DNA from: Rhizobium brockwellii
Lineage (GTDB): Bacteria > Pseudomonadota > Alphaproteobacteria > Rhizobiales > Rhizobiaceae
Assembly: GCF_000769405.2 (NCBI RefSeq)
Contig: NZ_CP053439.1
Coordinates: 2,356,001-2,420,000, forward strand
DNA: 64,000 nucleotides
Reading direction: 5' to 3'
Shown here: piece by piece, positions 1 to 64,000 of the stretch
Position numbering within the stretch: the first letter of the stretch is position 1
How the letters are laid out: every line of letters begins with the position of its first letter
Translations under genes and position numbers: made by a program
The notes under the pieces: generated by a model
Database searches by the model: none
The model's input: only the letters and a program-made list of their open reading frames with translations
What the model was told of the DNA's origin: nothing

Positions 1-1099
1 GCGCAATCAGGCGCAAATGGCCGGCACGATCCGTCAGGTTGAAGATGCGCTCAGGCTCGGGCGTGCGCAACCACTGGAAATCAGCTGGCAATATGCCGCC
101 ATCGAAGTTGTATTCGCTACGCATCGGCTTTTCCCCGGGGACCGCGCCAAAGAGGCCCGGCACATCGACATCGGGCACTGAGGTGCCGTTTTCAAGATAG
201 AGCCAGTCATCGTCGCGCCAGACGCATTTCTGTAAGGATGTCTCGCGCCCCAGCGTGCAGCGCCGTTTCGGCGGTAGCGGCCGGCCGCAGAGATGGGTGT
301 GATAGGCCTCGCCCTCCGGCGTCTCGACATATTGACCGTGCCCTGCCCGCTGCAGCAGCACGCCCGGGTGATCCTTGGAGGTGATGAGATGCATGTTCGG
401 ATGCATTTCATAGGGTCCGTCGATCTTTCGCGACCGCGCCATGGTGACGGCATGGTCGTAGCCAGTACCGCCCTCGGCGGTGGTCAGATAATACCAGCCA
501 TTGCGCTTGAAGAGATGCGGGCCTTCGACGAGGCCGAGCGGACTGCCGGCGAAAATGTTCTTTATCGGCCCCTTCAGCGCCTTTGCCGCCGGATCCCATT
601 CCTGCAGCAGGATGCCGTCGAAGGCCGGCGATTTCGGCGAGCCGCCATAGCTTTCGGTGCGGTGGTTCCACTGCATGTTGACGAACCACTTGCGGCCGTC
701 ATCGTCATGGAAGAGCGAGGGATCGAAGCCGGAGGAATTCACATAGACCGGCTCGGACCAATCGGCCTCGATCGTAGGTGCCGTGACGATGTAGTTCGGC
801 GCATCCTTGAAATTGCCATCGTAGCGCTTGACGTCGGTATAGACCAGCCAGAACTGCCCGTCGGCATAGGACAGGCACGGCGCCCAGATGCCGCAGCTAT
901 CCGGATTGCCGCGCATGTCGAGCTGCGATCTGCGCTCCAGCGGCCGGCGCACCAGCGTCCAGTTCACCAGGTCGCGCGAATGGTGGATCTGCACGCCGGG
1001 ATACCATTCGAAGGTCGAGGTGGCGATGTAATAATCCGCGCCGACGCGGCAGATCGACGGGTCGGGGTTGAACCCCGGCAGAATGGGATTGCGGATCAT
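1..1099 (-). CDS. GH43 family glycoside hydrolase (beta-xylosidase/arabinosidase type), 3' end cut by window edge
   Basis: The frame is open from an ATG at 1099 to the left edge, giving 366 residues without a stop, so the gene continues outside. The N-terminus reads as a GH43 five-bladed propeller of the XynB-like subfamily: the FNPDPS motif puts the catalytic base at Asp13, GFDPS puts the pKa-modulating Asp at 126, and the LVEGPH motif puts the catalytic acid at Glu192. No signal peptide is visible, so it probably acts in the cytoplasm on imported oligosaccharides, releasing terminal xylose or arabinose. It is the last gene of the sugar locus but sits behind a terminator and has its own short upstream region with a palindrome. 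Exact substrate cannot be told. Confidence 0.9.
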   Translation of the reverse strand, partial: MIRNPILPGFNPDPSICRVGADYYIATSTFEWYPGVQIHHSRDLVNWTLVRRPLERRSQLDMRGNPDSCGIWAPCLSYADGQFWLVYTDVKRYDGNFKDAPNYIVTAPTIEADWSEPVYVNSSGFDPSLFHDDDGRKWFVNMQWNHRTESYGGSPKSPAFDGILLQEWDPAAKALKGPIKNIFAGSPLGLVEGPHLFKRNGWYYLTTAEGGTGYDHAVTMARSRKIDGPYEMHPNMHLITSKDHPGVLLQRAGHGQYVETPEGEAYHTHLCGRPLPPKRRCTLGRETSLQKCVWRDDDWLYLENGTSVPDVDVPGLFGAVPGEKPMRSEYNFDGGILPADFQWLRTPEPERIFNLTDRAGHLRLIA

Positions 1100-1134
1100 G
1101 ACAGGGTCTCCTCCGACCGGCGGTGGTTTTTTGC

Positions 1135-1144
1135 TGTACGTACA
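1135..1144. promoter_or_regulatory. Perfect 10-bp palindrome upstream of the GH43 gene
   Basis: TGTACGTACA is self-complementary and lies about 36 bp upstream of the GH43 start, in the 97-bp gap that follows a terminator. It could be an operator or part of the promoter. The assignment rests only on symmetry and position. Confidence 0.35.
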
Positions 1145-1157
1145 TCAGATCATAGCA

Positions 1158-1187
1158 GAAAAAGACCCGGAAGACTTGCCTCCGGGC
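1158..1187 (-). terminator. Rho-independent terminator after the aldo-keto reductase gene
   Basis: On the minus strand, 10 bp after the reductase stop codon, CCCGGA and TCCGGG (1186-1181 and 1171-1166) can pair and are followed by TCTTTTTC. Stem plus T-run is the classic intrinsic terminator layout. It separates the GH43 gene from the upstream operon. Confidence 0.75.
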
Positions 1188-1196
1188 CTGATGTGA

Positions 1197-2228
1197 CTAT
1201 TCGCGTTCGGCGGACTTTGCCCAGAGGTTGATGTCGGCCTCGCGGGCATAGACGTCGATCTCGGCAAGCTCCTCGACACTGAATTCGAGATTGTCGAGCG
1301 CCTTGACGCAATCGACGATCTGCGACGAGCGGCTGGCGCCGATCAGCGCCGACGTCACACGGCCACCGCGCAGTACCCAGGCGATCGCCATCTGCGCCAA
1401 CGTCTGGCCGCGCCTTTCGGCGATCTCGTTGAGCTTGCGGATATTGTCGATGATTGAAGGGCGGATGTAGTCGCGCTTGAGAAAGTGGTTCTGCGCCGCT
1501 CGGCTGTCTTCGGGAATGCCGCCGAGATATTTCGTCGTCAGCATGCCCTGGGCGAGTGGCGAGAAGACGATCGAGCCCATGCCGACCTCATCCAGCGTAT
1601 CGAGCAGCCTGTCGTCCTCGACCCAGCGGTTGAGCATCGAATAGCTCGGCTGGTGGATCAGGCACGGCGTGCCGAGATCCTTCAGGATCTTTGCAGCTTC
1701 GCGCGAGCGCTGCGAATTATAGGAGGAAATGCCGACATAGAGTGCCCGGCCGGAACGGACGATATGGTCGAGCGCGCCGCAGGTCTCTTCCAATGGCGTT
1801 TCCGGGTCGAAGCGGTGCGAATAGAAGATGTCGACATAATCGAGGCCCATGCGCTTCAGGCTTTGGTCGCAGGAGGCGATCAGATACTTGCGGCTGCCCC
1901 ATTCACCGTAAGGGCCGGGCCACATGTCGTAGCCGGCCTTGGAGGAAATGATCAGCTCGTCGCGAAGCCCGACGAATTCGGTGCGCATGATTTCACCGAA
2001 GGCGGTCTCGGCACTGCCGGCAGGCGGGCCGTAATTGTTGGCGAGGTCGAAATGGGTGATGCCGAGGTCGAAGGCCGTGCGGCACATATCGATTTTGCGG
2101 TCATGCGGCGTGTCGCCGCCGAAATTGTGCCAAAGGCCGAGCGAGACGGCCGGCAGCTTCAGGCCGGAACGGCCCGTGCGGTTATATTTCATTTTCGAAT
2201 AACGGTCTGCGGCCGGTTGCCAGCTCAT
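1197..2228 (-). CDS. yghZ: Aldo/keto reductase, YghZ (L-glyceraldehyde-3-phosphate reductase) type
   Basis: 343 residues, close to the usual length of this (alpha/beta)8 NADPH-dependent family. The tetrad is visible: Asp61, Tyr66, Lys97 and His138 (motifs FDLANNYG, SSKAGY, FYSHRFD). The N-terminal extension before the GLKLPAVSLGLWHNFG stretch matches the layout of E. coli YghZ, which supports the start at 2228. YghZ-like enzymes reduce glyceraldehyde 3-phosphate and related aldehydes. Here it is the last gene before a terminator in a sugar-catabolism operon, so its natural substrate may instead be a sugar or keto-sugar intermediate. It is separated from the preceding dehydrogenase gene by a palindromic repeat. 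Confidence 0.85.
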   Translation of the reverse strand: MSWQPAADRYSKMKYNRTGRSGLKLPAVSLGLWHNFGGDTPHDRKIDMCRTAFDLGITHFDLANNYGPPAGSAETAFGEIMRTEFVGLRDELIISSKAGYDMWPGPYGEWGSRKYLIASCDQSLKRMGLDYVDIFYSHRFDPETPLEETCGALDHIVRSGRALYVGISSYNSQRSREAAKILKDLGTPCLIHQPSYSMLNRWVEDDRLLDTLDEVGMGSIVFSPLAQGMLTTKYLGGIPEDSRAAQNHFLKRDYIRPSIIDNIRKLNEIAERRGQTLAQMAIAWVLRGGRVTSALIGASRSSQIVDCVKALDNLEFSVEELAEIDVYAREADINLWAKSAERE

Positions 2229-2260
2229 GAGACTCTCCTTGATAAAAATATCTGTCTAGT

Positions 2261-2332
2261 CGTCATGCTCGGCCCTGTGCCGAGCATCTGCCATCTTGTT
2301 TGCAGATCCTCGGCACAAGGCCGAGGATGACG
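2261..2332. repeat. RIME-like double-hairpin intergenic repeat, copy 1
   Basis: The element is two hairpins in tandem: CTCGGCCCTGTGCCGAG (2268-2284) and CTCGGCACAAGGCCGAG (2310-2326). Its ends, GTCATGCTCGG and CCGAGGATGACG, are nearly inverted copies, so the whole can also fold on itself. It fills the gap between the MocA-like dehydrogenase and the aldo-keto reductase genes. The second half is identical to that of the copy at 6874-6974. Short palindromic mosaic repeats of this look (RIME class) are common between rhizobial genes; membership of that exact family is inferred from appearance. Confidence 0.75.
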
Positions 2333-2382
2333 GTTCTGGCGGGATGCCTCGGGATCCAGTGAGATCCCGTTGCATCTTCTTA

Positions 2383-3516
2383 TCACTTCAAAAGCGCCTG
2401 CGCTTCTTCGATGCCCAGAGCAGCCGGTTGCGTGCAGGTTGTGGTCAGGTCGATGAAACGACCCTCTTCGCCCGACTTCAGGATCGAGGTCATGACGTCG
2501 ACGCCGTGCAGCGTGCGGTCGAGCGAGCAGCGCGCATCGCGGCCCTCGATCAGCGACATCGCCATGTCGGCAAGCCCGGCGGTGCGGTAATTGGCGCGCG
2601 ACCCGTTCGGACTTTCCTGGTTGATCTTGCCGAATGGATGCTCCCAGGCATCGAGCGGCTTGATGTCCTTGTCGCGGCCGCTGGCCTCGACGACGCCGCC
2701 GAAGAAGTTCGGGTCCGGCACGTAGAGCGAGCCGTCGGTGCCGTAGAGCTCCATATTGGCATGGCGGTGCGACCACACATCCCAGCTCGCCGTCAGCGTC
2801 ACCGTGGCACCGTTGACGAATTCGAGCAGCGCCTGGATCGTCGTCGGCGTCTTGACCGGGATGATCTCGCCATTGCGCGGCTCGCTGGTGATCGTGCGGG
2901 TGGGCGACGCCATCGAGGTCATGCCGCCGACGCGCTTCACCGGACCGATCAGGTTGATCAGGTTGGCGATGTAATAGGGGCCGAGATCGAGGATCGGGCC
3001 GCCGCCCGGCAGGAAGAAGAAATCCGGGTTCGGATGCCACATCTCCATGCCCGGGCTCATCACGTAGCAGGCGCCCGAGGTTATCCGGCCGATGCCGCCG
3101 TCGTCGATGAACTTGCGGGCGAGCTGATGGGCGCCGCCGAGGAAAGTGTCGGGCGCGCAGCCGACGGCAAGGTTCTTCTGCTTGGCGATGCGGCGAAGCT
3201 CCTCGCCCTCTTCAAGCGAAAGCACCAGCGGCTTTTCGGAATAGACGTGTTTTCCGGCCTCGAGGATCGCCTTCGATACCCGGAAATGCGCATCCGGTAT
3301 CGTCAGGTTGACGACGACGTCGATCTCGTCATTGACGAGAAGCTCGTCGATCGTCTGCGCTTTGACGCCATATTCCTTGGCGCGCGCCTCGGCCGCCTGC
3401 GCGTTGATATCGGCGCAGGCCAGCACCTTTAGCCCCTTGAAGAGCGGTGCCAGTGAGAAGTAAGTGGTGGAGATGTTGCCGCATCCGATGATGCCGACGC
3501 CAAGTTCCCTGGTCAT
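2383..3516 (-). CDS. Gfo/Idh/MocA family NAD(P)-dependent oxidoreductase
   Basis: 377 residues. The N-terminal Rossmann fold begins with GIIGCGNIS at residues 8-16 and the family EKP motif is at residues 94-96 (VYSEKPL), where the Lys contributes to substrate and cofactor handling. Family members oxidise or epimerise sugars and inositols with NAD(P). The gene follows the sugar isomerase after 9 bp and belongs to the same operon as the beta-mannosidase and ABC importer, which points to a role in processing the imported sugar. The specific substrate is not determinable from the sequence. Confidence 0.88.
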   Translation of the reverse strand: MTRELGVGIIGCGNISTTYFSLAPLFKGLKVLACADINAQAAEARAKEYGVKAQTIDELLVNDEIDVVVNLTIPDAHFRVSKAILEAGKHVYSEKPLVLSLEEGEELRRIAKQKNLAVGCAPDTFLGGAHQLARKFIDDGGIGRITSGACYVMSPGMEMWHPNPDFFFLPGGGPILDLGPYYIANLINLIGPVKRVGGMTSMASPTRTITSEPRNGEIIPVKTPTTIQALLEFVNGATVTLTASWDVWSHRHANMELYGTDGSLYVPDPNFFGGVVEASGRDKDIKPLDAWEHPFGKINQESPNGSRANYRTAGLADMAMSLIEGRDARCSLDRTLHGVDVMTSILKSGEEGRFIDLTTTCTQPAALGIEEAQALLK

Positions 3517-3525
3517 GGTGAAGCC

Positions 3526-4287
3526 TCAGTAGGTCTGGAAGGATGCGATCGAACGGCTGATATTGCGGTCGATGTCATTCGGGTTGTCGTGTTCGACGAC
3601 GTAGTGCTTGGCCTTGGTGGCGCGCAACGCCGTCATCAGCCTGGCCCACTCGACCTTGCCATGACCGACATCGGCCCAGCCGCTCTCATCCGTCGCCTCG
3701 CCGGCCGGTGCGATGTCCTTGACATGCACAGCGGTGATGCGCGGTCCGAGCTTCTCGATCCAGGCGAAGGGATCGCCGCCGCCGCGGATCACCCAGGCGA
3801 TATCGGCTTCCCAGGAAATGTCGGGCGCGCCTTCAAAGATGTGCTCGATCGGCCGCGAGCCATCCTGCAGCTTGAAGAATTCGAAATCATGATTGTGCCA
3901 GCCGAATTCGTAGCCGGCAGCCTTGTAGGGCTTGCTGATTTCCTGCAGGCGCTTGCCGAAGGCGACCCAGCCGGCAGCGTCGGACGGGCGTTCCTCGGCC
4001 GCCAGATGCGGCGCATAGATGGAATCCATGCCGAGGATCTTGGCAATGTTCAGCGACTTCTCGACCTCCTTCTCGAGGAAATCGGGGCTGAAATGGCCGC
4101 TCGCCATGACCAGGCCATTCTTGTCGAGCTCAGCGCGAAGGCTCTTCAGCCCGGCATCGTCGAGATCGGCATAGATACCGCCGAAGCCTTCGACTTCGGC
4201 ATAGCCCGCTTTGCCGAGCTTTTCGAAAATCACAGAATAAGGCTGGAAGTTGCGGGCGCTATAGAGCTGGTAGCTGAGTTTCGTCAT
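3526..4287 (-). CDS. Sugar phosphate isomerase/epimerase (xylose isomerase-like TIM barrel)
   Basis: 253 residues when started at the second of two adjacent ATGs (4287), which has AAGGAG at a 6-nt spacing; an upstream in-frame extension exists but has no such site. The sequence has the AP_endonuc_2/xylose isomerase-like barrel pattern, including AEVEGFGG near the N-terminus, WHNHDFEF in the middle, the VHVKDI motif and a late GHGKVEW segment that usually supply metal ligands. Such enzymes interconvert keto- and aldo-sugars or act with MocA-type dehydrogenases. It lies between the beta-mannosidase (37 bp upstream) and the dehydrogenase. Confidence 0.85.
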   Translation of the reverse strand: MTKLSYQLYSARNFQPYSVIFEKLGKAGYAEVEGFGGIYADLDDAGLKSLRAELDKNGLVMASGHFSPDFLEKEVEKSLNIAKILGMDSIYAPHLAAEERPSDAAGWVAFGKRLQEISKPYKAAGYEFGWHNHDFEFFKLQDGSRPIEHIFEGAPDISWEADIAWVIRGGGDPFAWIEKLGPRITAVHVKDIAPAGEATDESGWADVGHGKVEWARLMTALRATKAKHYVVEHDNPNDIDRNISRSIASFQTY

Positions 4288-4324
4288 CATGTTCTCCTTG
4301 GGCCTCGTGCCCATTCTTGCAAGA

Positions 4325-6784
4325 TCAATCCGCCGACTGGCAGGAATACAGTTCGTAGAACCGGAACTCCGGAAGCGCGCCACGATCAAGCGGCCGTGCC
4401 GGGGTAAAGGTGATGCGGCGGCTCTCGCCGGCCGCGAGATCGAAGGCATTGTCGGAATATTTGCCGTCCGTCTCGGTCTCGATCATCACGAAGAGCGCAA
4501 GTCCCCTAGCGGTGACGTTGATGTCGACGGAGCCATTCTCCTCGACATATTCGTGGATGACAGCAAGCCCCGCGGGCTCCAGCTCCAGCGCCTTATAGGT
4601 GCCGTTGACGTAATGCCCCTCGCCGCCCGTGCCGTTCGACGCGGTGAAGTGCCAGGCAAGCAGCGTTCCCTCGGGAATATCGGAGACGTCGATGCTCGTC
4701 GCAGTGACGGCCGCATCCGGCGAACACACGGCCTGCACGTCCTTCAGGTGCCGGCGTTCGCCCTTTACCGTCAGGATCGAGACTGCAAGATCAACGCGGA
4801 CATCGGCAAGCGTGTCGTTGACCAGCGAGAAGCGGATCGTCTTTCCGTCATCGGAAGGAATGGCAGCGACCGCGACCGGCTGGAAGAAGCGCTTGACGAG
4901 GTAGTGCATCGCCTTCCAGCGGCCGCCATAATCGAGGCTCGACCAGGATGCGACCGGCCAGGTGTCGTTGAGCTGCCAGTAGATCGTGCCCATGCAATGG
5001 GGTTTGAGCGACCGCCAGTATTCCACCGCTGTCTTGATCGCCAGCCCCTGCTGGATCTGGGAGAGATAGACGAAGTTCGGAAAATCCTTGGGGAAGCGGA
5101 AATAACGGAACATCGTGCCGGCGATGCGCTCGTTGCCGCCGGCATTCTTCTGGTGCAGCTCCATGACGGGGGAAGCGACGTTCATGTCCTTGTCCTCGGC
5201 ATAGGTCCTGATCACAGGCAGGGAGGTATAGGACTGGAAGCCGAATTCCGAGCAGAAGCGTGGACGCACCGAGCGGTAATTGTCGAACGACTTGTTCTCG
5301 TGCCAGACCGACCAGTAATGCATGTCGCCGGATCCGTCAGCATGCCAGGCATCGCCGAAGTCGAGATAGCCGGACGCCGGGCTCGACGGCCACCAGAGCG
5401 CGCCGGGCAGCGCCTTTTTCACCGCCTGCTCGATGGTGCGGTTGAGGCGATCATAGGAGACAAGATAGCGGTCGCGATCCTTTCTCGATTCCTCGAACCA
5501 GGTGAGCGCTCCGACCAGCTCATTGTCGCCGCACCAGAGCACGATCGAGGCATGCGAGGAGAGCCGGCGTACCTGGTAATCGACCTCGATCGTCACATTG
5601 TCGAGAAAGTCCTCGGTCGAGGGGTAGAGGTTGCAGGCGAACATGAAATCCTGCCAGACCATGAGGCCCAGCCGGTCGCAGAGATCGTAGAAATAATCCT
5701 GCTCATAGAAGCCGCCGCCCCAGACGCGGATCATGTTCATGTTGGCGGCTTTGGCCGATAGCAGCAGATCCTCGGTCTTCTCAGGCGAAGACAGCGAAAA
5801 CAGCGCGTCGGCCGGGATCCAGTTGGCGCCGCGGCAGAAGATCTCGCGGCCATTGACCTTGAAAGTGAAGCGGCTGCCTGACGCATCCGGCGTGGTGATC
5901 AGCTCGATAGTGCGAAGACCGATCTGCTTGGTCACCTCATCCGTCGGCAATTCGACGGATAGGCTGTAGAGCGCCTGCTCACCGCTGCCGGAGGGCCACC
6001 AGAGGCGTGGATTGTCGATATGGAAGAGGTGGTTGACATGCGTCTCGCCATTGACGTCGACATCCAGGCGCACGCGCTCGCCGTCGAGCTCGAAATAGAC
6101 CTGGGCAATGTCTGGCCCCTTGGAAAACAGCGTCGCCGTCACTTTGAGATCGACCGAGCCGTCATTATTGTGGGTCTGGCGGGTGACCACATGTTCGATG
6201 CGCGCGGTTTCGAGCTTCTTCAGCGCGATCGTCCCGTAAAGGCCGAGCGGGGCAATGGCGATGTTCCAGTCCCAGCCGAAATGGCATTGTGGCTTGCGCA
6301 GCATGTTGCCGTCGGGGATTGGCGAATTACCGGTGCTGTAGGGAATGTAGAACGGCTGCTGCTTCTGTCGCGCAGCGCCGACGGCGATGTTGGAGGCAAA
6401 GACGATGCGGATGCTGTTGTCGCCTGATTTCAGCATGCTGGAGACATCGGGCCGGTAGCGGCGGAAGCTGTTGTCGGCTTCGAGCGCCAGGAAGCCGTTG
6501 ACGTGGATGCTGGCGACCGTGTCGAGATAGTCGATATCGAGATACCAGTCGCCCTCGACCTCCTGAAGCGTGAAGCTGCGCTCGACCGCCCATTCGCGCT
6601 CGGCGACCCACTGCACCTTTTCCTCATTGCGGCCGAAATAGGGATCGGGGATCAATCCTGCCCGGTGAAGGGCCGTGTGCACGTCGCCCGGCAGCATGAT
6701 CGCGGTGCCGATCTCGCCGTCGACGGAGGCGAGCTGCCACGAACCGGAAAGGTCGATGTTGGGAGTAGTTGATCGATGCGTCAC
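4325..6784 (-). CDS. GH2 family beta-mannosidase
   Basis: 819 residues with the GH2 order: sugar-binding jelly-roll domain (about 1-190), Ig-like domain (about 200-300), catalytic TIM barrel (about 305-600) and a C-terminal beta domain. The acid/base is Glu422 in LWCGDNE and the nucleophile is Glu513 in CSEFGFQS; RVWGGGFYE and MVWQDFMFACNLYP are typical of beta-mannosidases rather than beta-galactosidases. No signal peptide is seen, so it should cleave mannosides in the cytoplasm after ABC import. It is encoded downstream of the importer, separated by a RIME-like repeat, and upstream of the isomerase. Confidence 0.9.
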   Translation of the reverse strand: MTHRSTTPNIDLSGSWQLASVDGEIGTAIMLPGDVHTALHRAGLIPDPYFGRNEEKVQWVAEREWAVERSFTLQEVEGDWYLDIDYLDTVASIHVNGFLALEADNSFRRYRPDVSSMLKSGDNSIRIVFASNIAVGAARQKQQPFYIPYSTGNSPIPDGNMLRKPQCHFGWDWNIAIAPLGLYGTIALKKLETARIEHVVTRQTHNNDGSVDLKVTATLFSKGPDIAQVYFELDGERVRLDVDVNGETHVNHLFHIDNPRLWWPSGSGEQALYSLSVELPTDEVTKQIGLRTIELITTPDASGSRFTFKVNGREIFCRGANWIPADALFSLSSPEKTEDLLLSAKAANMNMIRVWGGGFYEQDYFYDLCDRLGLMVWQDFMFACNLYPSTEDFLDNVTIEVDYQVRRLSSHASIVLWCGDNELVGALTWFEESRKDRDRYLVSYDRLNRTIEQAVKKALPGALWWPSSPASGYLDFGDAWHADGSGDMHYWSVWHENKSFDNYRSVRPRFCSEFGFQSYTSLPVIRTYAEDKDMNVASPVMELHQKNAGGNERIAGTMFRYFRFPKDFPNFVYLSQIQQGLAIKTAVEYWRSLKPHCMGTIYWQLNDTWPVASWSSLDYGGRWKAMHYLVKRFFQPVAVAAIPSDDGKTIRFSLVNDTLADVRVDLAVSILTVKGERRHLKDVQAVCSPDAAVTATSIDVSDIPEGTLLAWHFTASNGTGGEGHYVNGTYKALELEPAGLAVIHEYVEENGSVDINVTARGLALFVMIETETDGKYSDNAFDLAAGESRRITFTPARPLDRGALPEFRFYELYSCQSAD

Positions 6785-6873
6785 GATATCGTTTCCGATT
6801 TATGATTTTGAAAGAGACGGCGTTTGGTCGTCGTCCGGTAGCTGTCGTTCGTCAGGGCTCCTACCGCCCGCCT

Positions 6874-6974
6874 CACTCTCCGTCATCCTCGGGCTTGACC
6901 CGAGGATCCACACCGCATCCACCAGCAGCAACCGGCATGGATCCTCGGCACAAGGCCGAGGATGACGGAGAGTG
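6874..6974. repeat. RIME-like double-hairpin intergenic repeat, copy 2
   Basis: The ends are an 18-19 bp perfect inverted repeat starting CACTCTCCGTCATCC and ending GGATGACGGAGAGTG; inside are two small hairpins, CTCGGGCTTGACCCGAG and CTCGGCACAAGGCCGAG. The right half matches copy 1 at 2261-2332. It sits in the 233-bp gap between the ABC ATPase and beta-mannosidase genes, where a stable RNA structure could protect or terminate part of the transcript. Confidence 0.8.
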
Positions 6975-7017
6975 GGGTAGGCCCTCTCGCCGAATTCGCC
7001 GCCGCCCGCAGAACCTT

Positions 7018-8109
7018 CTAAAGACGCAGCTCGCTTTCGGCATCGAAGACCGAGGCGACCGTCATGTCGAAGCTGAGCTTCACCTTGGCTCCGACGTTGA
7101 AGCGGCGTGCGCCGTTGACACGTACCGACATCGTGTGACCGGCATGTTTCAGCCACAGCAGATTGTCCGCGCCCATCGGCTCCTCGATATCGACGGTGGC
7201 GTCATGTTCTTCGCCGCCGGTATTCTCGTTGACCTTGATGTGTTCTGGACGAACGCCGAGCACCACCTTGCGGCCGGGCTGCAGCGTTTCGCTAGCGTCG
7301 TAGGCAGCGAGCGAGAAAATGACGCCGTTGGCCGAAAAGGCAATGCCGTCGCCTGATTTGACCAGCTCGCCGTGCAGGAAATTCATCGACGGCGAGCCGA
7401 TGAAGCCGGCGACGAACAGATTGCGCGGCCTGTTGTAGATCGTCGTCGGATCGTCGAGCTGCTGGATGATGCCGCTCTTCATGATGGCGATCCGGTCGGC
7501 AAGCGTCAGCGCCTCGATCTGATCATGGGTGACGTAGATCATCGTGTTCTTCAGCGACTGGTGCAGCCGCTTGATCTCGACACGCAGCTCCGAGCGGAGT
7601 TTGGCGTCGAGGTTGGATAGCGGCTCATCGAACAGGAAGACGTCGACGTCGCGCACCAGTGCCCGGCCGATCGCCACGCGCTGGCGTTGGCCACCGGAGA
7701 GCTCGGCCGGCTTGCGCTTCAGGAGCGGCTGAATCTGCAGGATTTCGGAGGCACGCGCCACCCGCTTGTCGATCTCTGCCTGCGGCACCTTAGCGACGCG
7801 AAGACCGAAGGACAGGTTCTTCTCGACGGTCATCTGCGGATAGAGCGCATAGGACTGGAACACCATGCCGATGCCGCGGTCCTTCGGCTCTTCCCAGGTA
7901 ACATTCTTGCCCTTGATGAAGATCTGCCCTTCCGAGGCATCGAGCAGGCCGGCGATGCAATTTAGCAAGGTCGACTTGCCGCAACCGGACGAGCCGAGCA
8001 GCACGAGGAATTCGCCGTCATTGATGTCGAGGTTGAGATCCTTCAGCACGCTCACCGCGCCGAAGTTCAGCGACAGATCCTTGATGGAGACGCTTGCATT
8101 CATATTCAT
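7018..8109 (-). CDS. ABC transporter ATP-binding subunit, MalK/UgpC type
   Basis: 363 residues, as expected for the sugar-importer ATPase (CUT1) with a C-terminal TOBE/OB regulatory region. Walker A is GSSGCGKST (39-47), the Q-loop is at GMVFQSYALYP, the signature is LSGGQ (137-141), Walker B ends in FLFDEP (Asp161, Glu162) and the switch His is 195. AAGGG lies 8 nt before the ATG at 8109, and the gene begins 4 nt after the second permease gene. It energises import by the two permeases encoded just upstream. Confidence 0.93.
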   Translation of the reverse strand: MNMNASVSIKDLSLNFGAVSVLKDLNLDINDGEFLVLLGSSGCGKSTLLNCIAGLLDASEGQIFIKGKNVTWEEPKDRGIGMVFQSYALYPQMTVEKNLSFGLRVAKVPQAEIDKRVARASEILQIQPLLKRKPAELSGGQRQRVAIGRALVRDVDVFLFDEPLSNLDAKLRSELRVEIKRLHQSLKNTMIYVTHDQIEALTLADRIAIMKSGIIQQLDDPTTIYNRPRNLFVAGFIGSPSMNFLHGELVKSGDGIAFSANGVIFSLAAYDASETLQPGRKVVLGVRPEHIKVNENTGGEEHDATVDIEEPMGADNLLWLKHAGHTMSVRVNGARRFNVGAKVKLSFDMTVASVFDAESELRL

Positions 8110-8113
8110 GAGA

Positions 8114-9058
8114 TCAACCCTTCACTGCGCCGGCGGCGATGCCACGGACGAACAGCCGTCCCGACACGAAGTAGACGATGAGCGGCACGAGACCGGTGAG
8201 GATCGTTGCCGCCATGTTGACGTTGTATTCCTTCACGCCCTGGACGGAATTGACGATGTTGTTGAGCTGCACGGTCATCGGATAGGTATCCGGCCGGGTG
8301 AAGACCACGCCGAACAGGAAGTCGTTCCAGATGCCGGTCACCTGCAGGATCATCGCGACGACGAAGATCGGCAGCGACATCGGCAGCATGATCCGCAGGA
8401 AGATCTGCCAGAAGCCCGCACCGTCGACACGCGCCGCCTTGAACAGTTCCTCCGGCAGCGACACGAAATAGTTGCGGAAGAGCAGCGTCAGGATCGGCAT
8501 GCCGAAGATCGAATGCACGGCGACGAGGCCGGTCAGCGTGCCGTAGATGCCGATTTCGCGCAGGATGATGACGATCGGATAGATCATCACCTGATAGGGA
8601 ATAAATGCGCCGACGATGAGGATCGAGAAGAAAAGCTCGGATCCTCTGAAGCGCCAGTTTGCCAGCGCATAACCGTTCACCGAGGCAATCGCGATCGAGA
8701 TGATGACCGACGGCACCGTGATGCGCACCGAATTCCAGAAGCCGCGCGACAGGCCATCGCAGTTGAGGCCGGTGCAGGCCTGCGCCCAGGCTTTCACCCA
8801 GGGTTCGAAGGTGATCTCCATCGGCGGAGAAAAGATGTTGCCGAGACGGATTTCCGGCATGCCCTTCAGCGACGTCACGACCATCACATAGAGCGGCAGC
8901 AGATAGTAGAGCGCTGCGATCGTCAGTGTGCCATAGAGCATGATGTTGCGCGCCGACACCGCCGGGCGCGGCCGGGGGCCGCTGGGGCCTTCGCCGAGTT
9001 TCGGCGCGACGGCGTCGATGCCAGCAGCCGTGGTGTTGAGAGTTCCTACATCAGCCAC
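8114..9058 (-). CDS. ABC sugar transporter permease, MalG type
   Basis: 314 residues with six predicted membrane segments and the cytoplasmic EAA loop (EELFKAARVDGAGFWQIF) that docks onto the ATPase. A longer than usual N-terminal cytoplasmic stretch of about 35 residues precedes the first helix (ARNIMLYGTLTIAALYYLLP). A loop with paired Cys and the PWVKAW motif, typical of CUT1 MalG-like permeases, follows. Its start overlaps the end of the MalF-type permease gene by 8 bp, so the two are translationally coupled. Confidence 0.92.
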   Translation of the reverse strand: MADVGTLNTTAAGIDAVAPKLGEGPSGPRPRPAVSARNIMLYGTLTIAALYYLLPLYVMVVTSLKGMPEIRLGNIFSPPMEITFEPWVKAWAQACTGLNCDGLSRGFWNSVRITVPSVIISIAIASVNGYALANWRFRGSELFFSILIVGAFIPYQVMIYPIVIILREIGIYGTLTGLVAVHSIFGMPILTLLFRNYFVSLPEELFKAARVDGAGFWQIFLRIMLPMSLPIFVVAMILQVTGIWNDFLFGVVFTRPDTYPMTVQLNNIVNSVQGVKEYNVNMAATILTGLVPLIVYFVSGRLFVRGIAAGAVKG

Positions 9059-9956
9059 GCTTGCGCCCTCCGCCGAATTCCAGATAGGCCCACGGAACGA
9101 TAATGATCGCGACTGTGACGAGCATCATGGTCGAGGCAGCAAAGCCCTGCCCCAGGTTTTGCGCCTGGAACATGTAATCGTAGACATATTTCGCCGGCAC
9201 TTCCGAGGAAATGCCCGGTCCGCCCGATGTCTGCGCGACCACGAGGTCGTAGACCTTGACGATGCCGGAGGCGATGATGACGATCGTCGTAATGAAGACC
9301 GGCCGCATCATCGGGATGACGATGAAGAGATAGGTCCTCCACATCGGAATGCCGTCCACACGCGCCGCTTTCCAGATGTCCTCATCGATCCCACGCAGGC
9401 CGGCAAGCATCAGGCACATGACGAGACCCGTTCCCTGCCACAGCGCCGCGATCAGAATGCCGTAGATGACGATTTCAGGCGTATAGAGCGGATTGAAGGT
9501 GAAACTCGTCCACCCGATCGAGCGCACCACCGCCTGAATGCCGAAATCAGGATTCAGAATCCATTGCCAGACGAGGCCCGTCACGATGAAGGACAGCGCG
9601 AAGGGATAGAGAAAGATCGTGCGGAAGGTGTTTTCGAAGCGGATCTTCTGGTCCATCAGCGCGGCGAGCATGAAACCGATGACCAGGCTGAAGATCAGCG
9701 AGAGGATGCCGTAGATAGCCAGATTCTCGATCGCCGTCACCCAGCGGGGTGCCGCCCAGAGGCGCTGGTACTGATCGAATCCGACAAAACTCAACCGCGG
9801 AAGGAGCTTGGAATTGGTGAAAGAATAAAAGACCGTCCAAAACGTGCCGCCGACAAAGATCACCATCGCTGTCAGGATCATCGGGATGGACGCAATCTTC
9901 GCATTCAGATTGCGCAGTAACTTGTTTGGCCGGCCTGCTCGCGCTTGACCCGTCAT
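9051..9956 (-). CDS. ABC sugar transporter permease, MalF/UgpA type
   Basis: 301 residues, six membrane segments, with the EAA loop DEDIWKAARVDGIPMWRTYL near residue 210. It forms the channel with the MalG-type subunit encoded just downstream. The gap to the preceding binding-protein gene is 183 bp and contains no open frame of note, which often reflects a hairpin that raises expression of the binding protein over the permeases. Confidence 0.92.
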   Translation of the reverse strand: MTGQARAGRPNKLLRNLNAKIASIPMILTAMVIFVGGTFWTVFYSFTNSKLLPRLSFVGFDQYQRLWAAPRWVTAIENLAIYGILSLIFSLVIGFMLAALMDQKIRFENTFRTIFLYPFALSFIVTGLVWQWILNPDFGIQAVVRSIGWTSFTFNPLYTPEIVIYGILIAALWQGTGLVMCLMLAGLRGIDEDIWKAARVDGIPMWRTYLFIVIPMMRPVFITTIVIIASGIVKVYDLVVAQTSGGPGISSEVPAKYVYDYMFQAQNLGQGFAASTMMLVTVAIIIVPWAYLEFGGGRKRG

Positions 9957-10139
9957 GAATACTTCTCCTCAAATCGCAACTGCGACCAGTGACAGATCGG
10001 CAAGTCGCCGCCTGTCGTCTCCACCTCCGAAACCTGCTGAAGATGCCGGAGAGACCTCGCCGCCCGCCGGACCATCACCGACCGTCCGGAACGATCCGGC
10101 CCCACGGGAGCCGGACCGCAAGAGCAGCTAATCTGCTGA

Positions 10140-11375
10140 TCAGTCAGCAGAAGCGATGATCCCGGCAAAACGCTTCTGAGCGTCTTCCGGCGTCATCGAC
10201 GGATTGGCGAAGAATTCGGAGAAGAGGTCTTCCTTCTGCTTCTGGCTGTCAGCCGAAAGCAGCTGGTCGGTGCCTTGGATCACGTTGCCCTTGGCCAGGA
10301 TGTCGAGACCCTTCTTCATGCAGTCGTTGGCGGCGGCGAGATCGACGTCGCCGCGAACCGGCAGCGAACCCTTCTTCAGGTTAAAGGCAACCTGGGTCTT
10401 GGGATCGAGCAGGGTCTTGGCAAGCACGGCCTGCGCCTTGGACTTTTCTTCGTCCTTCAGCAGCGGGAAGTAGAAGGCGTCGCCGCCAGTCGAGATGATC
10501 TCGTTCACGCCGAGGCCCGGCAAGCAGGTATAGTCGGTACCGGCCGTCTGACCGGCGAGCGCGAACTCACCCTGCGCCCAGTCGCCCATGATCTGGCCGC
10601 CGGCCTTGCCAGTGATGACAAGGTTGGTGGCCTGGTTCCAATCCTGGACGTTGCTGCCTTTGGCCATGCGCCGAGCATCGTCGGCCGCCTTGAACACCTT
10701 GGCGATTTCGGGACCGGCGGCAACTTCCGCATCCTTGTCCTTGAAGACCTTGTTGAAGGTATCCTTGCCGGCGACCGCAACCATCAGCACGTCGAAAGCG
10801 CCTGTCGCCTGCCACGGCTGACCGCCGACGGCGAGCGGAATGATGCCGGCCTTTTCGAGAGCTGGAGCCGCAGCGACGAACTCATCCCAGTTCTTCGGAA
10901 CCTCGACGCCGGCCTTCTTGAAGGCGGCGTTCGAAAGCCACAGCCACTGCCAGGAGTGGATGTTGACGGGAGCGCAGTAGATCTTGCCGTCGATGGTGCA
11001 GGAATCGAGCAGGCTCGACGGACGAATGATATCCTTCCAGTGCTCGGCGGTCGCCACATCGGTCAGGTCGCGCATCAGGCCAGCCTGAACGAGCTCCTCA
11101 GCCTGGCGGCCATGGTTGAACTGGGTGGCGCCCATTGGGTCGCCGCCGGTAATGCGGCTGATCATGATCGGACGGGCAGTGCCGCCGGAACCGGCGATAG
11201 CACCGTCGACCCAGTGGTTGCCGGTAGCGTCGAATGCCTTTGCCAGTTCGGCGACGGCAGCTGATTCGCCGCCCGAAGTCCACCAATGCGTGACTTCGAG
11301 ATCGGTGGCATTTGCGGCGCCGAACGGAAGCGCGACCGAAGCGGTAAGTACGGCCGCCAATATACGGATTTTCAT
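10140..11375 (-). CDS. Extracellular sugar-binding protein of a CUT1 ABC importer
   Basis: 411 residues. A Sec signal peptide is clear (MKIRILAAVLTASVALPFG, cleavage near AANA-TD at about residue 24). The mature part is a family 1 solute-binding protein with THWWTSGGE at its start. The type resembles glucose/oligosaccharide binders of alphaproteobacteria. It is the first gene of the operon and is read from the large promoter region shared with the LacI-type gene. Given the downstream beta-mannosidase and GH43 glycosidase, the ligand is likely a small plant-derived glycoside, but that is inference. Confidence 0.9.
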   Translation of the reverse strand: MKIRILAAVLTASVALPFGAANATDLEVTHWWTSGGESAAVAELAKAFDATGNHWVDGAIAGSGGTARPIMISRITGGDPMGATQFNHGRQAEELVQAGLMRDLTDVATAEHWKDIIRPSSLLDSCTIDGKIYCAPVNIHSWQWLWLSNAAFKKAGVEVPKNWDEFVAAAPALEKAGIIPLAVGGQPWQATGAFDVLMVAVAGKDTFNKVFKDKDAEVAAGPEIAKVFKAADDARRMAKGSNVQDWNQATNLVITGKAGGQIMGDWAQGEFALAGQTAGTDYTCLPGLGVNEIISTGGDAFYFPLLKDEEKSKAQAVLAKTLLDPKTQVAFNLKKGSLPVRGDVDLAAANDCMKKGLDILAKGNVIQGTDQLLSADSQKQKEDLFSEFFANPSMTPEDAQKRFAGIIASAD

Positions 11376-11391
11376 GAGTTCTCCTCCCTCA

Positions 11392-11405
11392 CTGAAACGT
11401 TGCCG
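11392..11405. promoter_or_regulatory. Putative LacI-type operator, site 1
   Basis: CTGAAACGTTGCCG, 17 bp upstream of the binding-protein start, contains the AACGTT core palindrome and matches sites 2 and 3 at 10 or more of 14 positions. Confidence 0.4.
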
Positions 11406-11514
11406 GAAAAACTTAGATCAATCGATTTCTCCACGCAACTGCCCGCAGGCAAATTTTTCCGTGATAACCGGAATTGCTACTTCTGCCTGTTTACATCAGG
11501 AGCACTGCATCCCT

Positions 11515-11528
11515 CTGAAACGATACCA
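11515..11528. promoter_or_regulatory. Putative LacI-type operator, site 2
   Basis: CTGAAACGATACCA shares the CTGWAACGWTRCM pattern with sites 1 and 3. It lies mid-way in the divergent promoter region. Confidence 0.4.
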
Positions 11529-11713
11529 GGCTGGGCGTTCTCGCACATGCGTTTCCAACTTATCAGTTTGAATTTGCGTCATAATTTTGCACGATAAATT
11601 AAGTCTTCCAGTTCAGTCTCTTCGCAATTGCAATAAAACAGAGCATGGATTGCCGATTCAACCTATACATACAATGTTGCAATGCACACAACAAAAAGCA
11701 CTCGACATTTCTA

Positions 11714-11727
11714 CTGTATCGTTACAG
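11714..11727. promoter_or_regulatory. Putative LacI-type operator, site 3
   Basis: CTGTATCGTTACAG has perfect 5-bp inverted arms (CTGTA/TACAG); read on the minus strand it is CTGTAACGATACAG, the same pattern as sites 1 and 2. It lies about 100 bp upstream of the LacI-type gene. Confidence 0.45.
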
Positions 11728-11829
11728 ATTGCATTCTTCAGGGAGGTGCGATTTTGGCATGCGGCGGGCTTACGACGCTGGAAAAAGCCTCTATAAGCGA
11801 CACCAATTCGCGCAGGGCGGCCTAAAGGG

Positions 11830-12873
11830 ATGGAAAACAAGGGAAATTTTGGGAACGCGGCATCGACGCCGGCAGCGCGCGAGCGCCCGACGTTGAAGAC
11901 GATCGCCTTCATGACGGGCCTTGGCGTGACGACGGTGTCGCGCGCGCTGAAGGATGCGCCGGATATCGGGGCCGAAACCAAGGAGCGCGTGCGCATGGTC
12001 GCCCGCCAGCTCGGCTACCAGCCCAACAGGGCGGGTGTGCGCCTCCGTACCGGCAAGACCAACGTCATCGCCCTCGTCCTCAGCATCGACGAGGAGATCA
12101 TGGGCTTCTCGAGCCAGATGGTCTTCGGCATCTCCGAGGTGCTATCCGGCACGCCCTATCATATCGTCATCACGCCGCATTCGCACAGCAAGGACCCAAT
12201 GCTGCCGGTGCGCTATATCCTCGATACCGGTTCGGCCGACGGCGTCATCATCTCACGCATCGAGCCGGACGATCCGCGCGTAAGGCTGCTGAGCGAGCGC
12301 GGCATGCCCTTTGCCACGCATGGGCGCACCGATGCGGGTCTCACGCATCCCTTCCACGACTTCGACAACGAGGCCTTCGCCCATAAGGCGGTGGAAAAGC
12401 TGGTCAAGCGCGGCCGGCGCCGCATCGCCCTACTGCAGCCGCCGAGCAAGCTCACTTACTACGCCCATATCCGCATCGGCTTCCAGACCGGCCTGCATGA
12501 TTACGGCGCCGAGGAAGTGCCGCTGCGCATCAACACCGACGCCCCGCTCGCCGACATCCGCGACGTCGTCGAGGTGATGATGCGCTCGGCTAATGCGCCT
12601 GACGGCATCGTCTGTTCGGCCGGCAGTGCTGCAATCGCCGTCAATGCCGGCATCGAAGCAGCCGGCAAGGCGCTCGGCCGCGATCTCGACATGGTCTCCA
12701 AACAATCGGTACCGATCCTGAACTGGATCCGCCCGGAGATCATCACCGCCCAGGAGGACGTCCGCCACGCCGGCCGCGAAATGGCCAAAGCCGTCATCGC
12801 CCGCATCGACGGCGTCGAACCGGAACTGCTGCAGAGTATTAGCCAGCCGACCTGGCCGGAGAGTGGCAGGTAG
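11830..12873 (+). CDS. LacI family transcriptional regulator
   Basis: 347 residues. The helix-turn-helix is at about residues 22-42 ([21 protein letters not shown]) with the hinge region just after, and the rest is a periplasmic-binding-protein-like sensor domain (from about residue 68, [15 protein letters not shown]). About 20 residues precede the HTH, more than in LacI itself. Divergent from the ABC importer operon, it is most likely its repressor, responding to the imported sugar or a derivative. Confidence 0.9.
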
Positions 12874-12891
12874 GCAGTCGGCTGGGGAACG

Positions 12892-12918
12892 GATCGTCGG
12901 GCTCAAATCCCGACGATC
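12892..12918. terminator. Bidirectional terminator between convergent lacI-type and leuS genes
   Basis: GATCGTCGGG (12892-12901) and CCCGACGATC (12909-12918) form a perfect 10-bp stem with a 7-nt loop CTCAAAT, midway between the two convergent stop codons. There is only a short T-run on the plus side (GGCTTTGG), so efficiency is uncertain. Confidence 0.6.
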
Positions 12919-12930
12919 GGCTTTGGATCA

Positions 12931-15447
12931 TCACAGGTCTTCGACGACGAAATTCACCAGTCGCCCCGGGACCAGAATTTCCTTGACCACCGTTTTGCCG
13001 TCGAGCAAGGCCGTGATGGAAGGTTCGGATCGCGCCGCTGCAAGCAGCGCCTCGCCGAGATCGGCGGCGGCTTCGAACCGGTGGCGAACCTTGCCGTTGA
13101 TCTGCACGATATATTGGCGGATCTCCATCTCGATCATTGCAGGATCGAAGGTCGGCCAGGAAACCCGCGTCAGTGTTCCGCCGTGACCAAGCTTGCTCCA
13201 TAACTCCTCCGCGATGTGAGGCGCAAAGGGTGCGAGCAACAGCACGAATGTCTCCACCACTTCGCGTGGACGTGCTGCTTCCGCCGTCAGTGCGTTGGCC
13301 AGTTCCATCAGTCGGGAAACTGCGGTGTTGAAGCGAATTGCTTCGATATCCGCCGTCACCATCTTCACGGTCTGGTGGCGCAAGCGTAGAAGCTGCGGAC
13401 TGGGGGCCGCCTCGAGCACCACTGGAGAAAGTCCGTCGCTTTCGTCGCAGACAATACGCCAAGCACGCTCCAGAAACCGACGTACGCCGATCACGCCAGC
13501 GGTCTGCCAGGGTTTTGCCGCGTCCAGAGGTCCCATGAACATCTCGTACAGGCGCAAGGCGTCGGCCCCGAACTGATCGACGACATTGTCGGGATTGACA
13601 ACGTTCAACTGCGACTTCGACATCTTCTCGACGGCGCGCTGCACTTCGACCGGCCCAGCGAACCATCTGCCCTCCTCTTCGACAACGGAAGACGGCGCGT
13701 AGTACCGGCCCGCCGTATCGCGGTAGGAATGAGCAAGGATCATGCCCTGGTTGAACAGACGCTGGAACGGCTCTTCCGTCGAAACGACCCCGATATCGTA
13801 AAGAACCTTGTGCCAGAAGCGGGCATAGAGCAGATGCAGGACCGCATGCTCGGCACCGCCGACATAGAGATCGACCGGCATCCAATAGCGCTCGGCCTCG
13901 CGCCCGACGGGTTCGCGGGCGTTGCCGGGATCGAGGAATCTGAGAAAATACCAGCAGGAGCCCGCCCATTGCGGCATCGTGTTAGTCTCCCGCCGTGCCG
14001 GAATGTCGGTGCCCGGCACGATCGTTTCGACCCAGGCATGCGCACGGGCAAGCGGCGGTTCGCCATCTGGCGTCGGGGCGTAGTCGTCCAGTTCAGGCGG
14101 CAGCAGCGGCAGGCATTCCTCAGGCAGCGGCATCACCGAGCCATCCGCCAGATGCAGCACCGGGATCGGCTCGCCCCAGTAGCGCTGGCGGGAAAACAGC
14201 CAGTCGCGCAGGCGGTACATGACCTTCGGCCAGCCCACGCCGTTCGCCTGCAGCCAGGCGATGATGGCGGATCTCGCCTCCGGCGAGCCCAGGTCATCCA
14301 GGAAGCCGGAGTTGGCCATCGCCCCCTCGCCCTCATAAGCCGCCTTTTCGCTATCGTCCTTGCTGTCGATCACGCGAATGATCGGCAGCTCGTGCGCATG
14401 GGCAAAAGCGTAGTCGCGCGCGTCATGAGCCGGCACCGCCATCAGGGCGCCGGTGCCGTAGCCAGCCAGCACGTAATCGGCCACCCAGACCGGCAGCCGG
14501 GCTCCGTTGGCAGGGTTGATCGCATAGGCGCCGGTGAAGACGCCCGTCTTCTCGCGCCCGGTATCGGCCCGCACCGTTTCTTCCAATCCTTCGGCCTCGG
14601 CAATATAGGCGGCCACCGCCTCGTGCATTTTCGGCCCGACGATGGCGGCAACTGCAGGATGCTCCGGCGCGAGCACGATATAGCTTGCTCCGAACAGGGT
14701 CTCGGGGCGCGTCGTGAAGACGGTGATGACCTCTTTGCCGTGCTCGAGCGAAAACCGGATTTCGGCGCCCTCGGAGCGTCCGATCCAGTTGCGCTGCATG
14801 ATTTTCAGGTTTTCGGGCCAGTCGAGGCCGTCCAGTCCCTGCAGCAGCCGATCGGCATAGGCCGTGATGCGCAGCATCCACTGGCGCATCCTGCGGCGAA
14901 TGACGGGATCGCCGGTCTCGACATAACGCCCGTCCTTGACCTCCTCGTCGGCAAGCACCGCGTTCTGGGCCGGGCACCAGTTGACCGCGACCTCCGCCTG
15001 ATAGGCGAGGCCCTTCTCGAACAGCTTCAGGAAGATCCACTGCGTCCAGCGCACATAGGCGGGGTCGGTCGTGGCAAACTCGCGACTCCAGTCATAGGAG
15101 AAGCCCAGCCTCTGCACCTGCCCGCGAAACGTCTCGATATTGCGCTTCGTCGTGATATCGGGATGCACACCAGTCCGCATCGCGTGGCGCTCCGCCGGCA
15201 GGCCGAAACTGTCCCATCCCATCGGATGCAGGACGTTGAAGCCGCGCATGCGTTTGTAGCGGCACGTTATATCAGTGGCGGTGTAGCCAAGGGGATGGCC
15301 GACATGCAGGCCCGCACCGGAAGGATATGGGAACATGTCGAGTGCGGAGAATTTCGGTCTGGCCGGATCGATTTCCGCTCGGAAGGTATGGTGCTCGGCC
15401 CAATAGGCCTGCCACTTCGGTTCGATCATCTTGGGATCATAAGGCAT
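12931..15447 (-). CDS. leuS: Leucyl-tRNA synthetase, atypical lineage (probable second copy)
   Basis: 838 residues. Class I signatures are intact: HVGH at 48-51 and KMSKS at 608-612. The CP1 editing domain is present with TTRPE (245-249) and Asp342 in VPAHDARDY, so proofreading should work. Features such as GAGLHVGHPLGYTATD and RRETNTMPQWAGSCWYFLRF are typical of Firmicutes/Bacteroidetes-type LeuRS. The housekeeping rhizobial enzyme, as I recall it, is some 35-40 residues longer and has GRIHMGH at the same place. The gene stands alone, convergent with the LacI-type gene, with a 394-bp leader region upstream. It may be an extra, horizontally acquired synthetase, for example one tolerant to a LeuRS-targeting antibiotic; that role is inference. 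Confidence 0.9.
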   Translation of the reverse strand: MPYDPKMIEPKWQAYWAEHHTFRAEIDPARPKFSALDMFPYPSGAGLHVGHPLGYTATDITCRYKRMRGFNVLHPMGWDSFGLPAERHAMRTGVHPDITTKRNIETFRGQVQRLGFSYDWSREFATTDPAYVRWTQWIFLKLFEKGLAYQAEVAVNWCPAQNAVLADEEVKDGRYVETGDPVIRRRMRQWMLRITAYADRLLQGLDGLDWPENLKIMQRNWIGRSEGAEIRFSLEHGKEVITVFTTRPETLFGASYIVLAPEHPAVAAIVGPKMHEAVAAYIAEAEGLEETVRADTGREKTGVFTGAYAINPANGARLPVWVADYVLAGYGTGALMAVPAHDARDYAFAHAHELPIIRVIDSKDDSEKAAYEGEGAMANSGFLDDLGSPEARSAIIAWLQANGVGWPKVMYRLRDWLFSRQRYWGEPIPVLHLADGSVMPLPEECLPLLPPELDDYAPTPDGEPPLARAHAWVETIVPGTDIPARRETNTMPQWAGSCWYFLRFLDPGNAREPVGREAERYWMPVDLYVGGAEHAVLHLLYARFWHKVLYDIGVVSTEEPFQRLFNQGMILAHSYRDTAGRYYAPSSVVEEEGRWFAGPVEVQRAVEKMSKSQLNVVNPDNVVDQFGADALRLYEMFMGPLDAAKPWQTAGVIGVRRFLERAWRIVCDESDGLSPVVLEAAPSPQLLRLRHQTVKMVTADIEAIRFNTAVSRLMELANALTAEAARPREVVETFVLLLAPFAPHIAEELWSKLGHGGTLTRVSWPTFDPAMIEMEIRQYIVQINGKVRHRFEAAADLGEALLAAARSEPSITALLDGKTVVKEILVPGRLVNFVVEDL

Positions 15448-15841
15448 GCATCACTCCTGGCGCCGGCCGGCTCCGCGGCGGCGCGTCCTGAAAAATGGAG
15501 GCGTTCTTTGGTTCAGGAGCAGCTACGGCTGCCGGTGCTCCGGTGACGTCCGGCAGCCGCGGCTAAGTCGAAGCGCGCGCGGAGTTGCGGCGCAGGACGT
15601 CTGCGCGACGCTCCGGACGAAAAAAGCGCGATGTAGCTTTGGAAAAGATTTGGTGTCCATGGACGGTGGCTCAAGGCAAATAAGGAGAAAGCAAACGACA
15701 GTGTTAACCCGGCTCCGATCAGGAGGCCGTGGTGGTAAGTCGTGCGTCGCGTGCGCGAACGTCTGCTGCTTGAGTTGCCATAATCATGAACCAAGAGTGC
15801 CCGATATGATCGCTCCTGCCAAGAGTGCATTCGCGCGAAAA
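15448..15841. other. Leader/intergenic region upstream of leuS
   Basis: 394 bp between leuS and a LysR gene that ends here. On the minus strand, upstream of leuS, GGCTGCCGG/CCGGCAGCC (15558-15550 and 15535-15527) form a 9-bp hairpin, and GGAGCA/TGCTCC (15541-15536 and 15521-15516) form a competing one; a TTTTT follows near 15495. This may be a leader with alternative folds. A 105-codon frame at 15513-15830 on the minus strand has no recognisable features and I do not call it. Confidence 0.45.
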
Positions 15842-16750
15842 TCAGGATCTGTTCAAATCCCGCGGCGCACTCCTCACCAACTGATCGAGCACCGCCGCGA
15901 TCTTCGGGTTACGCGCCTCGCCGCGCCGGCTAATCGCATAGATGCTCCGGTAGGTGGATGGCGTCAGCGGCTTGACGGTCAGGCTTTCGCCAAAATCTCG
16001 AAGCGCCAGCCCGGGCATCACCGAAATCGAACATCCGGCTTCGACAAGCGCGAACACGACTTCGAAACTGTCGCTGAAACCATTGATAGCGGGCTCGAAA
16101 CCGATGTCGAGGCAGGCCTGGCGGATGGCCCTGCAATAGGCGCTGGAGGCGACGTCGAGCGCCCAATGTTCATCCCTCAGCTGTGCGAGTTCGATGACGG
16201 GCTCGCTCTCCAGGCTGTGGCCAGCGGGCAGAAGCACGAAGAGCTGGTCGCGGCAGAGGAACAGCGTGTCGGCCGTGCCCTCCAGCGTATGCGGATCGAA
16301 CGATATGTCGTCGGCAATGACGATATCGGCCTGCCAGGCCCGGAGTGCCGCCACGCCTTCGGCAGGCCCCATCGTCGTCATGACGATGTCGAGATGCGGA
16401 TGGTCGGTGGCGAGTTGGCGCATTGCGGCAGGAATGAAGGAGGAAGCTGCGGAGGGTTGGGCGGCGATCCTGAGGTCGCCCGCGACGATATTCTGCAGCT
16501 CGGCAATATCGGTCTTGGCTTCCTCGACGACGGCGAATATCCGATCGGCATGCACGACGAGCCGCCGGCCGGCCAATGTCAGCGTCACCCCTCGCCCGCG
16601 CCGCTCGACGAGTGCGATTCCAACTTCGTCCTCCAGTTGGGCGATCTGCTGGGAAACGGCCGATGAGGAAATGCCGAGCGCGTCGGCCACCGCCGCCATC
16701 GTCTCGCGGCGCGAGAGCTCGCGAAGCGTGCGCAATCGGAAGAAATCCAA
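15842..16750 (-). CDS. LysR family transcriptional regulator
   Basis: 302 residues with the winged HTH at about residues 16-46 (TMAAVADALGISSSAVSQQIAQLEDEVG) and a LysR substrate-binding domain from about residue 90. It is divergent from the C39-like peptidase gene across 175 bp of AT-rich DNA holding an inverted repeat at 16797-16813, the standard arrangement for a regulator and its target. The target could be the peptidase/ddl/ATPase trio. The ligand is unknown. Confidence 0.9.
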   Translation of the reverse strand: MDFFRLRTLRELSRRETMAAVADALGISSSAVSQQIAQLEDEVGIALVERRGRGVTLTLAGRRLVVHADRIFAVVEEAKTDIAELQNIVAGDLRIAAQPSAASSFIPAAMRQLATDHPHLDIVMTTMGPAEGVAALRAWQADIVIADDISFDPHTLEGTADTLFLCRDQLFVLLPAGHSLESEPVIELAQLRDEHWALDVASSAYCRAIRQACLDIGFEPAINGFSDSFEVVFALVEAGCSISVMPGLALRDFGESLTVKPLTPSTYRSIYAISRRGEARNPKIAAVLDQLVRSAPRDLNRS

Positions 16751-16796
16751 GCCTGTTTTTCCAGTTGATCAATCGGCCATAATTTCTAACCTATAT

Positions 16797-16813
16797 ACTT
16801 ATTTTAATTAAGT
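16797..16813. promoter_or_regulatory. LysR-type binding site candidate between lysR-type and C39-like genes
   Basis: ACTTA-N7-TAAGT is a perfect inverted repeat that contains the T-N11-A LysR signature and lies 47 bp upstream of the regulator start and 113 bp from the divergent gene, in very AT-rich DNA. Confidence 0.45.
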
Positions 16814-16925
16814 GGACCTGAAGAAAACTGCACCTTAGCCTTGGATTCGCAAGCGGGGCATCGGTTCGAAAAAAGCCAAGATTGCCGGCCATCTGATAAG
16901 ATGAACCAAGGGGGATATCGACTGG

Positions 16926-17540
16926 ATGCAGCAGAGCGGCGTGCCTTATTTCAGCCAATGGGAAACACCCGGCATGACACTGCCGGTGCTTGCCGAGGGA
17001 TCGCAGGCTCTGCTCAGCGATCCGCTCTGGCGCCATTCTGGGGCCGCGACGATCGAGGAATATGCGCGCTGGGCGTTGAATGTCTGCGGCATGGCCTGCC
17101 TGAAGATGATCCTTGCTGCCCGCGGCGAGATCCATCCGACTCTCGAGCTTGCCCGCGCCTGCACCGCCTATGGCGGTTATGTCGTCAACGAGATCGATGC
17201 CTCGATCAAAGGGCTGGTCTACGCGCCCTTCGTCCGCTTCGCCGCCGACCGTTTCGGGCTTAACGCGGAGACGATGACCGGCGTCGAGACTTCGGCCATT
17301 CCCGAGCTTCTGTCGCAGCGCCGGTTTTTCATCGCCTCGGTGAACTCGGGCATCCGCTGGCCAGAGCGCGAGCCGCCGTCGAAGGGCGGACACCTGGTGC
17401 TGGTGACGGCAGCCTCGCAGGAGACGATCCGTTTTCACAACCCGTCCGGCCACGACGAAGCGAGCCAGGCCGATGTGACGCTGCCGCTTGCCGTCTTCGA
17501 CCGCTTCTTCGCCAATCGCGGCATATCGGTCGACGCCTGA
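16926..17540 (+). CDS. C39-like (papain-fold) cysteine peptidase domain protein
   Basis: 204 residues, no signal peptide. Sequence order fits the C39/papain-like fold: Cys54 in NVCGMACLKM, His156 in KGGHLVLV and Asn172 in FHNPSG, i.e. a Cys-His-Asn/Asp triad with a typical aromatic/glycine-rich surround. C39 domains in toxin exporters cut double-glycine leaders; stand-alone ones act on other peptides. It starts a tight run with a DdlA-type ligase (33 bp downstream) and a P-loop ATPase. A GGGGG ribosome site lies about 11 nt before the ATG. Substrate unknown. Confidence 0.75.
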   Translation: MQQSGVPYFSQWETPGMTLPVLAEGSQALLSDPLWRHSGAATIEEYARWALNVCGMACLKMILAARGEIHPTLELARACTAYGGYVVNEIDASIKGLVYAPFVRFAADRFGLNAETMTGVETSAIPELLSQRRFFIASVNSGIRWPEREPPSKGGHLVLVTAASQETIRFHNPSGHDEASQADVTLPLAVFDRFFANRGISVDA

Positions 17541-17573
17541 CCTTTTCAACACCAGATCGCTTCGGAGGCTTTC

Positions 17574-18650
17574 ATGACCCCTTCCCCACACAGGCTGCGC
17601 ATTGCCGTGCTCTTCGGCGGACGCTCGGCCGAGCATGAGGTTTCCGTGCTCTCGGCAACCAATGTCATGGGCGCGCTCAAGCCCGAAAAATACGATGCCG
17701 TCCCCATCTTCATCACCCGCGCAGGACAATGGCTGCTAAGCAGTTTCGAAGACGGCATATTGGCGACGCCATCATCAGGCACGGAAATCTGCCTCGTGCC
17801 GGGCGGACGGGGCCGGATGCTGGCGATCCCGGCCCATGGCGCGCTGCATGAGTTGGCAAGGATCGACATCCTGTTTCCCGTGCTGCACGGCCCCCATGGC
17901 GAAGACGGCTCAGTGCAAGGCGTGGCGGAGGTGGCTCGCGTGCCGCTTGCCGGCTGTGGCATCCTCGGCTCCGCCGCAGCGCTCGACAAGGACATCGCCA
18001 AGCGCCTGCTGAGGGCGGCGGGCCTGCCGGTAGCGCGTGCGGTGACGATCCATCAGGGTGCGGCCCCTTCGTTGGCAGCCCTCGAAGGTGAACTCGGCCT
18101 GCCGCTCTTCATCAAGCCGGCGCGGCAGGGATCGTCGGTCGGCGTCGCCAAGGTCCATGCCAGCCAGGAATTCGCGCCCGCCCTTACTGAGGCCTTCCGC
18201 CACGATCGCACGCTGCTCGCCGAAGAATTCGTGCGTGGCCGCGAGATCGAATTCAGTGTGCTGGAAGATGCGGCAGGCGAACTCTTCGTCTCCCGGCCGG
18301 GCGAGATCGTGCCGGCGGAAAGCCACGGCTTCTATAGCTACGATGCCAAATATATCGACGAGAAAGGTGCCGCGTTGAAAGTGCCGGCAGAACTGCCGCA
18401 GGAGGTCGAGGCTGCCATGCGCGACGTGGCCGCAAGAGCCTTCCGGGCCGTCGGTTGCGACGGCATGGCCCGCATCGACTTCTTCCTGACGGAGGACATG
18501 CAGTTCCTCGTCAATGAAATCAACACCATCCCCGGCTTCACCGATATCAGCATGTATTCCAAGGCCATGGCGGCAAGCGGCGTCACCTACGCCGAAATCA
18601 TCGACCGCCTGGTGGACCACGGCCTGGCGCGCGCCCGACGAGCCACCTGA
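17574..18650 (+). CDS. ddlA: D-alanine--D-alanine ligase, DdlA type (ATP-grasp)
   Basis: 358 residues, DdlA length. N-terminal VLFGGRSAEHEVSVLSA, ATP-grasp P-loop-like segment KPARQGSSVGV, YDAKYID and the C-terminal NEINTIPGFT metal/substrate motif are all present, so the enzyme should be active. Ddl joins two D-alanines for peptidoglycan precursors in the cytoplasm. The usual rhizobial ddlB lies in the division/cell-wall cluster; nothing of that cluster is here, so this is likely an additional ligase. Its neighbours are a C39-like peptidase and a small P-loop ATPase, which raises the option of a dedicated D-amino-acid dipeptide or depsipeptide product. Confidence 0.9.
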   Translation: MTPSPHRLRIAVLFGGRSAEHEVSVLSATNVMGALKPEKYDAVPIFITRAGQWLLSSFEDGILATPSSGTEICLVPGGRGRMLAIPAHGALHELARIDILFPVLHGPHGEDGSVQGVAEVARVPLAGCGILGSAAALDKDIAKRLLRAAGLPVARAVTIHQGAAPSLAALEGELGLPLFIKPARQGSSVGVAKVHASQEFAPALTEAFRHDRTLLAEEFVRGREIEFSVLEDAAGELFVSRPGEIVPAESHGFYSYDAKYIDEKGAALKVPAELPQEVEAAMRDVAARAFRAVGCDGMARIDFFLTEDMQFLVNEINTIPGFTDISMYSKAMAASGVTYAEIIDRLVDHGLARARRAT

Positions 18651-18665
18651 GACGGGAGCTTGATC

Positions 18666-19211
18666 ATGAACAGGCTGGTCCTGATTTCGGGATGTTCCGG
18701 CGGCGGAAAATCGACACTGCTTGCGGAACTCGCCGCCCGCGGTCATGCCGTCGTCGAAGAGCCCGGCCGACGGATCGTCAAACAGGAACTCGAAGGCAAC
18801 GGCGCAGCCCTGCCCTGGGTCGACATGGCGGCCTTTGCCCGCCGCGCAATCGAGATGGCGATCGCCGATCACGCGGCGGCGCGTGAGCAGGCGGGCTGGA
18901 CGTTTTTCGATCGCGGGCTGATCGATGCGGCGGCAGCGCTGCAGCACCTGACTGGAGAACCGGTCCTGGAAAAATTGAGCGTCGCCCACCGCTATCACCA
19001 GAGGGTTTTTCTGACCCCGCCATGGCCCGAAATCTACACGACCGACCCCGAGCGGCGCCATGGCTTCGACGAGGCGGTCGCAGAATATGACCGGTTGGCC
19101 GCCATCTATCCGATGCTCGGCTACGACATCGTCATGCTGCCGAAAATCGCGATCGCCGACCGGGCCGATTTCATCCTCGACTGCCTCTCTCGCGAAACGA
19201 GGCAGCCGTAG
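18666..19211 (+). CDS. Small P-loop NTPase, AAA_28-like
   Basis: About 181 residues from the ATG at 18666, which follows GGGAGCTTGATC; an alternative start 6 nt upstream exists. Walker A is GCSGGGKS near the N-terminus. A DRG motif (FFDRGLID) and Arg-rich late segment suit a nucleoside/nucleotide-kinase-like AAA_28 protein. Many such proteins are annotated only as ATPases. It lies 15 bp after ddlA and probably shares its transcript. Function unknown. Confidence 0.7.
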   Translation: MNRLVLISGCSGGGKSTLLAELAARGHAVVEEPGRRIVKQELEGNGAALPWVDMAAFARRAIEMAIADHAAAREQAGWTFFDRGLIDAAAALQHLTGEPVLEKLSVAHRYHQRVFLTPPWPEIYTTDPERRHGFDEAVAEYDRLAAIYPMLGYDIVMLPKIAIADRADFILDCLSRETRQP

Positions 19212-19256
19212 ACGAGATCATCAGGGTCATGCCTCTCGGCCGCCGTCTCCAAGGGC

Positions 19257-19874
19257 TCAGCGCCTGCGAAAGACGCACCACTGGAACGACTGCCGGCCAC
19301 CAGCGGGTGTTGCGTGCTCCTCGCGCCAGTCGCGCTGAAGCGCGAAGGTGGACGAAAATTCGGTCGCAAGCGCCACCGCGTCGTAACGCTGGACCGGCAG
19401 GCCGCTGCACCGTTCCGGCCCGTCGGGCGCAAAGGTCGCGATGATCAAGACGCTACCCGGCGCCGTGCCGGTTTCGAGTGCTCGACGATAGGCCAGCCGC
19501 TGCTCTGGTTCGGTGAGGAAGTGAAAGACGGCGCGGTCGTGCCACACATCGTAATGGCGTTCGGGTTGCCATGCCATGACGTCGGCAACCATCCAGGCGA
19601 TCCGGCCGGCTTCATCCCGCAGCCGCGCCTTGGCGACCTCAAGCGCCGGCGCGGCGATGTCGAGGACGGTGAGGTCGGACCACCCGCGCTCAATAAGACG
19701 GTCGACAAGGTTTGATGCGCCGCCGCCCACATCGATCAGCGAGGCCGTGACCGGCAGTTGCAGCTCGTCAAGCGCCCGCAAGGAAGGCCCGGGCGCCGGC
19801 TGATACCAGCTGACGCTGTCGGCAGATTTCGTGCGGTAGACCTCGTCCCAGTGTTCCCGTTTCCCGCTTGTCAT
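19257..19874 (-). CDS. Class I SAM-dependent methyltransferase
   Basis: 205 residues. Motif I is IDVGGGASNLV (residues 47-57), followed by an acidic residue at the end of beta-2 (VLDIAAPAL) and DVWHDRAVFHFL as motif IV-like. This matches the methyltransf_25/11 families that methylate small molecules. It is convergent with the ATPase gene (45 bp). Substrate not recognisable. Confidence 0.85.
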   Translation of the reverse strand: MTSGKREHWDEVYRTKSADSVSWYQPAPGPSLRALDELQLPVTASLIDVGGGASNLVDRLIERGWSDLTVLDIAAPALEVAKARLRDEAGRIAWMVADVMAWQPERHYDVWHDRAVFHFLTEPEQRLAYRRALETGTAPGSVLIIATFAPDGPERCSGLPVQRYDAVALATEFSSTFALQRDWREEHATPAGGRQSFQWCVFRRR

Positions 19875-19974
19875 CCGATATTCCCATCTCTTGCGAAGCC
19901 CGACATCCTAACTGATCGACATGTAGGGACTGAGGCGTCTGCAACCAGTCGCAGTGCGCCTCAATGTTCTCCGT

Positions 19975-20484
19975 TCAGCAAGCGAAGTGACGGTAGACCA
20001 GATCCTTAGGATCACTTCGGGGTGCTGCGGGATCGAGGCGCGCGCCCAGCCGTTCCGCAACGGCAACGGAAGCAGCATTGCCAGGAGCGATATAGCTGAC
20101 AAGCGATGGCAGCTTGACCGTCGCAAAAGCCCAGTCGCGCAGCGCCAGGGCCGCTTCGGTCGCATAGCCTCTGCCCTCGTATTCCTCGTAGACGAACCAG
20201 CCCAATTCCTTTTCGGGAAAGAGCGGTCCGTGATTGATCCCCACCTGACCGACGCATTCGCCGGTTTCGCCAAGCTCGACCGTCAGCGCTCCGTGCCCGA
20301 AAAGCTGCCACAGAGCGACGTCGTGACAGAACATCCCCCACGCCGCGCGCAGATCGAACGGGCCGCCCATTCCGACCGATCTCGGCGACGCCATCAGCTG
20401 CGCATAGGCGGCGAAATCGTCGATATCTGGCATGCGGAGCCTGAGACGCTCGGTTCGAATGGTCATCGCGCCCGTTTCGGACAT
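19975..20484 (-). CDS. GNAT family N-acetyltransferase, RimJ/RimL type
   Basis: 169 residues. The acetyl-CoA-binding strand-helix is seen as ELGWFVYEEYEGRGYATEAALALRDWAF and the later SVAVAERLGARL segment is typical of RimJ/RimL-like acetyltransferases. N-terminal TIRTERLRLRMPDIDDFAAY fits this group. Substrate could be a protein N-terminus, an amine or an antibiotic. It is not obviously in an operon; a broken GNAT gene lies just upstream. Confidence 0.85.
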   Translation of the reverse strand: MSETGAMTIRTERLRLRMPDIDDFAAYAQLMASPRSVGMGGPFDLRAAWGMFCHDVALWQLFGHGALTVELGETGECVGQVGINHGPLFPEKELGWFVYEEYEGRGYATEAALALRDWAFATVKLPSLVSYIAPGNAASVAVAERLGARLDPAAPRSDPKDLVYRHFAC

Positions 20485-20540
20485 GCCGTCGCCTTCTCTG
20501 TCAGCTTGGGTTTGGAGTTTCGGCCGTTGAAGGGAATATC

Positions 20541-21025
20541 CTAGCTTTCAAATGCCTGGGCGAATTGCAACGTCCCGCTTGGCGGGGATCCGCGAAAAAC
20601 AATCCGCTGCACGAGCCGCGTATCGATGTCGAGGTACTTCAGTTGCCCGTCACTGCTGAAACCGACACGGCTATAGATGTCGGGATTGCCGATCAACGCG
20701 CATCCGCTGGCACCCATCCCCTTCAGCAGTTCGAGACCCCTGGCAATCAGGGCCTTGCCGATCCCCTGCCGCTGTCTCTCCGGCTTGACCGATATCGGCC
20801 CCAGCCCGAACCAGCCGTCATGCGCGCCGTCGACGAAAACGCCACATGCCCCAAGATCTCGCCATCCTGCTCAGCGACCAGCGATATCGTTAGATCGCCG
20901 TTTTCGCGAAGTCTTCGGAAAATCTCCGCTTCCGTCCCGTCGCTGTAAGGCATCGGCTTGAAGGCGGTCCAGGTCAGATCATGGATCGCGTCGATATCCT
21001 CCGGCGTTTCGTCTCAGATAAGCAT
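20541..21025 (-). pseudogene. Broken GNAT acetyltransferase gene (nonsense codon plus frameshift)
   Basis: Read from the ATG at 21025 the frame is M-L-I-stop (TGA at 21016-21014, where homologues have Arg, one change from CGA), then continues DETPEDIDAIHDLTWTAF through ISLVAEQDGEILGHVAFS. Near 20850 the reading shifts to another frame that goes on DGAHDGWFGLGPISV, PERQRQGIGKALI (the acetyl-CoA loop) and ends at TAG 20541. Total 485 nt, one short of a multiple of three, so a single-base deletion is likely. Homology continues smoothly across both lesions, so this is a recently inactivated GNAT gene rather than chance. Confidence 0.85.
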
Positions 21026-21037
21026 CTCTATCAATCC

Positions 21038-21796
21038 TCAATCGCTAAAGCTCAAAGATTCTATGCAAGGAAAGTCGAAGACCAGCAAGCCGGGTTCCTC
21101 CAGCGGCAGCTGCGCCACGACCTGCCCTTCCGGGTTCAGCACCGCCGTCGGCCCCCAGGCGATGCGCCCGTCGCGCTCGCCTGTCACGTCGGACGAGATC
21201 AGCCACAGGCCGGTTTCGCGGCATCTTTCGCCGCGAACCGCGTTGTGCCGCTCCTTGAATATTTCCGCCTTGTCCTTTGGCATCATGTTGTTGGAGAGGC
21301 ATAGGATCAGGGATGCGCCGGCCGCGGCGATCGTTCCGGCTGCTTCAGGAAAGTTCGTGTCGTAGCAGATGTTTATCCCGAAGCGCAGGTCTCCGACCGC
21401 AAAGAGCGGGCTTTCCTTTCCCGCCTCGAAAGCCCGTTCGCCGCGCAGCAGGTGGGCTTTCCGATAGCGGCCAACGAGAACGCCGCGCTCGATGACAACA
21501 GCGGTGTTGAACAATCGCCCGTCATCGACCTCAATGAGCCCCATGACCAGCACCGGTCCCGACTTCGGCAGCCGGTCCAGGACCGCGGCGAACTCGGCGG
21601 ATGTGAAATCGAGAGCAACGCGGCGCGCCGATGGTTCATCGACCAAGTAGCCCTGCAAAAAACCTTCGGGAAAGACAAGCAAGGCCGCACCATCAGCCTC
21701 AGCAAGCGCTGTGACCTTAACGGCATAATCCAACGCTGCCCGGACATTCTCCCGAAATTCAGGCGTCTGCGCGGCGGCTATCCGAATGCTCTTCAC
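21038..21796 (-). CDS. Carbon-nitrogen hydrolase (nitrilase superfamily)
   Basis: 252 residues. The Glu-Lys-Cys triad is complete: Glu44 (FPEGF), Lys113 (YRKAHLL) and Cys144 (NICYDTNFPE). These enzymes hydrolyse nitriles, amides or carbamoyl groups. The CYDTNFPE motif and length fit the amidase/beta-ureidopropionase-like branches more than true aliphatic nitrilases. It ends 12 bp before the broken GNAT start. Confidence 0.88.
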   Translation of the reverse strand: MKSIRIAAAQTPEFRENVRAALDYAVKVTALAEADGAALLVFPEGFLQGYLVDEPSARRVALDFTSAEFAAVLDRLPKSGPVLVMGLIEVDDGRLFNTAVVIERGVLVGRYRKAHLLRGERAFEAGKESPLFAVGDLRFGINICYDTNFPEAAGTIAAAGASLILCLSNNMMPKDKAEIFKERHNAVRGERCRETGLWLISSDVTGERDGRIAWGPTAVLNPEGQVVAQLPLEEPGLLVFDFPCIESLSFSD

Positions 21797-21895
21797 CTTG
21801 ATCTCCGCGTTTGGACGACTTGCAGCCTACCCGGTCAGGCTTGTGCAGGCAGCGCCAAGACAGCGGATTGCCGACGGTAGCATGAGGCAGCAACC

Positions 21896-21930
21896 ACGAA
21901 AAAGCCCGGCGCGGCGGCCGGGCTTTTCCT
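21896..21930 (-). terminator. Intrinsic terminator downstream of gnd
   Basis: AAAAGCCCGGC (21900-21910) and GCCGGGCTTTT (21917-21927) form an 11-bp stem with a 6-nt GC loop and T-rich end in both directions. It lies 20 bp beyond the gnd stop. Confidence 0.8.
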
Positions 21931-21949
21931 CGATCTATTTTCAGCAACC

Positions 21950-23380
21950 TCAGAAGGTCGAGGCACCGCTGCCCCAGGGGCCGTGATGGAAATCCTTGCC
22001 GTCCAGGCGATCGAAGCCGTGGGCGCCGAAGAAGTCGCGCTGTGCCTGGATGAGGTTTGCCGTTCCCCTGCCCTGGCGATAGGCGTCGAAATAGGTCAGC
22101 GCCGAGGTCAGCGCCGGAACCGGCAGGCCGGCGGCAATCGCGGCACCGACGACGCGGCGCAGCGCCGGGATCGATTCCTTGACCATGTCGGAGAAAGCCG
22201 GCGTGACGATCAGGTTCGCAGCATCAGGTGCCTTGGTGAAGGCCGAGGTGATCTCGTCGAGGAACTGCGAACGGATGATGCAGCCGGCACGCCAGATCCT
22301 GGCAATCGTCGGCATCGGCAGCGACCAGTTGAACTCGCGCGATGCTTCCGCCATCACCGCGAAACCCTGCGCATAGGCGCCGATCTTGGCGGCAAACAGT
22401 GCCAGTTCGAGATCCTTGTTGAGCTCGGGGCCGTAAGCGATCGGGAAGGACACGGCCTGCGTGCCGAAGATCTTTTCGGCGGCTTCGCGCTGCGACTTCA
22501 TCGAAGAGAGGCTGCGGGCGGCGACCGCGGCCTCGATCGCCGTTGCCGGAATGCCCATGTTCTGCGCCTCGATCGCCGACCACTTGCCGGTGCCTTTCTG
22601 GCCTGCCTTGTCGAGGATCATGTCGACCATCGGCCCGCCGGAGACCGGATCGGTGGCCGCAAGCACCTTCTCGGAGATTTCGATCAGGTAGGAGTTCAGC
22701 CGGCCCTTGTTCCATTCGCCGAAGATGCCGGAGATTTCGGAGGCGCTCTTGCCGAGGCCGTCGCGCAGGATGCCGTAGATTTCGGCGATCATCTGCATGT
22801 CGGCATATTCGATGCCGTTATGGATGGTCTTGACGAAATGGCCGGCACCGTCATTGCCGAGCCAGGCGACGCAGGGCTCGTCATTGTAGCGAGCGGCAAT
22901 CGATGTCAGCACCTTCTCGACGCGCTTCCAGGACTCTTCGGTGCCGCCGACCATGATCGATGGGCCATGGCGCGCACCTTCTTCGCCGCCGGAAACACCC
23001 ATGCCGATAAAGGTCAGATCGGTATTCTTCAGCCGGTCGAAGCGGGCGACGGTGTCGCGGAAATTGGCGTTGCCGGCATCGATCATGATGTCGCCCTTGG
23101 AGAGATGCGGGCGCAGCAGCTCCATCTGCTGGTCGACGGGCTCGCCCGCCTTGATCATGATGATGATCGGACGCGGCGGCCGGATCGCATCGACGAACTC
23201 TTCGATCGTCTTGCAGGGAACAATCTGCTTCTTCAGATCGCCGGAGCTTTCGTAGAATTCGCCGGTTTTCTCCGGCGTGCGGTTGAACACCGCGATTTTA
23301 TTGCCTTTCTCCGCGATGTTGAGCGCCAGGTTGGAGCCCATGACCGCAAGGCCGATCAGTCCGATTTCTGCCTTTTCCAC
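21950..23380 (-). CDS. gnd: 6-phosphogluconate dehydrogenase, decarboxylating
   Basis: 476 residues when started at the GTG at 23380, which has GGAGG 6 nt upstream; longer in-frame starts lack such a site and would add residues foreign to the family. The NADP site GLAVMG is at residues 10-15, and the substrate and catalytic region GGEEGARHGPSIMVGG and GHFVKTIHNGIEYADMQMIAE are intact. It oxidises 6-phosphogluconate to ribulose 5-phosphate and CO2 in the pentose phosphate pathway. It is monocistronic with a clear terminator. Confidence 0.96.
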   Translation of the reverse strand: MEKAEIGLIGLAVMGSNLALNIAEKGNKIAVFNRTPEKTGEFYESSGDLKKQIVPCKTIEEFVDAIRPPRPIIIMIKAGEPVDQQMELLRPHLSKGDIMIDAGNANFRDTVARFDRLKNTDLTFIGMGVSGGEEGARHGPSIMVGGTEESWKRVEKVLTSIAARYNDEPCVAWLGNDGAGHFVKTIHNGIEYADMQMIAEIYGILRDGLGKSASEISGIFGEWNKGRLNSYLIEISEKVLAATDPVSGGPMVDMILDKAGQKGTGKWSAIEAQNMGIPATAIEAAVAARSLSSMKSQREAAEKIFGTQAVSFPIAYGPELNKDLELALFAAKIGAYAQGFAVMAEASREFNWSLPMPTIARIWRAGCIIRSQFLDEITSAFTKAPDAANLIVTPAFSDMVKESIPALRRVVGAAIAAGLPVPALTSALTYFDAYRQGRGTANLIQAQRDFFGAHGFDRLDGKDFHHGPWGSGASTF

Positions 23381-23612
23381 GACAAACCTCCGATGTGTCA
23401 TTTGGACCGGTGTTGTGGCACTGTCTCGGTCAAACGGCAAGTCTCGCAAGGGTCTAATCGGTTCGCAAAAGCCAATGAAATGAAGCTTGCAATATCGCCG
23501 CTTGTCCGACAACCAGCCGGCTGGCGCCCAGTCCGGAAGCCCTGAGTTTTTCGTGCGCCCTGCCCGCAATGCCCTATCTCATGTTATCATCGGGGCATCG
23601 GGAGATATCGCA

Positions 23613-24404
23613 TTGGCATCGGGAAGACGAAAAGATACGGCTCTCCTGGCGGCCCGCGCCGGCCGCTACCGCGAGTCTATGCCGCCGCCGGCGCTGCGAC
23701 GCCATTTCAGCCGCCTCTGGTCGCATGCGCTGCATGACGGACCGCCGGCAATGGTGGCGATTGTACCGGACGGCTATTGCGACCTGCTCTGGATCGACGG
23801 CCGGCTGGTCGTCGCCGGCCCTGACCGGACAGCGGCCTTTCCCGTCATCCGGCCGGGCGCGACTGTCATCGGCGCACGTTTTGCGCCCGGCGCCGCAGCA
23901 CCCTGGCTGAAGACGCCGCTCTCGGCACTGGTCGGCTGCTCGGTGCCCCTTGCTGACATCGGCCGGAAGGACACCGCCGAATTCGAAGCGCGGCTTGCGG
24001 ATTGTCCTGCCCCCTCGGCCGCCACGGCGCTGTTTAGCCGCCTGCTCGAAGAGACCGCGCGCGATGACGAGGAGCCCGCCCGCGACGCCGCCATGATCTT
24101 CGCCGCCGCCGACAATGCTCGCCCGGTGTCCGGCCTGCTCGACCGCCTCGGCATGAGTGAAAGGCAGCTGCGCCGCCGCTGCCACCACCATTTCGGCTAC
24201 GGCGCAAAGACGCTGGAACGGATTCGCCGGTTCCAGCGTTTCCTCGACCTCTGCCGCAGGTCGGGCGCGATGCCGCTCGCCCGCCTTGCGCTCGAATCGG
24301 GCTTTGCCGACCAGCCCCACATGACACGCGAGGTCGGCGAACTCTCGACGCTGACACCTGCGGTCATTCTCGGCCAGCTCAGCATACGGCAAAGAGCCGA
24401 TTGA
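23613..24404 (+). CDS. AraC family transcriptional regulator (DUF6597-type N-domain)
   Basis: 263 residues if begun at the TTG at 23613, which has GGGAG 8 nt upstream; in-frame codons continue further upstream but look non-coding. The N-terminal part (YRESMPPPALRRHFSRLWSH, VPDGYCDLLW) is the domain seen in AraC regulators that sit next to SRPBCC or VOC proteins. The double HTH lies in the last 85 residues (GLLDRLGMSERQLRRRCHHHFGYGAKTLERIRRFQRFL). It precedes an SRPBCC and a VOC gene and probably controls them. Confidence 0.8.
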   Translation: MASGRRKDTALLAARAGRYRESMPPPALRRHFSRLWSHALHDGPPAMVAIVPDGYCDLLWIDGRLVVAGPDRTAAFPVIRPGATVIGARFAPGAAAPWLKTPLSALVGCSVPLADIGRKDTAEFEARLADCPAPSAATALFSRLLEETARDDEEPARDAAMIFAAADNARPVSGLLDRLGMSERQLRRRCHHHFGYGAKTLERIRRFQRFLDLCRRSGAMPLARLALESGFADQPHMTREVGELSTLTPAVILGQLSIRQRAD

Positions 24405-24474
24405 CCGTTTTGTTCAAGACGCTGCTGGCCGGTCTGTTATTCTGACGAAACCAAATGCCAGGGACCTGCAAGCC

Positions 24475-24873
24475 ATGTCGACAATGCCCGCGAAAATCCT
24501 ACACCTGTCGATAGAGCGCGACTGGCGCGACGTCTATGACTTCGCCGGCAAGCCGGAGAACATGCCGCTCTGGGCCTCCGGCCTTGCGACCGGCTTAGAG
24601 CCTCACGGCGCCGACTGGATCGCCCACGGCGCTCTCGGCAGCGTCAAGGTGAGCTTCGTTCCTGCCAATGAATTCGGCGTGATCGACCATACGGTGACGA
24701 TCGAATCCGGCCTAAGGGTTTATAATGCCCTGCGCATCGTGCCGAACGGCGATGGCTGCGAGGTCATGTTCACGCTGCTGCGCCTACCCGGCATGACCGA
24801 CACACAGTTTTCCGCCGATGCCGCCCATGTCGAGAAGGATCTCGCCATGCTGAAAGCCCTGATGGAGAGATAG
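24475..24873 (+). CDS. SRPBCC (START/polyketide cyclase-like) domain protein
   Basis: 132 residues. The fold is suggested by the start KILHLSIERDWRDVYDFAGKPENMPLWASGL and by the C-terminal helix (ADAAHVEKDLAMLKALMER). Such proteins bind hydrophobic ligands or serve in stress-related regulons with AraC regulators. The stop codon directly abuts the ATG of the VOC gene, so the two are co-translated. Ligand unknown. Confidence 0.8.
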   Translation: MSTMPAKILHLSIERDWRDVYDFAGKPENMPLWASGLATGLEPHGADWIAHGALGSVKVSFVPANEFGVIDHTVTIESGLRVYNALRIVPNGDGCEVMFTLLRLPGMTDTQFSADAAHVEKDLAMLKALMER

Positions 24874-25236
24874 ATGGCCGAGAAGACAGAAAACCACGAC
24901 CGCCGCATCGACTATGTCGAATTCAACGTTGCTGACATCGCCGCCGCCAAAGCCTTTTACGGCTCGGCCTTCGGCTGGCGCTTCACCGATTACGGCCCCA
25001 ATTATTGCGAATTCGACGATGGCCGGCTGAAGGGCGGCTTTTCCGATTTCGGACCGGTGCGGCCGGGCGGCGGCCCGCTCGTCGTCGTCTATGCCAGTGA
25101 TCTGGAAGAAGTGCTGACCTCAGTCGAAAGAGCCGGCGGCACGATCTGCCGGCCGATCACCGATTTTCCCGGCGGCCGTCGCTTCCACTTCCTCGACCGC
25201 GATGGTTACGAGCTCGCCGTCTGGGCGGCTGCTTAG
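24874..25236 (+). CDS. VOC (glyoxalase/bleomycin-resistance-like) family protein
   Basis: 120 residues in two beta-alpha-beta-beta-beta halves: IDYVEFNVADIAAAKAFYGSAFGW starts the first and VVVYASDLEEVLTSVERAGG the second, with RFHFLDRDGYELAVW at the end carrying the usual His/Glu metal positions. Substrate could be an aldehyde, a quinone-like toxin or an antibiotic; the sequence does not say. Immediately follows the SRPBCC gene in one operon. Confidence 0.85.
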   Translation: MAEKTENHDRRIDYVEFNVADIAAAKAFYGSAFGWRFTDYGPNYCEFDDGRLKGGFSDFGPVRPGGGPLVVVYASDLEEVLTSVERAGGTICRPITDFPGGRRFHFLDRDGYELAVWAAA

Positions 25237-25264
25237 CCAGACTGCCCGAGGCAGCCGAGTTGGA

Positions 25265-25981
25265 TCAGGCAGCCTGCGACAGCCGATCGAGATCTTCCAT
25301 GACGAGCAGGGCCCCGATCACCGCACCGCCCGCATCGCGCAGCGGTGACATGCGACAGCGCACTTGCCGCGATTCGCCGCTGCCGGTCGAGCGCTCATAG
25401 GAATAGTCGATCTGTTCGCCGGCAAAACAGGCGTCGAGCTTATGCTTGGCGCATTCGGCAAACCGCTCCTCGCCGATGAATTCGGAAAGGTGACGGCCGA
25501 TGAGCTCCATCGGCTTCCTGTTGAGATGGGCGCTGTTGGCTGGATTGGAATAGAGGTAGCGATAGTCCCTTGTCAGCACCGCCACGCGATCCGGCAGGCT
25601 TTCCAGGATTACCGCGTTGAGGAACTGGCCATTGTCGGTATCAGGCACATAGGCCGGCGGCGCCTCGATGCGCACATCCTGCGGCGAAGGCACGCGCCAG
25701 TCCGGCCCATGTGCCCCGAAATAGCGGTCGAGCAGGTAGGAAAGCACCGACGTGTGCTCCGTGACGCTGGCGCTGTCGTCGGCATCCTGGCTGATCAGAT
25801 GGCTCACAAACTGCAGCTGCATGTAGACTTCGAGCAGATTGACGGCCCGGTAGGCGAGGATTGCCTCGACCAGCGGTTCGACATGGCGGTCGAGCGCCGT
25901 GACGCGCTGATCGTCGCCCAGGCGTATGGCTTCCTCGATTTGCACGCAACGCAAGGAAAAAGCTCGAAAAAGCTCCAGCAA
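25265..25981 (-). CDS. PAS-domain protein without an output domain
   Basis: 238 residues from a TTG start at 25981 preceded by GGAGG. The first 110 residues are helical and unrecognised; residues about 122-235 form a PAS fold (ILESLPDRVAVLTRDYRYLYSNPANSAHLN ... MEDLDRL). There is no kinase, cyclase or DNA-binding domain, so it must act through a partner. It is the last gene before the lipid A cluster on the same strand but is separated from it by an opposite-sense repeat-bearing gap of about 250 bp on its upstream side. Confidence 0.75.
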   Translation of the reverse strand: MLELFRAFSLRCVQIEEAIRLGDDQRVTALDRHVEPLVEAILAYRAVNLLEVYMQLQFVSHLISQDADDSASVTEHTSVLSYLLDRYFGAHGPDWRVPSPQDVRIEAPPAYVPDTDNGQFLNAVILESLPDRVAVLTRDYRYLYSNPANSAHLNRKPMELIGRHLSEFIGEERFAECAKHKLDACFAGEQIDYSYERSTGSGESRQVRCRMSPLRDAGGAVIGALLVMEDLDRLSQAA

Positions 25982-26170
25982 GACGCCTCCACTCCCATTG
26001 TCCCAAGAGACGAGTCCGAAACCTCACATGGCTGCATTTCCCAAAAATGCGCCTTCCGGTAGACATTATTCGCGTCTTGGTGGTGACGGGTAACATGAAG
26101 TGCCCTCAGTTTCAATCCGAGAGCACCTGCCGCTTTTCACCGCTGATAAATGAGGGTGGATGTTTTTGGA

Positions 26171-26210
26171 GCATGATGCCGAAAAGTGTGAGCGGTTTTC
26201 GGCATCATGC
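26171..26210. repeat. Palindromic intergenic repeat with 15-bp arms
   Basis: GCATGATGCCGAAAA (26171-26185) and TTTTCGGCATCATGC (26196-26210) pair perfectly around GTGTGAGCGG. This exact kind of palindrome recurs between genes in Rhizobium and Agrobacterium genomes in my experience. Here it lies 20 bp after lpxXL and may double as its terminator. Confidence 0.8.
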
Positions 26211-26230
26211 CGGCCTGAAATCATCCTGTT

Positions 26231-27166
26231 CTAAGGCGCGAGCGTCTGCTTGATCTGCCAGCGGTCGTGATACCAGAGCCACTGTTCCGGATATTCCCGC
26301 ACCCAGCTTTCCACCTTGTCGTTGAGCAGCTGGGCGGCGGCCGGCAGGTCGAGATTGCCCTTGGCATCGCGCGGCATGTCCAGCCGCGGCTCGATTTCCA
26401 GCCGATATCGATTTCCCGGCAGCCGGATGCAGCGCGCTGGATAGACTTCGCAGTCGAACTGGCGCACCAGCTTCGGCAGCAGCGGATTGGTCTTGACGTC
26501 GCGCCCGAAGAAGGTGCCCTTCAGCCCCTTGCGGAATTTCTGGTCGACCAGCACGCCCACGCCTTGACCTGCTTCCAACTGACGGGCGAGCGCGAAAGAC
26601 GAGCCTGCGTGCGAGGGCACCAGCTTGCCCATGCGGGCGCTCCGGAAGTCGAACACCTTCTTGGCGACATAAGGATTATTCGGCGGCCGAAAGAGCACGG
26701 TCACGTTGAGCCCGAAGGCGGCGCCCGCCACCGGCAGCAGCTCGAAATTGGCGGTATGGCCGGTAAAGACGATGAAAGGGCGCGGATTGTCGCGCAGGTC
26801 GAGGAAGATCGGGACGCCCGACACCTCCACCCTGCCCAGCTCCGACTTTTCGGGATCATAGTCGAACAGCTGGTCGAGGAAGACGTATTCCGCCGCAAGC
26901 CGGCCCATATTGCCCCAACTGGCGAGCGCGATCTCCTCGATCTCGGCCTCGCTCTTCTCAGGAAAGGCGTTGCGCAGATTGGTCAGCATCAGTCTGTGTC
27001 GGCTGGTCAGTCGGCCGAGCCGGCGCATCATCCTGTCGGCGAAGCGGATCGCGCCGTCGGCCGGAAACAGCTTCAGGAAATTCATGAAGCCGAACATCAG
27101 CTGAGCCACCAGCCATTGCTGGAAATTCCTGAGCGCCAGAACGATCCGGGTGATGAACAGCTTCAC
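26231..27166 (-). CDS. lpxXL: Lipid A very-long-chain acyltransferase LpxXL
   Basis: 311 residues, HtrB/LpxL lysophospholipid acyltransferase family, with the catalytic HX4E motif as HTANFE (His137-Glu142) and an N-terminal membrane anchor (LVAQLMFGFMNFLKLF). It transfers 27-hydroxyoctacosanoate from AcpXL to the lipid A distal unit at the inner membrane. It is the last gene of the acpXL cluster, starting 4 bp after adh2XL. In rhizobia this chain stabilises the outer membrane and affects growth under stress and symbiosis. Confidence 0.93.
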   Translation of the reverse strand: MKLFITRIVLALRNFQQWLVAQLMFGFMNFLKLFPADGAIRFADRMMRRLGRLTSRHRLMLTNLRNAFPEKSEAEIEEIALASWGNMGRLAAEYVFLDQLFDYDPEKSELGRVEVSGVPIFLDLRDNPRPFIVFTGHTANFELLPVAGAAFGLNVTVLFRPPNNPYVAKKVFDFRSARMGKLVPSHAGSSFALARQLEAGQGVGVLVDQKFRKGLKGTFFGRDVKTNPLLPKLVRQFDCEVYPARCIRLPGNRYRLEIEPRLDMPRDAKGNLDLPAAAQLLNDKVESWVREYPEQWLWYHDRWQIKQTLAP

Positions 27167-27170
27167 GCGC

Positions 27171-28199
27171 TCAATCCATCTTCAGGATGATCTTGCCGAA
27201 GATCTGGCGCGATTCCATCCGCTCCAACGCCCGGTCTATATCGCTGAAGCTGACTTCGGTATCGATGACAGGATGGACCAACCCGCGGCCCATCTTCTGC
27301 ATCGCATCCGCCATGTTCTCCATGCGGCAGCCGAAGGAACCGAAGAGCTTCAGCTGTTGCTGGAACAGCATCATCAGGTTCATCTCAGTGGAAACACCCG
27401 AGGTCGAGCCGCAGGTGACGAGGCGCCCACCGCGCTTCATGCAGAGCATCGAGCCTGCCCAGGTGTCCTTGCCGACATGTTCGAAGACGACGTCGACGCC
27501 CTTCTTCTTGGTGAGCTTGCGCACCACGCCCTCGAAACGCTCGGTGCGGTAGTTGATGACCTGATCGGCGCCGAGCGCCTTGGCCCTCTCGATCTTGTCG
27601 TCCGAACCGACCGTGGTGATGACGGTGCAGCCAATCTTCTTGGCAAGCTGGATCGCCGCCGTGCCGATGCCGGAGCCGCCGGCATGGACGAGGATCGTCT
27701 CGCCCGGCTCAAGCTTGGCATTGTCGAACAGCATGTGCTCGACCGTGCCGAAGGTGACCGGAGCAAGCGCCGCACCGATCGCGTCGACGCCGGGAGGAGC
27801 CGGCACCAGCAGGCGCGCCGGCAGGTTGACCTTCTCCTGCGCAAAGCCGTCGAGATGGAAGCCGTGCACGCCCGAGACATGTTCGCAGAGATTGTCACGG
27901 CCTTCGCGGCAGGGACGGCAGAGGCCGCAGGTGCGCGCGCCGTAGATGGAGACGAGCTGGCCCGGCAGCACGTTGGCAACGCCCGGCCCGATCGATTCCA
28001 CCACTCCGGAGGCTTCCGCACCGATGACCAGCGGCATCTTGCGCTTGGCGAATGCCATGCCGCGCCAACCCCAGACATCGATATGGTTGAGCGCCACCGC
28101 CTTGACGCGCAGCGTCACCTCGCCCGCACCTGGGGCGTCAGGTTCCGGCAGATCGGTGATCTCAAGCTTGCGGTCGTCGATCAGTTGCAAAGCGCGCAT
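27171..28199 (-). CDS. adh2XL: Zinc-type alcohol dehydrogenase of the very-long-chain fatty acid cluster
   Basis: 342 residues, MDR family. The structural zinc site is present (Cys91, Cys94, Cys97, Cys105) and the NAD(P) site is AGGSGIGTAAIQLAKKIG. The catalytic-zinc Cys normally near residue 40 is missing (LNHIDVW instead), as in quinone-reductase-like MDR members. It is fixed in the acpXL-lpxXL clusters of rhizobia and probably acts as a reductase, perhaps an enoyl reductase, in the elongation cycle; its reaction is not proven by sequence. Confidence 0.9.
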   Translation of the reverse strand: MRALQLIDDRKLEITDLPEPDAPGAGEVTLRVKAVALNHIDVWGWRGMAFAKRKMPLVIGAEASGVVESIGPGVANVLPGQLVSIYGARTCGLCRPCREGRDNLCEHVSGVHGFHLDGFAQEKVNLPARLLVPAPPGVDAIGAALAPVTFGTVEHMLFDNAKLEPGETILVHAGGSGIGTAAIQLAKKIGCTVITTVGSDDKIERAKALGADQVINYRTERFEGVVRKLTKKKGVDVVFEHVGKDTWAGSMLCMKRGGRLVTCGSTSGVSTEMNLMMLFQQQLKLFGSFGCRMENMADAMQKMGRGLVHPVIDTEVSFSDIDRALERMESRQIFGKIILKMD

Positions 28200-28253
28200 G
28201 GCAAAATCCCTCGCCCTGAAGGCGTTTTTTGTCTCGAATTTGTCGGGAACCGC

Positions 28254-29552
28254 TTAAGCCGGTTCGAGCGCCATGACAAGGCTGGCATTCTGCCCGCCGA
28301 AGCCGAAGGAGTTGGAAAGCACGGCCGAAACCTGGGCCTCCCGCTTCTTGTTCGGCACGACATCAAGAACGATCGACGGATCGGGATTGTTGTAGTTGAT
28401 GGTCGGCGGCAGCGTCCCGGTCAACATCGTCTGCAGCGAGAACACCGCCTCGACGGCGCCCGCCGCCGTCAGCGTATGGCCGATCATCGACTTGTTCGAC
28501 GACACCGGGATGCCGCCAACGAGCCGATCGCCGAACACGGCCGACATCGCGCCATACTCCATCTTGTCGTTCTCCGGCGTCGAGGTGCCGTGCGCATTGA
28601 TGTAGCCGATGCCGCTCTCGTCGATGCCGGCATCGGCAAGGGCCGCGCGGATCGTCGCGATTGCCGGGCCGCCATCGGGCGACGACCGGGTGCGGTGGAA
28701 GCTGTCGGCCTTGTCGCCGGCGCCCTTCATGATGCCGAGCACCTTAGCGCCGCGGGCGACCGCTGATTCCAGCGATTCCAGCACCAGCGTCGCCGCCCCC
28801 TCGGCGATGACGAAGCCGTCACGATCCTTGCTGAATGGCTTGGAAGCCTTGGTCGGCGGATCGTTCTGCGTCGAAAGGGCTGACAGCAACGAGAAGCGGA
28901 TCAGCGCTTCGGCACTCAGCGATCCGTCGGTCGCGACCGTCAGCGCGCGATCCGTGCGGCCCTGGCGGATTGCCTCGATGCCGAGCTGGATCGCCGTGAC
29001 ACCCGATGCACAAGCCGTCGACAGCGTCACGGGCAAGCCGCGCGTGCCGAACCGGTCAGCAAGGCGCTCGGAAATAGCGCCGAACAGCGCTGCTTCATGG
29101 AAGGCCGGGTCCGGACGCTGGCGCAGCGCCGTCAGGAAGCGCTCATAGGCGTCACCCGGATGGTCGGAGGCCGGCGAACGGTCGGCAAGCTCGAAGCGCG
29201 CGCTCCATTCCGGTTCGATCGGCGGGGCGGCGAGGAAGAGCGGGCCGTTGAAATCGCCGGACAGGCCGGCATTGGCAAGCGCTTCGATCGTCGTTTCGCG
29301 GGCGAAGGCATAGGAGCGCTCGACGGCATTCGGCACCGGAATGCCGATGAAATCGACAGTGCCGGCGATCCGCGTCGACAGGCCCTCGGTCGGGAAGCGG
29401 TTGATCTCGTGGATGCCCGACGTTCCGGAGGTAAGGGCTGCCCAGTTGTCGCTGAGGCCTTGGCCGAGCGAGGTGATGATGCCCATGCCGGTAACAGCCA
29501 CGATCGGACGGCCGAGGTGATCTCTATAAGCTGAAGCTGTCATATCTCTCAC
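28254..29552 (-). CDS. fabF1XL: Beta-ketoacyl-ACP synthase FabF1XL (active subunit)
   Basis: 432 residues (an ATG 9 nt inside is an alternative start). The Cys-His-His triad is complete: Cys181 in STACASG, His321 in NAHGTSTPEND and His359 in NKSMIGHT. It should condense malonyl-ACP with the growing chain on AcpXL to reach C28. It follows fabF2XL after 3 bp, and the partner lacks the catalytic Cys, so the two probably form a ketosynthase/chain-length-factor pair. Confidence 0.93.
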   Translation of the reverse strand: MRDMTASAYRDHLGRPIVAVTGMGIITSLGQGLSDNWAALTSGTSGIHEINRFPTEGLSTRIAGTVDFIGIPVPNAVERSYAFARETTIEALANAGLSGDFNGPLFLAAPPIEPEWSARFELADRSPASDHPGDAYERFLTALRQRPDPAFHEAALFGAISERLADRFGTRGLPVTLSTACASGVTAIQLGIEAIRQGRTDRALTVATDGSLSAEALIRFSLLSALSTQNDPPTKASKPFSKDRDGFVIAEGAATLVLESLESAVARGAKVLGIMKGAGDKADSFHRTRSSPDGGPAIATIRAALADAGIDESGIGYINAHGTSTPENDKMEYGAMSAVFGDRLVGGIPVSSNKSMIGHTLTAAGAVEAVFSLQTMLTGTLPPTINYNNPDPSIVLDVVPNKKREAQVSAVLSNSFGFGGQNASLVMALEPA

Positions 29553-29555
29553 TCC

Positions 29556-30761
29556 TCACGCATCTGCGGAAAGAACGGCAACGCCCTCGCCGCGCTGGTG
29601 TCCGACCATGGTCACGACGGCGGCCGTGGCCCCTGCCCGCATCGGCGCCTCATGGGCGGCGTCGAAGGGCGGAACTTTTGCCTTGCCGTCGACGGCAAGG
29701 GCCGCAAGCGCCAGACCCAGCGTGAACTGCGTCTCGATCGTATGGCCGGTGACGCCGCCGAAGCCGCGGATCGCAACGTCCGGCAATTGATGTTCGAGCA
29801 CCGCCCGCTCGCGGGCGGCAAGATCGTGCATGCCGGTCGATCCGGAAAAGATCGCCGTGCTTTCAGTGGCAAGCCCGGCAGCCGGCGCCAAAAGCCGCTC
29901 CAGCCGGACTTCGAGATTGCCGGAATTGCGGTTGCCGCGATCGCCCTCGACCGCGTCGATGACGGCATAGATATGGGCGCCGCGGGCTCTAGCATGCTTG
30001 CGCGATTCGAGCACCAGGAAAGCGCCCGCCGAACCGGTGATCATGCCGCCACCGTCGCTGGGTCTACGCGACCAGAGCGGCACCCAGTCGCCGCGCGCAT
30101 GGGCGCCGATCGCTTCGGTGAGCAGGATCATATCAGGCCGTTCGGCCGCAAAGGCGCCTCCAACAAGCGCATGCGAGGATTCGCCTGATTTGATGCGGTA
30201 GAAGGCGGTCTCGACGGCGGATATGCCGGCCGCTTCCTCGCCCATGAAGGTGCGCGACGAGCCGGTGACCTTGTGCACGATCGAGATATTACCAGCGAGC
30301 AGGTTGGAAAGCTGGGCGAGGAACAGTGTCGGCCTCAGCTCGGTCGTCAGCTTCTCGTTGAGCAGCAACTCGCGGTCATTGCGCTTCAGCGCCTCATCGA
30401 CGATCAGTGTGTCGACATTGATATCGCGCTCGCCGCCGCCGGCCGCCACGATCATGTCCATCGTGCCACAGGCCTCGATATCGTCCTTGAAACCGGCATC
30501 GTCGAGCGCAAGGCCAGCGGCGAAGACGCCGATGCGCTGCCAGTTCTCCATCTGGCGCTGATCGCCGCGCTTGGCGATCTGCTGCGACCAGTCGATCTCG
30601 GGCAGTGGGTGCACCGGATAGGGCTTGAACTTCTCGGTCTCGACGATCGCTTTCGGCGCACTGGCGGCCGAAAGCAGCGCGATATGCGCATCCTTGCCGA
30701 CGCCCTGACAGGTGACGATGCCGATGCCCGAGATGACGACGTCGTTTGCAGCCTTGCTCAT
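29556..30761 (-). CDS. fabF2XL: FabF2XL, ketosynthase homologue lacking the active-site cysteine
   Basis: 401 residues with thiolase fold, but the nucleophile elbow reads KVTGSSRTFMGEE around residues 164-176 where active enzymes have TACASG, and the first His motif is GSTGMHD instead of NAHGTSTPEND. Only the last motif (GVTGHTIE) keeps His. It therefore cannot condense on its own and looks like the chain-length-factor half of a heterodimer with FabF1XL. It overlaps fabZXL by 4 bp. Confidence 0.9.
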   Translation of the reverse strand: MSKAANDVVISGIGIVTCQGVGKDAHIALLSAASAPKAIVETEKFKPYPVHPLPEIDWSQQIAKRGDQRQMENWQRIGVFAAGLALDDAGFKDDIEACGTMDMIVAAGGGERDINVDTLIVDEALKRNDRELLLNEKLTTELRPTLFLAQLSNLLAGNISIVHKVTGSSRTFMGEEAAGISAVETAFYRIKSGESSHALVGGAFAAERPDMILLTEAIGAHARGDWVPLWSRRPSDGGGMITGSAGAFLVLESRKHARARGAHIYAVIDAVEGDRGNRNSGNLEVRLERLLAPAAGLATESTAIFSGSTGMHDLAARERAVLEHQLPDVAIRGFGGVTGHTIETQFTLGLALAALAVDGKAKVPPFDAAHEAPMRAGATAAVVTMVGHQRGEGVAVLSADA

Positions 30762-31240
30762 CCAATCACTCCCTGCGCCGCGATCGCTTCGAGAAGCCCG
30801 ATCTCGCTGGCACGTTTCTTCACGATATCGCCGAGCGGCACCTCGGAAAACGGCATGGTGCGCAGCTTCAACTGCGCATCGCAGACCTTCTTGCCGCCGC
30901 TGGTGATTTTAGCCTTGGTGACCGCGAAACCCGAACCGTCATGCTCCAGCACCGCCTCGATGTCGAGCACGGCTTCCGGTTCGACGAAGGTGCGCATCTT
31001 GGCGCCGTCGACCGTCATCAGGAAGGGCATGGCGGCAAAATTGGTGACGGCAAGCACCAGCATGCCGGAGGCCTGGGCCATGGTCTCGATCAGCAGCACG
31101 CCGGGAACGAGCGGCATGCCGGGAAAATGGCCCTCGAAGACGGGGCTCTTCGCCGGCACGACGGATCGCGCCTTAAGCGTGCCCTTCTTCAGGTCGACCA
31201 CTTCGACGCGGTCGATCATCTGGAAATATTCCAGCAGCAT
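30758..31240 (-). CDS. fabZXL: 3-hydroxyacyl-ACP dehydratase FabZXL
   Basis: 160 residues, hot-dog fold. The catalytic His38 is in FEGHFPGMPLVPGVL and the acidic partner Glu52 in LLIETMAQ, as in FabZ. It dehydrates the beta-hydroxyacyl-AcpXL intermediate. Its stop overlaps the fabF2XL start (ATGA). The 202-bp gap to acpXL upstream contains a palindromic repeat. Confidence 0.93.
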   Translation of the reverse strand: MLLEYFQMIDRVEVVDLKKGTLKARSVVPAKSPVFEGHFPGMPLVPGVLLIETMAQASGMLVLAVTNFAAMPFLMTVDGAKMRTFVEPEAVLDIEAVLEHDGSGFAVTKAKITSGGKKVCDAQLKLRTMPFSEVPLGDIVKKRASEIGLLEAIAAQGVIG

Positions 31241-31326
31241 TCGGATCCTCCGGCCCGACAGGCCAGATCCGCCCGCCGGTGACGCCTAAAGCGCGTCTGG
31301 TTCGCACTCTAGGTCTTTGTTTTATA

Positions 31327-31368
31327 CATGCCGTTGTCCCAAAACGCTGCGCACTTTTGGGCGGCATG
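31327..31368. repeat. Palindromic intergenic repeat between acpXL and fabZXL
   Basis: CATGCCG-TTGT-CCCAAAA and TTTTGGG-CGGCATG pair with a small bulge around CGCTGCGCAC. Similar CCCAAAA...TTTTGGG elements recur in rhizobial intergenic DNA. A second hairpin with GCCGCC/GGCGGC arms (31394-31413) lies between it and the acpXL stop. Confidence 0.7.
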
Positions 31369-31442
31369 CACTAGTTAGGAACGAAACCGCCCGGCCGCCA
31401 TATTCACGGCGGCAGGGCGTTCAAAAAAGACTGTTATATCGC

Positions 31443-31721
31443 TCAGGCCTTGGCGGCTTTGAGCTCGTCGATCTTGGCACAGAGGTTCTTCAGCACGAAA
31501 TATTCTTCGGTGGAAACCTTGCCTTCGTTGACTTCCTGCGTCCACTTTTCGAGCGGGATCTTGATGCCGAATTCCTTGTCGATCGCAAAGACGATGTCGA
31601 GGAAATCGAGGCTGTCGATACCGAGGTCGTCGATCGTATGGCTCTCCGGCGTGATCGTCGCGCGATCGATCTCGCTGGTTTCTGCAATAATGTCGGCAAC
31701 TTTATCGAATGTAGCGGTCAC
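31443..31721 (-). CDS. acpXL: Acyl carrier protein AcpXL for 27-hydroxyoctacosanoate
   Basis: 92 residues from a GTG start at 31721, the known length of AcpXL; the phosphopantetheine Ser37 is in GIDSLDF. The sequence ([19 protein letters not shown]) is that of the specialised rhizobial carrier protein rather than the general AcpP. It carries the C28 chain during synthesis and gives it to LpxXL. It heads the cluster, with fnrN divergent upstream. Confidence 0.95.
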
Positions 31722-31993
31722 GCGCTCTACCTCATGAAATGACGATTTAACCCCCCTCATAGGCAAATCCATTTCAAAAGCCAATGCTTTCGTCCCGGCG
31801 TTGCGGCAATTTGCAGGCTGGGTGTTGCCTAAACAGCAATGGAATGCCGGCCTTTGCCCTCACCCAAGGCGCGAGGCGATGCCGCTGCAGTAAACCCGTC
31901 TCGCCGGCGAGGGCGAAGAAGCCGTCCGAATCAAACCCGCGGACGGCCTCGTCTCGACGCCGCACTTCCAATAACAGCCAGGGCACACAAACT

Positions 31994-32007
31994 TTGATCT
32001 GGATCAA
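31994..32007 (+). promoter_or_regulatory. Anaerobox (FNR/FixK site), distal to fnrN
   Basis: TTGATCTGGATCAA is a perfect TTGAT-N4-ATCAA. It is about 156 bp upstream of the fnrN start. In R. leguminosarum fnrN the distal of two anaeroboxes is the activating one. Confidence 0.88.
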
Positions 32008-32025
32008 ATGGCGATCCGGCCAAAA

Positions 32026-32039
32026 TTGATAATCATCAA
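32026..32039 (+). promoter_or_regulatory. Anaerobox (FNR/FixK site), proximal to fnrN
   Basis: TTGATAATCATCAA is a second perfect TTGAT-N4-ATCAA, centred 32 bp after the first. In the described R. leguminosarum system the proximal box mediates negative autoregulation. Confidence 0.88.
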
Positions 32040-32162
32040 GCCGCGCTGGAAGAAATCGGGATAGCCGAACCCGCAATCGCAGCGTAATCGTCTAGGGTAT
32101 GGCCAGCATGCCGGGCATGCGCAGCTACGCCCCGCACATGTGGATTTCGAAGGGATCAGGAT

Positions 32163-32885
32163 ATGGACGTCGCACATAGTGGGGTTCTCGAGGTTGGCAT
32201 CCCCGTCGCCTGCCGTTCCTGCCAGGCGCGGCACGGCGTCGTCTGCGGCGTACTGTCGAGCGGTCAGTTGAAGGACCTCGGCCGCCACTCGCTGCGCCGC
32301 AGGGTCGATGCTGGCTGCGAGATCATCGCACAAGGGTCGGAAAGCTCTTTCTATTCGAACATCATGCGCGGGGTCGTGAAGCTCTGTAAGGTGATGCCGG
32401 ACGGGCGCCAGCAGATCGTCGGTCTGCAATTCGCTCCCGATTTCGTCGGCAGGCCTTACGTGCGCGAAAGCACGCTGTCGGCCGAGGCTGCGACCGATGC
32501 CGAAATCTGCGTCTTCCCGCGCAACCTGCTCGACCGCATGATATCGGAGACGCCGGAACTGCAGCGCAGCCTGCACGATCAGGCGCTGAAGGAGCTGGAT
32601 GCAGCGCGCGAATGGATGCTGACGCTCGGCCGGCGCACCGCCGAGGAGAAGGTCGCAAGCCTGCTCCACCTCATCGCCACCCATGCCGAACCGCAAACGG
32701 CCACAAGCACCGCCTTCGACCTGCCGCTATCCCGCGCCGAGATCGCCGATTTCCTCGGGCTGACGATCGAAACCGTCAGCCGTCAGATGACCCGGCTGCG
32801 CAAGAGCGGCGTCATTCGCATCGAGAACTTCCGACATATTGTCGTTCCCGACATGGATGCGCTGGAACGGATGATCGGCGCATAA
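32163..32885 (+). CDS. fnrN: Oxygen-sensing Crp/Fnr regulator FnrN
   Basis: 240 residues. The N-terminal cluster Cys17, Cys20, Cys28 plus Cys116 (TDAEICVFP) correspond to the four [4Fe-4S] ligands of FNR, so it should sense oxygen directly, unlike cysteine-poor FixK. A cyclic-nucleotide-type beta-roll follows, then the dimer helix and HTH (EIADFLGLTIETVSRQMTRLR) with the Glu203-Ser206-Arg207 reading residues for TTGAT-N4-ATCAA. In rhizobia FnrN activates microaerobic genes such as fixNOQP. Two anaeroboxes upstream indicate autoregulation. Confidence 0.93.
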   Translation: MDVAHSGVLEVGIPVACRSCQARHGVVCGVLSSGQLKDLGRHSLRRRVDAGCEIIAQGSESSFYSNIMRGVVKLCKVMPDGRQQIVGLQFAPDFVGRPYVRESTLSAEAATDAEICVFPRNLLDRMISETPELQRSLHDQALKELDAAREWMLTLGRRTAEEKVASLLHLIATHAEPQTATSTAFDLPLSRAEIADFLGLTIETVSRQMTRLRKSGVIRIENFRHIVVPDMDALERMIGA

Positions 32886-32916
32886 ATGGAATCAGCGCGG
32901 CGCATAACCCGTTGGG

Positions 32917-33348
32917 TTATCGCGTAATGACCACGCGGGTATTGGCAAGGCCGGCCTGTCGCGCCAGCGAGAAGAACTGCGCAGCATTGTCGGGATGCAG
33001 GCGAACGCAGCCATGCGAGGCCGGCCGGCCCAGGCGTTTCAGGTCGAAAGTGGCGTGAACGGCGTAACCGCCGTTGAAGAATACGGCGTACGGCATCGGC
33101 GCATTGTCGTATTTGCGCGAGCGATGATCGCGTGACAGCCACTTGGCACTCCACGAACCGGTCGGCGTGACATAGCCGTTGCGCGCGGTCGAAACCTTCC
33201 AGCGATACTTGACGAAGCCGTTCTCGGAAACGGTCATCATCTGCTTGCCGATGCTGATATTGGCGACCAGCGTTGCAGCCTGCGCAGCAACGGGAGAGAA
33301 CTGCAGCAATAAACTTGCGGCCACAGCCGCCAAAATCGTCTTCATCAT
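32917..33348 (-). CDS. L,D-transpeptidase (YkuD domain), exported
   Basis: 143 residues with a signal peptide (MMKTILAAVAASLLLQFSPVAA, cleavage near AQA-AT). The YkuD motif is SHGCVRLHPDNA with catalytic Cys114 and Arg116, preceded by His98. This is the minimal-size form common in rhizobia. It cross-links peptidoglycan or attaches proteins to it in the periplasm. It is convergent with fnrN (31 bp). Confidence 0.9.
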   Translation of the reverse strand: MMKTILAAVAASLLLQFSPVAAQAATLVANISIGKQMMTVSENGFVKYRWKVSTARNGYVTPTGSWSAKWLSRDHRSRKYDNAPMPYAVFFNGGYAVHATFDLKRLGRPASHGCVRLHPDNAAQFFSLARQAGLANTRVVITR

Positions 33349-33452
33349 AACCCCTCTTCGAACTCGCGCAGCTTAATTGCGCCCTCACGAAAGAGAGACT
33401 ACGGCAATACTTATTATATTGCTTTAATCCGAATGGTAATCACAATTTTAAC

Positions 33453-33478
33453 GGCGCATGGCAGCAAGCGGGTGCGCC
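33453..33478 (-). terminator. Possible terminator of the zinc-ribbon gene
   Basis: Minus strand: GGCGCA/TGCGCC arms with a 14-nt loop, then GTTAAAATT, 7 bp after the stop codon. The T content after the stem is modest. Confidence 0.4.
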
Positions 33479-33484
33479 GCAGGC

Positions 33485-33685
33485 TTACTGAAGCTTGCGC
33501 TTCGCCCCAGCCTGATTGAGTCCTTGGTAGGCCTTGTTCATCTTCTCGCGGATCGAGGCCATGGTCCCGAGATTATGGCCGCAGGCGGCACAGGTGATGA
33601 TGTCGGTCTCCCGGATCTCGGGACGCTCGAACTTCATCTTGGTGCTCTTGCACTTCGGGCACGGTAATTCAACCTGAACTGTCAT
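33485..33685 (-). CDS. Small zinc-ribbon protein
   Basis: 66 residues from the ATG at 33685; a longer in-frame start at 33787 would overlap cobD and add unlikely sequence. Four Cys in two pairs (Cys9/Cys12 and Cys32/Cys35: PCPKCK and CAACGH) make a zinc ribbon. The C-terminus is basic. Function unknown; conserved small proteins of this kind are known in rhizobia. It lies 89 bp downstream of cobD on the same strand. Confidence 0.75.
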   Translation of the reverse strand: MTVQVELPCPKCKSTKMKFERPEIRETDIITCAACGHNLGTMASIREKMNKAYQGLNQAGAKRKLQ

Positions 33686-33774
33686 CGCTCTGCTTCCGGT
33701 CTGATGGAGATATGAGGCGGTCGGAATAAACGTTTGAGCTTGGCCTGTCCACTGGGGGCATGCACGGCACGACC

Positions 33775-34755
33775 CTACAGAAAACACAAAAACAGCCCGA
33801 ACGTAACACCGGCGAGCACCATGCAGCTGGCATAAAATACCGATACGCCGTCCTCGATGTCGCCTGAGGTCGCCACGTCGCGGCCGGTGTCGTTGATCAT
33901 CGGTTCAGGCACGATGACGCCGCCATAGATGCGCGGCCCGGCGAGCTGGACGTTCAGCGCGCCCGCCATGGCTGCCTCCGGCCGGCCGGAATTCGGCGAG
34001 CGGTGCAGGGCCCCGTCGCGCATCGCCACGCGGATCGCCTCACGGCCGGCGCTTGTTCCCCGCCGGATCCAGGCGCCGGCGGCAATCAGCAGGATGGAGA
34101 GGCGCGCGGCCGGCCAGTTGGCAACATCGTCGAGCCGGGCGGCGGCCCAGCCGAAGTCGATATATTTTTCCGACTTATGGCCGATCATCGAATCCGCCGT
34201 GTTCAGCATCTTGTAGGCGAAGAGCCCTGGCAGGCCGAAGACGGCATACCAGAGCGCCGGCGCCACGACGCCGTCGGAGAAATTCTCGGCAAGGCTTTCG
34301 ATCGCCGCGCGGCAGACGGCCGGCTCGTCCAGCGTCTCGGGATCACGTCCGACGATGCGGGAAACGGCAGCTCGCCCGCCGGCAAGGCCCTCTTCGCGCA
34401 GCGCAGCGGCGACGGCCGCGACGTGATCGGCAAGGCTCTTCTGCGCCAGGAAGATCGCCACCAGCCCGGTCTCCAGCAAGATGCCGACAAGGCCGAACAA
34501 CGCGAAGAACCGGTTGAACACGAAGCCTGCGGCCACCGCCAAAAGAAGCAGCGCCAGGATGGCGGCGATACCGTTCATTCGGCGTTGCGAGCCCGTGAGG
34601 CTTGCTGGGTTGAGCTGCCGGTCGGCATAGGATATCGCCGCGCCAAAGACGACGACGGGATGCGGCATCCGCGACCACAGCCATTGCGGATCGCCGGCGA
34701 TCCGGTCGAGCAGCAGCGCCAGAAGCAGTACGAGAAGGTTTTCGTCGATCGTCAT
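33775..34755 (-). CDS. cobD: Adenosylcobinamide-phosphate synthase (CobD/CbiB)
   Basis: 326 residues, integral membrane with several hydrophobic segments. CbiB-type motifs are seen: GDPQWLWSRMPHPVVVFG near the N-terminus, ENFSDGVVAPALWYAVFGLPGLFAYKMLNTADSMIG in the middle and HRSPNSGRPEAAMAGAL. It attaches the aminopropanol arm to adenosylcobyric acid. Its start overlaps the cobC stop by 4 bp. Confidence 0.95.
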   Translation of the reverse strand: MTIDENLLVLLLALLLDRIAGDPQWLWSRMPHPVVVFGAAISYADRQLNPASLTGSQRRMNGIAAILALLLLAVAAGFVFNRFFALFGLVGILLETGLVAIFLAQKSLADHVAAVAAALREEGLAGGRAAVSRIVGRDPETLDEPAVCRAAIESLAENFSDGVVAPALWYAVFGLPGLFAYKMLNTADSMIGHKSEKYIDFGWAAARLDDVANWPAARLSILLIAAGAWIRRGTSAGREAIRVAMRDGALHRSPNSGRPEAAMAGALNVQLAGPRIYGGVIVPEPMINDTGRDVATSGDIEDGVSVFYASCMVLAGVTFGLFLCFL

Positions 34756-35795
34756 CGTTCAAATCTCTGAAGGGCTTCGCCAAGCCGCCTGTCTGCTGCC
34801 GGATCGGGCGGCAGCCCGAAACGCAGCCACTCCGGCGCATAGTCGAACTTGCGGACGAGAATATGATGGCGGCAGAGATGTGTGTAAATGTCGTCGGCTC
34901 TCGCATCGGCGACAAGGGTGAAGAGCGCCGTCCCTCCTGAAATCTGCAACCCGGCGCCCTTCAGCGCCCCATGCAGGCCGGCGCAGCGTTCATTGATGCG
35001 GCCGGGAATCGGAGAAATGTCCGAGCGCAGCAGAGAACCTGCGATCGAAAGAGCCGGGCCGGAGACCGCCCAGGGGCCGAGCCAGTCTTCGAAACGCGTG
35101 AGAATATCGCTGCGCGCAATCGCAAAACCGAGCCGCAGGCCGGCAAGCCCGAAGAACTTGCCGAAGGAGCGGAAGATGATGAGGTTGGAAAGTTGCGACG
35201 CACGGGATGCAAGGCTGAGCGCCGGATCGGTATCGCCAAAGGCTTCGTCGACGACGAGAAGTCCGTCCGCTGCCTTCATCCTGTCGTGCAGGGCAATCAG
35301 CGTTTCGGCCGGCCATATCAACCCATCAGGATTGTTCGGATTGACGACGACAGCCAGCCGATGCCCGGCTCCGACCGCGGCAAGATCGTCGACCGCATCG
35401 ACGGCAAAACCGGCCGAGACGAAGGCGCGCGCATACTCGCCATAGGTCGGCGTTACCACGGCAACCCTGTTGTCCGTCACGGCAACCCTGTTGTCCGTGC
35501 CGCCAACCAGCCTACCCGCATCGACGAGACGCGGCAGAAGCTGGATGACCGACTGCGTACCTGGCACCGGCAGCGGCAGAATCTCGCCGCTGCGGTAATG
35601 ATCCCGCGCCGCACGTCTTGCCTCATCGATGAGATGCCGGTCCGGCAAGCGATGCCAAGCTCTTGCCGGAATGTCAGGCAGTGCGACGGGGCACGGATTG
35701 ATGCCCGTGGAAAGATCGAGCCAATCTTCCGGGCTACCGCCGAAGGCAGCGGCAGCCGCAGTGATGCCGCCGCCGTGGACAATCGGTGCGCTCAT
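34752..35795 (-). CDS. cobC: CobC, PLP-dependent threonine-phosphate decarboxylase-like protein
   Basis: 347 residues, class I aminotransferase fold; PLP Lys213 is in FRSFGKFFGLAGLRLG, with NPNNPDG and VVDEAF upstream. It provides the aminopropanol-phosphate arm for CobD. A perfect 21-bp tandem duplication (35457-35477 and 35478-35498) doubles the heptad TDNRVAV at residues 100-113 without breaking the frame. Overlaps cobD and cobB by 4 bp each. Confidence 0.92.
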   Translation of the reverse strand: MSAPIVHGGGITAAAAAFGGSPEDWLDLSTGINPCPVALPDIPARAWHRLPDRHLIDEARRAARDHYRSGEILPLPVPGTQSVIQLLPRLVDAGRLVGGTDNRVAVTDNRVAVVTPTYGEYARAFVSAGFAVDAVDDLAAVGAGHRLAVVVNPNNPDGLIWPAETLIALHDRMKAADGLLVVDEAFGDTDPALSLASRASQLSNLIIFRSFGKFFGLAGLRLGFAIARSDILTRFEDWLGPWAVSGPALSIAGSLLRSDISPIPGRINERCAGLHGALKGAGLQISGGTALFTLVADARADDIYTHLCRHHILVRKFDYAPEWLRFGLPPDPAADRRLGEALQRFER

Positions 35796-37099
35796 GCGGC
35801 GGCTCCGGCAAGATCGATCAGATGCATGTAGGAGCCTGCCACCTGGTCGCGCCTGAGACCGGCGGCACCCAGGTCGGTTCCGAGCGCATCCTGCACCTGA
35901 AAAAGCCGCTTGCCCTCGCCCTCGGAGACGACGCTGGAATAGTGGAATTCATGGGCCGTCATCATCCGTGCAAAGAAGGCGCCGTCGAGGGGCACAACAC
36001 GGCGATAGCCGAGATGACGCTTTCGCTCGGCATAGCTGGTGACGACGGGCAGCAGGCCGAGCATTTCGTGGCGATGCCCCTCCGCATCGATCAGGCCCTC
36101 GCCAAGCACCATGTAGCCGCCGCATTCGCCATAGATCCGGATGTCGCGCGCTGCCGCATCGAGCATGCCGGCGCGGAAATTCTGCGCCTCTGCCAGCCGC
36201 CCGGCATGCAGCTCGGGATAACCACCGGGCAGATAGATCGCATCGGCATCACCAGCCGGCGCCTCGTCGGCGAGCGGCGAGAAAAAGGAAATCGCAGCAC
36301 CCCGGCGGCGCCAGCCGAGCAGCATATGCTCGTAGGAAAAGGCAAAGGCGACATCGCGCGCCACGGCGATGCGGGCACCCAACGGCGGCAACCGGTCGAT
36401 ATTGGCGGCCGACGGCCGGTTGAGCCCCTGCTTGGCGATTCGCAGCAGGAATTCAAAATTACATTCCTCGGAGACGGCATCCGCCGCATGGTCGATGAAA
36501 TTGTCGAGGGTCGCGTGTTCGCCGGCCTGGACGAGGCCGAGATGGCGTTCCGGCAGGGAAAGCGCCATGTCGCTGCCGATGACGGCGATGACAGGCATGC
36601 GGATAGCTTCGAGCGCCTGCCGCAGCATCGCCTCGTGCCGGTCACTGCCGACCCTATTAAGGATGACGCCGGCAACCCGCACATCGGCACGGAAACCGGC
36701 AAAACCCGAAACCAGCGCCGCCACCGACTGCGACATGCGCGAGGCATCGACGACCAACACCACGGAAAGCCCAAGCTGAGCCGCCAGATCGGCCGCCGTT
36801 CCTCTTCCGTCAGCCGCCCCGTCGAAAAGCCCCATCATCGCCTCGATGACGAGGATGCGGTCGCCGGAACGGTGAAGGGCGGCATTGGCCGAGATCAGCT
36901 CCGGGCGCATCGCCCAGGGATCGAAATTCAGACAGAGCGTGCCGCTCGCTGCCGCATGAAAGGCGGGATCGATATAGTCGGGGCCGGCCTTGCCGGGCGC
37001 AACCGCGATGCCGCGCCGGCGAAGCGCTCGGAGCAGCCCGAGCGTCACCGTCGTCTTGCCGGCGCCGGAGGAAGGAGCTGCGATCAGGAGGCCGCTCAT
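35792..37099 (-). CDS. cobB: Cobyrinic (hydrogenobyrinic) acid a,c-diamide synthase
   Basis: 435 residues. N-terminal ATP site IAAPSSGAGKTTVTLGLL; C-terminal class I glutaminase domain with the nucleophile Cys in YGECGGYMVLGEG and the late His in HEFHYSS. It amidates side chains a and c of the corrin using glutamine and ATP. Its start overlaps the cobA stop by 4 bp, so cobA-B-C-D are translationally coupled. Confidence 0.95.
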   Translation of the reverse strand: MSGLLIAAPSSGAGKTTVTLGLLRALRRRGIAVAPGKAGPDYIDPAFHAAASGTLCLNFDPWAMRPELISANAALHRSGDRILVIEAMMGLFDGAADGRGTAADLAAQLGLSVVLVVDASRMSQSVAALVSGFAGFRADVRVAGVILNRVGSDRHEAMLRQALEAIRMPVIAVIGSDMALSLPERHLGLVQAGEHATLDNFIDHAADAVSEECNFEFLLRIAKQGLNRPSAANIDRLPPLGARIAVARDVAFAFSYEHMLLGWRRRGAAISFFSPLADEAPAGDADAIYLPGGYPELHAGRLAEAQNFRAGMLDAAARDIRIYGECGGYMVLGEGLIDAEGHRHEMLGLLPVVTSYAERKRHLGYRRVVPLDGAFFARMMTAHEFHYSSVVSEGEGKRLFQVQDALGTDLGAAGLRRDQVAGSYMHLIDLAGAAA

Positions 37100-37935
37100 G
37101 CCCGCACCTTGCCGGACCGGCGGAATGGATCGGGTTGCAGGCGCCGCCCCGCGAGCGCACCGAGCCAGTCGAGCGAGGCTCGGAGCCGGACCACCTCACC
37201 GACGACGACCACCGCCGGCGGCTCCAGCCCGGAGACAGCGACGGCCTCGGTCGCCTCCCCGAGCGTCGTTTCCAGCACCTGCTGCCGGCCAGTGGCGGCA
37301 TTGCAGACGAAGGCGACGGGTTCCGACGGCAGTCGGCCTGCGGCAATCAGCCGGGTGCTGATCTCGGCGATATGCTTCATCGCCATGTACATGACGATGA
37401 CGGGCGAGCCCCGGCCGATCGCCTCCCAGTTGATCCTGTCGGGCACGATGCCGGACGAATCATGGCCGGTGAGGAAGGTCACTGCATGGTTGATGTCGCG
37501 ATGCGTCACCGGAATGCCGGCATAGGCGAGCCCGCCGATGCCAGCGGTGATGCCGGGCACGATGCGGAAGGGGATGTTGTGCTCAACCAGCGTCAACGCC
37601 TCCTCGCCGCCGCGTCCGAAAACGAAGGGATCGCCGCCCTTCAGCCGCAGGACCCGCTTGCCGGCGCGCGCCAGCTCCACCAGCCGCAGCGAGATGTCGC
37701 GCTGCTTCGCCGAAGGCTTGCCGCCGCGTTTGCCGGCATATTCCACCAGCGTTTCCGGCCGCGCCAGCGCCAGGCATTCCTCGTTGACCAGCGCGTCGTG
37801 AACGATGACATCGGCCTCGGAAAGTCCCTTGGCGGCGAGCAGCGTCAGCAAGCCTGGATCACCGGGGCCGGCCCCAACGAGCCAGACACTGCCCGGCTCC
37901 AGAACCGGAAGATGTGAGAATGCGGCATCGATCAT
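37096..37935 (-). CDS. cobA: Uroporphyrinogen-III C-methyltransferase (SUMT)
   Basis: 279 residues. SAM/tetrapyrrole methylase signature VWLVGAGPGDPGLLT (18-32) and LKGGDPFVFGRGGEE are exact. It makes precorrin-2, the branch point to B12 and sirohaem. No CysG dehydrogenase domain is fused. It is the first gene of the cobABCD unit; 188 bp of AT-rich DNA separate it from the nucleoside hydrolase stop. Confidence 0.96.
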   Translation of the reverse strand: MIDAAFSHLPVLEPGSVWLVGAGPGDPGLLTLLAAKGLSEADVIVHDALVNEECLALARPETLVEYAGKRGGKPSAKQRDISLRLVELARAGKRVLRLKGGDPFVFGRGGEEALTLVEHNIPFRIVPGITAGIGGLAYAGIPVTHRDINHAVTFLTGHDSSGIVPDRINWEAIGRGSPVIVMYMAMKHIAEISTRLIAAGRLPSEPVAFVCNAATGRQQVLETTLGEATEAVAVSGLEPPAVVVVGEVVRLRASLDWLGALAGRRLQPDPFRRSGKVRA

Positions 37936-38093
37936 CCTGCTGATCTAGGCCCCGCAAAGGGCAAGGTCAACGCCGCGCCCATCACCTCACTTGAAGTTGC
38001 TGAGATTGATATGACTCACTTTGCGAAGAGGCGGATTCTAATTCTCAAAAAACCCGCACAACAATATGAATATATTATCATATATCGAGAAAT

Positions 38094-38111
38094 CCGGCGC
38101 GATGCCGCCGG
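38094..38111 (-). terminator. Possible terminator after the nucleoside hydrolase gene
   Basis: CCGGCG/CGCCGG arms with a 6-nt loop, 12 bp after the stop on the minus strand, followed by ATTTCTCG. Weak T-run. Confidence 0.4.
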
Positions 38112-38123
38112 CTTTCCCATCCC

Positions 38124-39077
38124 TCAGGCTGCAAGCAGCGTGCTGCGGATGAGGTCGAGGACCTTCTCCGATTCAATGCCGGTGCAGACGACTTGGCTCG
38201 GCAGACCATCCCAAGCGCCGTCAGGCGGAAAACGCCGGGCGTCCGGCCTGACGATCGTCTGACCGTCGGCGATGCCGCCGCAGACGACGCGCACCGCACC
38301 CGATATCGACGAGAACAGCTCCGGCACCACGACATAGACGCAGGCGCAGCTGTCATGCACCATCATGCCGTCTTCAACCGCGTGCTTGTAGAAATCGATG
38401 TAGGACTGCGAGAGTGCGTCGAGCTGCTTGACCGCCTTGTCGCCCCTAGCCGCCATATCGCCGAGATAGCTGCGGCTCATCGTGGTGATCGCGGTGACGT
38501 CGAGGCCGATGACGGCCACCTTCCAGGGCGCGGTCATGACGATGTCGGCAGCCTCAGGATCACCGTGGATATTGGCCTCGGCGACGGGCGAGACATTGCC
38601 CGGCACATAAAAATTGCCGCCCATGATGACGACGTCCTTGGCCAGCGTCGCAATCTCGGGATCTTCCTTCAGCGCCAGCGCCAGATTGGTCATTCGGCCA
38701 ACGGCGACGAGTCGCACTTCGCCCGGATGAGCGCGCACCGTGTCGATGATAAAGCGATGCGCCGGGCGCGGATCGAGCGGCAGGTCGATCGTCTCAGGCA
38801 CATCGATATCGCCGAGGCCGTTCTCGCCATGCACCATCGCCGGCCACGGCCGTTCCGCGCGCGCGGAATCGATGGTGACGCTGGCGCCTTTGGAAACGGG
38901 TGCCGCAATATTCCATTCGCGCTTGAGGAAGAGCGCATTGCGCGTCGTCGTCTCGACCGAGGCGTTGCCGAAGACCGTGGTGATGCCGAGAAGGTCGATT
39001 TCGGGATGACGATGCAGAAACAGAAGCGCCATGGCGTCGTCGACGCCAGGGTCAGTGTCATAGATGACCTTGTGCAT
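38124..39077 (-). CDS. Inosine/uridine-preferring nucleoside hydrolase
   Basis: 317 residues from the ATG at 39077. The calcium site DTDPGVDDA (residues 7-15) is exact, and MGGNFYVPGNVSPVAEANIHGDPEAAD is the second signature. It hydrolyses N-ribosides to base and ribose. It sits between cobE and cobA on the same strand; whether it takes part in nucleotide-loop salvage or is a chance neighbour is unknown. Confidence 0.92.
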   Translation of the reverse strand: MHKVIYDTDPGVDDAMALLFLHRHPEIDLLGITTVFGNASVETTTRNALFLKREWNIAAPVSKGASVTIDSARAERPWPAMVHGENGLGDIDVPETIDLPLDPRPAHRFIIDTVRAHPGEVRLVAVGRMTNLALALKEDPEIATLAKDVVIMGGNFYVPGNVSPVAEANIHGDPEAADIVMTAPWKVAVIGLDVTAITTMSRSYLGDMAARGDKAVKQLDALSQSYIDFYKHAVEDGMMVHDSCACVYVVVPELFSSISGAVRVVCGGIADGQTIVRPDARRFPPDGAWDGLPSQVVCTGIESEKVLDLIRSTLLAA

Positions 39078-39147
39078 GAGATATCCTCTAGATGTGAACC
39101 GTGAAGCTGCCGGACGGCGCCGCGCGTTGCGGCCAGCATAACGTCCG

Positions 39148-39567
39148 TCAGGCTTTCTGCAACCCGCAGCGGGCCACGGCCGCCGTCGCATGTGCAGATT
39201 TGATCTTGGCGACAGCAAGCTCGGCATCCGGCCCCGCAGCCGCCAGCGCAGCTGCCTCGGAGACTCCATGGCAGCCGACGCGGGCAAAGACGATCGCAGA
39301 AGGATTCGCCAGTCGCGACGTCTCCTCCTCGAGCCGCAGCGCGCCGAAAAACACGGCAGGCACGGAAAAATGCGCGGCAACGGCAAGGATCGCAGGCTCC
39401 AGTCTTCGGCTGTCGATCGAGGCAATGGCTGTGAGTTCCGCCACGCTTATAGTGGCTGCGTCGAGCGCTTCGATCGCAAGCGCCAGCATCTCGGCAGGCG
39501 GCGTGCCGCGCTCGCAGCCGAGCCCGAGCACGTGGCGCCTCGCCGTATCGAAAGAGATATCGCTCAT
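39148..39567 (-). CDS. cobE: CobE (CbiG C-terminal-like) cobalamin synthesis protein
   Basis: 139 residues from the ATG at 39567. The sequence HVLGLGCERGTPPAEMLALAIEAL with the GCxRGTP motif is that of CobE/CbiG-C. CbiG-C acts in opening of ring lactone in the anaerobic path; CobE is needed in the aerobic path with a role that is not well defined. Its start codon overlaps, on the opposite strand, a possible ATG of the TSUP gene. Confidence 0.9.
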   Translation of the reverse strand: MSDISFDTARRHVLGLGCERGTPPAEMLALAIEALDAATISVAELTAIASIDSRRLEPAILAVAAHFSVPAVFFGALRLEEETSRLANPSAIVFARVGCHGVSEAAALAAAGPDAELAVAKIKSAHATAAVARCGLQKA

Positions 39568-40453
39568 GGAAACCGTCAAATACGCCCTGCCCATGTCTTT
39601 GCAGCCATTGCAGCTTGGGGCGGCAAATGCAACAAGGCCGTCCGAAATCCCTGTCCGGAAAACCACCTTGCCCGATATCGCCTTCCATCTGCTTCTGCTG
39701 CTCTGCGCCGTGGCATTCTTTGCCGGGTTGGTCGATTCCATTGCCGGCGGCGGCGGCCTCATCACCGTCCCCATCATGCTGATCGCGGGCATTCCGCCGC
39801 TCCAGACCCTCGGCACCAACAAGGTGCAGTCCCTCTTCGGCGCGGCGTCGGCCACGATCGCCTATGCCCGCAAGGGCCATGTGCAGCTTGCGGAACAATT
39901 GCCGATGGCGCTGATGGCTGTCATGGGCGGTTCGCTCGGCGCGGCACTCGCCACGATCGTTCCAGGCCAGGTGTTGCAGGCCATCATGCCGGTGCTTCTG
40001 ATGACGATCGCCATCTTCTTCGCCGTCAAGCCGAACCTCAACGACCTCGACACCCACCGCCGCATGACCCCCTTTACCTTCGGCCTGACGCTGGTGCCTG
40101 TCATCGGCTTCTATGACGGCGTCTTCGGCCCGGGCACGGGCTCCTTCTTCATGCTGGCCTTCGTCACGCTCGCCGGCTTCGGCATGCTGAAGGCGACGGC
40201 CCACACCAAGCTTCTCAATCTCGGCTCGAATTTCGGCGCGCTGATCGTCTTCGCAAGCTTCGGCGCGATACTCTGGAAGATCGGCCTGCTGATGGGTGCT
40301 TGCCAGTTCCTCGGCGCGCAGCTGGGCTCGCGGCTGGCCATGCGCATCGGCGCAAAGCTCATCAAGCCGCTGCTCGTGATCGTCTGCGTGGCCCTTGCGG
40401 TAAAGCTGCTCGCCGACCCGGCAAATCCTCTGCGTGTCTGGCTCGGTGTCTGA
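39566..40453 (+). CDS. TSUP (TauE/SafE, DUF81) family membrane transporter
   Basis: 295 residues from the ATG at 39566; an ATG at 39593 is equally possible and avoids overlap with the cobE start codon. Seven to eight membrane segments, with GLVDSIAGGGGLITVP (the TSUP hallmark) near residue 55 and FYDGVFGPGTGSFF in the second half. Family members export sulfite, sulfoacetate or other small anions. Divergent from cobE; a cobalamin-related role is not shown. Confidence 0.85.
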   Translation: METVKYALPMSLQPLQLGAANATRPSEIPVRKTTLPDIAFHLLLLLCAVAFFAGLVDSIAGGGGLITVPIMLIAGIPPLQTLGTNKVQSLFGAASATIAYARKGHVQLAEQLPMALMAVMGGSLGAALATIVPGQVLQAIMPVLLMTIAIFFAVKPNLNDLDTHRRMTPFTFGLTLVPVIGFYDGVFGPGTGSFFMLAFVTLAGFGMLKATAHTKLLNLGSNFGALIVFASFGAILWKIGLLMGACQFLGAQLGSRLAMRIGAKLIKPLLVIVCVALAVKLLADPANPLRVWLGV

Positions 40454-40564
40454 CAGGACCCCTCGACCATATTCCATTACCTCTGGCGTAATTGATAAGA
40501 TGCATCGCCTTCCCGCATGATCGGACTGCCTGGAACTGATGGGCGATCAAAAGGAGATGACCCG

Positions 40565-40930
40565 ATGAACGACGCAAACACCAACGCAGAGCGCTATCTC
40601 GCCATCTGGAATGAGACGGATGCCGCTCGCCGTCGCGCTCTCATCGCCGAGAGCTGGAGCAAAGCCGCCACCTATATCGACCCGCTGATGCGCGGCGAAG
40701 GCCATGAGCAGATCAATTCCCTGGTCGAGGCGGTGCAAAGCCGCTTCCCAGGCTTCCGCTTCGCCCTGATCGGCGCGGCCGACGGCTACGGCGACAACCT
40801 GCGCTTCTCCTGGGGCCTCGGCCCGGAAAACGGCGATGCGCTGATCAAGGGCACGGATTTCGCCGAACTCGAAGGCGGCAAGCTGAAATCCGTCCGCGGT
40901 TTCATAGATTTCCTGCCGGAAGCCGCCTGA
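40565..40930 (+). CDS. NTF2/SnoaL-like domain protein
   Basis: 121 residues with AAAGGAG 8 nt before the ATG at 40565. The NTF2-like cone is suggested by AERYLAIWNETDAARRRALIAESWSKAATYIDP and LKSVRGFIDFLP at the end. Such proteins bind or isomerise small hydrophobic molecules. Its TGA overlaps the ATG of the downstream XRE regulator, implying a functional pair. Confidence 0.8.
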   Translation: MNDANTNAERYLAIWNETDAARRRALIAESWSKAATYIDPLMRGEGHEQINSLVEAVQSRFPGFRFALIGAADGYGDNLRFSWGLGPENGDALIKGTDFAELEGGKLKSVRGFIDFLPEAA

Positions 40931-41724
40931 TGACGCCGACCGCCCGCTCCCTTGGAGACCATCTGCGCGAATGGCGCCAGCGCCGCCGCATGAGCCAGCT
41001 CAACCTCGCGCTGGAGGCGGAGATCTCGCAGCGGCATCTGAGCTTCATCGAGAGCGGGCGCTCGACACCGAGCCGCGACATGCTGCTGCATCTTGCCGAA
41101 CGGCTCGACGTACCCCTTCGCGATCGGAACCCGCTGCTGCTCGCGGCGGGTTTCGCTCCTGTTTTTGCCGAACGCGCACTCGACGATCCCGCATTGGAAC
41201 CGGCTCGTCGCGCCATCGACATGGTGTTGAAAGGGCACGAGCCCTTCCCAGCAATCGCTGTCGACCGCCATTGGACACTCATCGCGGCCAATGCGGCCCT
41301 CGCTCCGCTGCTCTCAGCCGTTTCCGACCAGTCTCTGCTCACGCCACCCGTCAACGTACTGCGCCTCAGCCTGCATCCACAAGGATTGGCGCCTCATATC
41401 AAAAACCTTTCCGAGTGGCGCGCCCACCTTATCGGCAGGCTGCGCCAGCAGTTCTCGGCTTCGGGCGATCCAATGTTGGACAAGCTTTTGAAGGAGTTGC
41501 TGTCCTATCCAGCGCCTAAAACTGCTGGCGAGGTCCATACCGACTATGCCGGCATCGCCGTTCCCCTTCAGCTTTCAACCAAGGCCGGCTTGCTTTCCCT
41601 GATCTCGACAACGACTGTCTTCGGCACGCCCGTCGAAATCACTTTGTCGGAACTCGCGGTCGAATCCTTCTTCCCGGCGGATGAGGAAACGGCTGCCATC
41701 CTGCGCAGCCTCGCGCTCAACTGA
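40930..41724 (+). CDS. XRE family regulator with MmyB-like ligand domain
   Basis: 264 residues. HTH at residues 8-62 (LGDHLREWRQRRRMSQLNLALEAEISQRHLSFIESGRSTPSRDML) and an MmyB-like domain in the rest (AIAVDRHWTLIAANAALAPLL), which in this family binds fatty-acid-like ligands. It overlaps the SnoaL-like gene by 1 bp. Convergent with cobO. Confidence 0.88.
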   Translation: MTPTARSLGDHLREWRQRRRMSQLNLALEAEISQRHLSFIESGRSTPSRDMLLHLAERLDVPLRDRNPLLLAAGFAPVFAERALDDPALEPARRAIDMVLKGHEPFPAIAVDRHWTLIAANAALAPLLSAVSDQSLLTPPVNVLRLSLHPQGLAPHIKNLSEWRAHLIGRLRQQFSASGDPMLDKLLKELLSYPAPKTAGEVHTDYAGIAVPLQLSTKAGLLSLISTTTVFGTPVEITLSELAVESFFPADEETAAILRSLALN

Positions 41725-41729
41725 CCGCC

Positions 41730-42380
41730 TCAGAACTCCACGCCCGGTTGACCCTTGATGCCGGAGCGGAAGGGGTGTTTGACGAGTTCCATCTCGGTCA
41801 CCAGATCGGCGATTTCGATCAATTCTTCCTTGGCGTTGCGCCCCGTCAGCACGACATGCGTCATATGGGGCTTCTCGCTCTTCAGAAAGGCGACGACTTC
41901 GTTGATGTCGAGATAGTCGTAACGCAACGCGATATTGATCTCGTCGAGCAGCACCATGGAATTGCGCTCGTCGCGGATCAGTTCCTTGGCCTTTTCCCAA
42001 GCGGCCGCCGCTGCGGCGACATCGCGGGCGCGGTCCTGCGTTTCCCAGGTGAATCCCTCGCCCATCGTGTGGAACTGGCAGAGATCGGAGAAATGCTTCT
42101 CGATCAGGTCTCGCTCGCCGGTCCACATCGCGCCCTTGATGAACTGCACGACGGCAGACGGCTTGCCATGGGCGATGTGGCGGAAGATCATCCCAAAGGC
42201 AGACGACGACTTGCCCTTGCCCTTGCCGGTATGGACGATGATCAGCCCCTTGCCATCCGTCTTGGTGGCCATGATCTTGTCGCGCGCGGCCTTCTTTTTC
42301 GCCATCTTCTCGGCGTGGCGCGCATCGTCCTTGCCGCTCCCGGCTTCTCCGATCTCGGCGTTCGTGGTCTCGTCGCTCAT
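41730..42380 (-). CDS. cobO: Cob(I)yrinic acid a,c-diamide adenosyltransferase
   Basis: 216 residues. P-loop IVHTGKGKGKSSSAFG at about 49-64, DEINIALRYDYLDINEVVAF and LTGRNAKEELIEIADLVTEM match CobO/BtuR. It adds the adenosyl ligand to cobalt. N-terminal 40 residues are charged and low-complexity. Last gene of the riboswitch-controlled operon, 4 bp after cobN. Confidence 0.95.
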   Translation of the reverse strand: MSDETTNAEIGEAGSGKDDARHAEKMAKKKAARDKIMATKTDGKGLIIVHTGKGKGKSSSAFGMIFRHIAHGKPSAVVQFIKGAMWTGERDLIEKHFSDLCQFHTMGEGFTWETQDRARDVAAAAAAWEKAKELIRDERNSMVLLDEINIALRYDYLDINEVVAFLKSEKPHMTHVVLTGRNAKEELIEIADLVTEMELVKHPFRSGIKGQPGVEF

Positions 42381-42384
42381 TGGT

Positions 42385-45300
42385 TCACCTCATTCTGTTG
42401 TTTGCAGCCAGGTCGAACCGGGCCGAATTGCTGCGCGGCGTCCAGAGGCTGCGCTCGATCGCTTCGCACAGACGCTCTCTCATCTCGTCGAATGCCGCCG
42501 GGTTCTTCTCGATCATGAAATCGCGCACGGCGGGATCGGCGACGAAGGCCTGGTAGACGGCCTCGAAGTGATGTTCGCCGACCGCCCCTGTCGTCGCCGA
42601 AAAGGCAAAGAGATAGTCGACGGTGGCGGCGATCTCGGCCGCCCCCTTATAGCCGTGGCGCATGACGCCTGCGATCCATTTCGGATTGACGACGCGACCT
42701 CGCACGACGCGGCCGATCTCCTCCTCCAGCGAGCGGATCACCGGCCGCTCCGGCCTGGAATGGTCGTTGTGATAGATCGAAGGCCGTGCGCCGGTGAGCT
42801 GTTCTGCGGCGGCGGCCATGCCGCCCTCGAACTGGTAATAATCGTCGCTGTCGAGCAGGTCGTGCTCACGATTGTCCTGGTTCTGAATGACGGCTTGCAC
42901 CGAGCGCAGCCGTTCTTCGAACAGGCCGCGTTCGGCCTTGCCCTCCTCACCGGCGCCATAGGCATAGCTGCCCCAAACGAGATAGGCCTCGGCGAGATCG
43001 GCGCGCCGTTCCCAACCCTTCTCGTCGATCAGCGCCTGCAATCCGGCGCCGTAAGCGCCGGGTTTCGAGCCGAACACACGGTAGCCTGCCCGCCGTTTAG
43101 CCGACACCTCGTCGAGGCCGGCGGCCGCAAGCCTAGCCGCCTCGCCGCGCATCCGCACAGCGATGGGATTGTCGTCGGCATCCTCCTCCAGCGCGCCGAC
43201 GGCGCGGATCGCCTTGTCGAACAGCGCGATCTGCTCGGGAAAAGCATCGCGAAAGAAGCCGGAGATCCTGAGCGTCACGTCGACGCGCGGCCGTCGCAAC
43301 ATCGCCGGCGCAATGATCTCGTAGCCGGTGACGCGTCGTGAACTCATGTCCCAGAGCGGCTTGACGCCGATCAGCGCCAGCGCCTGGGCGATATCGTCGC
43401 CGCCGGTGCGCATGTTCGACGTGCCCCACGCCGTCAGCCCGAAGGAGACAGGCCATTCGCCGTGATCCTGCACATAGCGGCGTACCAGCAACTCCGCCGA
43501 TTTCTTGCCAAGCTCGTAGGCCGCCGGGGTCGGCACGGCGCGGCTGTCGACCGAGTAGAAATTGCGACCCGTCGGCAGCACATCAGGCCGCCCGCGCGTC
43601 GGCGCGCCCGAGGGTCCGGGCGCCACGAACCGGCCGTCGAGCCCTTTGAGCAGGCCGGCGATTTCGGCCGGGCCGCAGGCGAGAATGGAAGGTTTGAGGC
43701 GGGTTTCGATCTCGGAGAGTACCAACCCGGTTTGAGACCAGAGGGCCGGGCACTCTATCTCGCCGGAGACGAACTTTGAGGCGAGCAGTTCGATACGCTC
43801 GACGGTGTCTCCGTTGGTTCGCCATGGGGCGTCAAGAATATCTGCGAGGATATCTGGACGTGGGCCGGTCCAGGGAGCGGCCATTTCGGTGTTGAGAGGG
43901 TCGAAGATGGAGGCACCCCCCTCTGCCCTGCCGGACATCTCCCCCACAAGGGCGGAGATCGGCAAGTCTCTTGGGTTTCCCGAAAAAGAACCGTTTGAAG
44001 ATGCCGCACCTTCGACACATGAGATTAAGCGAGGCCTCTCATCCCCGATCTCCCCCCTTGTGGGGGAGATGTCTGGCAGGGCAGAGGGGGGTATCCCCCG
44101 CATGCCGCCGCCCAAGCCCGCATCCGCCGCAATCGCCCGCTGCAAACTCGCATCCCCACCCTCACCCAGCCCACGCGGCACCCGCGCCAGCGCTACGGTC
44201 AGGTCGGTCAGCAGCCGCCCCTCGGGCGACACACCGAAGACATGCAGCCCGTCGCGGATCTGCATTTCCTTGAGGTCGCAGAGATAGGCGTCGAGCTTCT
44301 TCAGCGCCTCGCCTTCGCTTTCGCCCTTGGCAATCCCGGCATCCCGGTCGAGGCCGATATCGGCAACGAGCTCGAGGATCTGCCGGCTGAGCAGACGAAT
44401 GCGGCGGGGATCGCCGCCCGACGCCTCGTAATATTCGTCGACCAGCGCCTCCAGATCCTTCAGCGGCCCATAGCTTTCTGCTCGCGTCAGAGGCGGCGTC
44501 AGGTGGTCGATGATGACGGCCGCACTTCGGCGCTTGGCCTGCGTGCCCTCACCCGGATCGTTGACGATGAAAGGATAGAGATGCGGCAGCGGCCCCAGGA
44601 TCGCCTCGGGATAACAGCTTTCAGACAGCGCCAGCGCCTTGCCGGGCAGCCATTCGAGATTGCCATGCTTGCCCATATGGATGACGGCATGAGCGCCGAA
44701 TTTCACGCGCAGGAAAGCATAGAAGGCGAGATAACCGTGCGGCGGCACGAGATCCGGCGAATGGTAGCTCTCCTTCGGATCGATATTGAAGCCGCGCGCC
44801 GGCTGGATGCCGACGAGGACCTCGCCGAAACGGGCGAAAGGCAGGGCGAAGATGCCTTCGCGAAAATACGGATCATCTTCGGGATCGCCCCAGCGGGCTC
44901 TCACCTCATCCTGAATCTTGTTGGGAAGAGATTCCAGGAAGCTGTTGTACAGACTCAGGGAAAGCGTCTCGCGGATGATCTTTCCCTCGGAACCGGAATT
45001 GGTCGGCCCTTCCATCAGATGGCGGATCAGCGCATCGCCGTCGGCGGGAATCTCGGCGACCGGATACTCCGCCGATCGCATGGCGCGAAGCACCTCGACG
45101 GTGCCTTCAGGCGTATCCAAGCCGACGCCGTTTCCGAGCCGGCCATCGCGGTTCGGATAGTTCGCCATGACGAGCGCGATGCGCCGGTCGCCGGCGGAAG
45201 TCTTCCGCAGCCGCGCCCAATTGGCGGCAAGCTCCGCCGTATAGCGCACCCGGCCGGCATCGGCCTGGCTGGCGACGATATTCGTCTCGACCAGCGCATC

Positions 45301-46578
45301 GTACCGTGCCGCCGTCTTGAAGGAGACCGCCCGCGCCAGCACCCGGCCATCGACTTCAGGCAGTGCCACGTTCATGCCGAGATCGCGCGCCGACAAGCCC
45401 TGCGAGGAAGCTGCCCATGCCTCCCTGGACGAGGCCGACAGGATCGCCTGCAGCACGATCGCCTCATTCGCCTCCAGCACCGTCGGCTGCCGGTCCGCAC
45501 CCGGTGCCGAGACCGCAAAGCCGGTCGTGTTGATGACGACATCGGGTTTCAGCGTCGAAAACACGCTTTCGAGAATGCCTGTGGAAACCGGATCCTTGAG
45601 GCTATAGGCAAAGACCGGCAGCGGGCGGAGGCCGAGTGTCATCAGCGCTTCGATCAGAGCTTCGATCGGCCCGGTCTCGCCGCTTTGGACGAGGGCGCGG
45701 TAGAAGCTAATGGCGACGATGGGGCGAGATGTGGGTTCGAATTCCACCTCTTCCGTCGAACCTGAGGTACCCCCCTCTGTCCTGCCGGACATCTCCCCCA
45801 CAAGGGGGGAGATCAGGGATGATAGGTCTCGTTCCATCTCCCCAGCCGAAGGTGCTGCATCTTCAAACGGTTCTTTTATGGGAAGCCCTGGCAACTTGCC
45901 AATCTCCCCCCTTGTGGGGGAGATGTCCGGCAGGACAGAGGGGGGTATCTCGATCTCTGCGGATAAGGCGGGCACCACACCCAAAGACACCTCCGCAACA
46001 ACCCGCAGCCACTCCTCGACCCCGATCAACCCCCGCCCCGGCCACCAAATACCCGCCTTCATCAAAGGCACAGCCGCCGCCGGCTTCTCCGCGCCAGACA
46101 ACATCGCCTCGGCATAATCGAGAAAGGCCCGCGCATTGGCATCGCCGCCCTCGATCAGATAGGCCCAGAGCGCGTTGAGATCGTCGAGGTCAATATTGGA
46201 GAAAGGCACCAGCCCCGCATCAGGCCTGGCGTCACCCGGTAGCACCGCGATCAGCGCACCTGAACGCGCCGCCGCCGCATGCAGCGCTTCCAGCGCGTAG
46301 TGGAAATAGCTGGCGCCGCCGAGCGCACGCACGATGATCAGCTTCGCATGCCGCGCCGTGCGCTCGACATAGGTATCAACAGACATCGGATGCTTCAGGC
46401 TCATCAGGCTGGCGAGCCGGAGCGAAGGCCCCGCCCCGCGATCGCGATGGGCGGCGGCGATCGCTACAAGCTCGCTGTCGGCCGCCGACAGGAACAGGAT
46501 ATCGCCCGGCGTCTGCCCGAGGTCGATTGCCTCCTCGCCGTCGCTGATCGTTCCCTGCTGGGCCAGAAGCAGATGCAT
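42385..46578 (-). CDS. cobN: Cobaltochelatase large subunit CobN with two in-frame repeat insertions
   Basis: 1397 residues, about 120 longer than the usual 1270-1280. CobN/magnesium-chelatase H motifs are intact along the chain (for example DVVINTTGFAVS, MGKHGNLEWLPGKALALSE, WGTSNMRTGGDDIAQAL). The extra length is two 60-residue segments at about 211-270 and 829-888, both made by a palindromic repeat (45769-45946 and 43915-44092) and both rich in Pro, Gly and Ser (start PPSxLPDISPTRGEI, end LVGEMSGRxEGG). They fall in linker regions. With CobS and CobT (not in this window) it inserts cobalt into hydrogenobyrinic acid diamide. It is 4 bp after cobW. Confidence 0.95.
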   Translation of the reverse strand: MHLLLAQQGTISDGEEAIDLGQTPGDILFLSAADSELVAIAAAHRDRGAGPSLRLASLMSLKHPMSVDTYVERTARHAKLIIVRALGGASYFHYALEALHAAAARSGALIAVLPGDARPDAGLVPFSNIDLDDLNALWAYLIEGGDANARAFLDYAEAMLSGAEKPAAAVPLMKAGIWWPGRGLIGVEEWLRVVAEVSLGVVPALSAEIEIPPSVLPDISPTRGEIGKLPGLPIKEPFEDAAPSAGEMERDLSSLISPLVGEMSGRTEGGTSGSTEEVEFEPTSRPIVAISFYRALVQSGETGPIEALIEALMTLGLRPLPVFAYSLKDPVSTGILESVFSTLKPDVVINTTGFAVSAPGADRQPTVLEANEAIVLQAILSASSREAWAASSQGLSARDLGMNVALPEVDGRVLARAVSFKTAARYDALVETNIVASQADAGRVRYTAELAANWARLRKTSAGDRRIALVMANYPNRDGRLGNGVGLDTPEGTVEVLRAMRSAEYPVAEIPADGDALIRHLMEGPTNSGSEGKIIRETLSLSLYNSFLESLPNKIQDEVRARWGDPEDDPYFREGIFALPFARFGEVLVGIQPARGFNIDPKESYHSPDLVPPHGYLAFYAFLRVKFGAHAVIHMGKHGNLEWLPGKALALSESCYPEAILGPLPHLYPFIVNDPGEGTQAKRRSAAVIIDHLTPPLTRAESYGPLKDLEALVDEYYEASGGDPRRIRLLSRQILELVADIGLDRDAGIAKGESEGEALKKLDAYLCDLKEMQIRDGLHVFGVSPEGRLLTDLTVALARVPRGLGEGGDASLQRAIAADAGLGGGMRGIPPSALPDISPTRGEIGDERPRLISCVEGAASSNGSFSGNPRDLPISALVGEMSGRAEGGASIFDPLNTEMAAPWTGPRPDILADILDAPWRTNGDTVERIELLASKFVSGEIECPALWSQTGLVLSEIETRLKPSILACGPAEIAGLLKGLDGRFVAPGPSGAPTRGRPDVLPTGRNFYSVDSRAVPTPAAYELGKKSAELLVRRYVQDHGEWPVSFGLTAWGTSNMRTGGDDIAQALALIGVKPLWDMSSRRVTGYEIIAPAMLRRPRVDVTLRISGFFRDAFPEQIALFDKAIRAVGALEEDADDNPIAVRMRGEAARLAAAGLDEVSAKRRAGYRVFGSKPGAYGAGLQALIDEKGWERRADLAEAYLVWGSYAYGAGEEGKAERGLFEERLRSVQAVIQNQDNREHDLLDSDDYYQFEGGMAAAAEQLTGARPSIYHNDHSRPERPVIRSLEEEIGRVVRGRVVNPKWIAGVMRHGYKGAAEIAATVDYLFAFSATTGAVGEHHFEAVYQAFVADPAVRDFMIEKNPAAFDEMRERLCEAIERSLWTPRSNSARFDLAANNRMR
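43915..44092. repeat. 178-bp palindromic element inserted in cobN, copy A
   Basis: Ends are long inverted repeats starting ACCCCCCTCTGCCCTGCCGG and ending the complement; each arm contains its own hairpin CTCCCCC-ACAA-GGGCGGAG or GGGGGAG. The unique centre carries AAGAACCGTTTGAAGATG. Flanked by CA and TA, consistent with a duplicated TA (one mutated). Same length as copy B and nearly identical to its reverse complement, so the two copies lie in opposite orientations. Open in the cobN frame throughout. Confidence 0.92.
45769..45946. repeat. 178-bp palindromic element inserted in cobN, copy B
   Basis: Begins ACCCCCCTCTGTCCTGCCGG and ends with its complement; flanked on both sides by TA. The centre has CATCTTCAAACGGTTCTTTT, the reverse complement of the centre of copy A. 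With one TA duplicated the insertion is 180 bp, 60 codons, leaving cobN in frame. Confidence 0.92.
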
Positions 46579-46582
46579 CGGT

Positions 46583-47632
46583 CTATGCCAGCGCTTCGAT
46601 CGCTGCCCTCACCGCGCCCTGGTCCATTTCGTGCAGGCCAATGACGACGAGGCGTGTGCCGCGCTTTTCTCCGGCTACCCAGGCGCGGTCGAAATAATGG
46701 TCGATGCGGCTGCCGACGGCCTGGAGCTGCAGGCGCATCGGCTTGCCTGAAACGTCGACGAAACCCTTGAGACGCAGCACGTCATGGGCTGATATGATGT
46801 CCTTCAGCGCTTCGACGAAGCCGGCGGGATCGGCAATGGGTCCGAGATCGACGACGAAGCTGTCGAATTCATCATGGTCGTGCGGCGCACCGTCTTCATG
46901 CTCCAGCTCGTGATGCGACTTGCGATTGGCGACATCGTCCTCCGTGCCGACGCCGAGGCCGAGCAGAATGCCAGCCGACACCTCGCCATTCCGCGCCTCG
47001 ATCATCACAGGCTTGCGCACCGTGCGGGAGGCGACCTCGTCTCGCACCCTGATAAGGCCCGCAGCATCGATGAGGTCTGTCTTGTTGAGCACGATGAGGT
47101 CGGCGCAGGTCAGCTGGTCCTCGAACAGCTCCTCGATCGGGCTCTCGTGATCGAGCGATTCATCCTCGGCGCGGCGCGCATCGACGGCATCATGGTCGTC
47201 GGCGAAGCGGCCGGCGGCAACGGCGGCGCTGTCGACCACCGTGATGACGCCGTCGACGGTCACATGGGTGCGGATGTCGGGCCAGTTGAAGGCGGCGACC
47301 AGCGGCTGCGGCAGGGCAAGACCAGAAGTCTCGATGACGATATGGTCGGGCCTCTGCTCGCGCTCGAGCAGCTTCGTCATCGTCGGGATGAAATCGTCCG
47401 CAACGGTGCAGCAGATGCAGCCATTGGTCAGCTCGATGATGTCGTCCTCGGTGCAATTCTCCGCACCGCAGCCTTTCAGCACGTCGCCGTCAACGCCGAG
47501 ATCGCCGAATTCATTGATGATGAGCGCAATCTTCTTGCCGCCGGCATTGGTGAGCAGGTTGCGGATCATCGTCGTCTTGCCGGCACCGAGGAAGCCGGTG
47601 ATGACGGTTGCAGGAATCTTCTGCTGGTTCAT
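46583..47632 (-). CDS. cobW: CobW, G3E-family GTPase
   Basis: 349 residues. P-loop GFLGAGKTT (13-21), the metal-binding CICC motif at 72-75 (GCICCTV), and NKTDL as the guanine motif. Two His/Asp-rich stretches (DHDAVDARRAEDESLDHES and HHELEHEDGAPHDHDEFD) likely bind metal in a linker. CobW is thought to deliver cobalt for the CobNST chelatase. It lies 4 bp after cobP. Confidence 0.95.
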   Translation of the reverse strand: MNQQKIPATVITGFLGAGKTTMIRNLLTNAGGKKIALIINEFGDLGVDGDVLKGCGAENCTEDDIIELTNGCICCTVADDFIPTMTKLLEREQRPDHIVIETSGLALPQPLVAAFNWPDIRTHVTVDGVITVVDSAAVAAGRFADDHDAVDARRAEDESLDHESPIEELFEDQLTCADLIVLNKTDLIDAAGLIRVRDEVASRTVRKPVMIEARNGEVSAGILLGLGVGTEDDVANRKSHHELEHEDGAPHDHDEFDSFVVDLGPIADPAGFVEALKDIISAHDVLRLKGFVDVSGKPMRLQLQAVGSRIDHYFDRAWVAGEKRGTRLVVIGLHEMDQGAVRAAIEALA

Positions 47633-47636
47633 GGAC

Positions 47637-48146
47637 TTAACCCTTCATTTTCAGCGACAGGCCTGCCGCGATGAAATAAACTTCGGCGGCCTTCGCCGCG
47701 ATCGATTGGTGCAAACGGCCGGTATGATCGCGAAAATCCCGCGCCATGCGATTGTCAGGCACGATGCCGAGACCGACCTCATTGGAAACGAAAACGAGCC
47801 GCGCTTTCACGGCGGGCAGGAAATCGGCAAGGGCGGCGAATTCCGCCGCCATGTTCCGCTCCTCTATCATCAGATTGGTGACCCAGAGCGTCAGACAGTC
47901 GACCAGCACGATGCGGCCCGGTCCGTCGATGGCGGTGAGCTTGCCGACAAGATCGAGTGGCTCCTCATGCGTCGTCCAGGACGGACCGCGATCAGCCTTG
48001 TGTTGGGCGATGCGCGCCTGCATCTCCTCGTCCCATGCACGGCCGGTCGCGACATAGTGACGGTCGAGGCCGGTCGCCGTCACGAGGTCTTCGGCGAACC
48101 GGGATTTGCCGGAACGTGCGCCGCCGAGGATGAAGGTGGCGGTCAT
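47637..48146 (-). CDS. cobP: Adenosylcobinamide kinase / guanylyltransferase
   Basis: 169 residues from the ATG at 48146. P-loop GGARSGKS (8-15), the [18 protein letters not shown] segment with the guanylylated His, and [14 protein letters not shown] are those of CobP/CobU. It phosphorylates and then activates adenosylcobinamide with GTP. First gene of cobP-W-N-O, reading from the cobalamin riboswitch; a GAGGGG ribosome site overlaps the end of a small upstream frame. Confidence 0.95.
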
Positions 48147-48148
48147 AC

Positions 48149-48355
48149 TCAAACGCCCCTCAGGGAGAGTGCATAGCCGTGGCTTGTTCCGAGTGCACCT
48201 TTCTCGGCTACTGAGGGTGTGACACCCCAGCATTCGACATAAGCGGCCGAAAACACTCCTCTTGCAGCGCTACTTGGAGGCGTGGCATGCGCCGCACCAG
48301 GCTGCGCCGAATTCAATCGTTGAGCCAAGACAACCTCCGTGCTGGCAACGGGCAT
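48149..48355 (-). CDS. Possible small ORF between riboswitch and cobP
   Basis: 68 codons starting 36 bp after the riboswitch and ending 2 nt before the cobP ATG, with the cobP ribosome site inside its last codons (LSLRGV-stop). I do not recognise the sequence ([20 protein letters not shown]). Its position would suit translational coupling, but no clear ribosome site precedes its ATG and codon use is not decisive. It could equally be an expression-platform region that happens to be open. Confidence 0.3.
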
Positions 48356-48390
48356 AGTGCCCAGGTGTGGGCTTCTCGCCCGGCACGCAT

Positions 48391-48765
48391 GGCAGGTCTC
48401 CTGGCTCGCGGTTATCGGCCGCGATCGGGGCGGACCGGAAACCGGTCGCCCTGATCGTGCCAGCGGATCATCCTCGCCTTCCCGGCTGCATCAGTGAAAA
48501 GGTGGACGATTCGTAGATTGAGAGGCGTCCGACCCCGGTTGATCACCATGCATATCCAGTGGCTTTTCCGGCATGTCGCCCGTCCCGCCCGCTTGCATGA
48601 TTGCAAGCCGCCGGCCGGAAGGGCTTAGTGCCGGATGGAAGACCCTGACCGCTCTACAGTCGCGGGGTCGGCTGTGATGAAGGCGCCCGGCTTGGGTCCG
48701 CCCCGTCACATTCCCTTTTCATCCGGAAGGGCGTACACCGATCCGGAACCATCCGTTATGTCAGG
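48391..48765 (-). promoter_or_regulatory. Cobalamin (adenosylcobalamin) riboswitch upstream of cobP
   Basis: Minus-strand order matches the class: AAAAGGGAATGTGACGG near the 5' end, CCCCGCGACTGTAGAGCGG (the CCCGCAACTGT core) at about 48680-48660, AAAAGCCACTGGATATG (the B12 box GCCACTG) near 48565, CCGGGAAGGCGAGGATGATC near 48475 and GCGAGCCAGGAGACCTGCC as the 3' closing strand, ending at 48391. The spacing between the B12 box and GGGAAGG, and between that and the 3' end, is longer than in minimal examples. It should repress the cobPWNO operon when adenosylcobalamin is plentiful. Boundaries are approximate. Confidence 0.92.
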
Positions 48766-49022
48766 ATGGTCAGTCGACCATCCGTTAGCAGGGATGGTTA
48801 GGCAAGCTCAGAGGTGAAGTCAACCAGCGCTGAAGACCGGTCAAAAGCTGGCGAGTTGGGACACTCACGGCAACACGACTAACTCTACCAACATTATCTT
48901 CATTTATCAGAGACTTACGTCATAAATATTTATCCCCCGCGCCGGCTTTTCGCCGCAATTAGGTCGCAAGCGGACTGCGCCTTCGCCCTTGACCGGGCCT
49001 CTCTCTGCCTAGTTGTCTCACC
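48766..49022. other. Promoter gap between riboswitch and CLC gene
   Basis: 257 bp holding the cobP operon promoter (minus) and that of the CLC gene (plus). The right part is AT-rich (TAAATATTTATCCC near 48925-48938). The left part repeats the word CATCC(G/C)T several times around 48743-48797 (for example CCATCCGTTA twice). No gene seen. Confidence 0.5.
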
Positions 49023-50813
49023 ATGCTTATGAAATTGGATCGGCGCCGTTTCCGCGCGCTGCGTGTTTTCTTCGATCCGGGACGGCTGCGCGCGCTGACC
49101 CGCCGCAGCGAGGTCGGCCTGTCGTTGGCGGGCGCGGTCGTCGGTATCACCTCTGGCCTTGCCGTCACCGGCATGAGCTACGTGTCCAACGAACTGCACC
49201 AGCTGGTCTTCGGCATCGCCGACAGCGAGCGACTGAGCGGGTCCGAAATTGAGAACAAGATGCTGCTGCTCAGCGCGCCCGTTATCGGCGGCATCCTGCT
49301 TGGCCTGCTGCTCTTCGTGCTGGCGAAAAGGCGCAAAAAGCCGATGGTCGACCCGATCGAGGCCAATGCCCTGCATGGCGGCCGTCTGTCCTTGACCGAC
49401 AGCATCATCGTTGCCGTGCAGAACCTGATTTCCAACGGCTTCGGTGCCTCGGTCGGCCTTGAGGCCGGCTACACCCAGCTTGCTGCCGGCCTCGCCTCGA
49501 AATTCGGCCTGAAGCTGCAACTGCGCCGGCCGGATCTGCGCATCCTCGTCGGCTGCGGCGCAGCCGGCGCCATTGCCGCCGCCTTCAACGCGCCGCTGAC
49601 CGGTGCTTTCTATGCTTTCGAGCTGATCATCGGCACCTATACGATCGTCTCGCTGACGCCTGTCGTCGTCTCCGCCCTTGTCTCCACCCTGATCGCAAGG
49701 CTGCTTGCCGGCAGCGATTTCACCATCGATATCGGCAGCTTCGGCTCGGTCGTTCCGGCCGACTATATCCCGGCGCTGCTGCTCGGTGCTTTCTGCGCCG
49801 GCGTCGGCATCCTGATCATGCAGGGCGTCGCCTTCATCGAGGAACTGGCACGCAAGAGTGCAATCGCCCCGCCCTTCCGCCCGGCTCTCGGCGGCATCGT
49901 CGTCGGCTTGCTGGCGATGATTTCGCCGCAGGTGCTCTCGGCCGGCCACGGCGCACTGCATCTCAACCTCTCCCGCGATGTGGCGATCCCGACGCTGATC
50001 GGGCTGTTCCTGTTGAAATCCTTCGCCTCGGCGATCTCCATCGGCTCCGGCTTCAGGGGCGGCCTGTTTTTCGCCTCGCTGTTCATGGGTGCCCTGCTCG
50101 GCAAGCTCTTCGCCTATTGCGGCCCCTATTTCGCCGATGCGACGCTGACGCCGGTCATCTATGCCGTGGTCGGCATGAGTTCGCTTGCCGTCGCCGTCAT
50201 CGGCGGGCCGCTGACCATGACGTTCCTGGCGCTCGAAATCACCGGCGATTTCCCGATCACGGCGCTGGTGCTCGCTGCCGTCATCACCTCGTCGCTCGTC
50301 GTGCGCTCTACCTTCGGCTACTCCTTCGCCACCTGGCGCTTTCATCTGCGCGGAGAAAGCATCCGCAGCGCCCACGACGTCGGATGGATCCGCAATCTGA
50401 CGGTCGACAAGCTGATGCGCGCCGACGTCAAGACCGCAAAGGCGGGCATCACGCTGGAGCAGTTCAAGAAGGCCTTCCCGATCGGCTCGACCCAGCGCGT
50501 CATCCTCGTCGAGGAGAGCGACAAATATGCAGGCCTCGTGCTGGTTCCGGAGATCTACGCCAATCCGACCGATGCGCAGGACGAGGGCAAGACGCTTGCC
50601 GATTTCATCCGCTATCGCAATGATTTCCTGCAGCCGCAGATGAATGCCAAGCAGGCGGCGGCGATCTTCGACAAGAGCGAAAGCGAAGCACTCGCCGTCG
50701 TCAACAACCTGATCGAACGCAAGGTGATCGGCCAGCTCAGCGAAAGCTATACGCTGCGCCGCTACAGCGAAGAACTCGACCGCCGCCGTCGCGAGGTCTC
50801 AGGCGAGATCTGA
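49023..50813 (+). CDS. CLC family chloride channel/transporter with CBS domains
   Basis: 596 residues. The CLC membrane core spans about 30-440, with the GFGASVGLEAGYTQ filter whose Glu matches the gating glutamate, GCGAAGAIAAAFNAPLTGAFYAFE and GSGFRGGLFFASLFMGA, IGGPLTMTFLALEITGDF. The C-terminal 130 residues look like a CBS pair (LTVDKLMRADVKT ... QRVILVEESDKYAGLVL). It moves chloride, or exchanges it for protons, across the inner membrane. Convergent with the cyclase gene. Confidence 0.92.
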   Translation: MLMKLDRRRFRALRVFFDPGRLRALTRRSEVGLSLAGAVVGITSGLAVTGMSYVSNELHQLVFGIADSERLSGSEIENKMLLLSAPVIGGILLGLLLFVLAKRRKKPMVDPIEANALHGGRLSLTDSIIVAVQNLISNGFGASVGLEAGYTQLAAGLASKFGLKLQLRRPDLRILVGCGAAGAIAAAFNAPLTGAFYAFELIIGTYTIVSLTPVVVSALVSTLIARLLAGSDFTIDIGSFGSVVPADYIPALLLGAFCAGVGILIMQGVAFIEELARKSAIAPPFRPALGGIVVGLLAMISPQVLSAGHGALHLNLSRDVAIPTLIGLFLLKSFASAISIGSGFRGGLFFASLFMGALLGKLFAYCGPYFADATLTPVIYAVVGMSSLAVAVIGGPLTMTFLALEITGDFPITALVLAAVITSSLVVRSTFGYSFATWRFHLRGESIRSAHDVGWIRNLTVDKLMRADVKTAKAGITLEQFKKAFPIGSTQRVILVEESDKYAGLVLVPEIYANPTDAQDEGKTLADFIRYRNDFLQPQMNAKQAAAIFDKSESEALAVVNNLIERKVIGQLSESYTLRRYSEELDRRRREVSGEI

Positions 50814-50842
50814 TCCGTCGTCGCGCCGATCGGATCTACGCT

Positions 50843-52018
50843 TCAAGATACGGCGTCGGCGAGCTTGAACACGTTTACCGCTTTCGAAACCCCCCGCAAC
50901 TCGAAGGACCCCAGACATTCGTTGGCGACGGCGCAGGTGACGGCGAAGCTTTCCGACATCAGAAGGTGATGTCCGAGCGTGCTGCATAGTTTTTCGAGGC
51001 GCGAAGCCTCGTTGACGGCGCTGCCGATCACCGTGAAATCAAGCCTGCCGCGTGCGCCTATATTTCCGTAGAAGACCTCGCCGAGATGCAGCACGACATC
51101 GACGCCGATGTCAGGACCTCCATCATTCCTCCGCTGACCGTTCAGCACCTTGTTGGCTTCTAGAATATTCCTTGCTGAAGCCAGAGCGGCCATGCAGGCC
51201 TTTTGCGGATCTTCAGCATCGGTCGGAAAGATCGCCAGCACGCTATCACCCATGAACTTGAGGATCTCACCCGAATTTTCCTCGACATGCCAGCCGATCA
51301 GCTCGAAATGTTCATTCAGAAACCCGGCGATTTCGCCCGGCTGATAAACCTCGGTCAGCGCCGTGAAGTTTCGCAGGTCCGCAAGCAGGATCGCCGCATT
51401 GATCGCCCCTCCTTTTCCCCTCTGAATATCGCCTGCGAGGATGCGTGCACTTGTCTTGGCGCCTGTATAGACGGCGAGGATATCCGATGCGGTTCTCGTT
51501 GCCGCGATACGATAACAAGCCAGCCCCAGCGCCGGGAAGAGCTTCGCGACGATCGCAAGTTGATCATCAGAAAATCCGCCCGGCCTGTCGCTTGTGAGAG
51601 ACAGACTGACTCCGCGTAGCGCAGCCTCCTTCGGGAACTCCAGCAGGCTGACCAGGTGATCCGTGCCGCCGCTATGCGCGAATTCCGCAAGCTGCGGGTA
51701 GTCATCGACACCCTCACCCTTGGCGATGTTCCAGCGACCTGACGTTTCGCCACGGCCCAAAAGAAAATAGATCGGGGTCTTCTCGAAATTCAGCACTCCC
51801 GCAGTGCCATATTCGGCATTCTCGATCGTAGTCGCACCGCCGCGCACGAAATTGGCCGAGACGCCGCCATACATGGGATGAATTGACGGCATTGAAATGC
51901 TTCCCCGCCAGATCGGAAAGCCATCCGCGATCAACCGATCGCACAATCCGGCTATCAGCTCGGCTATATGCTCGGCTGTGATTCCATGTTCTATAAGCCA
52001 CTGAATATGATTGCTAAT
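50843..52018 (-). CDS. Class III adenylate/guanylate cyclase
   Basis: About 391 residues if begun at an ATT at 52018, which has GGAGG exactly 7 nt upstream; the first conventional start (TTG, 51946) has no such site and would cut conserved N-terminal sequence. N-terminal 170 residues are a GAF-like region seen in rhizobial cyclases (WRGSISMPSIHPMYGG). The cyclase domain runs from about residue 210: metal Asp in LADLRNFTALTE, GDSVLAIFP and the late TVIGSAVNEASRLE with the Asn/Arg pair. It makes cAMP or cGMP in the cytoplasm; rhizobia carry many such genes. Confidence 0.87.
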   Translation of the reverse strand: MSNHIQWLIEHGITAEHIAELIAGLCDRLIADGFPIWRGSISMPSIHPMYGGVSANFVRGGATTIENAEYGTAGVLNFEKTPIYFLLGRGETSGRWNIAKGEGVDDYPQLAEFAHSGGTDHLVSLLEFPKEAALRGVSLSLTSDRPGGFSDDQLAIVAKLFPALGLACYRIAATRTASDILAVYTGAKTSARILAGDIQRGKGGAINAAILLADLRNFTALTEVYQPGEIAGFLNEHFELIGWHVEENSGEILKFMGDSVLAIFPTDAEDPQKACMAALASARNILEANKVLNGQRRNDGGPDIGVDVVLHLGEVFYGNIGARGRLDFTVIGSAVNEASRLEKLCSTLGHHLLMSESFAVTCAVANECLGSFELRGVSKAVNVFKLADAVS

Positions 52019-52020
52019 TT

Positions 52021-52140
52021 TTAAACCTCCACATGAGCCGCCACAATCTTATGATGGCAAATCGGGCAAATGGGCGGCAATCCGAACCGGGTCGCCACGA
52101 CATCCAGTGATAGCCCGGCCAAACCGATGTTTCTAGCCAT
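52021..52140 (-). CDS. Possible 39-residue CxxC protein
   Basis: Open from ATG 52140 to TAA 52021, reading MARNIGLAGLSLDVVATRFG and then PPICPICHHKIVAAHVEV, with a CxxCHH knuckle. It ends 2 nt before the proposed cyclase start, and its last codons contain the cyclase ribosome site. The ribosome site of its own is weak. Called with low confidence on composition and placement. Confidence 0.35.
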   Translation of the reverse strand: MARNIGLAGLSLDVVATRFGLPPICPICHHKIVAAHVEV

Positions 52141-52243
52141 CGAACTCTGCCACCACAACCGCGGGGCAGATGGCAGAGAGATTGATACCGGTATCGACGC
52201 ATTGCGAGGTTTTACGCCCGATGCGGACGCCCGCCACGAGACG

Positions 52244-52465
52244 CTAGCGGAACCTGCTCCAGTCTGCATCCTGGGAGGCGACGAAGGGTATTTCGCCCCT
52301 CGACAAGGCAATGTCTTTCAGCATGTGATCTGGCAAGGCGCCAAGCCGATTTGCCGCCGATCGCCTGCGCCGCCAGACGACAAGGGCGCGCAGCGGAGAG
52401 GTAAGCAGCGCCATCACTTTGCGCAGTCGCAGCTCGACCGCGCCGGATAAGAGCTTCTCGTTCAT
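52244..52465 (-). CDS. DUF1127 small protein
   Basis: 73 residues from the ATG at 52465 (GGGGA 5 nt upstream). The C-terminal half has the DUF1127 pattern VWRRRRSAANRLGALPDHMLKDIALSRGEI, an Arg-rich helix pair. Short DUF1127 proteins in alphaproteobacteria bind RNA or affect phosphate and stress physiology. Monocistronic. Confidence 0.85.
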   Translation of the reverse strand: MNEKLLSGAVELRLRKVMALLTSPLRALVVWRRRRSAANRLGALPDHMLKDIALSRGEIPFVASQDADWSRFR

Positions 52466-52554
52466 TGTGATCCCCATGAATTTGCGCGTGCCAATGGCAA
52501 GATCGCAACCCGGAGAACCGGCCGGCGACTCGTTCGCCGGCCGGTTCCGACATC

Positions 52555-52827
52555 CTAGCGCGCCGAATGTGGGCCGATGAGCGTCGTGATCTCCGTCACC
52601 CGATCCGCCGGAAAGCCACCCTTTTCCGCGTGCCGATAGACCGCTTCCGCGCTCTCGGCCTCATGAACGCAGTACATCTTGTCCCCGGTCACATAGCTGG
52701 TGATCCAGGTATAGGGTTCGCCGAGGGACGCTACGACGGCGTTGGATTTCGCCGAGATCTCGCGCAGAGTTTCCTTGTCCATGTCCCCGAGACCTGGAAT
52801 GTTTCGTTCGACAACGAATTGCGGCAT
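52555..52827 (-). CDS. DUF4242 (SCO4226-type nickel-binding-like) protein
   Basis: 90 residues: PQFVVERNIPGLGDMDKETLREISAKSN at the start and a Cys-Val-His-Glu segment (MYCVHEAESAEAVYRHAEKGGFPADRVTEI) characteristic of DUF4242. A ferredoxin-like alpha-beta fold is expected. A Streptomyces member binds nickel; role here unknown. It ends 42 bp after a secreted protein gene on the same strand, likely one operon. Confidence 0.85.
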   Translation of the reverse strand: MPQFVVERNIPGLGDMDKETLREISAKSNAVVASLGEPYTWITSYVTGDKMYCVHEAESAEAVYRHAEKGGFPADRVTEITTLIGPHSAR

Positions 52828-52869
52828 TGTTTTATCCTTTCATGATGTTTCGAGTGAGCTGGAGCTTCA

Positions 52870-53355
52870 TCAACCGTGCGCATGCCGGCAGCTGACGTCA
52901 GGGTTCATGTCGGCGAACGGTCCCTTCGGATTGTTCTTCCATGCCCAGACGTGCAACTCGTAGAAAGCCGGAAGGCCGTAGCGGTTCGGGGCGTTCGGGA
53001 AACTGAACAGCTGGCCGCCGAGATTGGCGGGACCTTTGGTCGTGATGTATTCGACAGCGACAAGTTTCATCTTGCCGTGTTCGTCAGGCTCGTACATCAC
53101 AGCCTCCGGCCTGGAGAGATCAATGGCCTCATCCTTGATGAGGTCGGCACTGACATAGTGGATACCCATCGCACCTCCATCTATGCCGCTGGTGCACGGG
53201 ATCGGCGAATAGCCTTCCTTGGCGGCCTGGTTGACGTCCCGGAAGCGCGCATTGGCCTCCCGGACCTGTTCCGGCAGGCCGCCGCCGCCGAGCGCTGCAG
53301 CCGGAAGAGCTGCCATAATGAGAAGCGCCGCGATCGGCGCTTTTGTCGCTTTCAT
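52870..53355 (-). CDS. Secreted protein of unknown function
   Basis: 161 residues with a signal peptide (MKATKAPIAALLIMAALPAAALG). The mature part has EGYSPIPCTSGIDGGAMGIHYVSADLIKDEAIDLSRPEAVMYEP and WAWKNNPKGPFADMNPDVSC, a layout I have seen only in hypothetical proteins; one Cys near each end might pair. It precedes the DUF4242 gene and is divergent from a LuxR-type regulator. Confidence 0.8.
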   Translation of the reverse strand: MKATKAPIAALLIMAALPAAALGGGGLPEQVREANARFRDVNQAAKEGYSPIPCTSGIDGGAMGIHYVSADLIKDEAIDLSRPEAVMYEPDEHGKMKLVAVEYITTKGPANLGGQLFSFPNAPNRYGLPAFYELHVWAWKNNPKGPFADMNPDVSCRHAHG

Positions 53356-53541
53356 GAAGATTGCCCTCCAATTTCTGGTTGTCCAAGCCGATTGGATTCC
53401 GGCCGGCAGTGCGTTGTAAAAAATCCGCGCGATGAAACATCTCCCGCATGGGGGATGAAATCTTCCGCAAATCCCGGAAATGAAGGCGCCATGGCCGGCG
53501 ACAATTGACCGGGCTGGCCGGGCTGATGCAGGATTGTGATC

Positions 53542-54675
53542 ATGGAACAGCAGCTGTCGGAAATTATTGGCGCTATTTATGATTGCGTGGCCCGGGAGGA
53601 TGCCTGGCCAAACGCTCTTCGTCTGATCAATGGTCAGGTGAATGGTTTTCTAACCACGCTTGCCGTCTTCGACACCACCACGCGGTCCGCACGGCTGGCC
53701 CAGATCGCCTGCGACGACGGAGAGGCCATCCGCACCCTCGTCGCGCATGCGAAGGACGTCCCGTTCTTCCACCTTCTCCACCGAATGGAGATCGATCAGC
53801 CGGATACGCTGGAGCGGATGTTCTCCCTCTATGGACCCGATGGCGAAGCCGTCTGGAAAAGCGGTGCGCTACACCAGAACTTTCATGCCAGGTATGGGGT
53901 TCTAAACTCGATCGACATGGCCGTGCTGAAGCGCCCGACCCGTGTCGGGACGATCAACATTTCGGTGCAATACGAACCGAGCGAGCGACGTGTCTTCGAC
54001 ATCGTCGGGCTGCTCGGTCCGCATATCCGCCGTGCCGTGACGATCCACGACATGTTCGAGATGGAGCGCGCCGAAGCCGCCGTCCTCAGGGAGGTCATCG
54101 ACGCCCTTGATCATGCGGTCTTCATCGTTGCAGAAGACATGACAATCCTCTTCGCCAATGAAGCCGCCGAAGCACGGCTGCGCGAGCAGCACGTGGTCCA
54201 CTCGCTTTCAGGCCGGCTGGCCGCTCGCTACAGTTATGCAGGCGCCGCCCTTTCCAACGCAGTGGCGCTTGGCGCGCGCGACGAAATCAGTCTCGCAGCC
54301 GCTGGGATCGATGTTCCCCTTGCCTCGGCGGAGCGTCCCGCCGTCGCCCACGTTCTGCCGTTGCAGCGGCGCACCGAAAGGGGGCGCTTTGAAAGCCGGG
54401 CGGCGGCGGCGATCTTTCTCGCCGCGGCTGGAACGGTGGTCCAGTCGGCCGTCGAAGCCGTTGCCGCCCTTTTTGCCCTCACGCCTGCCGAACGGCGCGT
54501 GGTCGGCTACGTGTCCGAAGGTATGACGCGATCCGAGATCGCAAATGCACAGGGCGTTGCCGACGGCACCGTGAAATCGCAACTGGCCGCCATCTACGAC
54601 AAGACGGGAGCGGAAGACCAGCGCAGCCTGCAGCAGCTCGTACGCGAACTCAGCCCACCTGTCAGGCGCACCTAA
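53542..54675 (+). CDS. LuxR family regulator with PAS-like sensor
   Basis: 377 residues from the ATG at 53542 (a GTG 6 nt upstream is an alternative). N-terminal about 170 residues are a sensor region, residues about 185-260 resemble PAS (DALDHAVFIVAEDMTILFANEAAEARL), and the LuxR HTH is at the C-terminus (LTPAERRVVGYVSEGMTRSEIANAQGVADGTVKSQLAAIYDKTG). Divergent from the secreted/DUF4242 pair, so probably their regulator. No autoinducer domain is seen. Confidence 0.87.
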   Translation: MEQQLSEIIGAIYDCVAREDAWPNALRLINGQVNGFLTTLAVFDTTTRSARLAQIACDDGEAIRTLVAHAKDVPFFHLLHRMEIDQPDTLERMFSLYGPDGEAVWKSGALHQNFHARYGVLNSIDMAVLKRPTRVGTINISVQYEPSERRVFDIVGLLGPHIRRAVTIHDMFEMERAEAAVLREVIDALDHAVFIVAEDMTILFANEAAEARLREQHVVHSLSGRLAARYSYAGAALSNAVALGARDEISLAAAGIDVPLASAERPAVAHVLPLQRRTERGRFESRAAAAIFLAAAGTVVQSAVEAVAALFALTPAERRVVGYVSEGMTRSEIANAQGVADGTVKSQLAAIYDKTGAEDQRSLQQLVRELSPPVRRT

Positions 54676-54753
54676 CAAGTCGACATCAAACTTCGGCCGA
54701 CTGGCAGCAGACGCGAAAAGGCACGCCGGCGCCACCGCAGCTGCGGGCTCCGC

Positions 54754-55524
54754 TCACATCCTGACCGTCATGCCGCCGTCGACCGTCAGCACATGGCCGT
54801 TGACGAAGGAAGCGGCGGCGCTTGCCAGAAAGAGCGCCGCGCCGGCGATCTCGTCCGGGCGTCCCCAGCGCTGGACCGGGATGCGCTGGCGCACGAAGGG
54901 CATCAATTCCTCGTTCGCAGCCATCGCCGCGTTCGTCTCGGTGGCGAACCAGCCGGGCGCAATCGCGTTGCTGGTGATGCCGTGCGGGCCGAACTCGACC
55001 GCCATGCCGCGCATCAGGCCGGTCAGGCCCTGCTTGGCTGCCGGATAGACGCAGTCGCCGGGCATGACGACATGGCCGCTGATCGAGGTCACCGCGATCA
55101 GCCGGCCGTGATTGCGTCGCTTCATCAGCACGGCAGCGTCGCGCGAAAGCGTCATGGCCGCCGCCAGGTCGGTGCGCAGCAGCTCGATGATGGCATCATC
55201 GTCGAATTCGGCCAGAGGCCGCCGGTCGCGGGCGCCGACATTGTTGATCAAAATATCGAGACGACCATGGATCCTGTCGACATCGGCCATCGCAGCACGC
55301 TGTGCCTCGCGATCGGCGACGTCGAATGCGGCGGCCTCCGCCGTGCCGCCCGCGGCCCGGATGGTCCTGACGGCGCCTTCCAACGTCGCCGCCGTGCGTC
55401 CGTTGACGATGACATGCGCGCCGGCTTCTGCGAGGGCGCGCGCCATTTCGAAGCCCAGACCACGTCCGCCGCCGGTCACCAGAGCCACCTGACCCGCCAG
55501 TGAAAATCTGTCCAGTATGCTCAT
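54754..55524 (-). CDS. Short-chain dehydrogenase/reductase (gluconate 5-dehydrogenase-like)
   Basis: 256 residues from the ATG at 55524. NAD(P) site TGGGRGLG near residue 17, [11 protein letters not shown], Ser in TSISGH, and Tyr/Lys in YPAAKQ make a complete classical SDR. Overall look ([35 protein letters not shown]) is that of gluconate 5-dehydrogenase/2-deoxygluconate 3-dehydrogenase. Monocistronic, between a LuxR gene and cobQ. Confidence 0.87.
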
Positions 55525-55623
55525 AGTTTTCGTCGCTCTCGACCGAGTCCGTCGCGACAATTAATGGACTCAGTCAACTAATTTGGCAATAGCGGAACGA
55601 CGGCACTGGATGACCCATCCGGC

Positions 55624-57078
55624 CTAACCGAGCAGCCCGGCCAGCCAGTGCGGATCGAGATGACGCTCCAATTCCTCGGCGACGTCGTCGAGCGCCTGCT
55701 CGACGCTCTCGCGGTAATTCCTCCGCTCGCCCGAGAGCCCGAAGCTTTGAAGCAGCCGAGCGCGGTAGCTGTCGCTGCAGAAGAGCCCGTGCAGGTAGGT
55801 GCCCATGATGCGGCCGTCGGCCGACAGCGCCCCGTCGGGCGCGCCGTCGATGACTGCCGAAGGCCTGATACAATCCGTGCCGCGGGTGATGCCGAGGTGG
55901 ATCTGGTAGCCGTCAAGCGGCGCGTCGTATTCGGTCGAGCGAGCCTGGCTGTTGCGCACGGTTTTCTCAGGCTCCATCTCGGTCTCGATGTCGAGCAGCC
56001 CAAGCCCCGGCGTCTCGAGCGTCCCGCCCTCGAGCCCAAGCGGATCATGCACCGTCCGGCCGAGCATCTGGTAGCCGCCGCAGATGCCGATCACCCGGCC
56101 GCCGCGCCTGACATGCGCCCGGAGATCGCGGTCCCAGCCCTCAGCCCTGAAGTCGGCGAGATCCGATATCGTCGATTTCGAGCCGGGAAGCACAACGAGG
56201 CTCGCATCGGCTGGGATCCGCTCGCCTGATCGCACGAAGACCAGCTCGACATCCGGCTCGGTCCGCAGCGGGTCGAGATCGTCGAAATTGGCGATGCGCG
56301 GCAGCACCGGAACGGCGATCTTCAGCGCGCCCGTCCCGCCCTTCGCCAGCCGTTCGAGCACGACCGAATCTTCGGCCGGCAGGCGCCCAGCGCCCTGCAG
56401 CCATGGCACAACGCCGAAGCACGGCCAGCCGGTAAAGCCTTCGATGGCGCGGATGCCGTCGTCAAACAGCGAGACGTCGCCGCGGAACTTGTTGATGATA
56501 TAGCCCGCGATCATCGACCGGTCGCCCTCGTCGAGGATCGCATGCGTGCCCACAAGTGAGGCGATGACACCGCCGCGGTCGATATCGCCGACGAGCACGA
56601 CAGGCACGCCGGCCCGCGTCGCAAAGCCCATATTGGCAATATCGCCGGCCCTGAGATTGATCTCGGCCGGCGATCCGGCGCCCTCGACGATAACGAGGTC
56701 GGCCCCCGCGGCCACTTTTTCGAAACTTTCGAGCACGGCGCCGAGCAGCTCAGGCTTCAGCCGCTGATAGTCGCGTCCCTTCGCCTGTCCGAATACCTTG
56801 CCCTGCACGATGATCTGGCTGCCGTTTTCCGATTGCGGCTTGAGCAGCACCGGGTTCATGTGCACCGAGGATGGCGTGCGCGCGGCCAGCGACTGCAGCC
56901 ACTGCGCCCGACCGATCTCGCCGCCGTCATCGGCGACCGCCGCGTTGTTTGACATATTCTGTGGCTTGAACGGCCGGACCGTCAGCCCGCGATTCGCCGC
57001 CAGCCGGCAGAGGCCCGCAACCAGCACCGTCTTGCCGACATTGGAGCCGGTTCCCTGCAGCATGATCGCTCTTGCCAT
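55624..57078 (-). CDS. cobQ: Cobyric acid synthase
   Basis: 484 residues from the ATG at 57078. N-terminal ATP domain MLQGTGSNVGKTVLVAGLCR and FKPQNMSNNAAV; C-terminal class I glutaminase with Cys in GICGGYQMLG and His in GTYLHGLF. It amidates the b, d, e and g side chains of adenosylcobyrinic acid diamide. It stands apart from the other cob genes of the window, and no riboswitch is evident upstream. Confidence 0.95.
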   Translation of the reverse strand: MARAIMLQGTGSNVGKTVLVAGLCRLAANRGLTVRPFKPQNMSNNAAVADDGGEIGRAQWLQSLAARTPSSVHMNPVLLKPQSENGSQIIVQGKVFGQAKGRDYQRLKPELLGAVLESFEKVAAGADLVIVEGAGSPAEINLRAGDIANMGFATRAGVPVVLVGDIDRGGVIASLVGTHAILDEGDRSMIAGYIINKFRGDVSLFDDGIRAIEGFTGWPCFGVVPWLQGAGRLPAEDSVVLERLAKGGTGALKIAVPVLPRIANFDDLDPLRTEPDVELVFVRSGERIPADASLVVLPGSKSTISDLADFRAEGWDRDLRAHVRRGGRVIGICGGYQMLGRTVHDPLGLEGGTLETPGLGLLDIETEMEPEKTVRNSQARSTEYDAPLDGYQIHLGITRGTDCIRPSAVIDGAPDGALSADGRIMGTYLHGLFCSDSYRARLLQSFGLSGERRNYRESVEQALDDVAEELERHLDPHWLAGLLG

Positions 57079-57132
57079 GATGGCCCGCATCCGCCTCTCG
57101 TTCAGGCGAGGCCTACAATGGGCGGCAACCTC

Positions 57133-57190
57133 GGGTCAAGCTTGGCCCGGGTCAAGACTTGGCCCGGCGCAAGACTGGGCTTGGGGCAAG
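57133..57190. repeat. Degenerate 16-17 bp tandem repeat upstream of cobQ
   Basis: Units GGGTCAAGCTTGGCCC (57133), GGGTCAAGACTTGGCCC (57149), GGCGCAAGACTGGGCTT (57166) and a partial GGGGCAAG (57183) follow head to tail. Located 55 bp before the cobQ start, in its probable leader. Confidence 0.75.
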
Positions 57191-57207
57191 TTCCCCCGCA
57201 AACGCGA

Positions 57208-57239
57208 AAACCGCGCATGGCCTTGGCTCTGCGCGGTTT
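57208..57239. other. Stable hairpin upstream of cobQ
   Basis: AAACCGCGCA and TGCGCGGTTT form a perfect 10-bp stem with a 12-nt loop. On the minus strand it is followed by TCGCG rather than a T-run, so it is not a clear terminator. Confidence 0.5.
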
Positions 57240-57728
57240 GCCGAAAACTCAGGCGTCTTCGCCCTTACACGGCGAAGCTCGCTTTCTCCGGTACGCACTA
57301 CCTGAACCAGAGAAGCGGCGGTCATTGCTGCCACGCCCCAACTGATAACGGGACATTCTTACCGGAGAGTTATTGAAGGCTTACGCAAATGTTAATTTTG
57401 ATCTTTTTTGACATTCTCGTCGAAATTTCTGCCGAAGATCCGCTGCCGATCGCCAAGAGCGTGCTTTTCGCCCGAGGGCGCCAATTTCGGGATGCCGACA
57501 TAAATTCTTCGAATTCAATAATTTAGTCACGCAACCATAAGCAGAAGATGGTTGATTTCTGCGAGCGAACGCGTAGGCTTCATCAAAATGCGCCATTGTT
57601 GAATATGGCCTGCCCATGAACCGAAAGCCTGTTGCGGTATCGCCCGGCAGGCATTTTCCCTTCGGGTGCCGGACATATTTGTCGGTTGATTTCAGAGCCT
57701 GCGCGTCCGCCTAAGAAGAATTCGGGGA

Positions 57729-58730
57729 ATGACGATGAAGACGTTTCTGATTCCGGCCGTCTTTGCCGCGGCTCTTTCTACCGTAGCGCCGGCTGAAGCC
57801 GGCGAATGCGGCAGCGTTTCGATCGCCGAAATGAAATGGGCCTCGGCAGGCATTGCGGCGAGCTTCGACAAGATCATCCTGGAAAAGGGATACGGCTGTT
57901 CCGTCACTATTGTCGATGGCGACACCCTGCCGACCTTCGCCTCGATGAATGAGAAAGGTACCCCCGACATCGCCTCGGAATACTGGATCAATTCCGTCAG
58001 GGCCCTGCTCGATCAAGCCGTCAACAGCGGCCGGTTGGTGCAGGGGGCCGAAATCCTTGCCGACGGCGCCGTCGAGGGTTGGTGGATTCCGAAATTCATC
58101 GCCGACGCCCACCCCGACATCCGCTCGGTCGAAGGCGCGCTGAAACATCCCGAACTTTTCCCCGCCGAGGACGACCCGTCGAAGGGCGCAGTTTACAACT
58201 GTCCCGCCGACTGGAGCTGCCAGATATCAACCACCAACCTCTTCAAGGCGCTTGCCGCCGACAAGAAGAGCTTCGAGCTTGTCGAAATCGGCAGCCCCGA
58301 ACAGCTTGACGCCTCGATTGCCCGCGCTTTCGAAAACAAGGTCGGCTGGCTCGGTTATTACTGGGCGCCGACTGCCATCCTCGGCAAATACGACATGACG
58401 CGCCTGAGCTTCGGCGTCGGCCACAACAAGAATGAATGGGACCGCTGTACCGCAGTTGCCGGCTGCGCCAGGCCCGAGGTCAACTCCTACCCGGTCTCGC
58501 GCGCCTTCACACTGATGACCAGGTCCTTCGCCAGCCGCGCCGGACCTGTCACGACCTATCTCAAGACCCGCAAATGGGACAATGCGACGATCAACCAGGT
58601 GCTCGCCTGGCAGGACGAAAACCGCGCAAGCAACGAGGATGCCGCGATCTATTTCCTTCGCAACTACGAGAGCCTGTGGACGAAATGGGTGCCCGTCGAT
58701 GTAGCCCAGAAGGTCAAGGCGAGCTTATAA
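57729..58730 (+). CDS. Glycine betaine/choline-type ABC substrate-binding protein (OpuAC/ProX-like), orphan
   Basis: 333 residues (an ATG 6 nt inside is an alternative). Signal peptide MTMKTFLIPAVFAAALSTVAPAEA. The mature part is OpuAC-like: VSIAEMKWASAGIAASFDKIILEKGYGC at the start and GWWIPKFI and GYYWAPTAILGKYDM in the ligand region with several aromatic residues able to cage a quaternary amine. No permease or ATPase gene is near, so it must serve a transporter encoded elsewhere. A small unknown gene follows 20 bp later. Confidence 0.85.
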   Translation: MTMKTFLIPAVFAAALSTVAPAEAGECGSVSIAEMKWASAGIAASFDKIILEKGYGCSVTIVDGDTLPTFASMNEKGTPDIASEYWINSVRALLDQAVNSGRLVQGAEILADGAVEGWWIPKFIADAHPDIRSVEGALKHPELFPAEDDPSKGAVYNCPADWSCQISTTNLFKALAADKKSFELVEIGSPEQLDASIARAFENKVGWLGYYWAPTAILGKYDMTRLSFGVGHNKNEWDRCTAVAGCARPEVNSYPVSRAFTLMTRSFASRAGPVTTYLKTRKWDNATINQVLAWQDENRASNEDAAIYFLRNYESLWTKWVPVDVAQKVKASL

Positions 58731-58750
58731 CGGCCAAACCACGATCAAGC

Positions 58751-59113
58751 ATGGACGATTCGATGACAGGCAATGTTCCCTTTCCCGACCGCAATACCGT
58801 TGCGGAAAAACTCGCCGCGCTGTCGGAGACCGACAAGTCGTATTTGGCGCTGCTCATGGAAAACGCCGCCCAGGACGACAACCTGCTCGACGGCCTGCGC
58901 CGCCATCTCGATCTCGCCGCCGGATCGCGTTTCCTGAACTCGCTGAAGCTCGAAAATCTGGGAATCTGGCTCGGAAGTCATGCGCCGGACCGGCTGCAGA
59001 TCCGGCTGATGGAAACCGCCCGCTCCAGCCAGCATCCCGCCTACCAGGCCTTCCGGACCGGCCTCAGCCGATCCGGCGGGCTGGAAAAGCTCTGTCCCCC
59101 GGTCATCCGTTAG
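58751..59113 (+). CDS. Hypothetical protein
   Basis: 120 residues from the ATG at 58751 (Met5 at 58763 is an alternative). Mostly helical, soluble, with no motif I recognise; LSETDKSYLALLMENAAQDDNLLDGLRRHLDLA looks like a helical hairpin. It starts 20 bp after the binding-protein gene, so it is probably co-transcribed with it. Confidence 0.6.
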   Translation: MDDSMTGNVPFPDRNTVAEKLAALSETDKSYLALLMENAAQDDNLLDGLRRHLDLAAGSRFLNSLKLENLGIWLGSHAPDRLQIRLMETARSSQHPAYQAFRTGLSRSGGLEKLCPPVIR

Positions 59114-59191
59114 GATGATCCGGACCCGGCCAATAGTTGATCCCCGGGTCAGCACCTGATCCGGCGATTCTAGCAGCGATCGGAACGGTCG

Positions 59192-59347
59192 TTACTTCTT
59201 CGCGGCGCGGTCGACTGAGCGGCCGGCATCCTGCGTGGCGTTCACGGTATTTGCCGTATCCTTTCCTATGCCGCGGATCGTGTTGCCGCAGGAGGAAAGG
59301 GCAAGAAGAACCATAAAAGCTGCGGCAATTTTGGCCGTTGTCGTCAT
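59192..59347 (-). CDS. Entericidin-like small lipoprotein
   Basis: 51 residues, start ATG 59347, stop TAA 59192. The signal MTTTAKIAAAFMVLLALSSC ends in a lipobox (LSSC, Cys20), and the rest, GNTIRGIGKDTANTVNATQD and AGRSVDRAAKK, has the entericidin A/B pattern. In E. coli EcnA/EcnB form an antidote/toxin pair of lipoproteins; alphaproteobacterial members are usually single. AAGGATATCTGAG precedes the start. Confidence 0.85.
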   Translation of the reverse strand: MTTTAKIAAAFMVLLALSSCGNTIRGIGKDTANTVNATQDAGRSVDRAAKK

Positions 59348-59515
59348 CTCAGATATCCTTGTTTGAAATCAACCCCGAACGGCGACAATTGCCGTCCCGC
59401 GCCAATAACGCACGACAAACCAAAAGGTTCACTGGGTATAAGGATACCCGCTACAGCCCCGCGTCCGATAGGACGCGCCATCACTTTCGATCGGAGCATA
59501 ATCTGTCCGATGCAG

Positions 59516-60415
59516 CTAGGCAGCGACCGCCTTTGCTCTCTCTGCAAAGGCGCCGCGAATGCTGTCAGCCACCGTCTCGATCGGCCCCGACACCTGCGAG
59601 GCGGTCAGCAGGCGGATATCGAAGGCGCCGAGCTCCGGCAGCCCTTCCTGAGGCCCCAGGATCGCCATGTCCTCGTTGACATAGGACAGCGGCAACGGCG
59701 CGATGGCGAGATCGGAAAGCACGGCGGCGCGCTGCGCCATCGTGTGGCCGCTGAGATAGGCGACGCGATAATGCCGCTTGTTGCGTTCGAGTTGGGAGAG
59801 CGCCTCCTGGCGCCAGATGCAGCCGTCTTCCCAGATCGAGATCGGCAGCGGATCGCGGCGATGCGCCGAACCGCACCTGGCGCCGGCCCAGACCAGCCGC
59901 TCGCGGAACACCACCTCCCCGCCCGTCGGGAACGGCCGTGTCGCACAGTTGATCAAGGCCAGGTCGAGCCGCTGCTCCTCCATGCGCTTCTTCAGCCCGA
60001 TGCTCATGTCGATGGTCACGTCGACCATGATGCCGGGATAGCTTTCGGCAAAACTCTTCAGGATGCTCGGCAGCAGCCGTTCGCCGATATCCTCCGGCGC
60101 GCCAAGCCGCACGACGCCGCTGAGTTCCGGCATGATGAAGCGCGACACCGCCTCGTTCGACAGCGCCAGCATGTTGCGCGCATAGGATAGCAACATCTCG
60201 CCGTGGCGTGTCAGCGATACCGAACGGGCGTCGCGCAGGAACAGCGTTGCCCCCAGTTGTTCTTCAAGCTTCTTGATCTGCATCGACACAGCCGACGGCG
60301 TACGGAAGACCGCCTCGGCGGCGGTCGAAAAATTGCCTGTCTCGGCGATAGCCACGAAGGTACGCAGCACTTCGTTGTCAAGCAGCGGAATGGGACGGCG
60401 AAATGGAATGCTCAT
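59516..60415 (-). CDS. LysR family transcriptional regulator
   Basis: 299 residues from the ATG at 60415. HTH at about 18-48 (RTFVAIAETGNFSTAAEAVFRTPSAVSMQIKKLEEQLG), sensor domain after residue 95. The type MSIPFRRPIPLLDNEVLRTF is common in rhizobia. Divergent from a DUF1127 gene across 115 bp with a TTGA-N7-TCAA site, suggesting it controls that gene. VtlR/LsrB-type LysR proteins of Brucella and Sinorhizobium are known to control DUF1127 genes; whether this is that orthologue I cannot say. Confidence 0.88.
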   Translation of the reverse strand: MSIPFRRPIPLLDNEVLRTFVAIAETGNFSTAAEAVFRTPSAVSMQIKKLEEQLGATLFLRDARSVSLTRHGEMLLSYARNMLALSNEAVSRFIMPELSGVVRLGAPEDIGERLLPSILKSFAESYPGIMVDVTIDMSIGLKKRMEEQRLDLALINCATRPFPTGGEVVFRERLVWAGARCGSAHRRDPLPISIWEDGCIWRQEALSQLERNKRHYRVAYLSGHTMAQRAAVLSDLAIAPLPLSYVNEDMAILGPQEGLPELGAFDIRLLTASQVSGPIETVADSIRGAFAERAKAVAA

Positions 60416-60462
60416 CGTCGCATCTTTCAATTTTTCTGATTTATAACCCCATATCATTTTGT

Positions 60463-60477
60463 TTGATTGAATGTCAA
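60463..60477. promoter_or_regulatory. LysR-type site candidate between lysR-type and DUF1127 genes
   Basis: TTGA-N7-TCAA inverted repeat in AT-rich DNA, 54 bp upstream of the DUF1127 start and 48 bp from the regulator start. Confidence 0.4.
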
Positions 60478-60530
60478 TTGAACCTGATATTTCGCGTGTC
60501 GGCAGCGAAATGCAGCCAAGGAGGCCCGAC

Positions 60531-60719
60531 ATGTCTCAAACAAGCATCTGGAATATCGTAGAGGCCCTTTCCGCATTCAAGGCGCAGAAGCGCAGGGATG
60601 CCAACCATGAGCATGCGCTCCGGGAGCTAAGGCGCTTTCCGCCACATCTGCTGGCAGATTGCCAGCGCGAGCTAGAGTTGACCGTCCCGGAGCGCCGCGC
60701 GTGCGATGGGACGCGGTAG
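60531..60719 (+). CDS. DUF1127 small protein
   Basis: 62 residues from the ATG at 60531 with AAGGAGG 6 nt upstream. The helix ALSAFKAQKRRDANHEHALRELRRFPPHLLADCQREL is DUF1127-like, though less Arg-rich than the one at 52244. Probably the target of the divergent LysR gene. Confidence 0.75.
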   Translation: MSQTSIWNIVEALSAFKAQKRRDANHEHALRELRRFPPHLLADCQRELELTVPERRACDGTR

Positions 60720-60832
60720 AGACGCTTCATCGCTTTGAATCCGCTCATGATCTGGGCAAATCGGTGCCGGTCAACTCGCAACGTCCTGCTCGACTTGCGC
60801 CGCAGCGGATGATCGAACCGGTCGAACGGCGA

Positions 60833-61441
60833 TCACATCCCGCCCAGCAGTTTGAAGGCTATGATCCACATCGTGAAAGCGATAAGCGTTTCCAGCATGC
60901 GCCAGGATGAGGGTTTCGAGAAGATCGGCCGCAGCCGCTTTGCGCCATATCCGAGCGAAAAGAAGAACAGGAAGGAACCCGTCACCGCCCCTGCCGCAAA
61001 GGAAGCCTGCTCCCCCGGATATCGGGTCGATATCGTGCCGAGCAGCACAACTGTGTCGAGATAGACGTGCGGATTGAGCCAGGTGAGTGCGAGGCAGGTC
61101 GCCAGCGTCTGCCGAAAGCTTGACGACTTTGCTTCCCCGGCCGTCAGAGCAGCGGACGATCTCAAGGCGGAATAGAGGCTTCTTGCTCCGTACCAGACCA
61201 GAAATGCGGCTCCGCCATAGCGCATGACCGGATCGAGCCATGGCATGAACCTGGCGATTTGCTGGAGGCTGGTCACGCCAAGCACGATAAGCGCGGCATC
61301 CGATACAGCGCATGCGAGGCAAACGGCGAAGACATGTTCGTTGCGCAAGCCCTGGCGGAGGATAAAGGCGTTCTGCGCGCCGATGGCGACGATCAGGCTG
61401 AGGCCCATCATCAGGCCGGTTCCATAGATCGAAAAATTCAT
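60833..61441 (-). CDS. LysE/ArgO family amino acid exporter
   Basis: 202 residues from the ATG at 61441 (a TTG 12 nt upstream is an alternative). Five to six membrane segments; GLSLIVAIGAQNAFILRQGL near the N-terminus is the LysE signature, and LTWLNPHVYLDTVVLLG the second. It exports basic amino acids such as lysine or arginine. It is divergent from a LysG/ArgP-type gene, the textbook exporter/regulator pair. Confidence 0.92.
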   Translation of the reverse strand: MNFSIYGTGLMMGLSLIVAIGAQNAFILRQGLRNEHVFAVCLACAVSDAALIVLGVTSLQQIARFMPWLDPVMRYGGAAFLVWYGARSLYSALRSSAALTAGEAKSSSFRQTLATCLALTWLNPHVYLDTVVLLGTISTRYPGEQASFAAGAVTGSFLFFFSLGYGAKRLRPIFSKPSSWRMLETLIAFTMWIIAFKLLGGM

Positions 61442-61493
61442 CGCTTCGGCCAACGCCCCTCATTTCGGTGAGGTTGCGCTATCGCGATTGGGA

Positions 61494-61508
61494 TAATTAG
61501 GCTAATTA
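61494..61508. promoter_or_regulatory. Operator candidate between lysE-type and lysG-type genes
   Basis: TAATTA-GGC-TAATTA, a 6-bp inverted repeat in an otherwise GC-rich context, 34 bp from the regulator start and 53 bp from the exporter start. Confidence 0.45.
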
Positions 61509-61541
61509 ATCTACCTTACTCCGATTAAGTGAAACTAATCT

Positions 61542-62435
61542 GTGCTCGACTATCCCGCTCTGCGCGCCGTCGCAACCATTGTCCAGACAGGCAGCTTCGA
61601 AAGAGCTGCGACCGTCCTGAATGTGACGCCTTCGGCCATTTCGCAGCGCGTGAAGCAGCTCGAGGAACGTCTTGGCGTCGTCCTCATCGTCAGGGGCACG
61701 CCGTGTACGGCGACCGAAAAGGGAGAATGGCTCTGCCGCCATATGGAGAATGTCGGCATGCTCGAAGCAGAACTCTTCGGGCAATTGCCGGCCCTCATCG
61801 ATCCTGACGAACCACGCCAAAGGGTCACGCTTCAAATCGCGACGAATGCCGACAGCCTCGGCACATGGTTCGTCGAGGCCATGTCGAATTTCGCCAGGAG
61901 CTCTTCCTATCTGCTGAATATCGCCGTCGACGACCAGGACCATACTGCCGAATGGCTGCAGCGCGGGCGGGTGATCGCCGCCGTCACCAGCCTGGAAAAG
62001 CCGGTCCGCGGATGCCGGCGTTTTGCACTCGGCGTTCTGCGTTACCACGCAACGGCAACCCCTGACTTCGTCGCGCGCCACTTTCCGCATGGCGTGACAT
62101 CTGAGGCAATCCGCAACGCTCCGGCGCTGACCTTCAATCAGAAGGACCGGCTGCAAAGCAGCTGGGTACGACGGATGTTTGGCCGCGATCTCGACTATCC
62201 CACCCATTGGCTGCCGTCGCCGCAAAGTTTCGTGGAGGCGAGCCTATCGGGTATGGGTTGGGGGATGAACCCGACCCAGCTGACCCGCGAGCATCTCGCG
62301 TCCGGACGACTGGTCGAGCTGGTGCCCGACACACCGCTCGATGTCCCGCTCCACTGGCAGATAAACCGCCTCGCCGCCGATCGCCTGGCGGATCTGACGC
62401 GCGAAGTCGTCACGGTGGCCAAGCGCCGCCTTTGA
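61542..62435 (+). CDS. LysR family regulator of the LysG/ArgP type
   Basis: 297 residues from the GTG at 61542. HTH at 16-46 (GSFERAATVLNVTPSAISQRVKQLEERLG). The motif RGTPCTATEKGE and the overall layout are those of ArgP/LysG, which sense lysine or arginine and switch on LysE/ArgO. Divergent from the exporter gene. Confidence 0.92.
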   Translation: MLDYPALRAVATIVQTGSFERAATVLNVTPSAISQRVKQLEERLGVVLIVRGTPCTATEKGEWLCRHMENVGMLEAELFGQLPALIDPDEPRQRVTLQIATNADSLGTWFVEAMSNFARSSSYLLNIAVDDQDHTAEWLQRGRVIAAVTSLEKPVRGCRRFALGVLRYHATATPDFVARHFPHGVTSEAIRNAPALTFNQKDRLQSSWVRRMFGRDLDYPTHWLPSPQSFVEASLSGMGWGMNPTQLTREHLASGRLVELVPDTPLDVPLHWQINRLAADRLADLTREVVTVAKRRL

Positions 62436-62474
62436 CGCGTCACTCAAGAATGCAGCAGAACAGGGTCGCTTCTA

Positions 62475-62828
62475 TCAGACGTAAGCCGTGCGGCTGCCGA
62501 ACTCACTGGTCTCGTCAAAATTCGTCGTGCCGATACGCTCGCTTTCGCCGGAAAATTCTCCAGGAGCGTCACCGGCAGGCTTCGATGCAGCAGACGCCTG
62601 AGTTTGGTTGCTCTCGCTCGCTTCGAGCTTGGCAATCTTCGCTTCCAGCGTATCGATCGATTTTTCGATCGCGGCCTTCTCTTGTTCGTCCTGCGTTTCC
62701 GACAGGGCTGCCTTCTTTTCGGCAAGCTGTGCCTCGAGAGAGGCAAGCTGATCCGATGAACTGGAAGACGAGGTTGTAGCGGCTGAACTCAAAATGGTGG
62801 ATGCAGAACTGGAAATTGCGCTGACCAT
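62475..62828 (-). CDS. Coiled-coil, Ser-rich hypothetical protein
   Basis: 117 residues: a Ser/Thr/Ala-rich N-terminus (ISSSASTILSSAATTSSSSSS), one heptad-repeat helix (LEAQLAEKKAALSETQDEQEKAAIEKSIDTLEAKIAKLEA, about 28-70) and a flexible acidic tail. The layout resembles FlxA-like proteins. No signal peptide. Function unknown; 40 bp after the convergent LysG-type gene. Confidence 0.7.
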   Translation of the reverse strand: MVSAISSSASTILSSAATTSSSSSSDQLASLEAQLAEKKAALSETQDEQEKAAIEKSIDTLEAKIAKLEASESNQTQASAASKPAGDAPGEFSGESERIGTTNFDETSEFGSRTAYV

Positions 62829-62944
62829 GAGCGTGACTTTCGATGGTGGAATGTCATCGTTCTAGCCACGGATGGTAAAGGTTCGATAAATAAAGTACCC
62901 GATGGTACCAAAATAATGAGGAAGGCTACGCGAATAGCGCTCTC

Positions 62945-63427
62945 CTATGCGATGGCGATGATTTCCAGTTCCAAGCCGCCTGTCTCCACCACATCGCCGA
63001 CAGCCTTGCCCATCAGCAACCGCGCCACCGGGGAAACGTAGGAAATCGATCCGGCCTTGGGATCGGCTTCGTCCTCTCCGACGATACGATAGGTCTGCAC
63101 GCGCCCGTCGTCACGGCGAAAAGTCACAGTGCCGCCAAAGGCGACGGTGTCGATTGACGTGGGGGCAGGTACGAGCTGGGCGGTGCGAAGTCTTGCCGTT
63201 AAGTAACGAAGATCACGCAAAGGATTGGCTGTATGCCGCCGCCGTTCGTTCACATCGTCGATGGGGCTCGCAGCATCATAGGCCTCGCGGGCTTGCTGGA
63301 AGTGAAGCTCCAGAGCCTTCAACCCCGCCTCCGTGACAAGGTTTGGGTGCGGCGAAATCGGACGATCAGGCAGCAGGGTTTCCGAAGCCGTTTCAAAACT
63401 CTCTTCCTTGGTAAAGGCGACGGCCAA
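62945..63427 (-). CDS. GreA/GreB/Rnk-like C-terminal domain protein
   Basis: 160 residues. Residues about 90-160 (DTVAFGGTVTFRRDDGRVQTYRIVGEDEADPKAGSISYVSPVARLLMGKAVGDVVE) are the Gre-factor C-terminal FKBP-like domain, and the first 85 residues are a short helical hairpin lacking a normal-length Gre coiled coil. It probably binds RNA polymerase near the secondary channel. Confidence 0.85.
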   Translation of the reverse strand: MAVAFTKEESFETASETLLPDRPISPHPNLVTEAGLKALELHFQQAREAYDAASPIDDVNERRRHTANPLRDLRYLTARLRTAQLVPAPTSIDTVAFGGTVTFRRDDGRVQTYRIVGEDEADPKAGSISYVSPVARLLMGKAVGDVVETGGLELEIIAIA

Positions 63428-63619
63428 TCTCGGACTCCGTTTTAGGCGCAGTGCGCATTTCTAGCTGATGGGCAATTGCCCCAAATCTCTGTCCAAACCA
63501 TACATCGACCGCGCACGAACCGCCAATCCTGCTTCATCGGCAGCCGCTTTCAAGATCATGGCTTCATAGATTGGGAGCGGCGGAAAGATCCGACACCGCA
63601 TGGCGGTGCCCGCATCCCT

Positions 63620-63805
63620 TTATTTCGACACGTGCTCGGGCTTACCCTTCCTCTTAGTTGCTGCGAACTCCTCGAGCTGTTTTTCGCTCATGGATTCGAC
63701 CATCTGTTTCGAGGCACCTTTGAGTTCGCTCTTCGGCGTCTCACCGCGCTTGGCAGAAAGTGCAGCGCCTGCCGCCTTCTGCTGGGCCTTGGACTTGGCT
63801 GGCAT
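63620..63805 (-). CDS. DUF3008-like small basic protein
   Basis: 61 residues, Lys/Ala/Glu-rich: MPAKSKAQQKAAGAALSAKR and later KGASKQMVESMSEKQLEEFA, a pattern typical of DUF3008 proteins (PAKSKAQ start, SMSEKQLEEFA). Often stress-inducible in rhizobia. Monocistronic. Confidence 0.85.
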   Translation of the reverse strand: MPAKSKAQQKAAGAALSAKRGETPKSELKGASKQMVESMSEKQLEEFAATKRKGKPEHVSK

Positions 63806-63913
63806 ATCGATCTCCTATCGCTTGAACGGGGCGCTGGCCGGCGTCAAAGCCATCATGCTCTAACCATCCTGTTTTAAGGAGGCTGCGGCCCGCAAGCCGC
63901 AGCCGACCGGCTG

Positions 63914-64000
63914 TCAGTTGATGGTGGCCCATTGCATTCGGACATCCCTGGCGTTCTTCGACAGATGGACGTGAGCATCGACGTGATCGACCCAATCGAT
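63914..64000 (-). CDS. 3' end of an unidentified gene, cut by the right edge
   Basis: The minus frame from the edge to TGA at 63916-63914 reads IDWVDHVDAHVHLSKNARDV and ends RMQWATIN. Twenty-eight residues are too few for assignment. Supported by the open frame to the edge and codon use similar to the neighbours. Confidence 0.5.
   Translation of the reverse strand: MDWVDHVDAHVHLSKNARDVRMQWATIN

Follow-up and report, generated by a model that had tools for sequence, protein, structure and literature searches.

The two extra segments of CobN encoded in the window, that is, in the whole 64,000-nucleotide stretch of Rhizobium brockwellii DNA analysed here, are very probably mobile palindromes that the protein tolerates as translated linkers and that work like the palindromic elements of Rickettsia. 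The initial annotation had proposed such a rhizobial parallel, and the proposal is borne out by the many copies of the element, by a solved CobN (9uk9) that lacks both segments, and by further copies in RibD, CobG and FtsY. The two palindromes are real and lie in opposite orientations within the minus-strand open reading frame 42385-46578, whose parts are as follows.

42385..46578, minus strand: cobN, aerobic cobaltochelatase subunit, 1397 codons, from the list of open reading frames and the match to solved CobN 9uk9, which is broken at both elements
45768..45947, minus strand: copy B, N-side site, residues 211-270, 180 bp from TA to TA inclusive
45768-45769, 45770-45945 and 45946-45947: ends of copy B, reading TA, C6...G6 and TA
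45770..45815, no strand: copy B arm with two small hairpins, GTCC-TGCC-GGAC and ATCTCCCCC-ACAA-GGGGGGAGAT
45816..45899, no strand: copy B middle part, fast evolving in the family
45900..45945, no strand: copy B opposite arm
43914..44093, minus strand: copy A, C-side site, residues 829-888, 180 bp from CA to TA inclusive, inverted relative to copy B
43914-43915, 43916-44091 and 44092-44093: ends of copy A, reading CA, C6...G6 and TA
43916..43961, no strand: copy A arm
43962..44045, no strand: copy A middle part, fast evolving in the family
44046..44091, no strand: copy A opposite arm

Each element is an inverted repeat of 176 bp from its first C to its last G, with a middle of about 84 nt between two arms of about 46 nt, and the gene remains a single open frame of 1397 codons. 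As had been described, the copies are nearly reverse complements of each other (86% over 189 nt), frames of either strand traverse both of them without a stop, and the flanks read TA, with CA on one side of copy A, at the four positions given above. The elements had been given a length of 178 bp, which a 2-bp duplication would bring to 180 bp; the interior between the flanking TAs is 176 bp, so neither this length nor the sum holds, whereas the predicted addition of 60 codons per element does (residues 211-270 and 829-888). A difference of 180 bp was also measured between filled and element-less alleles of the C-side site (L098 compared with L103 and L104). At the first place the solved CobN 9uk9 has 11 residues, and at the second it has none. 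When compared with dinucleotide shuffles, the fold of copy B gave z-scores of -13.3 as DNA and -13.8 as RNA and that of copy A gave -11.1 as RNA, with none of 200 shuffles as good in either copy. The window contains seven matches to the inner arm hairpin motif, at four places, whereas 100 shuffles gave none. In being short, with terminal inverted repeats and no gene inside, the elements resemble a MITE, and as a palindrome of about 100-200 bp in many copies they also match the kind known from Rickettsia.

The initial annotation expected more copies in rhizobial genomes, and many were found, both in the genome of the window and in related ones. We refer to the family of the two cobN elements as F1. 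In the window genome it gave 47 blast matches, which were merged by eye into about 19 places; besides the two copies in cobN, a half element lies in the N-terminal region of FtsY, and the remaining copies, for which no frame has a recognised protein on both sides, were taken as intergenic. All 47 matches fall on one contig of 4.8 Mb (C1) and none on the other six; unlike those six contigs, plasmids of related strains do carry F1 copies. At the peptide level, matches with E <= 1e-5 were present in 34 of the 60 Rhizobium genomes searched, and with E <= 1e-6 across the order in at least 5 of 199 genomes and at least 2 of 99 genera. A single-contig genome from another genus of the family (G254) has at least 40 places, 40 of its 120 candidates having been scored, and 178 plasmid records, chiefly of Rhizobium and Sinorhizobium, were matched by DNA. 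An Rfam search with the element returned only matches far below the gathering scores and none above chance. At one intergenic place (L003:1501-1679, with the relatives L410-L427) four relatives have F1, some others have a shortened F1 or different repeats, and the remainder have short or unrelated sequence, so that repeated occupation is seen outside genes too.

We then turn to CobN across Rhizobium, where the protein was found in all 120 genomes. The loci of ten genomes were absent from our set, and among the 110 loci read, 100 had an open cobN frame of more than 1240 residues; of the other ten, left out of the 100-row tree, three run off the ends of contigs, one lacks a large internal segment and six are frameshifted. 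In the alignment of these 100 proteins the only gapped stretches (at least four columns filled in fewer than 93% of rows) are the C terminus and two linkers, reference residues 198-283 and 821-889, where the elements sit. At least one recognisable repeat occupies these linkers in 74 of the 100 loci. The C-side site was labelled F1 in 20, F2 in 20, F4 in 19, F3 in 7, F1b in 4 and none in 30, and the N-side site F1 in 25, F3 in 7, F5 in 6, F1b in 3 and none in 59, where 'none' includes an F4 variant (L089) and remnants (e.g. L133, L106). Each family has its own peptide: SPTPPHKGEG..HLWGGVGEG for F2, LLPSGEK..SSDPSGHLLPAGEKG for F3, SPPQGG..VGEMSAKLTEGG for F4 and PSPRGEKG for F5, the last being the least pronounced palindrome, with z-scores of -3.5 and -5.9 relative to mononucleotide shuffles. 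F1, F1b and F4 have common ends, F3 is related to F5, and F2 is like neither group; between the three groups there was no blastn match at E 1e-4. By these comparisons, three unrelated groups of palindromes occupy the same two CobN linkers, which is wider than the single mobile element first proposed.

Turnover at the two sites is extensive. On a CobN tree built without the inserts, the family label changes at least 36 times at the C-side and at least 30 times at the N-side site, and part of this may reflect exchange of alleles between species or mislabelled remnants. Like inserts are present in named cobN of Sinorhizobium, Ensifer, Agrobacterium, Ciceribacter, Phyllobacterium and Shinella, and the cobN of Rhizobium johnstonii 3841 (L155, NC_008380.1) has an insert at each of the two sites. 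At the C-side site of three Ciceribacter and Agrobacterium loci (L166, L169, L178) the insert looks hybrid, with an F2 left end and an F1-like right end, as if two neighbouring elements had been fused by an in-frame deletion. A smaller, GGGTCGAGCCACGGGTCTCGACCCGTCCTTCGGACC-like module is nested in F1 copies of cobN and ribD with the frame mostly intact (L043, L050, L312, L319, L332, L334, L359, L360), and within some F3 copies it seems to be read in a different frame. One cobN (L109, genome G084) is only 775 codons long and lacks an internal stretch of about 500 residues that reaches to the C-side site, either by deletion or through an assembly error.

Other genes are hosts as well. A survey of the genus led to RibD, whose RibD_C domain is interrupted by the element: in 46 of 120 genomes the match continued across the insert with no stop, the presence of a full element not being certain in each, and 29 two-arm elements were read. 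The 52 ribD loci that were read carry full elements, shortened elements or end remnants only; genome G039, for instance, carries the element, and the window genome has kept a remnant of one end. Since element-less ribD of this clade often retains end remnants, the in-frame record may largely reflect long residence and in-frame decay and not many insertions. CobG and a third place in a divergent CobN hold in-frame elements in three genomes of one other genus. In FtsY, in-frame copies were seen in three genomes (F1 in G022, the F1 half element in the window genome and F4 in G057), always behind the conserved N terminus MAxxFIKKVFTF, and because the residues before the insert are conserved in all three we retained FtsY as a host. 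The suggestion that the palindrome enters coding DNA thus extends to cobN, ribD, cobG and ftsY, unrelated genes that it enters in frame and without stops. Long open reading frames (up to 965 aa) that run across other copies matched nothing in Pfam or NCBIfam and were dismissed as spurious; those of a DNA ligase and a lytic transglycosylase, with the repeat only before the domain and perhaps upstream of the true start, were not counted.

The length of the copies bears on whether they are translated. Among two-arm copies in cobN, ribD and ftsY, 92 of 95 fall in the length class 2 mod 3, which preserves the frame, compared with 2 of 10 intergenic two-arm copies of the window genome, which are spread 5, 3 and 2 over the three length classes (Fisher p 2.5e-8, a value that is too small as the sequences are related). 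These ten copies, picked by DNA similarity regardless of frame, are the ones with both arms recognised from the roughly 16 places outside the three in-gene ones, and only one of their 20 orientations would pass without a stop or a shift. The difference argues that ribosomes read the segment. Frameshifted copies count against this reading: six of the 110 Rhizobium cobN loci read (L050, L099, L108, L117, L119, L128) and the named locus L161 show single-base changes within or next to C/G runs of the repeats, the F3 case L117 being less sure, and L108 and L128 are shifted a second time, in the core of the gene. All six Rhizobium loci come from assemblies of 2-8 contigs, which makes sequencing error possible; the C/G runs may be either places of such error or hot spots of slippage.

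Codon comparisons of close pairs (183 for ribD, 35 for the N-side and 13 for the C-side of cobN, the pairs being non-independent) separated the middle from the arms. In the middle, pN/pS was 0.76 for ribD, 0.82 for the N-side and 0.89 for the C-side, values that rest on alignments of fast-diverging sequence, against 0.17, 0.17 and 0.10 in the respective flanks. The pS of the arms was 0.12, 0.056 and 0.049 in the same order, against 0.295, 0.272 and 0.305 in the flanks. The middle is thus nearly neutral as protein, whereas in the arms it is the nucleotides that are conserved. Compensation is apparent in the small arm hairpin, where the two variable bases form T-A, C-G or G-C in 247 of the 258 arms from coding and other copies (tallied by hand after excluding 5 of 134 elements with poor arms); the exceptions are nine C-A and two of T-G or A-G type. 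The encoded residues change accordingly in pairs: the cobN left arm reads V..D, A..G or G..A in 80 of 82 cases and the right arm S..T or P..A in 79 of 87, counts drawn from 174 proteins, among which some genomes are represented by both a named and an unnamed copy. In ribD the left arm reads V..D or A..G in 30 of the 37 readable cases and the right arm P..A or S..T in 34 of 36, with at least four switches in the left and at least three in the right arm on the RibD tree.

Together these data allow other explanations to be weighed. One alternative is that the repeats are maintained for some role of the DNA or RNA hairpins themselves, such as factor binding or mRNA folding, with the coding copies as by-products. 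We regard it as rather unlikely, though it accounts for arm silent positions being far more conserved than the host gene and for the paired hairpin changes in coding copies. It would also agree with the arms of cobN and ribD being no more alike within than between genomes (11 genomes, permutation p 0.52), so that no homogenisation of the two was seen. Element-less alleles are common, and constraint linked to movement, or recent insertion, would yield the same pattern. We consider it improbable that the inserts serve CobN and RibD as linkers or domains under selection for a particular task; the same RibD place is indeed occupied across a clade, but the pN/pS of the middle is near 0.8, its length varies by whole codons, and close relatives have unrelated groups or nothing at the same CobN site.

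Removal of the element at the RNA or protein level, as for an intron or intein, would leave a host protein of normal length. The very stable RNA hairpin formed by the element ends and the few frameshifted copies in a gene that ought to be needed could be explained in this way, but neither length class nor stops would then matter, and the bias of in-gene copies towards the frame-keeping class, together with the lack of an Rfam family above chance, makes removal very improbable. Ordinary expansion of a low-complexity linker with a palindrome arising by chance would explain nothing but the variability of the linkers; it is contradicted by the homologous copies in intergenic DNA and other genes and by fold z-scores of -11 to -14, and we give it practically no credence.

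Our preferred reading is that the cobN segments are copies of F1, a non-autonomous dispersed palindromic repeat of Rhizobiaceae. Its copies are scattered round the chromosome, mostly between genes, and those landing in genes would survive only where a floppy insert is tolerated, the frame is kept and no stop is introduced. The two CobN linkers have carried F1 or another palindrome group in many species, and RibD, CobG, FtsY and the third CobN position have taken F1 or the related F4. In translation the element would yield a linker of about 50-60 residues with hardly any constraint on its amino acid sequence, the arms being conserved as hairpins of the nucleic acid, and movement would be driven in trans by an enzyme recognising these arms. 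We infer that a working protein containing the insert is made, and that the linker is disordered. Good growth of R. leguminosarum 3841 depends on a cobalamin gene cluster carried by plasmid pRL11 (INSeq, PMC5118466); cobN is absent from the text of that paper as available, and for this reason we infer the function of element-bearing CobN. In predicted models of CobN residues 1-1007 and of RibD the inserts appear as coil between ordered elements (block pLDDT about 22-39); the models are of poor quality (mean pLDDT 59 and 51, respectively), and at such low confidence they agree with disordered linkers and prove nothing. It is tempting to speculate, as a tentative extension, that in needed rhizobial enzymes the hairpins are kept by selection on the nucleic acid as the encoded peptide drifts freely, and that two linkers of CobN and one of RibD serve as standing docking places in which palindrome groups replace one another over species time.

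The ends of the element do not support the view that TA is a 2-bp target duplication. With an interior of 176 bp, one duplicated TA would bring the added length to 178 bp, which would break the frame. Many intergenic copies have a palindrome that extends beyond TA as TGCCGTGTGGCA..TGCCACACGGCA, so that the variable ends (TA or CA..TG) lie inside a longer inverted repeat, and TA is more likely to be part of the element than a duplication. The precise empty sites with a single TA that were predicted for related Rhizobium cobN were not found, the candidates being deletion remnants, ambiguous or rearranged. At the intergenic place of one copy of the window genome (C1:472898) the relatives likewise gave no clean empty site; they have other copies, other repeats or rearranged flanks there. 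Hairpins of the form GTGCCGTG..CACGGCAC, considered as empty targets, had no exact match in the window genome. Among the matches listed for this genome and for G254 (40 of 120 candidates scored in the latter), we saw neither a relative or parent transposon bearing a transposase nor a facing pair of arms at transposon-like spacing.

In-frame palindromes have been described in Rickettsia and some other bacteria (PMC10969869, PMC3733652). In the parts of these papers available, the Rickettsia (RPE) and Wolbachia elements resemble ours in being palindromes of about 100-150 bp in several families, in lying in frame in unrelated genes as well as outside genes, and in having a conserved peptide per family. 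The rhizobial elements differ in that their hosts are free-living with genomes of mostly 6-8 Mb, in that two fixed CobN linkers are filled by different groups in different species, and in that the arms are nucleotide-constrained inside genes. By analogy, then, F1 works like an RPE, being likened by kind from descriptions. Intragenic GTAG/CGTC REP repeats, as far as described in PMC3733652, are also small palindromes in open reading frames of known genes, in some cases with one site shared by two species; those units are 20-40 bp long with a GTAG or CGTC tag, whereas the rhizobial elements are mostly 150-200 bp with CCCCCCTCTG ends, and among 34 copies outside host genes, which end CCCCCCTCTG-like, no such tag was seen. 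The enterobacterial RU-1/2/3 repeats (Delihas, PMC2759123) are MITE-like, 103-168 bp long and read as parts of proteins; they have other hosts, and the portion of that paper seen does not describe family turnover at one site. Within the same order, RIME, the A/B/C palindromes, Sm repeats and Brucella Bru-RS (PMC2573895, PMC2873474, PMC2267715) are dispersed palindromes described, in the sections available, as intergenic; compared by description, F1 may or may not be one of them. A full-text search, weak because subscription journals lie mostly outside it, returned no report of in-frame palindromes in rhizobia.

The literature, in the parts seen, discusses protein-coding palindromes chiefly for Rickettsia and its relatives, whereas the bacteria studied here are free-living and genetically tractable. 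The hosts are enzymes of vitamin B12 and riboflavin synthesis and FtsY, and about a hundred species serve as natural replicates, which allows a direct test of whether selfish DNA can seed new protein segments, of why the same linkers are refilled, and of whether the constraint acts on DNA, RNA or protein. The results also carry a warning that CobN and RibD of many rhizobia include repeat-derived segments. The window itself holds one other long inverted repeat, at 6866-6982 between the open reading frames 4325-6784 and 7018-8109, with arms of 50 nt that are 84% complementary and a spacer of 17 nt, and it contains GTCATCCTCGGGCTTGACCCGAGGATCC.
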